A model generated the notes under the pieces. The model was given only the letters and a program-made list of their open reading frames with translations, was not told the origin of the DNA and did no database searches. From the NCBI GenBank assembly GCA_020341835.1, contig CP070838.1:2578929-2613444 (forward strand): 34,516 bases of DNA. The letters run 5' to 3'. The translations under genes and the position numbers were made by a program. Origin of the DNA: Thiotrichales bacterium. Its GTDB lineage: Bacteria > Pseudomonadota > Gammaproteobacteria > SZUA-229. Below, piece by piece: positions 1 through 34,516 of the stretch (positions are counted from its first letter, which is position 1; the number at the start of each line of letters is the position of its first letter).

Positions 1-221
1 ATGTGCATCTTTTCGATTTTGTGGTGGCTCAGCCAGTTGTAACCGACCTGGATGAAGGTTGCGATGATGGCGATACCCGTAGCGATCAGGGTTGCGTTGA
101 TGTGCTCCGGTTTTTCCGGGTTGACCAGGCTGCCGATAAAGGTGTTGTTGATCAGGAATTTCGCCTGATAAAAACTGACGAAGAAAAGGATAATGGGAAA
201 AAAATCAAATAGTATTTTCAT
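1..221 (-). CDS. yciB: YciB/IspZ septation protein A (N-terminal part only)
   Basis: This reverse-strand frame starts at ATG 221-219 and runs off the left edge, giving 73 codons. The N-terminus begins MKILFDFFPIILFF and continues with hydrophobic segments and a motif near residue 68 reading SHHKIEKMH. This matches the start of YciB, an inner-membrane protein linked to envelope and septum integrity, in which FDxFPIILFF and a basic H-x-K-x-EKM motif are characteristic. It is transcribed divergently from yciO. The C-terminal part lies outside the window. The forward frame over the same bases is an overlapping shadow. Confidence 0.85.
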   Translation of the reverse strand, partial: MKILFDFFPIILFFVSFYQAKFLINNTFIGSLVNPEKPEHINATLIATGIAIIATFIQVGYNWLSHHKIEKMH

Positions 222-336
222 AATCCTGATGCCCGATATCGCCTGAGGTTGCTCATGCTGAAGAATCCAGAGGCCATATTATAGTGGTTTGACAGCCACT
301 AGGATAGAATGCGCCGCTTCGCGATGAGCAAAGACG

Positions 337-957
337 ATGAGCCAGTATTTCGAAATTCACCCGACCCATCCTCAGCTGAGACTGGTCCGCCAGGCGGTGG
401 CGATTATCGATCGCGGTGGCGTTGCGGCCTATCCGACGGATTCGAGTTATGCACTGGGCTGTCATATCGGTGACAAGAAGGCGCTGGAGCGCATGCGCAG
501 GATTCGTCAGATCGATGGAAAACATAATCTGACGCTGGTCTGCAGCGACCTGTCGGAGATCTCGACCTACGCCAAGATCAGCAATTCGGATTACCGTATG
601 CTGAAATCGCTGACACCGGGCCCCTACACCTTCATTCTCAACGCGACCCACGAAGTTCCCCGCCGGCTGATGCACCCCAAGCGCAGGACCATCGGTATCC
701 GCGTGGTCGAACATCCGGTGGTCAAGGCCCTGCTGGACGAGCTGGGGCAGCCGTTGATGAGTTGTACCCTGATCCTGCCGGGAGAATCGATGCCGCTGAC
801 CGAGGCCGACGAGATTCGCGATGCCCTCGGGAATCAGCTCGACCTGATCATCGACAGCGGGCATTGCGGTATCGAACCCACCACGGTGATCGACCTGACC
901 GGCGGTGTTCCGGAGCTGGTCAGACAGGGGATGGGGCGCGATCACGGGCTTGATTAG
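337..957 (+). CDS. yciO: YciO, YrdC/Sua5-family protein
   Basis: The product is 206 residues, the same length as E. coli YciO, and matches it almost end to end from memory. It opens MSQYFEIHP, then has GGVAAYPTDSSYALGC (about residues 28-43), a TPGPYTFIL segment near residue 92 and a PTTVIDLT segment near residue 181. The family shares the Sua5/YrdC fold that makes threonylcarbamoyl-adenylate for tRNA t6A, but YciO is a paralogue whose physiological role is less settled. The ATG start follows a divergent 115-bp spacer with yciB. The next gene begins 57 bp downstream in the same direction, so co-transcription is possible. Confidence 0.93.
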   Translation: MSQYFEIHPTHPQLRLVRQAVAIIDRGGVAAYPTDSSYALGCHIGDKKALERMRRIRQIDGKHNLTLVCSDLSEISTYAKISNSDYRMLKSLTPGPYTFILNATHEVPRRLMHPKRRTIGIRVVEHPVVKALLDELGQPLMSCTLILPGESMPLTEADEIRDALGNQLDLIIDSGHCGIEPTTVIDLTGGVPELVRQGMGRDHGLD

Positions 958-1014
958 CCTGCATCCGACGGGCAAACAGCGTAAACTAGCGCGAACGAAA
1001 ACAATAAACCACCC

Positions 1015-1662
1015 GTGCAACAGACTCTCTACACCATAGCCATCTGGGCGGTTCCCGTACTGTTTGCGATCACCCTGCATGAAGCGGCCCATGGCTGGGT
1101 GGCGAACAAGCTTGGCGATCCGACGGCGCGCCAGCTCGGCCGCATCACGGCGAATCCAATCAAGCATATCGACCTGGTTGGTACCGTCATTATTCCTTTG
1201 GTTCTTGCATTGTCGAGAAGCGGTTTCATCTTTGGTTGGGCCAAACCGGTACCCGTCGATCCGCGCCATTTCAAGCAGCCGTTACTGGACATGGCACTGG
1301 TCGCGCTGGCCGGGCCGGTCTCCAACTTCGTCATGGCCTGTGGCTGGGCGCTGGTGATTACGCTTGGCAAGACGGCACTGGCCGACTCGTCGATGGCCAT
1401 CCACCTGATACAGATGGGCAAGGCCGGCATGTTGATCAACATCGTCCTGATGGTACTTAACCTGGTTCCAATTCCGCCTCTGGATGGTGGTCGTGTCATT
1501 GCTGGTGTGCTGCCGAAGGACGTGGCGCTGGCTTATATGCGGATCGAGCCGTTCGGCATGTGGATCATAATAGCGCTGCTCTTCAGCGGCCTATTAGGTA
1601 AAATCCTGTGGCCGGTGGTGCTCAGGTTCGACGCCATCATCAGTGCAATCTTCATTTTTTAG
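1015..1662 (+). CDS. Site-2 protease family (M50) membrane metalloprotease
   Basis: This 215-residue integral membrane protein starts at GTG. The zinc-binding HExxH motif is HEAAH at residues 22-26, inside the first membrane segment. The second M50 signature, NLVPIPPLDGGRV, lies near residues 147-159 and supplies the third ligand (Asp). An NPIKHID segment near residue 44 and a GPVSNF segment near residue 100 are also typical of the compact M50 class without PDZ domains. The substrate cannot be read from sequence. The gene ends 9 bp before trpS, a neighbour pair common in gammaproteobacteria. A weak ribosome site leaves the GTG start somewhat uncertain. Confidence 0.9.
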   Translation: MQQTLYTIAIWAVPVLFAITLHEAAHGWVANKLGDPTARQLGRITANPIKHIDLVGTVIIPLVLALSRSGFIFGWAKPVPVDPRHFKQPLLDMALVALAGPVSNFVMACGWALVITLGKTALADSSMAIHLIQMGKAGMLINIVLMVLNLVPIPPLDGGRVIAGVLPKDVALAYMRIEPFGMWIIIALLFSGLLGKILWPVVLRFDAIISAIFIF

Positions 1663-1671
1663 GGAGTTCAA

Positions 1672-2883
1672 TTGAATACTGCTACCCGACAGCGCGTTTT
1701 GTCCGGCATGCGGCCGACAGGAATGCTGCACCTGGGCCACTATCACGGCGTGCTACAGAACTGGGTCAACCTGCAGCACGAGCACGAATGTTTCTTCTTC
1801 GTCGCTGACTGGCATGCCCTGACCACGCATTACGAAGATCCACGCATCATCGAGCAGAGCGTGTGGGACATGGTGATCGACTGGCTCGCAGCCGGTATCA
1901 GTCCGGGCGCGGCGAAGATCTTCATCCAGTCGCGCGTGCCGGAACATGCCGAGTTGCACACGCTGCTGTCGATGATCACACCGCTGGGCTGGCTGGAGCG
2001 CGTACCTACCTACAAGGACCAGCAGGAACAGCTCAAGGAGAAGGATCTGGCGACCTACGGTTTTCTCGGATATCCGCTGCTGCAGAGCGCGGATATCCTG
2101 ATCTACAAGGCGGGTCTGGTGCCGGTCGGGGAAGACCAGGTCGCGCACGTCGAGCTGACCCGTGAAGTTGCGCGGCGCTTCAATCACCTGTTCGGGCGCG
2201 AGCCGGGCTTCGAGGAGAAGGCGGAACAGGCCTGCGCCAAGATGGGCAAGAAAAACGCGCGCATGTTCAAGGAGCTGCGCAAGAAATACCAGGAGCAGGG
2301 CGACCAGGACTCGCTGGGTGTGGCCCACGCGCTGCTGGACTCGCAGCAGAATATCTCCATTGGTGACAAGGAGCGCCTGTATGGTTATCTCGAGGGCTCG
2401 GGCAAGATCATCCTGCCGGAACCGCAGCCGCTGCTGACGCCTGCATCGAAGATGCCGGGGCTCGACGGACAGAAGATGTCCAAGTCCTATGCCAACACCA
2501 TCGCGCTGCGCGACAAGCCCGATGACATCACGCAGAAGCTCAGGACCATGCCGACTGATCCGGCGCGCGTACGTCGCAATGACCCCGGTGATCCGGAAAA
2601 ATGCCCGGTGTGGCAGTTTCATCTGATCTATTCCGATGACGATACCCGCGAGTGGGTACAGAATGGGTGTCGAAATGCGGGCATTGGCTGTGTAGAATGC
2701 AAGCAACCGATCATCGACTGCGTGCTCAAGGAGCTGAAACCGATTCAGGAACGCGCGCGCGAGTATGAGGACGATCTGGCAACCGTGCGTTCCATCGTCG
2801 ATGAAGGCAATGAAGCCGCGCGCGAGGTTGCGCGTGATACACTAGATGATGTTCGCAAAGCCATGGGAATAGCTTATCTGTAA
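1672..2883 (+). CDS. trpS: Tryptophan--tRNA ligase
   Basis: The product is a 403-residue class I aminoacyl-tRNA synthetase that charges tRNA-Trp in the cytoplasm. The HIGH-type motif is HLGH at residues 20-23, preceded by SGMRPTGMLHL, which is diagnostic of TrpS. The KMSKS loop is at residues 268-272. At about 400 residues it belongs to the longer TrpS group rather than the roughly 334-residue E. coli type, with extra charged sequence around residues 180-240. The start is TTG at 1672 with AGGGAG five bases upstream, which supports this non-ATG start. The stop codon overlaps the scpA start (TAATG), indicating translational coupling. Confidence 0.96.
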   Translation: MNTATRQRVLSGMRPTGMLHLGHYHGVLQNWVNLQHEHECFFFVADWHALTTHYEDPRIIEQSVWDMVIDWLAAGISPGAAKIFIQSRVPEHAELHTLLSMITPLGWLERVPTYKDQQEQLKEKDLATYGFLGYPLLQSADILIYKAGLVPVGEDQVAHVELTREVARRFNHLFGREPGFEEKAEQACAKMGKKNARMFKELRKKYQEQGDQDSLGVAHALLDSQQNISIGDKERLYGYLEGSGKIILPEPQPLLTPASKMPGLDGQKMSKSYANTIALRDKPDDITQKLRTMPTDPARVRRNDPGDPEKCPVWQFHLIYSDDDTREWVQNGCRNAGIGCVECKQPIIDCVLKELKPIQERAREYEDDLATVRSIVDEGNEAAREVARDTLDDVRKAMGIAYL

Positions 2884-3725
2884 TGACTGATCCGCAACCG
2901 CAAGAGCCGACAGCGCCGCACCAGGACGAAATGCCGTTTGCGCTGGTGGCCGGTGAGCCGCTGACGGTCATCCCCAAAGACCTGTACATTCCACCCGACG
3001 CGCTTGAGGTCATCCTCGAGGCGTTCGAGGGCCCGCTGGACCTGTTGCTCTACCTGATCAAGCGGCAGAACCTCGATATTCTGGACATCCCGATCAGGGA
3101 AATCACCTTCCAGTACGTGCAGTACATCGAAATGATGCACACCATGCGCATAGAGATCGCTGCGGAATACCTGGTCATGGCGGCCATGCTTGCGGAAATC
3201 AAATCGCGCATGTTGCTGCCGCGTCCAACCGAGGAAGAAGACGAAGAAGATCCCCGTGCGGAACTGGTGCGCCGGCTGCAGGAGTATGAACGCTTCAAAC
3301 AGGCCGCTCAGGAAATCGACGAACTGCCGCGCATGCACCGCGATACCTTTACGCCATCAGCAGAACTGCCTGAGATACACGAGGACCGGCCGCAGCCGGA
3401 AATCGATTTGCGCGAATTGCTGATGGCTTTCAAGGACGCCATGTCACGCGCGGAAATGTATACCCATCACCAGATACAGCGCGAAGCACTGTCGGTACGC
3501 GAACGCATGAGCAAGGTGCTCGACCGGATTTCGGCCGAAGGCTTCACTGATTACCGGACATTATTTACGATCGAAGAAGGCCGGCGCGGTGTCGTCGTGA
3601 CCTTGCTCGCAATTCTTGAACTTGTGAAGGAGCAACTCGTCGATATGGTGCAATCGGAACCGTTTTCCCCGATACACATTAAGGCTGCCAGCGGCAGCCA
3701 GGTCAGTACGCCTGAAGAGGATTGA
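2883..3725 (+). CDS. scpA: Segregation and condensation protein A
   Basis: ScpA is the kleisin subunit of the SMC-ScpAB condensin-like complex, which acts in chromosome organisation. The 280-residue product has the signature EAFEGPLDLLLYLIK at about residues 47-61, followed by DILDIPI, and an acidic central stretch near residues 114-122 (EEEDEEDP). The C-terminal winged-helix region with a TLLAILELVK segment is near residues 240-250. It overlaps trpS by one base and its stop lies two bases before the preferred scpB start, so the genes form one unit. No smc gene is in this window. Confidence 0.95.
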   Translation: MTDPQPQEPTAPHQDEMPFALVAGEPLTVIPKDLYIPPDALEVILEAFEGPLDLLLYLIKRQNLDILDIPIREITFQYVQYIEMMHTMRIEIAAEYLVMAAMLAEIKSRMLLPRPTEEEDEEDPRAELVRRLQEYERFKQAAQEIDELPRMHRDTFTPSAELPEIHEDRPQPEIDLRELLMAFKDAMSRAEMYTHHQIQREALSVRERMSKVLDRISAEGFTDYRTLFTIEEGRRGVVVTLLAILELVKEQLVDMVQSEPFSPIHIKAASGSQVSTPEED

Positions 3726-3727
3726 TT

Positions 3728-4561
3728 ATGGAACAACAACAATTAAAAAATATAATCGAAGCTGTGCTGATGTCAGCAGAGAAACCACTCAAGGTGAATG
3801 ATATCGAAGCCCTGTTCGTCGGGGATGTCGACATGCCCTCGCGTGACGATATTCGCAAAGTGTTAAAGGAGCTGGCTGAGGACTATCAAAGTCGTGGCTT
3901 TGAACTGAAACAGGTAGCCAGTGGCTACCGTATACAGGTCGCGCAGGGTTATTCGGAGTGGGTCGGCCGCCTGTGGGAAGAGAAACCCGCGCGTTATTCA
4001 AGAGCCTTGCTCGAAACAATCGCGCTGATCGCCTACCGCCAGCCGATCACCCGTGGCGAAATCGAGGAAGTACGCGGTGTCAGCGTCAGCTCGAATATCA
4101 TCAAGACCCTGATGGAACGGCAATGGATCAAGGTGCTTGGTCACAAGGATGTCCCTGGTAAGCCGGCACTCTATGGTACATCCAGAGAATTTCTTGATTA
4201 TTTCAACCTGAAGTCGCTGGACGAGCTGCCTACCCTGGCCGAAATCAGGGATCTTGATCAGATTCACCACGAACTCGATCTCGATCTCGACAATCCGGAG
4301 TCCGCGGAAGGCGCGGACGAACAGGCCTCCGATGAGGGAGAGTCCGATTCGGACAACAGCGATGAGAATGCCTCACTGGACAATGGTTCCGAATCAGCCG
4401 ACGAAGCTCAGGCGGTGGTTGCGCCAGATGAGGCCGAATCTGAAGAGGCCGAAGAGGACGACAACGTCATGCCCATTGCCGTGGCGGCCGAAGCGGAAGC
4501 GTCCGATGAGGAACAGGATTACGTCGAAGAAGAGCCCCGGGTCCAGTCAGTCGCCAGCTGA
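3728..4561 (+). CDS. scpB: Segregation and condensation protein B with long acidic tail
   Basis: ScpB is the winged-helix partner of ScpA. I place the start at ATG 3728 (MEQQQLKNIIEAVLM) because AGAGG lies a standard distance upstream. The TTG at 3722 in the same frame is the alternative. The conserved core covers residues 1 to about 185, with ALLETIALIAYRQPITRGEIEEVRGV near residues 92-117 and GKPALYGTSREFL near residue 146. The remaining 90 or so residues are an unusually acidic, low-complexity tail rich in Glu, Asp, Ser and Ala, predicted disordered. The product is 277 residues; E. coli-type gammaproteobacteria with MukBEF lack this gene. rluB follows after 31 bp. Confidence 0.93.
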   Translation: MEQQQLKNIIEAVLMSAEKPLKVNDIEALFVGDVDMPSRDDIRKVLKELAEDYQSRGFELKQVASGYRIQVAQGYSEWVGRLWEEKPARYSRALLETIALIAYRQPITRGEIEEVRGVSVSSNIIKTLMERQWIKVLGHKDVPGKPALYGTSREFLDYFNLKSLDELPTLAEIRDLDQIHHELDLDLDNPESAEGADEQASDEGESDSDNSDENASLDNGSESADEAQAVVAPDEAESEEAEEDDNVMPIAVAAEAEASDEEQDYVEEEPRVQSVAS

Positions 4562-4592
4562 CCACTTGCTCCGCTACTGCTGAATACAAGCG

Positions 4593-5456
4593 ATGTCCGA
4601 AGAGCGTGTGCAAAAAGTCCTGTCGCGCATGGGATTTGGCTCGCGTCGTGAAATCGAGCGCTGGATCGAACAGGGTCGCATCAAAATAAACGGCAAGGCC
4701 TGCGCGCTGGGCGACCGGGTAAAGCCGGGTGACCGGGTTCACGTGGACGGTAAACGCATTATCGTGCGTGAGGAAAAGTCGACCGCAACACGCGTCATCA
4801 TGTATCACAAGCCGGTAGGCCAGGTCTGTACCCGCAGCGATCCCGAGGGCCGTCCAACCGTATTTGACCATCTCCCTAAAGCCGGCCGTGCGCGCTGGAT
4901 AAGTATCGGACGTCTCGATATCAATACCAGCGGTCTGCTGTTATTCACAACCAATGGCGAACTGGCCAACCGTTTGATGCATCCATCGAATCAGGTCGAG
5001 CGCGAATACGCTGTACGCGTTAGCGGTGAGGTTACCAGAGAAAATATCCGGCAGCTGCTGGCAGGCGTCGAGCTCGAAGACGGGCCGGCGCATTTCGATG
5101 ATATTCAGGACGGCGGCGGCGAAGGCTACAACCACTGGTACTACGTTGTTATCAGGGAAGGGCGCAAGCGCGAGGTCAGGCGCCTGTGGGAGGCTGTCGG
5201 CGCCCGCGTGAGCCGATTGATCCGTGTTCGTTATGGCAATATCATTATGCCGAAGAGCCTGAGAAAGGGCCGCAGCAGGGTGCTGGATCCTCTGGAAATC
5301 AAACAGTTAGGTGATTCGGTCGGGCTCGAACTCGAGCTCGAGGCGCCCAGGCCGGTGAAAAAGCGTACCCGGCCGGGCGGCAGGAAAGTGGTACGAAAAA
5401 CCGCGAAAAAAACGGCAGTCAAAAAGAAACGCGGTATGCTTAAAAGAACCCGGTAA
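4593..5456 (+). CDS. rluB: 23S rRNA pseudouridine(2605) synthase RluB
   Basis: This 287-residue enzyme isomerises a uridine of 23S rRNA to pseudouridine. It has an N-terminal S4 RNA-binding domain (about residues 3-60, RVQKVLSRMGFGSRREIE). The RsuA/RluB-type catalytic domain carries GRLDINTSGLLLFTTNGEL (about residues 109-127), in which the Asp is the catalytic residue, followed by NRLMHPS. A KREVRRLWEAVG motif near residue 192 is typical of the family. The last 40 or so residues are a Lys/Arg-rich extension, common in RluB. The gene follows scpB, the usual scpA-scpB-rluB order of many proteobacteria. Confidence 0.95.
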   Translation: MSEERVQKVLSRMGFGSRREIERWIEQGRIKINGKACALGDRVKPGDRVHVDGKRIIVREEKSTATRVIMYHKPVGQVCTRSDPEGRPTVFDHLPKAGRARWISIGRLDINTSGLLLFTTNGELANRLMHPSNQVEREYAVRVSGEVTRENIRQLLAGVELEDGPAHFDDIQDGGGEGYNHWYYVVIREGRKREVRRLWEAVGARVSRLIRVRYGNIIMPKSLRKGRSRVLDPLEIKQLGDSVGLELELEAPRPVKKRTRPGGRKVVRKTAKKTAVKKKRGMLKRTR

Positions 5457-5487
5457 TGCATTTATGGTCAAACGGGCGGAGGTGGTT

Positions 5488-6531
5488 ATGAATCAGATCA
5501 AGTTATACATACTGACGGTGCTGGTCGCGGCAACGCTGTTGTCCGCAGGCGTTTATGCCGCGTCTGATACCGAACTCAAACCCGGCATGGTCAACCCGGG
5601 TTATCACGAGCCGCCAGACTGGTTCAAGGTGTCTTTTCTCGATCTGTACGAGGATATCGAAGAGGCGGCGGATGAAAACAGGCGCGTGATGATTTTCTTC
5701 TACCAGGACGGTTGTCCCTACTGCAAGAAACTGCTCGAAGACAATTTCGGTCAGCGTGATATTACCGAGAAAACGCAGAAATATTTTGATGTCGTTACGA
5801 TCAACATCTGGGGTGACCGCGAAGTCACGGTTGGCGACAAGGTCGTTACCGAAAAGGAATTTGCCGCTGCGCTGAAAGTGCAGTACACGCCGACGCTGCT
5901 GTTTTTCAATGAAGACACAAAGGCAGTCTACCGGGCGAATGGATACTATCCCCCGCAAAAGTTTGACGTCGTGCTCGATTATGTCGGGCAAAAGAAAGAA
6001 AACGAGATCAGCTTCCAGGACTATCTGGCCCAGGTGGCGCCGCAACCGGCATCAGGCAAGCTGCACACCGAGGTCAGTAATATCGCTTCCAACGACGACC
6101 TGAAGGCTGCGCTGGCGCCAGGCAAATACCTGCTGGTGATATTCGGTCAGAAGCAGTGTGCGACCTGCGATGAGCTGCATCTCGACATCCTCAAGCGCGA
6201 TGAAAGCAGGGAACTGCTGAAACGATTGAATGTCGCCGTGATCGACCTGTGGTCGGACCAGAAAATTATTACCCCAGACGGCAGTGAGCGGAAAATCTTT
6301 GACTGGGCGAAGCAGCTGGATATCAAGTACGCACCCAGCCTGGTGTACTTCAATGACCGCGGTGAGGAAGTGTTTCGTTCCGATGCCTACCTGAGATCAT
6401 TTCACGTACAGTCGGTCATGGATTACGTCACCACGGGTGCCTACAAGGAACAGCCCAATTTTCAGCGTTACATCGATGCCCGCGCCGACAGGCTGCGCGC
6501 GCAGGGTGTAGAAGTCAACCTGATGGATTAA
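5488..6531 (+). CDS. Secreted protein with two thioredoxin-like domains
   Basis: I choose ATG 5488 because GGAGG lies five bases upstream and a signal peptide follows directly (hydrophobic residues 6-22, cleavage likely near AYAAS at 23-26). An in-frame ATG at 5464 would add eight residues. The 347-residue product has two thioredoxin-like domains: the first with CPYC at residues 76-79, the second with CATC at 224-227, each followed by a YxPxLxxF-type strand with the cis-Pro (YTPTLLFF, YAPSLVYF). This looks like an internal duplication of a SoxW/thioredoxin-fold unit. The cellular target is unknown; periplasmic disulfide reduction is an inference. It ends at a convergent junction holding REP-like repeats. 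Confidence 0.85.
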   Translation: MNQIKLYILTVLVAATLLSAGVYAASDTELKPGMVNPGYHEPPDWFKVSFLDLYEDIEEAADENRRVMIFFYQDGCPYCKKLLEDNFGQRDITEKTQKYFDVVTINIWGDREVTVGDKVVTEKEFAAALKVQYTPTLLFFNEDTKAVYRANGYYPPQKFDVVLDYVGQKKENEISFQDYLAQVAPQPASGKLHTEVSNIASNDDLKAALAPGKYLLVIFGQKQCATCDELHLDILKRDESRELLKRLNVAVIDLWSDQKIITPDGSERKIFDWAKQLDIKYAPSLVYFNDRGEEVFRSDAYLRSFHVQSVMDYVTTGAYKEQPNFQRYIDARADRLRAQGVEVNLMD

Positions 6532-6557
6532 CCGCGTATTTCGTATGCGTAGCGCAC

Positions 6558-6627
6558 TTCGCGGCTGAAGCCGCTCCTGAAAATTACTTTCCTGCTCTGC
6601 GAACTCCGCGCCTCTGCGGTTTAATAA
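6558..6627. repeat. REP-like palindrome plus GC-rich partner repeat
   Basis: Between two convergent genes lies TTCGCGGCTGAAGCCGCTCC (6558-6577), a short palindrome of the GCGGCT-N-AGCCGC type. After a short gap follows an imperfect repeat at 6596-6622 (CTCTGCGAACTCCGCG, then CCTCTGCGGTT). The same two units, in the same order, recur at 27222-27283. The far end of the second unit touches the yciK stop codon. The palindrome could form a transcript-end hairpin for both genes. Confidence 0.7.
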
Positions 6628-7349
6628 TCCTCTGGTGAAAATGTCCGTCCGGTTTCGGTCACCGCATCACTCAACAGGTACACAAACACATCAGTGATTT
6701 CTTCGGGCTTCGTCAGTTTCCGCATGTCTTCTGCCGGATAGGCCATGGTTCTGAAACGGGTGCGGACCGGCCCGGGATCGACGGCATTGACCGGAATGTT
6801 TTTTGACTCGAGTTCATCGGCAAGGATTTGCATGAACGACAACTGGCCCGCCTTGGCAACACCATAGGCACCCCAGTAGGCACTGCTTTTATCATCAGCG
6901 GTGAACAGTACCCGCGCGGAAGGTGATTTTCTCAACAACGGTATACAGGCTTTCGTCAGCAGAAACGGTGCATTCAGGTTGACCTGCATGACCTTGTACC
7001 AGAGCTCGGTATCGAAGATCTCGATCGGTGTGGATGCACCCAGCCAGCCGGCATTGTTGAGCAGACCGTCGAGGCGGCCGAATTCGTTGTCAATATTGGT
7101 GTTCAGGTCTTCATAATCCGACGCTGAAGCACCTTCCAGGTTCATCGGATAGATCGCCGGCTTCGGCCAGCCGTTGTTGATGATTTCATCGTATACCTGT
7201 TCGAGTTTATGCACGGTACGTCCGAGCAGGATTACCGTTGCGCCGCGTTCGGCGCAGGCAAGGGCGACGGCCTTGCCAATACCATCACCGGCGCCGGTGA
7301 TCAGAATCACCCTGTCATCAAGTCGTATCTGTCTGGTATCAGGTATCAT
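6621..7349 (-). CDS. yciK: YciK-type short-chain dehydrogenase
   Basis: This 242-residue classical SDR has the nucleotide-binding TGAGDGIG at residues 18-25, NNAG near residue 93 and the catalytic YGVAK (YxxxK) near residue 162, with a Ser-rich stretch just before. GPVRTRFRTMAYP near residue 193 and FSPEDY at the C-terminus resemble E. coli YciK, an NAD(P)H-dependent oxidoreductase whose substrate is not established. Length is close to the 252 residues of E. coli YciK. The gene is divergent from mnmC (52-bp spacer) and convergent with the thioredoxin-like gene. Confidence 0.88.
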   Translation of the reverse strand: MIPDTRQIRLDDRVILITGAGDGIGKAVALACAERGATVILLGRTVHKLEQVYDEIINNGWPKPAIYPMNLEGASASDYEDLNTNIDNEFGRLDGLLNNAGWLGASTPIEIFDTELWYKVMQVNLNAPFLLTKACIPLLRKSPSARVLFTADDKSSAYWGAYGVAKAGQLSFMQILADELESKNIPVNAVDPGPVRTRFRTMAYPAEDMRKLTKPEEITDVFVYLLSDAVTETGRTFSPEDY

Positions 7350-7401
7350 GGCTTAATCGATTGCATCGAACGGGAAATCAGGCGTCAAACGGTCGGCTAT
7401 T

Positions 7402-9333
7402 ATGAAGTATGCGGAAATAGAATGGAATAATGGTACGCCACGCAGCACCCAGTTCGACGATGTGTATTTTTCAACGGACAACGGCATTGAGGAAACACGC
7501 CATGTCTTCCTGCAGCAAAACGAGCTGCCGCAACGCTGGGCTGAAGCGGAACGATTCGTCATCGCGGAAACCGGCTTCGGTACCGGATTGAATTTCCTGG
7601 TGACGATGCAATCCTGGCTGGAGTCCGCGCCGCCCGACGCCCGCCTGCATTATATTTCGATTGAAAACCAGCCGGTGTCGCCCGGCGATATTGCCCGCCT
7701 GGCCGGCCAGTGGCAGGAGTTGCGTACCTGCGTCGACGATCTGCTTCAGGTCTATCCGCCACCCGTCCCGGGGATGCATTTGCTTGAGCTGGCCGGAGGT
7801 CGGATCAGGTTGCATTTGATTTTCGACGATATCGAAGTTGCGCTCGAACAGATCAATTACAAGGTCGACGCCTGGTACCTCGACGGCTTCGCGCCATCAC
7901 GTAATCCGTCGATGTGGAGCGAGCGGGTGTTCGAACTGATCGGCAGGAATACCGTGACCGGCGGAAGTTTTGCGACCTACACCGCATCGGGCCAGGTAAG
8001 GCGGGGTATGACACAGGCGGGTTTTGTGGTGCAGAAAACTGACGGCTTTGCTACCAAACGCGACATGCTGAAAGGATTCATTTTTGAACAACGATGCTAT
8101 GCTGTCGAAAAGCCCTGGTTTACGGTGCCGGCGTTCACCGTTGCTGCGAAACACGCCATCATCGTCGGCGCCGGGCTTGCGGGGTTGACCGCGGCGTGGG
8201 CATTGAGCAGGCGCGGCTGGGATATCACCCTGATCGATCGGCACGCGTCCGTCGCAGAGGAGGCTTCGGGTAACCCGGCAGGTCTGCTGATGCCCCGGCT
8301 AACGCAGGATGTTACAGCTGACGCGCGTTTTTATACCAATGCCTACCTGTATGCCATTCGGTGTCTCGATGGATTGCAGGCCGATGCTGAACAGCCGTTC
8401 TGGTTCAAATGCGGTAATGTGCTGGTCGACTCGTCCGGAAGGTTACGGAGCATTCTGCAATCGCACTGTTACCCGGACAATTTCGTCCGTTATACTGATG
8501 CCGGCCTGACAGAGGCGGTGACCGGTGTCGAACTGAATCATGCTGCACTGATGTTTGTCGATGCCGGCTGGGTTGATGTGAAACGCCTTTGCCGTCAACT
8601 TGCACAAGCCTGCGGCCAGCGCCTGCGATACCTTCAGGCCAATGTGACCGATCTGGTCCGCGTAAAAGGACACTGGCAGGTGGTCAGCGATAAAAGCGAC
8701 CCGGTCGCGGCAGCGGACTGTGTCGTGGTTACCAATGGCGCCATGGCAAACCACATCCCGGTACTCGAGTGGCTGCCGATACGGGCGGTACGGGGTCAGT
8801 TGACGCTGGTGGAACAGACAGACCTCAGCCGGAATATCAAATGTGGAATCAGTGCAGAGCGTTACATCACGCCACCCTGGCAGGGCAAACATGTGATCGG
8901 CGCCAGCTATCAGCGGGAAGGCTCGTCTGCAGAACTGTCAGCCAGTGATCAGCAGGAAAACCTCAACGCCATTAACCGGCTGATTCCACCCGGTTTTGTC
9001 CAGAGCGAATTAACCGGGAGGGTGTCCTGGCGCGCAGTCAGCGATGATCGGGTGCCGGTGGTCGGCTGCGTGCCGGACAGGGCGGCGTTTGAACAGCAGT
9101 ACCGGGATCTGCAGCACGGCAGGCCTTCAAGGCTGTATCCTGCCGGTGCTTATTTGCCGGGCCTGTACACGTCGAATGCTCACGGCTCGAGAGGCCTGGC
9201 CAGCTGTTTTATATCCGGTGAAATTGTTGCGTCGCTGATATGTACGGAGCCAGTGCCGGTAGAAAAAGATATCCTCGACCATGTTAACCCGGCACGGTTT
9301 GTTATCAGGAAGCTGAAACGATCCCGTTGCTGA
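7402..9333 (+). CDS. mnmC: Bifunctional tRNA mnm5s2U biosynthesis protein MnmC
   Basis: MnmC performs the last two steps of mnm5s2U34 formation in tRNA. The N-terminal half (about 1-235) is the SAM-dependent methyltransferase, with AETGFGTGLNFL near residues 54-65 and the motif DGFAPSRNPSMW near 159. The C-terminal half is an FAD-dependent oxidase beginning at the Rossmann motif VGAGLAGL (residues 255-262) and ending with a HGSRGL segment. The product is 643 residues, close to the 668 of E. coli, so it is complete. Its 3' end overlaps the convergent GGDEF/EAL gene by 29 bp. Confidence 0.96.
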   Translation: MKYAEIEWNNGTPRSTQFDDVYFSTDNGIEETRHVFLQQNELPQRWAEAERFVIAETGFGTGLNFLVTMQSWLESAPPDARLHYISIENQPVSPGDIARLAGQWQELRTCVDDLLQVYPPPVPGMHLLELAGGRIRLHLIFDDIEVALEQINYKVDAWYLDGFAPSRNPSMWSERVFELIGRNTVTGGSFATYTASGQVRRGMTQAGFVVQKTDGFATKRDMLKGFIFEQRCYAVEKPWFTVPAFTVAAKHAIIVGAGLAGLTAAWALSRRGWDITLIDRHASVAEEASGNPAGLLMPRLTQDVTADARFYTNAYLYAIRCLDGLQADAEQPFWFKCGNVLVDSSGRLRSILQSHCYPDNFVRYTDAGLTEAVTGVELNHAALMFVDAGWVDVKRLCRQLAQACGQRLRYLQANVTDLVRVKGHWQVVSDKSDPVAAADCVVVTNGAMANHIPVLEWLPIRAVRGQLTLVEQTDLSRNIKCGISAERYITPPWQGKHVIGASYQREGSSAELSASDQQENLNAINRLIPPGFVQSELTGRVSWRAVSDDRVPVVGCVPDRAAFEQQYRDLQHGRPSRLYPAGAYLPGLYTSNAHGSRGLASCFISGEIVASLICTEPVPVEKDILDHVNPARFVIRKLKRSRC

Positions 9334-12300
9334 GCGGCCTGTGGCTGATCATGTCCTGCAGCGTGTCCGCGTTCAGTGGCCTGGGCCTGGCGATGCCATA
9401 ACCCTGTGCGAAATCCACGCCCAGCGTGTGAAGCTTCTCGATGATGTCATCGTTTTCGGCGAATTCCGCAATGGTCTTGATCTCCATGATGTGGCCGATC
9501 TGGTTGATTGCCGCCACCATGGCGTGGTCAATCTTGTTGTCGACCATTTCACGTACGAAGCTGCCGTCAATTTTTACAAAGTCAACCGGCAGATTTTCCA
9601 GGTAGCTGAAAGAAGAAAGTCTGCTGCCAAAGTCATCAAGTGCAAACTTGAATCCTTCGGCCTGCAGTTCCCTGACCAGATCGCGGGTTCTAATCAGGTT
9701 GGTTATCAACGAGGTTTCTGTTATTTCAAAGCAGATCGTTTCAGCTGCAATGCCGTATTCTTTCCTGCACTGTTTGACGAAATCAGCCAGTTTGTTGTCA
9801 TTCAGCGAGCTGCCCGAAAGGTTTATCGAGAAGCAGATATTTTCACAGCCCTGTTCAGCGATGAAGCTGAATGTTTCCCTGATGATGTGCTGGTCGACTG
9901 CACCCATCAGGTTGTAACGTTCGGCTGCGGGAATGAATGATGCCGGCGGTATCAGGCGACTATTCTCGTCTTCCATTCTAACGAGAATCTCGATGTGGGC
10001 GATGTTGCCGATGGCCGGGTCGAGCGGGCAGATCGATTGCGCGAAAATCCTGAATCGATCCTGTTCCAGCGCTTTGGATATGCGTGATGCCCAGTGGAGC
10101 TCTTCGTGGCGTTTGATGAGTTCTGTGTCCTGCTGGTCATATACGTAGGAACGGTCACGGCCCTGGTCCTTGGCGGTATAGCACGCAACATCTGCATGCT
10201 TCATTGCTTCGTGTGTGTTCTCGGTCTGCGCGGTAATAGCAACGATGCCGATACTGACGCCTATGGTAAACCTGTTGCCTTCCCAGATAAATTCATATTC
10301 CGAGATCGAGTTAATGATTTTGTTGGCAATCGATTGCGCAACATCAACAGGACAGTTCTGCAGGATAAGACCGAATTCATCGCCGCCCAGCCTGCCCAGT
10401 GTGTCGCCCGAACGGATGGTGCTGTGTAGCATCGATGAAACCTGTTTCAGCAACTCATCGCCGGCAGCGTGACCGCATGTGTCATTTACGATCTTGAAGT
10501 GATCGAGGTCGAGATAGCAAAGCACATGATTGGCTTCATGGGTTTTTGCGTGGTGGACCAGGTCCTTGAGTTCTTTATTGAACTGACTGCGATTGATCAG
10601 GCCGGTAAGTGAATCATGCGTTGCCTGGTGGTGGATAATGCACTCCATTCGCCTGCGCTCGGTTTCATCGTGGAATACGAGGACAGCACCCTCGATTGCT
10701 CCGGAGCGATTAATGATAGGTGACATCGAGCTTTCGATGGATCGTTCGCTGCCATTATTGTTTATCAAATAAGTCATGCTTTTACTGATCGTCGTGCCTT
10801 CATTCAGGCAGGCATCGATAATGTTGTGCATGGGCTCGCGGGTGTCATGATCGAGGATGCGGAACACGGTCTGAACCGGCTGCTTGTGCACGGTATCCAG
10901 TTCCCAGCCGGTTAGTCGTTCGGCAATGTGGTTCATGTATTCGATCATGCCGTCGGCGTCCGTGGTGATTACGGCATCACCGATTGAGCGCAGCGTGAAT
11001 TCCGCGCGTTCCTTTTCGGTCGCGATTTCATTGACCAGCTGCAGGTTGGCTATAGCAAGCTGCAGTCGCTGCGCAAACTGGCCGATCAACTGCGCGTCGA
11101 TATGGTCGAATGCCGCTGCGTCCCCGAATACCGCGATCGCACCGTAGGTCGATTCGTTAAGCAAGATGGGTGTTATATAAGCGGATTTGACCCGGTATCT
11201 GTTAAGTTTCTGGCGCCGGGCACGGGTATCGCTGTTGATATCATCGATGTGGACCGTGCAGCTGTTCGTTATAACCCAGCCAAACAGATCGTGATTGTCG
11301 AGTTCGTGGCGGGTTCCGCTCAGATGCTCTGAATTACATCCTGATGCGGCGGCGTATCGATAGTATTTTCCGGCGCCATCCAGCAACGGGACCAGCGCCA
11401 TGGAGGCGCCGGCTATATCCAGTGCGGCCTTGCAGACTGTTTCATAGAAAACGGCTGGATCACTGCTGCAAGCGATCAGTTCGAGCAGCCAGCGGTCGAT
11501 AGACTCGAGGCCGGTATGATAGCGTTGGCTGTGCTGGAGTGCATTATGGCGGAGTAATTCAGCACTGGTCCTGGATGCGGCAAGCGAAAGAATGTTTTCT
11601 GCCAGGTTGCTGTTGTTGATGGGCTGGTCATCTGCAACCGCGATCAGGCCGATCACCTTGTTGTCCTGGTCCTTTATGCAAACACCAATAAAACTTTCCG
11701 CCGAGGGGATATAACTGTTGTTCCACTCCGGGAAATAGTTGCTGAAATCGCGGTTGTGTACCAGTCTGCCAAAGCGCAACACCTCTTCACACGGGGTGCC
11801 ATCAAGCCGATATTTTATATCGGCCTGAAATTTACCGTTATCGATAACCCCGAGGATGGATGCTTCCTCTTTATTGTGTTCCGAGACCAGTGAGACGAAG
11901 GTGTAACGGTAGCCAAGCGCCTTGTACAGCGCGAACACAATATGGCGGACGAAGTCCTTGTCATCGATCGATGAGGTTTCCTTGACCAGGCGATACAGCG
12001 TTTTTTCGGTTTTTGATCTTTTCTCGATTTCTTTGTTCAGCTTCCGATTCGAAAGCATCAGCGTGTTTTTGTTCTGTTTAAGAATCAGAACCATGTAACT
12101 GATGTAGCCGAGCAGATACAGTGAGGCAAAAAACAGCAGCGTATTGTAAATTCGCATGTGCTGGTCGAGGTCAGCCCGGTACTCTGTCAGCAGCTGCCTG
12201 GTCTGTTTTTTTATGCTCAGGGAATGAGATTTTTCGATAATGCTATCAATCAGCGGGAGTTTCTCGATAACGTTCAGACTATGCCTGGCCAGGGATTCTG

Positions 12301-12853
12301 CTTCAGGATTCTCGCGGATGTTCAGTCGGTCGAGCAGCAAACGTATTTTCGAAGCTGAATCGTTTTCGGGTTCACGAGAATAAGCCAGAATCGAAGCCGA
12401 CAGTTGGCCGGTTATTTCCGCCGAAGCCGGACTGCTGCCAGTGTCGTTGTCACCGGTTTGCATTCTGGAGTAGTAGTCAAGCGATCGTTGTAAAACCGAG
12501 TTGCTGGTTTTGAATGCCTCGATCAACGCTGTTTGTTCATTGATGGCGCCTTGCAGCTGTGCCAGATTGCCTGCCAGTGCTTCGTGATTCATGCCTGTGA
12601 TCGCGGCTGCGAATCGATCGCTCAGGATCGAAATATCGCGGATTGTTTGATTCAGCGTGTCATACTCACGGATCTGGTTGTTTCTGTGTCTGAGCATGTC
12701 ACGATGCAGTCGGACCTGAAGGGATGCTATCTCGCTGGATAAAGACGAGAGCTCGTCATAGTCGTTGCTGCTGAAGACGCTTTTGTAGAAAAAGAAAATC
12801 AGCAGCGGCAGAACGAGGATAATGCCGATGGTGTGGTTAAGATGCTGTTTCAT
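9305..12853 (-). CDS. Membrane sensor with tandem GAF-like, PAS, GGDEF and EAL domains
   Basis: This 1182-residue protein should make and/or break cyclic di-GMP. A first membrane segment (about 10-26) and a second (about 235-255) bracket an all-helical periplasmic region. Then follow two GAF-like regions (about 300-430 and 455-600), a PAS domain (about 610-730, TDADGMIEYMN), GGDEF and EAL. The GGDEF motif is intact at 823-827 and has an RxxD inhibitory site (RSGD) five residues before it. In the EAL domain the first Glu is E955 (EILVR), DDFG is at 1073-1076, and KIDGSFV, AEFAEN and AQGYGIARP retain the expected metal-binding Glu, Lys and Gln. Both activities look possible. The start overlaps a small upstream ORF by ATGA. 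The signal sensed is unknown. Confidence 0.93.
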   Translation of the reverse strand: MKQHLNHTIGIILVLPLLIFFFYKSVFSSNDYDELSSLSSEIASLQVRLHRDMLRHRNNQIREYDTLNQTIRDISILSDRFAAAITGMNHEALAGNLAQLQGAINEQTALIEAFKTSNSVLQRSLDYYSRMQTGDNDTGSSPASAEITGQLSASILAYSREPENDSASKIRLLLDRLNIRENPEAESLARHSLNVIEKLPLIDSIIEKSHSLSIKKQTRQLLTEYRADLDQHMRIYNTLLFFASLYLLGYISYMVLILKQNKNTLMLSNRKLNKEIEKRSKTEKTLYRLVKETSSIDDKDFVRHIVFALYKALGYRYTFVSLVSEHNKEEASILGVIDNGKFQADIKYRLDGTPCEEVLRFGRLVHNRDFSNYFPEWNNSYIPSAESFIGVCIKDQDNKVIGLIAVADDQPINNSNLAENILSLAASRTSAELLRHNALQHSQRYHTGLESIDRWLLELIACSSDPAVFYETVCKAALDIAGASMALVPLLDGAGKYYRYAAASGCNSEHLSGTRHELDNHDLFGWVITNSCTVHIDDINSDTRARRQKLNRYRVKSAYITPILLNESTYGAIAVFGDAAAFDHIDAQLIGQFAQRLQLAIANLQLVNEIATEKERAEFTLRSIGDAVITTDADGMIEYMNHIAERLTGWELDTVHKQPVQTVFRILDHDTREPMHNIIDACLNEGTTISKSMTYLINNNGSERSIESSMSPIINRSGAIEGAVLVFHDETERRRMECIIHHQATHDSLTGLINRSQFNKELKDLVHHAKTHEANHVLCYLDLDHFKIVNDTCGHAAGDELLKQVSSMLHSTIRSGDTLGRLGGDEFGLILQNCPVDVAQSIANKIINSISEYEFIWEGNRFTIGVSIGIVAITAQTENTHEAMKHADVACYTAKDQGRDRSYVYDQQDTELIKRHEELHWASRISKALEQDRFRIFAQSICPLDPAIGNIAHIEILVRMEDENSRLIPPASFIPAAERYNLMGAVDQHIIRETFSFIAEQGCENICFSINLSGSSLNDNKLADFVKQCRKEYGIAAETICFEITETSLITNLIRTRDLVRELQAEGFKFALDDFGSRLSSFSYLENLPVDFVKIDGSFVREMVDNKIDHAMVAAINQIGHIMEIKTIAEFAENDDIIEKLHTLGVDFAQGYGIARPRPLNADTLQDMISHRPLSNGIVSAS

Positions 12854-13029
12854 AGAAGCCTGTTCCTGGCAATCCTGATTCCGCCTGGTTCGGCATTTTC
12901 AACGGTATCAACCGGGATGGGTTGAATCGGCTCACCGGGTGCTGGCACAATCTGCGCTTCAGCCGAGACAGGGTAGCGGGTGAAAAATAATGCGACAGGC
13001 AGCTTAAACCTGGTCAAGTTTGTTATCAT
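12850..13029 (-). CDS. Possible small secreted protein coupled to the GGDEF/EAL gene
   Basis: A 59-residue frame starts at ATG 13029-13027 and ends at TGA 12852-12850, which overlaps the ATG of the sensor gene (ATGA). The product has a weak hydrophobic stretch at about residues 10-17, then SAEAQ at about 22-26 resembling a signal-peptidase site, and a Pro-rich remainder (IVPAPGEPIQPIPV). The start-stop overlap and absence of internal stops are the only evidence. No good ribosome site is visible and I recognise no family. It could be a chance frame in the divergent spacer. Confidence 0.35.
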   Translation of the reverse strand: MITNLTRFKLPVALFFTRYPVSAEAQIVPAPGEPIQPIPVDTVENAEPGGIRIARNRLL

Positions 13030-13118
13030 TCTTATAACTAACTGTTTCTAAAAGAAGAGTTACAGGTCATTTTTGTCGCATTTATGCAAGGATTGTAGCC
13101 AATATCCAGCTAAAACGC

Positions 13119-13889
13119 ATGCACTACACGATGAACAGTCTTAAAGCCGGCCGATTGATCCGGGCCATAATGATTAGCGGTTTGATACCGGTAACGGCTG
13201 CAGCCGTGTGTACCGATGACCCGGCGCCGGGCGTCAACTGGGCAGGTTGTGATAAACCCGGTGTTGACCTCAGCGGCCTGGACCTGTCCGGCGCGGTGTT
13301 CACCCGTGCCAACCTGGAAAACGCCAATTTCAGTGGCAGCAGGCTGTCCAACGCAGATCTGAATCTAGCAAGCTTGAACAAGGCCAGCTTTGACCGGGCC
13401 CGGATGATCGGTGCGCGACTGGTGGGTGTGGAGGCAAAGGGCGCGAGTTTTAACAAGGCGATACTCGATGATGCCAGTCTCAGCCGCGCCAGCCTGAATT
13501 CGGCTGACTTTAGCAAGGCACGGTTGCGCAGGGCCAATTTCTATGAATCCAGCCTGTCCAATGCGAATTTTTCAAATGCCAACCTCGAAGCAGCGCGACT
13601 GGAAAGGGCAAAAATGTTCGCAGCCAGATTTGATCAGGCCGGGATGGAGTCCGCCAATCTGGCGTCCTGCGATGCGGAAACGGCCAGCTTCAGGAATGCG
13701 AACCTGTTCAAGGCAAAACTGGATAATGCCATTTTGCGCGAAGCCGATTTCACCGCGGCTGACCTGAGCAAGGCCTCGCTGCGGGAAGCCAATATCGACG
13801 ATGCCATTTTTGACGAAGCACGGCTCAGTGATACGATCTGGGTTCAGTACCAGCGATGCCGTTCCGGTTCGGTCGGCGAATGCCAATAA
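13119..13889 (+). CDS. Secreted pentapeptide-repeat protein
   Basis: The 256-residue product begins with a probable signal peptide (hydrophobic about residues 14-29, ending TAAAVC). It is followed by a VCTDDPAPGVNWAGCDKPG segment with two cysteines. From about residue 49 to 238 it is an almost unbroken run of A(D/N)Lxx-type pentapeptides (LSGLDLSGAVFTRANLENANF and similar), which fold as a right-handed quadrilateral beta-helix. The end is a non-repeat WVQYQRCRSG segment with a further Cys pair. Function is unknown; such proteins usually bind other macromolecules. An in-frame ATG at 13131 is an alternative start, and neither has a strong ribosome site. The NTF2-like gene follows after 27 bp. 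Confidence 0.85.
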   Translation: MHYTMNSLKAGRLIRAIMISGLIPVTAAAVCTDDPAPGVNWAGCDKPGVDLSGLDLSGAVFTRANLENANFSGSRLSNADLNLASLNKASFDRARMIGARLVGVEAKGASFNKAILDDASLSRASLNSADFSKARLRRANFYESSLSNANFSNANLEAARLERAKMFAARFDQAGMESANLASCDAETASFRNANLFKAKLDNAILREADFTAADLSKASLREANIDDAIFDEARLSDTIWVQYQRCRSGSVGECQ

Positions 13890-13916
13890 CAGTTTTTGTA
13901 ACAGGACTACGCCTGA

Positions 13917-14312
13917 ATGAATGCACAACAGTTTCTTGAACGTATGGCCGCAACTGCCAATGCGCTCGATCTCGATCAGCACATGGACCTGATTTCAAAA
14001 GATGTGAGCGTGTTTGGCGTGCCGGGATTTGACGTGATTGGGTATAATGACTGGCTGAATCAATGCAGGCATGAGTTCGAAAACAGGCTGTTGAAGCAGG
14101 TCAGCTACAAAGGACTCAACGTGCTCGCGGAGACGCCCGAGAGGATTATGTTCAAGTCTGTCGAGACGGTTGAAGGCGCTGATGGTACGGTCAATTCAAA
14201 CGGAATAGAATTCATCATCCAGAAAGAGGCTGATGGTGTCTGGCGTGTAAGCCAGGAGCGTGTGTTGCCGGCTGACGAGCTTGAAAATGATATTCGCCGT
14301 GGTGCACTATAA
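13917..14312 (+). CDS. NTF2/SnoaL-like small protein
   Basis: This 131-residue protein has the alpha+beta layout of the NTF2/SnoaL superfamily: an N-terminal helix (MNAQQFLERMAATANALD), then DLISKDVSVFGVPGFDVIGYNDW, and a series of beta strands ending in GVWRVSQERVLPADE. No catalytic residues can be assigned, and the fold is used for many small-ligand roles. It is a cytoplasmic protein with no signal peptide. It sits 27 bp after the pentapeptide-repeat gene and 36 bp before the Dnr-type regulator. The three may share a transcript; a TATAAT overlapping its stop codon (14308-14313) might serve the regulator separately. Confidence 0.7.
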   Translation: MNAQQFLERMAATANALDLDQHMDLISKDVSVFGVPGFDVIGYNDWLNQCRHEFENRLLKQVSYKGLNVLAETPERIMFKSVETVEGADGTVNSNGIEFIIQKEADGVWRVSQERVLPADELENDIRRGAL

Positions 14313-14348
14313 TTTTGTACGAATGATTAACTCGATCGGAATACTGTT

Positions 14349-15032
14349 TTGGGACAGCACAACCAGGAAATAATCGATGCACTGAAGCAGTCTCACCTGT
14401 TTTCCAGCCTGGACGAACAGCAGCTGGAGCGCGTGTACAGCCACTCCAGAATCGTCAAGCTCGAGGACGGACAACTGCTGTTTGCGCAGGGTGAAGATGT
14501 TGATTATTTTTATCTTGTTCTCAGCGGCAAGATCAAACTGTTTCGAGTCTCCCCCGATGGACAGGAAAAGATTATAGAAATCGTTCGCTGTGGCGGAACC
14601 TTCGCGGAAGCTTTGATGTTCATGGATCAGCCGCATTACCCGGTGAGTTCAGCGGCCCTGTCTGACACGGTCGTGGTGGGCATCGATGCAAAAGATTTCA
14701 AGGCCATGCTGTGGGATTCGGTCGACACCTGCTTGCTTCTGCTCGGTGATATGAGCTATCGATTGCGCAAGCTGGTTTACGAAATCGATGTGCTGACGTT
14801 GCACTCCGGAACCTGCCGCGTCGCCTCCTATCTGCTGCAGCACGCGCCGGATGACCAGGACAGCTTTGAACTGGAAAATGCAAAAAGCGTGATAGCTGCG
14901 AGGTTGTCGGTCAAGCCGGAGACATTTTCACGCATTATCAAGAATCTCAGGGGCGAAGGCGTTATCAGCATTCAGGGCAGCAAGATTACGATACATAATC
15001 GCGAAGCCCTGAAAACCTACAGCCTGGTCTGA
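14349..15032 (+). CDS. dnr: Dnr-type CRP/FNR-family regulator
   Basis: The 227-residue protein has an N-terminal cyclic-nucleotide-binding-like beta roll (about 10-125), a long dimer helix (about 125-155) and a C-terminal winged helix. The segment FAEALMFMDQPHYP near residue 86 and the recognition helix VKPETFSRIIKNL near 189-201 closely resemble Pseudomonas Dnr, the NO-responsive activator of denitrification genes. The E-x-x-SR pattern predicts recognition of TTGAT-N4-ATCAA sites. The N-terminal Fe-S cysteines of FNR are absent, so oxygen sensing through an Fe-S cluster is unlikely. The start is TTG. Two matching palindromes lie at 20430 and 24971. The stop is 8 bp from a convergent heme-copper gene. 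Confidence 0.82.
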   Translation: MGQHNQEIIDALKQSHLFSSLDEQQLERVYSHSRIVKLEDGQLLFAQGEDVDYFYLVLSGKIKLFRVSPDGQEKIIEIVRCGGTFAEALMFMDQPHYPVSSAALSDTVVVGIDAKDFKAMLWDSVDTCLLLLGDMSYRLRKLVYEIDVLTLHSGTCRVASYLLQHAPDDQDSFELENAKSVIAARLSVKPETFSRIIKNLRGEGVISIQGSKITIHNREALKTYSLV

Positions 15033-15040
15033 ACCCGCTC

Positions 15041-16405
15041 CTACAGCTGATCCTTCACGGGTCTTATCGCCAGGTAGACGATGACCAGAAACATCACGCC
15101 GCCGATGATCGAAATCAGGCCGCCAAAGCCCATCAGGCTCATTCCCGCGACCTGTTCAAACTGTTCCAGGCCCTGTTCGCTGCCGGCCGTTTTTCGCTGT
15201 ACGCCGTAACCGCCGGACCAGGCGAGGCCGATGATATGCATCAACTGGCCGCTGCCATAGATGCCCGGCTGCCATCTTGCAGCTCGCCCGGAGACTTTCC
15301 TGAAACCCAGGCGTGGGAGGATGTGATAGGTGATGCCCATAAAGGCGAGGGTCACGCCGACAATGGAGCCGTGATAATGGGCAGGCACGGTCACGTTGCT
15401 ACCCGTGATCATGAAGCCGATGATACCGCCGACACCGAACAACAGGATCGAGAACAGCAGTGTGTTGCGTTCAACCTCGAAGCCGGGTGTGGGGCGCCAT
15501 TTTTCGATCACGGACAGCGTGGTCGCCAGACCGATCGGTACCGCAGCAAGCGCCCCGCCATACTTCATCAGTTGTATGAACCAGAACAGATGGCCGCCGG
15601 AACTGACCTCGAATCTGAAATAGATAATCGGGACCATTACAAGCGGCGCCATGCCCAGTGCGAACAGTATCAGCGCGATACGTGGTGATACCCGCAGGTA
15701 GGCGCCGCTGACTGAAGCCAGCCACAACCAGGCAACCAGCATCAGCTGTGTATGGGTGAACTGGATGATATGGCCGCTGCCCCAGAACAGGCGGTCATAA
15801 TAGGCCTGCCCGACAAAACCTTCATCGATATCGAAATAGGACAGGACGAGCGCGACAATCGCCAGCAATGCCGCTATCGCAGCAACGAGCAGGCCAAAAC
15901 GCAGCGCATCGACGCCGCCGATTCGGGTGCCGATCGTCCAGGATGCCAGGAATGTGCGCACCACCAGCAGGCTGAAACCGAGCCCGAACGTGCCCAGGCC
16001 GATGAAGAACACGGTGCTTTGTAATACTGGTACGTAGTTGTTCATTAACGGATAACTTTCACCGGTGAACGGCGAGATCGTGATGATCAGTGTGCCGGCA
16101 GCGCTGAGCAGCAAAGCGAGCCATCCGGTGCGCGGGTAACGGTTCGAACTGTTGTAACTCCAGAGTACACCGGCAAAAGCCAGGAACCAGACCAGTACGG
16201 TCAGATCAACATGAACGACCAGTGCGGTCCGAAAGAAATCGACCCAGGGAATGATTTCCTGAAAATAAGGTGTCCGCGAGAGTACGATCAGGATCGTAAA
16301 CAGCCCGGCGATGACCAGCGAAGCGAGGCCCAGGAACAACCAGGCGGTTGTCATTTTGCGTGCATCAGCATCCGGTTCAGGCAATGTGAATTGATCGGCC
16401 AGCAT
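15041..16405 (-). CDS. Divergent heme-copper oxidase-like subunit I (possible NOR-family protein)
   Basis: The 454-residue protein, started at ATG 16405 (a TTG at 16414 is alternative), has about twelve membrane segments. Heme ligands of the heme-copper family are visible: H65 in helix II (VVHVDL), and H343 and H345 in helix X (VPAHYHGSIVG). The binuclear metal site is abnormal. H212 is kept in helix VI (WGSGHIIQF), but the residue four later is F216 instead of Tyr, and the helix VII His pair is G271-H272. It therefore cannot be a standard oxygen reductase. Heme b-only NO reductase relatives or a non-catalytic or sensory role are alternatives. There is no CuA subunit beside it. It lies between Dnr and SCO1 genes. 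Confidence 0.8.
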   Translation of the reverse strand: MLADQFTLPEPDADARKMTTAWLFLGLASLVIAGLFTILIVLSRTPYFQEIIPWVDFFRTALVVHVDLTVLVWFLAFAGVLWSYNSSNRYPRTGWLALLLSAAGTLIITISPFTGESYPLMNNYVPVLQSTVFFIGLGTFGLGFSLLVVRTFLASWTIGTRIGGVDALRFGLLVAAIAALLAIVALVLSYFDIDEGFVGQAYYDRLFWGSGHIIQFTHTQLMLVAWLWLASVSGAYLRVSPRIALILFALGMAPLVMVPIIYFRFEVSSGGHLFWFIQLMKYGGALAAVPIGLATTLSVIEKWRPTPGFEVERNTLLFSILLFGVGGIIGFMITGSNVTVPAHYHGSIVGVTLAFMGITYHILPRLGFRKVSGRAARWQPGIYGSGQLMHIIGLAWSGGYGVQRKTAGSEQGLEQFEQVAGMSLMGFGGLISIIGGVMFLVIVYLAIRPVKDQL

Positions 16406-16695
16406 AAGGGGCAAAAATCAGGCGCTAATTGGAGGGGGTTGAACCCGGGACATGGGTGGGGGTATCTTCATCGGCGCTATTTTAATGGCTTTCGGGGCGC
16501 AATGCATCGACTGAATTGTGCGCCTGGAAAGGTGTCATTGGGCGCTAAAGGCAATACCGCGTGCAGGGTCGTTATGCACGTGCCCTGACGGGGCGTAGGC
16601 AAAGAATATCCGACAGCACGGGTGTTGTATAATGCTTGTCCCGATGGTTGGAAAACCGTAGGGTAGTGGTTTTCCGCGATCAACCTGTGTAACCA
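16406..16695. other. Divergent spacer with promoter and 5'-UTR hairpin
   Basis: This spacer separates the reverse heme-copper gene from the forward small membrane protein gene. On the forward strand TATAAT lies at 16628-16633, without a clear -35 box. The likely leader then holds a strong hairpin (see 16646-16685). For the reverse gene I find no convincing promoter or FNR-type palindrome. No additional ORF is supported. Confidence 0.5.
16646..16685 (+). promoter_or_regulatory. Leader hairpin before small membrane protein gene
   Basis: GGTTG (16646-16650) pairs with CAACC (16681-16685), and GAAAACC (16651-16657) pairs with GGTTTTC (16668-16674). This leaves a 10-base loop and a 6-base bulge on the 3' side. 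The structure starts 13 bases after a TATAAT and ends 10 bases before the ATG at 16696, so it could occlude or present the ribosome site. No known riboswitch class was recognised. Confidence 0.45.
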
Positions 16696-16971
16696 ATGAC
16701 GATGCAGCTTTCGTACAATTCAGTAGCTTCGGACCAGACGGTTTCGCTGGGGACCGCTGATGCGGGCGTGTTGACGATCTCCGAAGCCGTTCCTGCCAGC
16801 GGTGCGCTGACCGCTAACCAGACCCAGCCCGCATCAACCCCTGACATTGACTGGGGTGATTTCACCATGGTGTTCTTCGCTGCCGGTGTGGTGATCAACC
16901 TGGTCATGTTAACGGCATATTTTGTCTGGGCCTGCAAGCAGTGGGGAAAGGAAAAGGCGAGAGACGAGTAG
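16696..16971 (+). CDS. Small single-span membrane protein
   Basis: The 91-residue product has a polar, Thr/Ser/Ala-rich N-terminal half of about 50 residues. One membrane segment follows at about residues 56-79 (MVFFAAGVVINLVMLTAYFVW), then a short basic tail. This resembles small accessory subunits found beside heme-copper enzymes, but I recognise no named family. It is divergent from the heme-copper-like gene and convergent with SCO1. The frame antisense to it has no protein-like features. A start at ATG 16702 is also possible. Function is unknown; association with the adjacent oxidase-like protein is inferred from position only. Confidence 0.6.
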   Translation: MTMQLSYNSVASDQTVSLGTADAGVLTISEAVPASGALTANQTQPASTPDIDWGDFTMVFFAAGVVINLVMLTAYFVWACKQWGKEKARDE

Positions 16972-17020
16972 CGGGGGTGCTTTGCTGGCTGGCACTCTAT
17001 CGTACCTGATGCCGGACTAT

Positions 17021-17046
17021 ACGCGGCTAAAGCCGCTCCCACGCAA
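17021..17046. repeat. REP-like palindrome, single copy
   Basis: ACGCGGCTAAAGCCGCTCCC (17021-17040) is the same palindrome type as at 6558 and 27222, again located between two convergent genes (the small membrane protein and SCO1). GCGGCT pairs with AGCCGC around a 2-base loop, so it may act as a shared transcript-end hairpin. Confidence 0.65.
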
Positions 17047-17084
17047 TTTGCCACTTTCGCGCTGATTCCAGTTCTTTTGCGGAC

Positions 17085-17726
17085 TTACTGATAAAAATAC
17101 GCCAGTATTTTTTCGTACAGTGTGACGATGGTGCTCGCATAATGTGGCTGGGAGAAGGTAGCTACCAGTCTGCCCAGCGGGTCGACAAGGAAAATGGCGC
17201 TGGTGTGGGATACCAGGTATGAGCCGGGTGCAGTTTCTTCTTCCAGTACATAACCGGCACCAAATTGTCCAGCCACCCGGTCGATCTCCTGCTTGCCCGC
17301 CGTCGCACCGATAAACGTTTTATTGAAATGCGCAACGTAGTCGGCGAGCAGTTCGGGCGTATCCCGTTTGGGGTCCACGGAAATGAATATCACCTGCATC
17401 TCCTCAGGCGCTTCGCCGGTTTTGTCTTCAATCAGACCCTGAACAGCATTCAATACATACAGCGTGGCCGGGCAGATATCGGGACAGGAGGTATAGCCAA
17501 AAAAAACGAATGTCCATTTGCCCTGAAACCTTTTCTGGTCGAATACCGCACCCTCGTGATCGGTCAGTTCGAACGACCGTAACAGTCGGAACTCGGGACG
17601 GAGAACACCTTCCAGTTCGGGGGGTGGCGGGGGAGGACGCACCAGGATATAGGTGATGAGCATGACCAGCAGGAACAGGCCGAACAGAATCAGCGTGCCA
17701 ATCGGAAACTTTTTATTCCTGGTCAT
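17085..17726 (-). CDS. SCO1/SenC copper chaperone
   Basis: The 213-residue protein (ATG 17726; TTG 17750 would add eight residues) is membrane-anchored by one segment at about residues 9-29. A run of six prolines follows. The thioredoxin-like periplasmic domain has the copper-binding CPDIC motif (C81, C85) and the distant His ligand H174 (LVSHTSAIFLVDP), plus SVDPKRDTP near residue 116. SCO proteins deliver copper to the CuA centre of oxidase subunit II, and SenC homologues accompany alternative NO reductase operons. A CuA subunit is encoded about 3 kb away. CAGGAA lies about nine bases before the chosen ATG. Confidence 0.9.
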   Translation of the reverse strand: MTRNKKFPIGTLILFGLFLLVMLITYILVRPPPPPPELEGVLRPEFRLLRSFELTDHEGAVFDQKRFQGKWTFVFFGYTSCPDICPATLYVLNAVQGLIEDKTGEAPEEMQVIFISVDPKRDTPELLADYVAHFNKTFIGATAGKQEIDRVAGQFGAGYVLEEETAPGSYLVSHTSAIFLVDPLGRLVATFSQPHYASTIVTLYEKILAYFYQ

Positions 17727-17804
17727 GATCGCTTGTTCCTGGCTAATCAATCGTGCTTCAACGTGAAGCCCTTCGAACTGTCCGCTGAAGCAGCCATCAG
17801 CGTT

Positions 17805-18305
17805 CTACTGTCCCACGATATGGTTGTACTTGATTATATGTTCGTTGATTACGCCGGGTTTAATAAGTTCCAGGTAGCCATCCGCCAGCTTGATGGTACA
17901 GGGTGATAACGAGCCGCATTCGAACACGATGCGGTCCTCGATATAGCCGTATTTTTCGATTTGTACGGTCGCCGCTTCCTGCAAATGCCCGAAGGTCCCT
18001 CTCAGATAGGAACTGCCGGTCGTCTGCTTTTTTGCCTGTTCGAGTGCTTTGGTTATGGTATCTGCATCGACCGTCGTGGCATAGGGGTAGGGGACGTGCA
18101 TGACGCCAATCCACTGGTTGTCAAAAAACTTGATATAGATGTTGTTATTTATTGTTTTCGAAGGGCTCGCGTTATTGCCTTCTCTGGAGTAATGGCCCGA
18201 CGTGATATCTGTTTTATCCGGCTGTTCGCATAGTGCCGGGCCTGGTGCCAGGACAATCAAGCTCAGCGTCGTAAACAGTAGTTTTCTGATGCAATGATTT
18301 TTCAT
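17805..18305 (-). CDS. Secreted protein of unknown function
   Basis: From ATG 18305 the product is 166 residues with a typical signal peptide: basic MKNHCIRK, a hydrophobic core LLFTTLSLIVLA and a likely cleavage after ALC-E near residue 26. An upstream start at 18398 would add 31 Cys/Pro-rich residues and hide the signal, so I reject it. The mature part contains TINNNIYIKFFDNQWIGVMHVP, a region with helix-forming EQAKKQ, and two cysteines near the end (FECGSLSPCTIKL) that could form a disulfide. I recognise no family. It lies between SCO1 and ctaA on the same strand (22 bp after ctaA), suggesting a periplasmic role linked to oxidase assembly. Confidence 0.7.
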   Translation of the reverse strand: MKNHCIRKLLFTTLSLIVLAPGPALCEQPDKTDITSGHYSREGNNASPSKTINNNIYIKFFDNQWIGVMHVPYPYATTVDADTITKALEQAKKQTTGSSYLRGTFGHLQEAATVQIEKYGYIEDRIVFECGSLSPCTIKLADGYLELIKPGVINEHIIKYNHIVGQ

Positions 18306-18327
18306 AATGATGGCTTTGTCTGGTTGT

Positions 18328-19419
18328 TCATGCGGCGGTGGTACGGCCGCGGAGCTGGTGACTGACGAACAGTGAGGCGGTGAGCAGCAGGATAGCACCG
18401 CCCTGATGCGCTGCTGCCAGTGTCACAGGGACCACGAGTACCAGTGTACTAATTCCGAGTGTGAGTTGCAGTGCCAGCGCAGCCAGCAGCAGATTCAGGC
18501 CGATCTGGATATGTCGCTCCTGTTGTGATTGCCTCGCCAGCCACCAGAACGCCGGGATCAGCAGGAACAGCAGCGTCGCCAGGAGTCGATGGTCGAACTG
18601 TACCGTGACCACGTTCTCGAAAAAATTTCGCCACAGCGGAGAGAGTTCGAACAGGCCGACAGGAATCAGGCGTCCATCCATCAATGGGAACGTGTTGAAC
18701 GCAAAGCCCGCGCGGATACCGGCAACAAAACCGCCGCTCAGTGCCGTGATGAATATTATCGCTGTAATGATTAATGACTGGCGAGCAAGTTTGCGGTTGT
18801 TGATTCGGGCAGTTTCATCGATGCCGGGATACAAGAGGTCCAGCGCGACCCAGAACATATAGGCATAGATGACGATGGCCAGTCCCAGATGTGCCGTCAG
18901 GCGATACTGGCTGACATGCGGGTCGTCGACCAGGCCGCTTTTTACCATGTACCAGCCCATCAAACCCTGCAGGCCGCCGAGAACGAACATTGTGATCAAT
19001 TTGGGCGTCAGTGATTTTTCTATTTTTCCTCTGACAAGAAAAAACAGAAAGGGTAAAAGGAATATGATACCGATCGAACGTCCAAGAACACGGTGGGCAT
19101 ATTCAAACCAGAATATGGATTTGAATTCCCCCACTGACATGGCGAAGTTCTTTACCTTGTATTCAGGGAACTGCTGGTAGAGACGAAAGGTTTCCTCCCA
19201 TTCCGCCTGGTTCAGCGGTGGCAACACGCCCATGATGGGTTCCCACTGCACCATAGATAAACCGGAGCCGGTCAACCGGGTAACACCGCCGAGAATGATC
19301 ATCGCAAAGATAGTGGTACAGCAGATCAGCAGCCAGACAGCGATCTGTTTGTTATTTGTATTGACGGAAGGGTTCATTGTCAGTTCAGGATTATTCGCCG
19401 AGGCTACGGTAAGGCTCAT
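18328..19419 (-). CDS. ctaA: Heme A synthase (COX15/CtaA)
   Basis: CtaA oxidises heme O to heme A in the membrane. The 363-residue product has about eight membrane segments and the conserved family features: GGVTRLTGSGLSMVQW near residues 44-59, FEYAHRVLGR near residue 105, a GGLQGLMGWYMVKSGL segment near 149, HLGLA, and in the second half FDHRLLA and AAHQGGAILL. The four heme-ligand histidines expected from the family can be matched (H in EYAHR, TAHLG, FDHR and AAHQ). It is the long, COX15-like type found in proteobacteria. Its presence suggests at least one heme A-containing oxidase in the cell. The start at ATG 19419 is the longest; ATG 19377 is possible. Confidence 0.95.
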   Translation of the reverse strand: MSLTVASANNPELTMNPSVNTNNKQIAVWLLICCTTIFAMIILGGVTRLTGSGLSMVQWEPIMGVLPPLNQAEWEETFRLYQQFPEYKVKNFAMSVGEFKSIFWFEYAHRVLGRSIGIIFLLPFLFFLVRGKIEKSLTPKLITMFVLGGLQGLMGWYMVKSGLVDDPHVSQYRLTAHLGLAIVIYAYMFWVALDLLYPGIDETARINNRKLARQSLIITAIIFITALSGGFVAGIRAGFAFNTFPLMDGRLIPVGLFELSPLWRNFFENVVTVQFDHRLLATLLFLLIPAFWWLARQSQQERHIQIGLNLLLAALALQLTLGISTLVLVVPVTLAAAHQGGAILLLTASLFVSHQLRGRTTAA

Positions 19420-19462
19420 GGATTTTAATCGGTGGTGGTTGATCTGACAAACGCCTGGAAAG

Positions 19463-19613
19463 AAATGAATAATGAATAATTAAAAATGAATAATCTTTGG
19501 GGCCGGGGTTCGAAACCAATACTAATCCTCGTTACTAACCGATACGGCTTAACCAGCCAGAACCTTCAAATCTACTGATCTGCGGGCTATCTTTCATTAT
19601 TCATTATTAATTG
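19463..19613. repeat. AT-rich inverted repeats flanking a 96-bp core
   Basis: At 19463-19495 AATGAATAATGAATAATT and a further AATGAATAAT form a short tandem array. At 19592-19613 the reverse complement (CATTATTCATTATTAATTGG) occurs. The intervening 96 bp has normal base composition and no ORF. The unit lies between ctaA and the bacteriohemerythrin gene. It resembles the simple AATAATGAATAAT repeats seen dispersed in many bacterial genomes, and could be a small non-coding mobile element or a slippage product. Confidence 0.5.
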
Positions 19614-19618
19614 GTTTT

Positions 19619-20095
19619 TTATCCGGTTTTTCGCAGAAAAGCATTCTTTGCGTTACGTATCATGGTTCTCAGTTTGTTTTCATCGATTTCGTCGTGTGAC
19701 ATCAGGTTGGTGAGTTTGTGCAGGCGCGAATCATGCGTTTTGAAGTGCAGCTGGAACCAGTCGTTCAGTTTCTGCTTGAATTTGTCGCCGTCGAGATCGG
19801 TCGCATTTTCGAATTCATCGGTGATATCACGGATATCATCCAGCAGGCGCTCATGATCGGCCTGGTGCTGTTCATAATGGTCATAACCGTGCCGTTCCAT
19901 CATCTTTTCTTCCAGGGCGAAATGCGCAGAGATGCTGCCGTAGATATCGCCGAGGCCGTCGATGACGCTGTCTTTGTCAGCTTCGTCATCGATTAACGCA
20001 TAGATGGCGTTGATCTGTTCGATCAGTTGCCGGTGCTCGTGGTCGACGCCCTGTATGCCGGTACAGAAATCATCTCGCCATTCAATCAATGCCAT
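19619..20095 (-). CDS. Bacteriohemerythrin
   Basis: The 158-residue four-helix protein carries all expected di-iron ligands: H21 (VDHEH), H58 and E62 (HFALE), H77 and H81 (HQADH), H117 and D122 (HFKTHD). Hemerythrins bind O2 reversibly and some bind NO. In bacteria they serve as oxygen stores, deliver O2 to oxidases or protect against NO. It has no membrane segment or signal peptide, so it is cytoplasmic. It lies between ctaA and the divergent heme-copper operon, a context that suggests O2 or NO handling. GATAAT at 20200-20195 on the same strand may be its -10 box, giving a leader of about 90 bases. Confidence 0.92.
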   Translation of the reverse strand: MALIEWRDDFCTGIQGVDHEHRQLIEQINAIYALIDDEADKDSVIDGLGDIYGSISAHFALEEKMMERHGYDHYEQHQADHERLLDDIRDITDEFENATDLDGDKFKQKLNDWFQLHFKTHDSRLHKLTNLMSHDEIDENKLRTMIRNAKNAFLRKTG

Positions 20096-20645
20096 CGACA
20101 GTCTCCCGATCTTTGGTGAAAATGGTAGGACGCGTCAACTCGGCACCGAGTTCTGCGCTGCAAATAAGGGTATAGCTGAATTTCATGGCGAACGATTATC
20201 CCGCATTTTAATCTATTAGGAAATACTGTTGAATGGATACGGAGTTGAAATGACCGTCTGCAGGTAATCGAGACGGTGAATGAAAAGCATTCGCTATTAG
20301 GTTAATGCCCGCCCACTGGAATTCATTCATCATCATTCGGTCGTGCATCACTAGATTGCGCCGGTCGGCTGCCAAGGTATGAACAAGCCGTAGGACAGGT
20401 TGAAGCTTATATTAATATGTCATGATCATTTGACATAGATCAATGTCATTCAGAGCCTGTTTAAATAATCTCCCCCACTAATTGTGTTATATAATGCAAG
20501 GAATGTGTCATTTGGCACAGCCGAGGATATATGACCGGCTATCAATGGGTTTCATCCCGCACCGGGTAAGATCGGGAGGGGGTGGCGATAGTCCGTAGCC
20601 ATCACAAAGATTTCAAATTCAATATTAAAAATAAGGAGTCTGTCC
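20096..20645. other. Divergent control region of the heme-copper operon
   Basis: This 550-bp non-coding region separates bacteriohemerythrin (reverse) from the heme-copper operon (forward). On the reverse strand it holds a possible -10 at 20200-20195. Forward it holds an FNR/Dnr-type palindrome at 20430-20443, -10-like hexamers AATAAT (20464-20469) and TATAAT (20490-20495), and a long leader. The leader contains a 12-codon frame (20531-20569, GAGG four bases before its ATG) and complementary segments that can pair in two ways. I see no gene in 20201-20429. Confidence 0.6.
20430..20469 (+). promoter_or_regulatory. FNR/Dnr-type box with -10 element
   Basis: TTGAC-ATAG-ATCAA (20430-20443) differs from the FNR/Dnr consensus TTGAT-N4-ATCAA at one base. 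AATAAT at 20464-20469 lies near the distance expected for a class II promoter, where the box is centred close to -41.5. A TATAAT at 20490 is a second candidate, placing the box near -65. The Dnr-type gene at 14349 is the likely regulator. Confidence 0.65.
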
Positions 20646-20807
20646 ATGCCCGAAGAAGACAATATACCCAAGCCTGAGCGCATCCCTTTCTTTCAAAGGC
20701 TGCTCGAAAATACCTTCCTGTTACTGTTCATCGGCGTCGCCATGCCCACCGTGTTTTATATCCTGTGGGGGATTATGGAAATCGCCACCATACCTGTCGC
20801 TGAATAA
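20646..20807 (+). CDS. Small membrane subunit of the heme-copper operon
   Basis: A 53-residue protein starts at ATG 20646, with AAGGAG (20631-20636) nine bases upstream. It has a polar N-terminus (MPEEDNIPKPERIPFF) and one membrane segment at about residues 22-45 (NTFLLLFIGVAMPTVFYILW). The stop is 11 bp before the subunit II gene, with GGAG between them. Heme-copper enzymes often have such one-helix accessory subunits, and alternative NO reductase operons include short ORFs. I recognise no named family. Its place as first gene of the operon argues that it is real. Confidence 0.75.
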   Translation: MPEEDNIPKPERIPFFQRLLENTFLLLFIGVAMPTVFYILWGIMEIATIPVAE

Positions 20808-20818
20808 GGAGACTATCG

Positions 20819-21358
20819 ATGACTTCATATTTACCCCCTTCGGAGCGTATCTGGTGGAAGGTGCCTGTTGGCAAACAGGAAGTGATCTGGATTGGTATCG
20901 CGCTGATCTGGTGTCTGATCATGTTTTTCATGATGCCTTACTGGCATCTGTTCGGTAAGCAAAACCTTTCAAACGAGGCCTATCAGACCACGCCGGCCAA
21001 GTTCCAGGCCAGGGTGGATGAAATGGTAGCGCAGTACCAGGTCGGTGAAGAGGCCGGTATTCCGATTGTCAGGCCACCTGCGGGCAGTGATGTCTACCTG
21101 TTAGGCAGGCTCTGGCAATGGTACCCAATTCTCGAGCTGGAAAAGGACCAGTCCTACAGGATTCATCTGTCGTCCATGGACTGGCAGCACGGTTTCTCTC
21201 TTCAGCCAGTCAACATAAACCTGCAGATCGTTCCCGGCTACGAAATGGTCGTCACCATGACACCTGACCAGGCCGGCGATTACGCTATTGTATGCAACGA
21301 ATATTGCGGCATCGGTCATCATGCTATGCTCGGCAAAATCTACGTGAAGGAGAATTAA
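20819..21358 (+). CDS. Heme-copper enzyme subunit II with CuA site
   Basis: The 179-residue protein has one N-terminal membrane segment (about 22-40) and a periplasmic cupredoxin domain. All CuA ligands are present: H124 (DWQHGF), C159, E161 (backbone ligand), C163, H167 and M170 in CNEYCGIGHHAM. It should therefore accept electrons from a soluble donor such as cytochrome c or a copper protein and pass them to subunit I. The domain is shorter than in aa3 oxidases (one membrane helix instead of two), as in ba3-type and alternative NO reductase subunit II. The stop is followed 2 bp later by the subunit I start, indicating translational coupling. SCO/SenC genes nearby fit CuA loading. Confidence 0.93.
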   Translation: MTSYLPPSERIWWKVPVGKQEVIWIGIALIWCLIMFFMMPYWHLFGKQNLSNEAYQTTPAKFQARVDEMVAQYQVGEEAGIPIVRPPAGSDVYLLGRLWQWYPILELEKDQSYRIHLSSMDWQHGFSLQPVNINLQIVPGYEMVVTMTPDQAGDYAIVCNEYCGIGHHAMLGKIYVKEN

Positions 21359-21360
21359 AG

Positions 21361-23094
21361 ATGGCACAATTTAGAGTATGCCCGGACTCGGGTTTCTATT
21401 TTGACAAGTCTGCCGAGAGCCTGATGAAGGTGAATGCTATAGCTGGTGCTGTATCATTGCTGATTGCGGGTATTCTGGCGATAGGCGTTATTCTGACGCG
21501 CTGGCAGGAAGTGCATTTGCTGCCTGCGGATCTGTTTTACCAGGCGCTGACTGGGCATGGCATAAACGCGCTGATTTTCTGGATCATCTTCTTTGAAATT
21601 GCGATCCTGTACTTTGCCTCCTCAACGCTGTTGCGAACCCGACTGGCAGCGCCGAAATGGGCATGGCTGGGCTTCATCCTGATGGTCGTTGGGGCCGTGA
21701 TGAACAATGTCGCGGTTGCACAGGGTAATTCGAGCGTGATGATGACCTCGTACGCACCGATGCAGGCAGAACCCCATTTCTATCTGGGCCTGATACTGTT
21801 CGCTGTTGGTGCGCTGATCGGTGTCTTTGTGTTCTTCGGTACGCTGGTTATCGCCAAGGATGACCAAACCTACGAAGGCTCTGTGCCTCTGGTGACCTTT
21901 GGTGCGATCACGGCAGCAATTATTGCCGTATTCACCATTGCCTCGGGTGCCGTTATCCTGGTACCGACCTTCCTCTGGTCGATCGGCTACATCAACCACA
22001 TCGATGCTGAAATGTACCGTATTATCTGGTGGGGTCTGGGCCATTCCTCGCAGCAGATCAACGTTGCCGCCCACGTGTCTGTCTGGTACCTGCTCGCGGG
22101 CATCCTGTTCGGCGCACGACCAATGTCGGAAAAAGTCAGCCGCACAGCATTCCTGCTCTACATCCTGTTCCTGCAGCTGGCCTGCGCACACCATATTCTG
22201 GTCGATCCCGGTATCAGCTCGGAGTGGAAGGTGTTCAACACCAGTTACGCAATGTACCTCGCGGTTCTGGCGAGTATGATCCATGGTCTGACCGTTCCTG
22301 GTGCTATGGAGGTGGCACAGCGTGAGAAAGGCCTGACCAAGGGTCTGTTCGAATGGTTACGCAAGGCGCCCTGGGGTAATCCGGTGTTCTCCGGTTTCTT
22401 CTTCTCGCTGGTCATCTTCGGTTTCATCGGTGGTATCACCGGTGTTGTCATGGGTACCGAGCAGATCAACCTGATCATCCATAACACCATTTACGTACCG
22501 GCGCATTTCCACGCGACTGTGGCCGTGGGTACAACGCTGGCCTTCATGGCGCTGACCTATCTGCTGATCCCGGTACTGTTCAGACGCAGCCTGTTCCTGC
22601 CGTGGGTGGCAAAAATGCAGCCTTACGTGTTCTCGGCAGGCATGACAATCATGATCCTGTTCATGCTGGGTGCGGGTACGCTGGGCGTATCTCGTCGCCA
22701 CTGGGACATGGACTTCACCGGTGCAGCGCTGAGCTTTGAATACCCGGGTACTGCCTACATGATGATGGCGGTGGGCGGTATCGGCGGCGTGCTGGGCATC
22801 CTGGGTGGTGCGATGTACCTGCTGGTCACTGTAGGCTCGCTGGTATTCGGCAAGAAGCTGGAGCCTTCAGCCGGTCTGTTCCAGAGCTTCGGCGTACCGC
22901 TGTCATCAGGCAGCTACAATATTCAGCAGCCTGAGCGCTTGCCTATGGCACCGAAACTGGCCGTCGAACAGCATGGTTCAGCCGGGTTCGAAGCGCCCGG
23001 AACCTTCGTGCTCGCAATGGCCCTGCTGGTGTCTTTTGTTGTGTACTACTTCATCAACTGGGACTACCTGGCATCGGTCTGGCCACTCAGCTAG
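21361..23094 (+). CDS. Heme-copper subunit I, probable alternative nitric oxide reductase
   Basis: From ATG 21361 (GGAG nine bases upstream) the product is 577 residues with about thirteen membrane segments. Metal ligands are complete: H66 in helix II and H384 for the low-spin heme, H382 for the high-spin heme, and H228, H277 and H278 for the third metal. The residue four after H228 is Q232 (GHSSQQ). Oxygen reductases of A/B type have the cross-linked Tyr here and cNOR has an iron-binding Glu. No cbb3-style helix VII Tyr is visible at the equivalent place. This pattern fits alternative NO reductases of the sNOR/eNOR type; which class cannot be settled by eye. A strong terminator follows. Confidence 0.88.
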   Translation: MAQFRVCPDSGFYFDKSAESLMKVNAIAGAVSLLIAGILAIGVILTRWQEVHLLPADLFYQALTGHGINALIFWIIFFEIAILYFASSTLLRTRLAAPKWAWLGFILMVVGAVMNNVAVAQGNSSVMMTSYAPMQAEPHFYLGLILFAVGALIGVFVFFGTLVIAKDDQTYEGSVPLVTFGAITAAIIAVFTIASGAVILVPTFLWSIGYINHIDAEMYRIIWWGLGHSSQQINVAAHVSVWYLLAGILFGARPMSEKVSRTAFLLYILFLQLACAHHILVDPGISSEWKVFNTSYAMYLAVLASMIHGLTVPGAMEVAQREKGLTKGLFEWLRKAPWGNPVFSGFFFSLVIFGFIGGITGVVMGTEQINLIIHNTIYVPAHFHATVAVGTTLAFMALTYLLIPVLFRRSLFLPWVAKMQPYVFSAGMTIMILFMLGAGTLGVSRRHWDMDFTGAALSFEYPGTAYMMMAVGGIGGVLGILGGAMYLLVTVGSLVFGKKLEPSAGLFQSFGVPLSSGSYNIQQPERLPMAPKLAVEQHGSAGFEAPGTFVLAMALLVSFVVYYFINWDYLASVWPLS

Positions 23095-23116
23095 AACGAT
23101 GTAAAGCTGTACCTGA

Positions 23117-23153
23117 AACGCGGGATAAACCATGGTTTGTCCCGCGTTTTTTT
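23117..23153 (+). terminator. Rho-independent terminator of the heme-copper operon
   Basis: AACGCGGGATAAACC (23117-23131) pairs with GGTTTGTCCCGCGTT (23134-23148), 15 pairs including one wobble, around a 2-base turn (effectively a small loop). Seven T residues run from 23147 to 23153. It lies 22 bp after the subunit I stop and separates this operon from ctaB. Confidence 0.92.
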
Positions 23154-23229
23154 ATGACCCTTGCCGTTGACCTGTGTTGTACGGTGAAGGGGCTTTCATT
23201 GATGTAGTGATGTAGAAATTTCAGTCGGC

Positions 23230-24087
23230 ATGTTCAAGCAGATATCCAGCCTATTAAAACTGCGTATTGGCATCATCATGATGTTCACAGCGCTGGCCGC
23301 GATGGTGGCGACGCCCGGGCAGCAACCCGGCGGTTTCGAGGTGCTGGTGCTGGCGTTTGCGGTGCTGGTCTCGGCCGCCAGCGCGGGTGCTTTCAACCAG
23401 TATTTCGAAGTCGATCTCGACAGTCTGATGCAGCGTACGCGGCACAGGCCTTTCGTCACGGGTCGGTTCCACAAGAGCTGGGTGTGGCTGCTGCTGATGT
23501 TGCTGCTGCTGTTTGCCGGTGTGTCATCCGCAGCTGTGGTGCTCAACGGCGCCGCAGCGGCTTATATTTTCCTGGGTGCTTTTTTCTATGCCGTCGTCTA
23601 CACCGTCTGGCTGAAACGGCGAACATGGATGAACATTGTGATCGGCGGAGCCTCCGGCAGTTTTGCGGTGCTCGCCGGTGCCGCTGCAGTCGATCCTGCG
23701 ATGAGCCCGGTGCCGATCCTGCTGGCACTGGTTCTGTTCTTCTGGACGCCGTCACATTTCTGGAGTCTCGCCATCGCCAAGCACCAGGATTACGCCAATG
23801 CCGGTGTGCCGATGTTGCCGGTCGTGATCGGGGACCAGCGCACCGCTGTTGTCGTGCTGATCAACACCCTGATCCTGGTCGGTATTTCGGTGTTACCGTT
23901 TTTCTTCGGACTGGGCTGGATCTACCTGGCCGGTGCTCTGGCGGGCGGCGTCTATTTTATCTACTGCAATTATCTGATGGTGCAGGAACCTTCAACCACG
24001 CTCGCGATGAAAAGCTTTTTTGCATCCCTGGTGCAGCTGGTGTTTCTGCTGGCCGGCGCGGTGCTCGACGTTTACCTGCTGGCCTGA
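23230..24087 (+). CDS. ctaB: Protoheme IX farnesyltransferase (heme O synthase)
   Basis: CtaB adds a farnesyl group to heme B to make heme O, the precursor of heme A. The 285-residue UbiA-family membrane protein has the family motifs: SAGAFNQYFEVDLDSLMQRTRHRPF near residues 55-79 (Asp-rich prenyl-diphosphate site NxxxDxxxD with the MxRTxxRP motif), YTVWLKRRTWMNIVIGG near 130, and TPSHFWSLAI near 175 with the second conserved region. About nine membrane segments are visible. It starts 77 bp after the terminator and precedes the second SCO gene by 23 bp. With ctaA at 18328, the full heme O/A pathway is in this cluster. Confidence 0.95.
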   Translation: MFKQISSLLKLRIGIIMMFTALAAMVATPGQQPGGFEVLVLAFAVLVSAASAGAFNQYFEVDLDSLMQRTRHRPFVTGRFHKSWVWLLLMLLLLFAGVSSAAVVLNGAAAAYIFLGAFFYAVVYTVWLKRRTWMNIVIGGASGSFAVLAGAAAVDPAMSPVPILLALVLFFWTPSHFWSLAIAKHQDYANAGVPMLPVVIGDQRTAVVVLINTLILVGISVLPFFFGLGWIYLAGALAGGVYFIYCNYLMVQEPSTTLAMKSFFASLVQLVFLLAGAVLDVYLLA

Positions 24088-24110
24088 TCGCGGGGTAGAA
24101 TAGATTCACT

Positions 24111-24956
24111 ATGCGGTATCCGTTCCTGTTTTTCAGCCTGTTGCTGCTGGCCATCTCCTCTTACAGCCTCAATGCCGCGCCACAGGTCTCAAGGGCTGCG
24201 CCTGATGCAAGTGCCGGGGCAGGGGCTTTCGATTACGACAGCGCGCTGAAAATAAGCCAGGGTGCGATTGGCAACCAGCTTGGCAACTACAGCTTTACCA
24301 ATGCTGAGGGTGAGCGTGTTCACCTGAATGATTTCGCTGGCAAGCCGCTGGTTGTGAGCATGATCTTTACCAGCTGCTACCAGATTTGTCCGATGACAAC
24401 GCGGCATCTGTCGAAAGTTGTCGAAAAAGCACGTGACGCTCTCGGTGAAGACAGCTTCTCGGTCGCTGTGATCGGTTTTGATACCAAGGTCGATACCCCG
24501 GATGCGATGCAGTACTTTGCCAACAAGCAGGGTGTCAGTCACAAAGGATGGCATCTGCTGAGCGTCGCGGAAGAGGATATCGAAGCCCTGTCCAAAGATC
24601 TCGGTTTCATCTATTTCCCTTCCTCGAACGGTTTCGACCATATCATCCAGGCAACTATTATCGATGCTGATGGCAAGGTGTACCGCCAGGTCTACGGGCA
24701 GGTATTTGAAACACCACTGCTGGTCGATCCGTTGATCGAGCTCGTACTCGGGCGGCCCAGGCCCGCGCAGTCGTTCATCAGCACCCTGAGCGACAAGATA
24801 AAGCTGTTCTGTACCACCTACGACCCGGTGCGTGATGGCTATTATTTCGATTATTCGTTGTTTATTGGCATCCTTATCGGCGGCAGCATCATTGTCTATA
24901 CACTGATCATTCTGTTGCGGGAAAGGCGCCGGAGCCGGCAGCATACCGATAGCTGA
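24111..24956 (+). CDS. SCO1/SenC-family protein with C-terminal membrane helix
   Basis: The 281-residue product has a signal peptide (hydrophobic about 5-20, NAAP near 21-24) and a thioredoxin-like SCO domain with the copper motif CYQIC (C89, C93) and the distant His H177 (FDHIIQATIIDADG). Residues after 230 (KLFCTTYDPVRDGYYFDYSL) and a second membrane helix near 251-272 form a C-terminal extension seen in one SCO subgroup. It is the second SCO in the window and probably serves copper-site assembly of the adjacent heme-copper enzyme. It is co-directional with ctaB, with a 23-bp gap. Confidence 0.9.
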   Translation: MRYPFLFFSLLLLAISSYSLNAAPQVSRAAPDASAGAGAFDYDSALKISQGAIGNQLGNYSFTNAEGERVHLNDFAGKPLVVSMIFTSCYQICPMTTRHLSKVVEKARDALGEDSFSVAVIGFDTKVDTPDAMQYFANKQGVSHKGWHLLSVAEEDIEALSKDLGFIYFPSSNGFDHIIQATIIDADGKVYRQVYGQVFETPLLVDPLIELVLGRPRPAQSFISTLSDKIKLFCTTYDPVRDGYYFDYSLFIGILIGGSIIVYTLIILLRERRRSRQHTDS

Positions 24957-24970
24957 TTAGTTGTTCCGGC

Positions 24971-25013
24971 TTGACATGTGTCATGCCGGTTGAATATTAG
25001 CGTATGCTAAAAT
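24971..25013 (+). promoter_or_regulatory. FNR/Dnr-like box with extended -10
   Basis: TTGAC-ATGT-GTCAT (24971-24984) is an imperfect match to TTGAT-N4-ATCAA with an internal TGACA/TGTCA symmetry. TGC-TAAAAT at 25006-25013 is an extended -10. The box centre lies about 30 bases before it, the geometry of a class II FNR-type promoter. The TTGACA could instead be a -35 with ATATTA 17 bases later. Confidence 0.5.
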
Positions 25014-25047
25014 CCCTGACCTTCTTAACCGGTGAGTAAGATTTCAA

Positions 25048-26595
25048 GTGCTTGTAAATCCAGTAAAACGGGCCTACCTGGCTCTGGAGTCATGGTTCAA
25101 TGTGTCTTTTGGAACCGAGTGGAACCCGTTGTATCACCTGGGGACTCTGTCGTTCTTCCTGTTCTGGGTGATTCTGGTCAGCGGGATTTACCTGTTCATT
25201 CCTTTTCACGGCAGTCTTGCCGGTGCCTATGAATCCGTCGAATACATGACGCATGAGCAGTGGTACATGGCTGGCGTGATGCGCAGTCTGCACCGCTACG
25301 CATCGGATGCGGTCGTTATTACCGTGCTGTTGCACATGTTCAAGGAACTGGCGTCGGGCCGTTATCGAGGGTTCAGATGGTTCTCCTGGGTCACCGGGGT
25401 GCCCAGTCTGTGGATGATCATCACCCTGGGTATTACGGGCTACTGGCTGGTCTGGGATGAACTGGCCCAGTATGTCGCCGTCGGTTCGGCACGGCTGATG
25501 GATGCGCTGCCGATCTTCTCCGGTGCAATGACGCGAAACTTTGTTGCTGGTGAAATGACCGACCGTTTTTTCATCCTGATCGAGTTTCTGCATTTACTCG
25601 GTCAGCCATTACTGCTGTTTTTCATGTTGTGGATACACGTGAAGCGTATGTCCAATGTGGAAATCAACCCACCGTTTGGTCTGGCAATGGGTACGTTTAT
25701 TGCACTGCTGGGCCTGTCATTCGTTAAACCGGCTGTTAGCCATGCACCGGCCGATCTGAGCGTGATGCCGCAGGTTTTGAATATCGACTGGTTCTATCTG
25801 AACGTTTATCCGCTGCTCGAAATCTGGCCGGAAAAGCAGGTCTGGATTCTAACCACCGGTGTTACTTTCCTGTTGATGATTTTGCCGTGGCTGCCGCCTA
25901 AAAAGGATGGCCTCAAAGCGGTGGTTGATCTTGATCATTGCAACGGCTGTGGTCTTTGCTTTGACGATTGCCCGTTCGATGCGATTTCGGTGCAGGCGCG
26001 TACCGACGGCGCAAAATTCGACAATGAAGTGGTTGTCCATCCCTCGCTGTGTGCCGCCTGCGGGATTTGCGCCGGTTCCTGTCCTTCTTCCAATCCTTTC
26101 AGATCCGCCAGGGAAGAATTGAAAACCGGCATCGACATGCCGCAGTTGACGGCCAATGACATGCGCACGAAAACGGCAGAAGCGGTTGCCGCAATGGATG
26201 GTGAAGTGAATATCGTCGTGTTCGGTTGCGAGCATGGACTTAACGTTCACCGGTTCGACAGCGACGATACCAGAGGCGTTCGCCTGATCTGTAGCGGCAT
26301 GATGCCGCCGACACTGGTTGAATATGCGTTAAAACAAGGCGCCGACGGTGTTATGGTGACCGGTTGTCGCCACAATGACTGTTACTACCGTTTCGGCAAT
26401 CGCTGGACCCGGTTGCGCTTCGAAGGCAGCCGCAAGCCGATACTGCGGGGCAGGGCTGACAGACGCCGCATACGCGTTCATGGCGGCGCAGAGACCGACA
26501 AGAAAAAAATTGAAAAAGATTTGAACGCATTTCGCGCTCAGCTGGCGGAAATAAAGCAGGCGGAAACTTCCGTAACGGAACAGCGGGCCGAGTAA
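25048..26595 (+). CDS. Cytochrome b - 2[4Fe-4S] ferredoxin - MvhD fusion protein
   Basis: The 515-residue protein joins three redox modules. Residues 1 to about 225 are a cytochrome b N-terminal domain with two heme His pairs: H82/H96 (13 residues between) and H182/H197 (14 between), as in b6-type cytochromes. A membrane segment near 265-281 precedes a cytoplasmic 2[4Fe-4S] ferredoxin: C298, C301, C304, C308 and C335, C338, C341, C345. Residues about 385-475 resemble the MvhD/hydrogenase iron-sulfur subunit, with C394, C415, C440 and C445. It probably moves electrons between a cytoplasmic low-potential partner and the quinone pool or the periplasm; the partner is unknown. The start is GTG. 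The stop overlaps the next gene (TAATG). Confidence 0.9.
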   Translation: MLVNPVKRAYLALESWFNVSFGTEWNPLYHLGTLSFFLFWVILVSGIYLFIPFHGSLAGAYESVEYMTHEQWYMAGVMRSLHRYASDAVVITVLLHMFKELASGRYRGFRWFSWVTGVPSLWMIITLGITGYWLVWDELAQYVAVGSARLMDALPIFSGAMTRNFVAGEMTDRFFILIEFLHLLGQPLLLFFMLWIHVKRMSNVEINPPFGLAMGTFIALLGLSFVKPAVSHAPADLSVMPQVLNIDWFYLNVYPLLEIWPEKQVWILTTGVTFLLMILPWLPPKKDGLKAVVDLDHCNGCGLCFDDCPFDAISVQARTDGAKFDNEVVVHPSLCAACGICAGSCPSSNPFRSAREELKTGIDMPQLTANDMRTKTAEAVAAMDGEVNIVVFGCEHGLNVHRFDSDDTRGVRLICSGMMPPTLVEYALKQGADGVMVTGCRHNDCYYRFGNRWTRLRFEGSRKPILRGRADRRRIRVHGGAETDKKKIEKDLNAFRAQLAEIKQAETSVTEQRAE

Positions 26596-27116
26596 TGGAG
26601 AAGATGCACGCGCACCAGAACAGGGTCCTGCGTTATCTGCTGCAGGCGATCAATTACACCGTGTTCATGGCATTGATCTGGTATTTTGCTACCTCGCCGT
26701 CTGTGCGGATACTGGCCGATGATGAAGCCGTGATCACCATGGCGTTCGCGCACGCCGGTGACTTGCGCGAACCCTGCCGCAAGCTCAGTTACGAGGAACT
26801 GGCCAAGCTGCCACCCAACATGCGCAAACCCGAAGAATGTCCACGCGAGCGTTCGCCCGTGGCGATCGAGATGGTGCTCGACGGGGAAACAATCTACAGT
26901 AGATCGCTGAACCCGCCGGGTCTGTATCAGGATGGCGGTGTCGATGTTTACTACAGTAAAAAAATACCGGCTGGCAAGCATTACTTTGAAATCAAAATGA
27001 ACGACAGCGTTCGCGTCGATGGCTTCAACCATACCCACGAGCAGGAGATCAACGTCGAACCTGCACAGATCCTGCTGGTTGATTTCGATTCAGAGAAAGG
27101 CTTCATCATTCAATAA
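26595..27116 (+). CDS. Membrane-anchored protein coupled to the cytochrome b fusion
   Basis: The 173-residue protein overlaps the previous stop by one base (TAATG), so translation is probably coupled. One membrane segment near residues 15-33 (LLQAINYTVFMALIWYFAT) anchors a periplasmic domain. Two cysteines (EPCRK near 61, EECPRE near 82) could form a disulfide. The rest is beta-rich with IPAGKHYFEIKMNDSV and FNHTHEQEINVEP, a pattern like an immunoglobulin-type sandwich. I recognise no named family. Given the coupling, it is most likely a subunit or assembly factor of the cytochrome b-ferredoxin-MvhD complex. Confidence 0.75.
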   Translation: MEKMHAHQNRVLRYLLQAINYTVFMALIWYFATSPSVRILADDEAVITMAFAHAGDLREPCRKLSYEELAKLPPNMRKPEECPRERSPVAIEMVLDGETIYSRSLNPPGLYQDGGVDVYYSKKIPAGKHYFEIKMNDSVRVDGFNHTHEQEINVEPAQILLVDFDSEKGFIIQ

Positions 27117-27130
27117 ACCGCTGCTTGTTA

Positions 27131-27283
27131 ACCGCAGAGGCACGAAGGACGCAAAATTCTTTAATGTTGATTTGAACGTAGGATCGGCTTCAGCCGCGAA
27201 TTGCCTGCATTGATCAACCTGAATTTCGCCGCTAAAGCCGCTCGTGCTTTTCTCTGCGCACTCCGCGCCTCGGCGGTGAATTA
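27131..27283. repeat. Composite REP-like element, two units in inverted arrangement
   Basis: The convergent junction is filled by four pieces in mirror order: CCGCAGAGGCACGAAGGACG (27131-27150), then a GTAGGATCGGCTTCAGCCGC palindrome (27178-27197), then TTCGCCGCTAAAGCCGCTCG (27225-27244), then CTCTGCGCACTCCGCGCCTC (27252-27271). The right half matches 6558-6622. The left half is its approximate inverse, so this is a two-unit, BIME-like arrangement. Confidence 0.7.
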
Positions 27284-27466
27284 CTATTGTGACGTAAGAT
27301 GCTCGATGATGCGGAAGGTGACAACCGCCAGCACCAGGATGATGGCAAAGAACACCATCGAACGGTGTTCGAAGCGCGCGCCACGAGATATTTCGATACG
27401 ATTGAGTATCCAGTCGGAAACCAGGTAGAGCGTAATGCCTGCAACGGTATAGTAAACGAACTCCAT
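27284..27466 (-). CDS. Small two-span membrane protein
   Basis: The 60-residue product has two hydrophobic segments, about residues 4-20 (VYYTVAGITLYLVSDWI) and 37-55 (SMVFFAIILVLAVVTFRII), separated by a basic loop (NRIEISRGARFEHR). It starts 24 bp downstream of the DUF420 gene on the same strand, so both are likely on one transcript. I recognise no named family. Its position in an oxidase-assembly neighbourhood suggests a role there, without direct evidence. Confidence 0.65.
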   Translation of the reverse strand: MEFVYYTVAGITLYLVSDWILNRIEISRGARFEHRSMVFFAIILVLAVVTFRIIEHLTSQ

Positions 27467-27490
27467 CAGCGGTTACCCGTTATTAGCCGG

Positions 27491-27931
27491 TTATGCATCG
27501 GGTGTGTAGATGTGGAAACCGAGCACATAGATCAGTACACCCGAGACCGACACGTAAAACCACAGCGGTAATGTCCAGCGCGCTACGCGCGGATGTTTGG
27601 TGAAGTTGCCCCTGAATGCATAAACAACGGTTAGCAGTACCATCGGTACGATCACCGCGGCCAGAATCACGTGGGATGCAAGCAGGGTGAAATAAAACGG
27701 CCTGATGATACCCTGGCCGGCAAACGGCATATAACCCACCTTGGCATGGTAGGTCAGGTAGGAGATCATGAAAACCGATGAAATGACCAGTGCACCGATC
27801 ATACACATACGATGCGCGTCACGGTTGTGCCCCCGGATGAAACGATAGCCTGCCCCCAGCAGCAACGCGGCACAGGTGTTCAGTGTCGCCTGGAAGTGCG
27901 GCAGATAGGGGATGATGTCGTCTAGCGTCAC
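27491..27931 (-). CDS. DUF420 membrane protein (CtaM/YozB-like)
   Basis: From GTG 27931 the product is 146 residues with four membrane segments. The family features are LPHFQATLNTCAALLLGAGY at residues 9-28, HRMCMIGALVISSVFMISYLTYH near 40-62, a GIIRPFYFTLLASHVILAA segment, and a HPRVARWTLPLWFYVSVSGVLIY end. DUF420 proteins (CtaM, YozB) are needed for maturation of heme-copper oxidases in Gram-positive bacteria and occur beside oxidase genes in proteobacteria. A longer frame to 28129 would add 66 residues unlike the family. A promoter at 27997-27969 points to a transcript starting near 27962, supporting the short form. Confidence 0.82.
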   Translation of the reverse strand: MTLDDIIPYLPHFQATLNTCAALLLGAGYRFIRGHNRDAHRMCMIGALVISSVFMISYLTYHAKVGYMPFAGQGIIRPFYFTLLASHVILAAVIVPMVLLTVVYAFRGNFTKHPRVARWTLPLWFYVSVSGVLIYVLGFHIYTPDA

Positions 27932-28317
27932 GGTATCGCGGGTATGTCGGGCTGATAAACAGTGCGGGATTATAACGGCATCAGCGATAAAAGTTAAACA
28001 GACATAACTGCAGTCGTTACGACGTAATCTGTCAGTTGGTGCCGGATTATTTCCGCGCTGGATACATTCATCATATTGGTTCGCTGGCTTTGCGCCCTGG
28101 CGAGAGAACCGCAAACGCGGGCTTGCCATACGGTGGCATCATGCGCCACAGGCCATTCACTTTTCCCGCTCGAAATTCACTTGTTTTCAAGCTGTTGCAG
28201 ATTTTGACGAAATTTTCACATCGTATTGACATCGCTTTCACACCTCCGGCCTCAGGCTTTGCAGCGTGAATCAAGCCGATTTAACCATCGAAAAAGAACG
28301 ACCTCAGGAGGTTTGTC
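27932..28317. other. Divergent spacer between DUF420 and DUF4397 genes
   Basis: This 386-bp spacer holds the DUF420 promoter near its left end and a strong ribosome site (AGGAGG 28306-28311) at its right end. In between I see no supported ORF, repeat or clear forward promoter; the two TTGAC-type hexamers at about 28202 and 28224 lack good -10 partners. Confidence 0.5.
27969..27997 (-). promoter_or_regulatory. Sigma-70-type promoter for DUF420 gene
   Basis: On the reverse strand TTAACT (27997-27992) and TATAAT (27974-27969) are separated by 17 bases. The -10 is perfect and the -35 matches 4 of 6 consensus bases. The predicted transcript start is near 27962, about 31 bases before the GTG start at 27931. 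Confidence 0.55.
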
Positions 28318-29742
28318 ATGTGTAAGAGTAAATACCATCGATCCGGCATGTTGCTGGCATCGATTATCGCAGGCGGTGCCCTGCTCAGCGGTTGCACCGA
28401 TGATCCGGAAAGCGCTCAGCTGCGCGCTATTCATGCTTCGCCAGACGCCCCGGCCGTCAATCTCAGGCTGGATAGCGTGACTGGCATCCGTGACCTGGAT
28501 TATGCCGAAAGCAGCGGCTTTGAACGGGTTTCTGCCGGTATACAGGATGTGGCTGTCGAGGCGATCATACCCGGCGGTAACGCCGATGTGATCACGGTGC
28601 CCGGTTTCAACTTCGTCAAGGACAACCGATACACCGTTATTGCGGTCAATACGGCCGGAAACATCGAGCCACTCGTCGCCGATGAGTCTGCAGCCGATCC
28701 GGCAGACGACGAAGTTGCGATTGCTGTCATCCATGCATCAACCACAGCATCGATCGTCGATGTCTATGTAACAACCCCGGGTGTTGACGTCAATTCGGTG
28801 GATCCGACGTTCACCTTCGATTTCAAGGATCAGATCGATGCGGGTGCATTACCTGCCGGCAGCTATCAGATACAGGTAACCGGACAGGGATCGAAAAGCG
28901 TGGTTTTTGATTCAGGGCCGGTCGACCTGACTGCGTTCGCCGGCCAGAAACTGATCCTGGCAGCCATCAATACCACGAACTCGACGACGACAGCAGTCTC
29001 ACCCGTCAAACTGCTGGTCGCCACCGATGATGCATCCCTGGTGCTGTTCGACACCAGGACCGGTACCGGCGCTCGCGTTGTCCATGCATCACCCGATGCC
29101 GGTACGGCAGCAGCCGGTCCGGTCGAGGTCTGGGCGACCAGTACGGCATTACCGGTATCGCCGACCGAACTGATCGATGCGATTGTCTACGAGCAGGTGA
29201 TACCGGGTCCGGCGTCATTCGCGTCCGTGCCCGCGGGCGATTATGTATTTGATGTCGCACCCGATACCGGTATGATCGGCGACAGCGTCTACATGTCACC
29301 GTCCCTGGCGCTGGCCCAGGGTATCGAATATACCGTCGTTGCAGCCGGCTACGTGACGACTTCACCCGAATTCAGGTTGCTGGCGACAGCCGAGAACAAC
29401 CGCGCGGTGATCACCCAGGCCAGCGTCAAGGTCATTCATGCCGCACCGGCTGCCGGCGCAGTCGATGTCTACGTGACACCTGCCGGTCAGTTTACGGCTG
29501 ATGAGGTCGCAGGCGGCCAGGCCGGCGCGCCGTTGCTGGATGATTTCGAATTTCCCACCATTACGGATTATGTCGCGGTCACACCGGACGCCTACGATAT
29601 TCGTGTCGTCGCCGGTGGCGCTGTTGCGATCAACCGCGAGAACATCAGCCTGGTTGAAGGCGGTGTTTATACGGTGATTGCGCGCGAACCGATCGATTCG
29701 GGGCTGCCGGATGACTTCGATCTTATCCTGTTGACCAATTGA
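28318..29742 (+). CDS. Lipoprotein with four DUF4397 repeats
   Basis: The 474-residue product has a lipoprotein signal peptide with lipobox LLSGC (Cys at residue 26), so it is probably anchored in the outer membrane or periplasm. Four DUF4397-type repeats start with the signature (V/I)HAS: LRAIHASPDAPAVN near residue 35, IAVIHASTTASIVDV near 138, ARVVHASPDAGTAAA near 251 and VKVIHAAPAAGAVDV near 370. Each is followed by a beta-rich unit with a YTVIA or YEV-like strand. Role unknown; such domains are extracellular beta-sandwiches. AGGAGG six bases before ATG is the best ribosome site in this part of the window, suggesting high expression. It lies upstream of a two-component system. Confidence 0.88.
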   Translation: MCKSKYHRSGMLLASIIAGGALLSGCTDDPESAQLRAIHASPDAPAVNLRLDSVTGIRDLDYAESSGFERVSAGIQDVAVEAIIPGGNADVITVPGFNFVKDNRYTVIAVNTAGNIEPLVADESAADPADDEVAIAVIHASTTASIVDVYVTTPGVDVNSVDPTFTFDFKDQIDAGALPAGSYQIQVTGQGSKSVVFDSGPVDLTAFAGQKLILAAINTTNSTTTAVSPVKLLVATDDASLVLFDTRTGTGARVVHASPDAGTAAAGPVEVWATSTALPVSPTELIDAIVYEQVIPGPASFASVPAGDYVFDVAPDTGMIGDSVYMSPSLALAQGIEYTVVAAGYVTTSPEFRLLATAENNRAVITQASVKVIHAAPAAGAVDVYVTPAGQFTADEVAGGQAGAPLLDDFEFPTITDYVAVTPDAYDIRVVAGGAVAINRENISLVEGGVYTVIAREPIDSGLPDDFDLILLTN

Positions 29743-29782
29743 GCCTGTCGCATACCTGCAGGTGTCTCGCACACCTGCAGGT
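29743..29782. repeat. Twin ACCTGCAGGT palindromes forming a 12-bp hairpin
   Basis: ACCTGCAGGTGT (29754-29765) and ACACCTGCAGGT (29771-29782) are perfect inverses around a 5-base loop. Each half is itself a palindrome, and CGCAYACCTGCAGGT repeats directly 19 bases apart (29749 and 29768). There is no T tract, so it is either a factor-dependent transcript end for the lipoprotein gene or a tandem operator before the response regulator. Confidence 0.6.
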
Positions 29783-29925
29783 CCTGACTGATGGGTACGA
29801 TAGAGGATTGGACACTCGGAAATACTGATTATGTGTTTTAATTGGTACATCCGGTTTTGATCGGAACGGTTAAATCGGAATCCGGTTGCAGACATCGACC
29901 AGTACACGGAGTCCTGTTATTCACC

Positions 29926-30630
29926 ATGTCCACTGAAACATCACCAGCCATATTATTGATCGAGGACCATAAGGATATTGCCGAAATGGTCATTGCCTAT
30001 CTCGAGGGCAGGGGCTTCGATGTCGATTATTCGGCGGACGGGGTCACCGGGCTGCACCTGGCGGTTACCAATGACTATGACGTCATCATCCTGGACCTTA
30101 TGTTGCCTGGCATGGACGGCCTGGATGTGTGTCAGAAATTGCGCACCGACGCCCGGCGAGATACGCCGGTAATCATGCTCACGGCACGCGATACCCTTGA
30201 CGATAAAGTAACCGGACTTGAAACCGGTGCGGATGATTACCTGATCAAGCCGTTTGCGATCAAGGAACTGGAAGCACGGGTCAGGTCACTGATGCGTCGC
30301 CACAAGGGTGAGGTGGCCAGGGAAGTGCTTTCGATCGGTGACCTGTCGGTGGACACGGCTACCCTGAAAGTCGAGCGTGGCGGCCGCGAATTGAACATGA
30401 CACCGATCGGGCTGAAGATACTGACGGTTTTGATGCGGGCGTCGCCCGCGGTTGTCAGTCGCCGTGATCTGGAACGCCGGGTCTGGGGCGATATCCTGCC
30501 GGACAGTGACACACTGCGCAGCCATCTGTATAACCTTCGCAAGATCATCGACAAGCCGTTCGACAAGCCGCTGCTGATCACCATTCAGGGCAGCGGCTAC
30601 AAAATTATTGACACCGATGCTGAAGACTAG
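29926..30630 (+). CDS. OmpR-family response regulator
   Basis: I choose ATG 29926 (MSTETSPAILLIEDHKD), giving 234 residues; a frame upstream to 29842 is unlike a receiver domain. The receiver domain (about 8-120) has the acidic pair E13/D14, the phosphorylated D57 (VIILDLMLPGMDG), the conserved Thr in MLTARD and the Lys in DDYLIKPF. The DNA-binding winged helix occupies about 135-230, with the LRSHLYNLRKIIDKPF recognition region and IQGSGYKI end typical of OmpR/PhoB regulators. It overlaps the histidine kinase start by 14 bases, so the two genes form a coupled pair. The target genes are unknown. Confidence 0.93.
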   Translation: MSTETSPAILLIEDHKDIAEMVIAYLEGRGFDVDYSADGVTGLHLAVTNDYDVIILDLMLPGMDGLDVCQKLRTDARRDTPVIMLTARDTLDDKVTGLETGADDYLIKPFAIKELEARVRSLMRRHKGEVAREVLSIGDLSVDTATLKVERGGRELNMTPIGLKILTVLMRASPAVVSRRDLERRVWGDILPDSDTLRSHLYNLRKIIDKPFDKPLLITIQGSGYKIIDTDAED

Positions 30631-31918
30631 CGGTCTGATCAACAGGATTAACCGCGCCTTTCTGTTGCAGGGCGTCTTGATCAGCGTGGCTGCAGCGCTG
30701 AGTGTATATTTTGCCAAAGTCGTTATCGACGAGATCCTGATCAAGCAGGCGATTGCGCAGGAGGCCGAGTATTACTGGGAGAACTATCGCAGCGACGAAA
30801 CCTTCGCGCTGCCGGATACGTTGAATCTGACCGGATTTTCCAGCGCAGACCAGCTGCCTGCCGAACTTCAGCGGGAGCTCCCTGAAGGTCCGGGCTTCCA
30901 TGAATTTGAACTGGCCGGTTTTAGTTATGTGCTTCATAGCAGTCATGATCGGGACAGTCGGCTGTACCTGATCTATAACCGTGGCCAGGTCGATACGCTC
31001 GCGGCTTACTACGGACTGTTTCCACTGGCCCTGGTTCTGATCGTGCTTTACCTGTCACTGTGGGCCACCTACCGGTTCAGCCGGCGCATGATATCTCCGG
31101 TCAGCTGGCTGGCCCGCCAGGTCAACGAGGCGGACTTCAATGCACAGGAGTTCTCACTGCTGCAGACTGAAAAAATTCCCTACGATGCCGATGATGAAAT
31201 CAAGGTACTGTCCGACGCGATGATCGATCTCGGCGAGCGTCTGCAGGCCTTTATTGAGCGCGAGAGGAACTTTACCCGCGATGCGAGTCATGAGTTGCGC
31301 AGCCCGCTCACGGTGATCCGGATCGCCGCCGACATGCTGCTGGCCGAACAGGACCTGACTGAAACGGCCGTCGCCACGATCGATCGCATCAAGCGTGCTG
31401 CGGCCGATATGGAAGAACTGATCGAGGCATTTCTGTTACTCGCGCGCGAGTCCGAACAGGACCTGTCGAATGAACCGGTTTGCATCAACGATGTGATCAG
31501 CGAGGAGATCGAAAGGACCGAGTTGATCAGCCGCGGCAGGCGGCCGGATATTCATTATGCGGCGAGTCATCGGCTGATCGTGCGGGCCTCCGACAAGGTC
31601 CTCTCGGCGCTGTTCGGCAATCTGTTACGCAATGCGGTGCTGTATACCGATCAGGGCGATATCGAGGTGACGATCAGCGGACGCAATGTCACTATCAAGG
31701 ACAGCGGCAGGGGCATACCTGAACAGCAGGTGAAAGAGATATTCAAGCCCTATTACCGGGGCGACAGCACCGATACCGTGGGGCATGGTGTTGGCCTGAC
31801 CATCGTCAAGCGCCTGTCGGACCGGTTCAACTGGCCGATCACAATCAACAGCGCACCCGGAACGGGGACGAGTGTTACGGTGGCGTTCCCCGATGCCGAC
31901 ACAGCACCGTGCGAATGA
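30617..31918 (+). CDS. Membrane sensor histidine kinase
   Basis: From ATG 30617 (a TTG at 30608 is alternative) the product is 433 residues. It has two membrane segments (about 15-37 and 130-155) flanking a periplasmic sensor region of about 95 residues, a HAMP-like linker (RRMISPVSWLARQVNEADF), and a HisKA domain with the phosphorylated H225 (ASHELRSPLTVIR). The ATPase domain shows the N box LFGNLLRNAVLYTD, the G1 box DSGRGIP and G2 box GHGVGLTIVKRL. All catalytic features are present. It pairs with the OmpR-type regulator upstream. The signal is unknown. Proximity to nir and heme-copper genes is suggestive only. Confidence 0.92.
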   Translation: MLKTSGLINRINRAFLLQGVLISVAAALSVYFAKVVIDEILIKQAIAQEAEYYWENYRSDETFALPDTLNLTGFSSADQLPAELQRELPEGPGFHEFELAGFSYVLHSSHDRDSRLYLIYNRGQVDTLAAYYGLFPLALVLIVLYLSLWATYRFSRRMISPVSWLARQVNEADFNAQEFSLLQTEKIPYDADDEIKVLSDAMIDLGERLQAFIERERNFTRDASHELRSPLTVIRIAADMLLAEQDLTETAVATIDRIKRAAADMEELIEAFLLLARESEQDLSNEPVCINDVISEEIERTELISRGRRPDIHYAASHRLIVRASDKVLSALFGNLLRNAVLYTDQGDIEVTISGRNVTIKDSGRGIPEQQVKEIFKPYYRGDSTDTVGHGVGLTIVKRLSDRFNWPITINSAPGTGTSVTVAFPDADTAPCE

Positions 31919-31959
31919 ACACCGGCTGTGCGGACCCGGCCGTTGATACCGTAAACGGG

Positions 31960-33207
31960 TCAGGCCTGCAGGTCTGACGGACCCTGAATCACCGGAGGTT
32001 CGCGCTGAAGCTTGGCCCTTGACCAGGGCGTCAGCAACAGGCGTTCACGGTCCTGACTGACGCCGATTTCGTCGTTTTCCAGGTAACAGCCCGGGTCTTC
32101 AGCCCAGAAATTGCCGGTGAGCTGCCAGGCGCGGGTACGCGAGTTGCCGCCGCAGATGCCCAGGTAGCGGCATTCGGCACAGCGGCCTTCAAGCGGACGC
32201 TGGTCGAGCTTGAGTCCGGCCATCAACGGGTCGGACGTGTCCATCCAGATTTCGGAAAACGGTCTTTGTTTGATGTTGCCGATGGTGTAATCCCACCACA
32301 TCGTGTCCGGGTGCACGTTGCCGATGTTATCGATGTTCGCAATGTTGACCCCGGAGGCATTGCCGCCCCAGCGCAGCAGCATCTGTTCCAGCCGTTCGGC
32401 GTACTGCGGCATGTGCTTTCTGATCCACAACAACAAATAAACGCCGTCCGCATCGTTATTACCGGTGACGAATTCGCGTCTGCGTCCCGACTGCACATCC
32501 TGCCAGCAGGTGTCGAACAGCAGGTCCATGGCTTCGCGGGTCATCTTGTGATGCAGGTCGTCGCGCCGGTTCTTGTTGCCGCGTCCGGCGTAGTTGAGGT
32601 GCGACAGATAGAACTTGTCGACCTTTTCCTCATCCATCAGTTGCAACAGGCCCGGCAGGTCCTGCTTGTTGTCCTGGGTCAGGGTAAAGCGCAGGCCGAC
32701 CTTGATGCCGGCATCATGACACAGGCGTACACCGCGCAGCGCTTCATCGAATGAGCCCTGTTTGCGCCTGAAGTAGTCATGGGTTTCGCGCATCCCATCG
32801 ATACTGATACCGACATAGTCGTATCCGACCTTGACGATATCATCGATGTTGTTTTCATCGATCAGGGTGCCGTTGCTCGACAGTCCTACATAGAAACCCA
32901 TATCCCTGGCGCGGTGTGAGATTTCAAATATATCCGGCCGCATCAGCGGCTCGCCGCCGGAAAGAATCAGTACCGGAACGCCGAACGCTTTCAGGTTGTC
33001 CATGACATCGAAAACCTGCTGCGTATCGAGCTCACCCGGGAAGTCCTTGTCAGCCGCGGTGGCGTAACAGTGTTTGCAGGTCAGATTACAGCGGCGAATC
33101 AGGTTCCAGATAACGACCGGGCCGGTGGGTTTTCTGGCTGGTCGTTGAGGCCTGTTGGCGGAATCGGCATCATTCAGGGCGTGCAGGTACTGGCTGAGTC
33201 TGAACAT
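31960..33207 (-). CDS. nirJ: Heme d1 biosynthesis radical SAM protein NirJ
   Basis: NirJ carries out radical SAM chemistry that removes propionate side chains during heme d1 synthesis, for cd1 nitrite reductase NirS. The 415-residue product has the radical SAM cluster motif C40-x3-C44-x2-C47 (RRCNLTCKHC), a GGEPL motif near residue 93, and SISIDG-type sequence near 133. The C-terminal SPASM-like region has C-x2-C-x5-C (CAECRYLGICGGNSRTRA) and a later Cys in DPGCYL, for an auxiliary Fe-S cluster. It follows the NirDL-type gene by 2 bp on the same strand. nirS itself is not in the window, and the operon's upstream genes lie beyond the right edge. Confidence 0.93.
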   Translation of the reverse strand: MFRLSQYLHALNDADSANRPQRPARKPTGPVVIWNLIRRCNLTCKHCYATAADKDFPGELDTQQVFDVMDNLKAFGVPVLILSGGEPLMRPDIFEISHRARDMGFYVGLSSNGTLIDENNIDDIVKVGYDYVGISIDGMRETHDYFRRKQGSFDEALRGVRLCHDAGIKVGLRFTLTQDNKQDLPGLLQLMDEEKVDKFYLSHLNYAGRGNKNRRDDLHHKMTREAMDLLFDTCWQDVQSGRRREFVTGNNDADGVYLLLWIRKHMPQYAERLEQMLLRWGGNASGVNIANIDNIGNVHPDTMWWDYTIGNIKQRPFSEIWMDTSDPLMAGLKLDQRPLEGRCAECRYLGICGGNSRTRAWQLTGNFWAEDPGCYLENDEIGVSQDRERLLLTPWSRAKLQREPPVIQGPSDLQA

Positions 33208-33209
33208 GA

Positions 33210-34229
33210 TCAGGCCGCCAGTCGCATGCCGGTTTTTTTCAGGATGGCCGAGCTGAACAGCACTTCGTGGGCCTTGCAGTTGTTGCCGAGCATGTCAGCA
33301 ATCATACCAGCTTTGGTGTCGACTTCGTCGCGCGTATGCCCGTGAACCATTGCAAACAGGTTATAACGCCACACCGGCAGGTGGCGTGGCCGCAAATAGC
33401 AGTGACTGACAAAATCCAGTTGACCGATCTTTTCACCCAGTGCGATCGCGTCGTCATCGGACACATCCCACACGGTCATGCCGTTTGCTTTCAGGCCCAG
33501 CCGGTAATGGTTGGGTACGGCACCGATGCGGCGGATGACGCCGGTTGCCAGCATGTTCTGCAATCTTTGGATGACCTCATCAGCAGTACATCCCGCGGAA
33601 TCGGCGATTGCCTGGTAAGGCTCATTCGTCAACGGTATGCCGGCCTGGGTCGCGCCGATGATGGTTCTGTCGAGCTCATCGGGCAGGCTACTGGTATCGG
33701 TGGCTGCGCCATTCGTTACTGGGGTTGTTGCACCGGTTACGCCCCCGGGAACCGGTATCGTCCGGACCTGGCCTTCAGCATCAAGCTGTAACCACAGGCC
33801 AATGTAAAACTCGTGCTGTTTCGGAAAGTTATATACCTTCAGGCCCGTCGCCTGTTCGATTGCGCCGAGGGTGCTGTCGATTGCTTCGGGTGAGGCGGTT
33901 GCCAGTACGAACCACATATTGAGTTCGTGTTCACGTCGGTAGTTGTGTGCAACTTCAGCGTACTCGTTGACCACTGCGGTGATACGCTCATACTGGTCTT
34001 CGGGTACAGAAAGGGCAGCCAGGGTCAGGCCACCGCCCAGCCTGACGGCATCATACAGCGGACCAAAACGGCTCAGAACACCTGCTTCCAGTAGCTGTTC
34101 GATGGTGCCCAGCAGGGTGTCTTCGGTGCAGCCGAGATCTTCGGCCAGCGAACCGAACGGCGCTGCCTGTAACGGAAAACCACCCTGGTAGCGGTTGATC
34201 AGCTCGCGCTCCAGTTCGCCGAGACTCAT
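33210..34229 (-). CDS. nirDL: Fused siroheme decarboxylase (NirDL-type)
   Basis: Two Lrp/AsnC-like units are fused in one 339-residue chain. The first (about 1-150) contains RYQGGFPLQAAPF, GVLSRFGPLYDAVRLGG and AHNYRREHELNMWFVLA, the NirD-type signature. After a Pro/Thr/Gly-rich linker (about 157-182) the second unit (about 183-339) has GVIRRIGAVPNHYRLGLKANGMTVWDV, FVSHCYLRPRHLPVWRYNLFAMVHG and the end ILKKTGMRL, as in NirL/NirG. Together such proteins decarboxylate siroheme to didecarboxysiroheme in the heme d1 route. Fusion of the two is known in several denitrifiers; the exact paralogue names of each half are my inference. The start overlaps the upstream gene stop by ATGA. Confidence 0.88.
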   Translation of the reverse strand: MSLGELERELINRYQGGFPLQAAPFGSLAEDLGCTEDTLLGTIEQLLEAGVLSRFGPLYDAVRLGGGLTLAALSVPEDQYERITAVVNEYAEVAHNYRREHELNMWFVLATASPEAIDSTLGAIEQATGLKVYNFPKQHEFYIGLWLQLDAEGQVRTIPVPGGVTGATTPVTNGAATDTSSLPDELDRTIIGATQAGIPLTNEPYQAIADSAGCTADEVIQRLQNMLATGVIRRIGAVPNHYRLGLKANGMTVWDVSDDDAIALGEKIGQLDFVSHCYLRPRHLPVWRYNLFAMVHGHTRDEVDTKAGMIADMLGNNCKAHEVLFSSAILKKTGMRLAA

Positions 34230-34516
34230 GTTATGCCGTCCCGGGATTCATCCAGCCTGAGTACGCCTGCAGGTTCTTTACTGTCCGAGGGGGAAGTGTA
34301 GCTGGCGCCGCGCTGTTTGAACCGGCGTGTGCTGAACAGGATGGTGTGTTCGATATTCTGCAAGCCGCAGGATTCGACGATTTCCGCTACTTTCTGTTTG
34401 ACCTCGTCACGATCGCGTCCGTGCACCATGGTGAAAAGGTTGTAAGGCCAGTGGGGCAAACGCCGCGGCCTGCGGTAACTCAGCGTAACGCAGGAAAAAC
34501 GGCCGATGCAGCTGCC
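34226..34516 (-). CDS. NirG/NirH-type siroheme decarboxylase subunit, C-terminal part
   Basis: The reverse frame enters from the right edge and ends at TGA 34228-34226, overlapping the start of the fused gene (ATGA). The visible 96 residues contain SCVTLSYRRPRRLPHWPYNL and FTMVHGRDRDEV, then ILFSTRRFKQRGASY, the C-terminal signature of NirH/NirL-type Lrp-like proteins. The in-frame sequence continues to 34516 with no stop, so the gene is simply cut by the window. It should pair with the fused protein downstream to form the siroheme decarboxylase. Confidence 0.82.
   Translation of the reverse strand, partial: GSCIGRFSCVTLSYRRPRRLPHWPYNLFTMVHGRDRDEVKQKVAEIVESCGLQNIEHTILFSTRRFKQRGASYTSPSDSKEPAGVLRLDESRDGIT

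Follow-up and report, generated by a model that had tools for sequence, protein, structure and literature searches.

A cytochrome b6/subunit IV-ferredoxin-MvhD fusion protein and its small membrane-anchored partner, probably dedicated to eNOR in Proteobacteria

Results

The genes at the locus

We analysed a 34,516-nucleotide stretch of DNA (hereafter, the window) from a Thiotrichales bacterium of the Gammaproteobacteria (assembly GCA_020341835.1, contig CP070838.1, positions 2,578,929 to 2,613,444 of the forward strand). It carries a heme-copper reductase operon, then a gene that joins a cytochrome b to iron-sulfur domains, and directly behind it a small gene (Table 1).

Table 1. Genes, domains and regulatory motifs of the locus, in window coordinates.
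Feature	Position	Strand	Basis
FNR/Dnr-like box upstream of COX2, perfect	20430..20443	+	Motif match
Subunit II of the eNOR-type enzyme (CuA cupredoxin)	20819..21358	+	COX2 Pfam; CNEYCGIGHHAM CuA motif
Subunit I of the eNOR-type enzyme (heme-copper NO reductase)	21361..23094	+	COX1 Pfam E 3.5e-59; GHSSQQ
Heme o synthase (CtaB/CyoE-like, UbiA family)	23230..24087	+	Pfam UbiA E 1e-50
SCO-type copper chaperone	24111..24956	+	Pfam SCO1-SenC
FNR/Dnr-like box upstream of the fusion gene, one mismatch	24971..24984	+	Motif match
Cytochrome b6/subunit IV-two [4Fe-4S]-MvhD fusion	25048..26595	+	515 aa, GTG start; Pfam/NCBIfam domains
Cytochrome b6-like part, helices A-D, two b hemes	25123..25641	+	Pfam Cytochrome_B 26-198 (E 1.9e-14); PDB cytochrome b6 E 6e-28
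b6f subunit-IV-like helices E-F with ef loop	25681..25902	+	Segment-only profile matches b6f subunit IV
Qo-type motif DWFY (PEWY position)	25786..25797	+	D247, W248 and Y250 invariant; aligned to PEWY of subunit IV
Two-[4Fe-4S] ferredoxin domain	25918..26091	+	Pfam Fer4 families (dicluster 291-347, E 1e-10); 8 invariant Cys
MvhD/FlpD-type iron-sulfur domain	26212..26553	+	FlpD 407-502, E 1.9e-16; PDB MvhD/VhuD chains E 1e-11
173-aa partner, N-terminal transmembrane helix and beta-sandwich	26595..27116	+	ATG start; AlphaFold2 mean pLDDT 94

An eNOR-type reductase precedes the gene pair

Across relatives the genes keep a conserved order (COX2, COX1, heme o synthase, SCO, fusion, small gene), and in 71 of 95 loci the fusion gene has SCO as its immediate upstream neighbour. 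The gene at the heme o synthase place carries that name in Defluviimonas. The COX1 active site reads GHSSQQ (GHASQQ once) in 55/55 loci where the motif was found, of 58 loci. Its Gln sits at the position of the active-site Tyr, with the CuB His-His and the HxH retained, and the CuA motif of COX2 across loci is CNEYCGIGHHxM. As listed in Table A4 of PMC8756737, the residue at this position is Gln in eNOR, Asn in sNOR and Asp in gNOR. Judged by this signature and the CuA motif, the neighbouring heme-copper enzyme is of the eNOR type; an sNOR or gNOR identity was rejected, since Asn or Asp would be expected by the same table and Gln was found. The initial annotation spoke of an alternative NO reductase. 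A NO reductase-like neighbour is indeed present, and the vague label can be replaced by that of eNOR, whose published signature it bears. The heme-copper genes, heme o synthase, SCO and Crp/Fnr regulator noted at the time were all found in the window.

Several other genes recur around this operon. A COX1-fold protein in the window (15041-16414, minus strand) keeps the heme ligands (the helix-II His and the HxH), lacks the CuB His-His and has Phe at the Gln/Tyr position; in many loci, L059, L101 and L130 among them, such a companion also immediately follows the small gene. A bacteriohemerythrin gene (19619-20095, minus strand) is found near eNOR in 34/95 loci, and directly after the small gene in several Alphaproteobacteria; it may encode a cytoplasmic NO/O2-binding partner. 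The window also holds genes for NirJ and a fused AhbA/AhbB-type protein of heme d1 biosynthesis (31960-34229, minus strand), and a cytochrome cd1-like nitrite reductase (cluster c7) is encoded near the fusion gene in many relatives. In Defluviimonas sp. SAOS-178_SWC the whole eNOR operon with the fusion and small genes lies on a 165-kb plasmid (NZ_CP156080.1, locus L187), on which the genes are annotated as cbb3-type oxidase and hypothetical protein.

The fusion protein combines a b6/subunit IV core with an iron-sulfur arm

Among 58 fusion homologues, the four heme histidines (H82, H96, H182 and H197), the eight ferredoxin cysteines (298, 301, 304, 308, 335, 338, 341 and 345) and four MvhD-type cysteines (C394, C415, C440 and C445) are invariant, and the cytochrome b histidine spacing is 14 and 14/15 in all 58. 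Because these ligands never vary, the domain combination is real and under strong selection. The original proposal that one chain holds two b hemes, two [4Fe-4S] clusters and an MvhD domain is thus upheld by the Pfam matches and the invariant ligands. The heme pairs that went with it (H82/H96 and H182/H197) need correction, because cytochrome b has two His on helix B and two on helix D; by this analogy the pairs would be H82-H182 and H96-H197.

The initial annotation overlooked residues 212-285, which extend the cytochrome b fold beyond residue 198 and correspond to subunit IV helices E-F with the Qo motif. A profile of about residues 201-292 alone matched b6f subunit IV (E 2.7e-5), followed by a weak match to bc1 cytochrome b, and aligned PEWY with the [L/I]DWFY (xDWFY) of the fusion protein. 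The three Qo-motif residues are conserved in 58/58 homologues, and P228 and S231 of the ef loop are likewise invariant. The AlphaFold2 model of the fusion protein (mean pLDDT 87) was matched by Foldseek to bc1 cytochrome b over about 287 residues. Profile and model together identify the chain as a fused b6 and subunit IV core with a Qo-type site, and the two-[4Fe-4S] and MvhD relay is attached after helix F of this core. By analogy, the iron-sulfur domains would be located in the cytoplasm. The position of the b6 heme-cn Cys, aligned to b6 by eye, is mostly His, with Cys in 4/58 homologues.

No ORF with a Rieske motif was found in the 95 fusion loci, nor, as a rule, a c-type partner (c1 or f): a CxxCH ORF within five genes was detected in 18/95 loci, mostly the cluster of the cytochrome cd1-like nitrite reductase. 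An ordinary bc1 with Rieske, c1 and PVWY motif is encoded separately in the same genome.

The small gene encodes a probable second subunit

The stop codon of the fusion gene and the start codon of the small gene overlap in TAATG, and the small gene directly follows the fusion gene in 88 of the 91 loci with room for it. At locus L065 (a single genome) the two form one continuous in-frame ORF, which speaks for a physical complex and agrees with placing the C-terminus of the large chain in the cytoplasm. Both this natural fusion and the adjacency support the earlier suggestion that the 173-residue protein is a second subunit. From the model, its beta-sandwich is expected in the periplasm. No relative was detected by sequence in Pfam, NCBIfam or PDB, or by fold among solved structures. 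C61, M76, C82, R77, R84 and R86 are invariant in 47/47 small subunits, and H53 is conserved in 46/47.

The small gene seemed missing in about 20 loci, an ORF-calling artefact in which antisense ORFs had been chosen instead. An 864-aa ORF at a partial second match (L063), considered as a fusion, was likewise an antisense artefact. The small subunit was also tried as a homologue of FixH/CcoH or FixG_C and rejected (hhalign probability 0.3% against PF05751; no Pfam match). Some alphaproteobacterial small subunits (L125, L127, L137 and L140) have an additional transmembrane-like segment with a linker at the N-terminus.

The pair and eNOR occur in the same genomes

To profile their occurrence, we used a sample of 369 Gammaproteobacteria and a 200-genome phylum sample. 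Among the 369 Gammaproteobacteria, the fusion gene was detected in 34 genomes, eNOR in 34 and the small gene in 35. Fusion and eNOR occurred together in 33 of the 35 genomes with either, and each occurred alone once. The 200-genome sample gave 30 genomes with the fusion, 28 with eNOR and both in 27 of 31 with either (3 and 1 alone). The association with the NO reductase operon claimed at the outset is thus near-exclusive, and the comparison of neighbourhoods across genomes did not place the homologues mainly in unrelated contexts. Formal p-values of co-occurrence are overstated, because the genomes are related and the genes usually linked. The unlinked cases are a better test: when the pair stood alone in the locus read, eNOR was still found in 9/10 genomes, which include Thioploca, Thiotrichaceae, Magnetococcales and others. 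In most of the loci read, contig permitting, the unlinked eNOR had its own COX2 together with SCO and/or heme o synthase.

As for the apparent exceptions, in one genome (G298) eNOR ends 24 bases from the contig end, and two others (G250 and G135) are 77% and 73% complete. Since the pair is found almost exactly where eNOR is, it is probably the dedicated, almost obligate partner of eNOR in Proteobacteria, as far as gene content tells. The rule breaks outside this group: Thermomicrobium and Thermus have enzymes with the eNOR signature and neither an adjacent fusion gene nor one elsewhere on the same plasmid, so the pair is apparently not essential to eNOR.

Additional copies of the fusion gene were seen in a few genomes. 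Two stand-alone copies (L108 and L111) have N-terminal extensions, no small gene and a housekeeping neighbourhood; the L108 genome also has a full operon (L103). Tandem duplicates are present in Thioalkalivibrio denitrificans (L129, 12259-13800) and in G531:C102.

Regulation and the Hdr/Mvh connection

Boxes of the FNR/Dnr type were searched with the consensus TTGAY-N4-RTCAA, and expected counts were taken from shuffled sequence. A perfect box lies upstream of COX2 in 30/50 loci (0.1 expected), and in 43/90 loci the 150 bases ahead of the fusion gene include a box with at most one mismatch (1.5 expected). With boxes before both the COX2 operon and the fusion gene, the pair probably belongs to the same regulon as its second transcription unit. 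Expression is thus probably under an anaerobic NO/nitrite (FNR/Dnr-type) regulon, in line with the Dnr-like control suggested earlier. The Crp/Fnr protein of the window (14349-15032) matched no named equivalog above the cut-off.

The usual role of MvhD is to connect a hydrogenase or formate dehydrogenase with HdrA. HdrA-like genes occurred in 14/32 genomes positive for the pair and 8/32 negative ones (p = 0.19), and an HdrA-type flavoprotein was not found in 18/32 positive genomes, many of them at least 97% complete. Neither HdrA nor another cytoplasmic acceptor gene is conserved in the neighbourhood of the fusion gene. Coupling to HdrA or Qmo as a rule was therefore rejected, given this lack of enrichment, and the general tie to HdrABC-like systems considered in the initial annotation is not supported. 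In the genome of the window itself, a region 5-20 kb upstream (G000:C1, about 2562000-2574000, L068) contains a QmoAB and HdrC/HdrB cluster, a gene for an NnrS-like protein, and an operon for a [NiFe] hydrogenase that includes HdrD-like and cytochrome b subunits.

Discussion

We tentatively favour the explanation that the products of the two genes form a two-subunit complex in the membrane, which serves the neighbouring eNOR-type enzyme of Proteobacteria as a dedicated electron-transfer partner, oxidising quinol on the P side and sending electrons inward. Quinol would be oxidised at the P-side Qo-type site with release of protons outside, and the electrons would cross the membrane via hemes bP and bN, reach the clusters in the cytoplasm and be handed on by the MvhD domain to a common soluble acceptor. 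On the P side, the small periplasmic subunit may stand in for the absent Rieske protein, as a structural cap, a contact to eNOR or a metal site. Through the probable shared regulon, the complex would work when eNOR works. That the hemes lie between a quinol site on the P side and clusters on the N side points to transmembrane electron transfer, and with a Qo site present the oxidation of quinol is the more likely direction. Inward flow is also favoured because quinol oxidation outside would conserve energy and the reverse would spend it. The MvhD domain suggests a soluble partner. Three points count against this explanation: a lone Qo site without a Rieske or c-type partner leaves the handling of both quinol electrons unexplained; no acceptor gene is conserved, and HdrA-like genes are absent from over half of the positive genomes; and the eNOR-signature enzymes of Thermomicrobium and Thermus have no fusion gene beside them.

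The main rival, which we consider possible if doubtful, is that the pair acts as a maturation factor, as proposed for CcoG with cbb3 oxidases: electrons drawn from the cytoplasm would reduce copper or thiols in the periplasm during assembly of the CuA and CuB sites of eNOR. The fusion gene follows two maturation genes, those for SCO and heme o synthase, an order that parallels ccoG, which comes after the cbb3 structural genes (PMC7558416). Two [4Fe-4S] clusters are found in CcoG as well, along with an Ig-like domain in the periplasm, and CrpH, a heme membrane protein that supports heme-copper enzymes, offers a further analogy (PMC13038864). Cys61, Met76, Cys82 and the near-invariant His53 of the small subunit, outside the membrane, could form a plausible copper or disulfide site, and the eNOR enzymes that lack the pair also fit such a role. 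Yet maturation would not require an invariant quinol-oxidation motif, and the small subunit profile is unrelated to FixH or FixG_C. The large chain matches CcoG over the ferredoxin part only, and its profile did not recover the membrane/Ig architecture of CcoG. The resemblance to the cupric reductase CcoG and to CcoH/FixH of cbb3 operons, a membrane iron-sulfur protein and a small periplasmic partner after a heme-copper operon, thus comes with homology at the ferredoxin alone, and the fusion protein adds b-heme ligands and a Qo-type site.

Electrons could instead enter from a cytoplasmic low-potential donor, such as an HdrA- or hydrogenase-type flavoprotein, and pass through MvhD and the hemes to quinone in support of NO respiration. 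The usual hydrogenase/formate dehydrogenase-HdrA role of MvhD would suit this route, as would the QmoAB-HdrCB and [NiFe] hydrogenase genes of the genome. We regard it as unlikely, since HdrA-like genes are not clearly enriched and never a conserved neighbour, and quinone reduction on the P side by electrons coming from the cytoplasm would consume the proton gradient. A Rieske-free bifurcation, with one quinol electron passing via the periplasmic subunit to the CuA of eNOR and the other being pushed along the b hemes and the MvhD relay onto a cytoplasmic carrier of low potential, seems quite unlikely; if true, NO reduction would be the thermodynamic drive that directly powers the supply of reductant. 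That the pair merely shares the operon by ordinary co-inheritance and serves an unrelated redox need is very unlikely. The genes are linked in most genomes, so joint transfer could create the correlation, but eNOR is present in nearly all genomes with an unlinked pair, and a conserved regulatory box of its own precedes the pair.

For the quinol-oxidising complex that we favour, the closest conceptual precedent, by analogy, is the b6-like complexes of Kuenenia with a cytoplasmic iron-sulfur/flavin arm, in which quinol electrons are proposed to go inward (PMC12954380). Both have a b6/subunit IV core, a cytoplasmic iron-sulfur arm and a link to nitrogen-oxide metabolism. The Kuenenia complexes keep a Rieske protein, multiheme cytochromes c and an FAD/NAD(P) unit, whereas the fusion pair lacks all these and its arm is an MvhD domain in the same chain. 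Compared with cytochrome b6f/bc1, the fusion protein has helices A-F, two bis-His b hemes and a Qo-type motif, but it lacks helices G-H, a Rieske protein and cytochrome c1/f in its loci, and carries iron-sulfur and MvhD domains, predicted on the cytoplasmic side. It shares the MvhD-type domain and its conserved Cys with MvhD/VhuD of Mvh-Hdr complexes and differs from them in that its gene context offers neither a hydrogenase nor HdrA as partner. On these sequence comparisons, the pair appears to be a new variant of the Rieske/cytochrome b complexes. In the literature searched, the domain set appeared once, in an appendix table of PMC8756737, where RME88945.1 is listed with cytochrome b6, a DMSOR-beta-like ferredoxin and FlpD, the same set as in the fusion protein. 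The table gives domain matches only, and the passages found discuss neither function nor partner. The pair is thus probably an undescribed eNOR partner within that search, outside which lay the main eNOR survey (PNAS 2024).

The fusion protein represents a natural Qo-bearing, Rieske-less cytochrome b, useful for asking what Qo does without a Rieske partner. Its gene predicts eNOR and may serve as a practical genomic marker of this widespread and little studied NO reductase, hence a source of N2O. The pair bears on how some denitrifiers route electrons to NO reductase, and an almost obligate partner in Proteobacteria would change the picture of the electron supply or assembly of eNOR.
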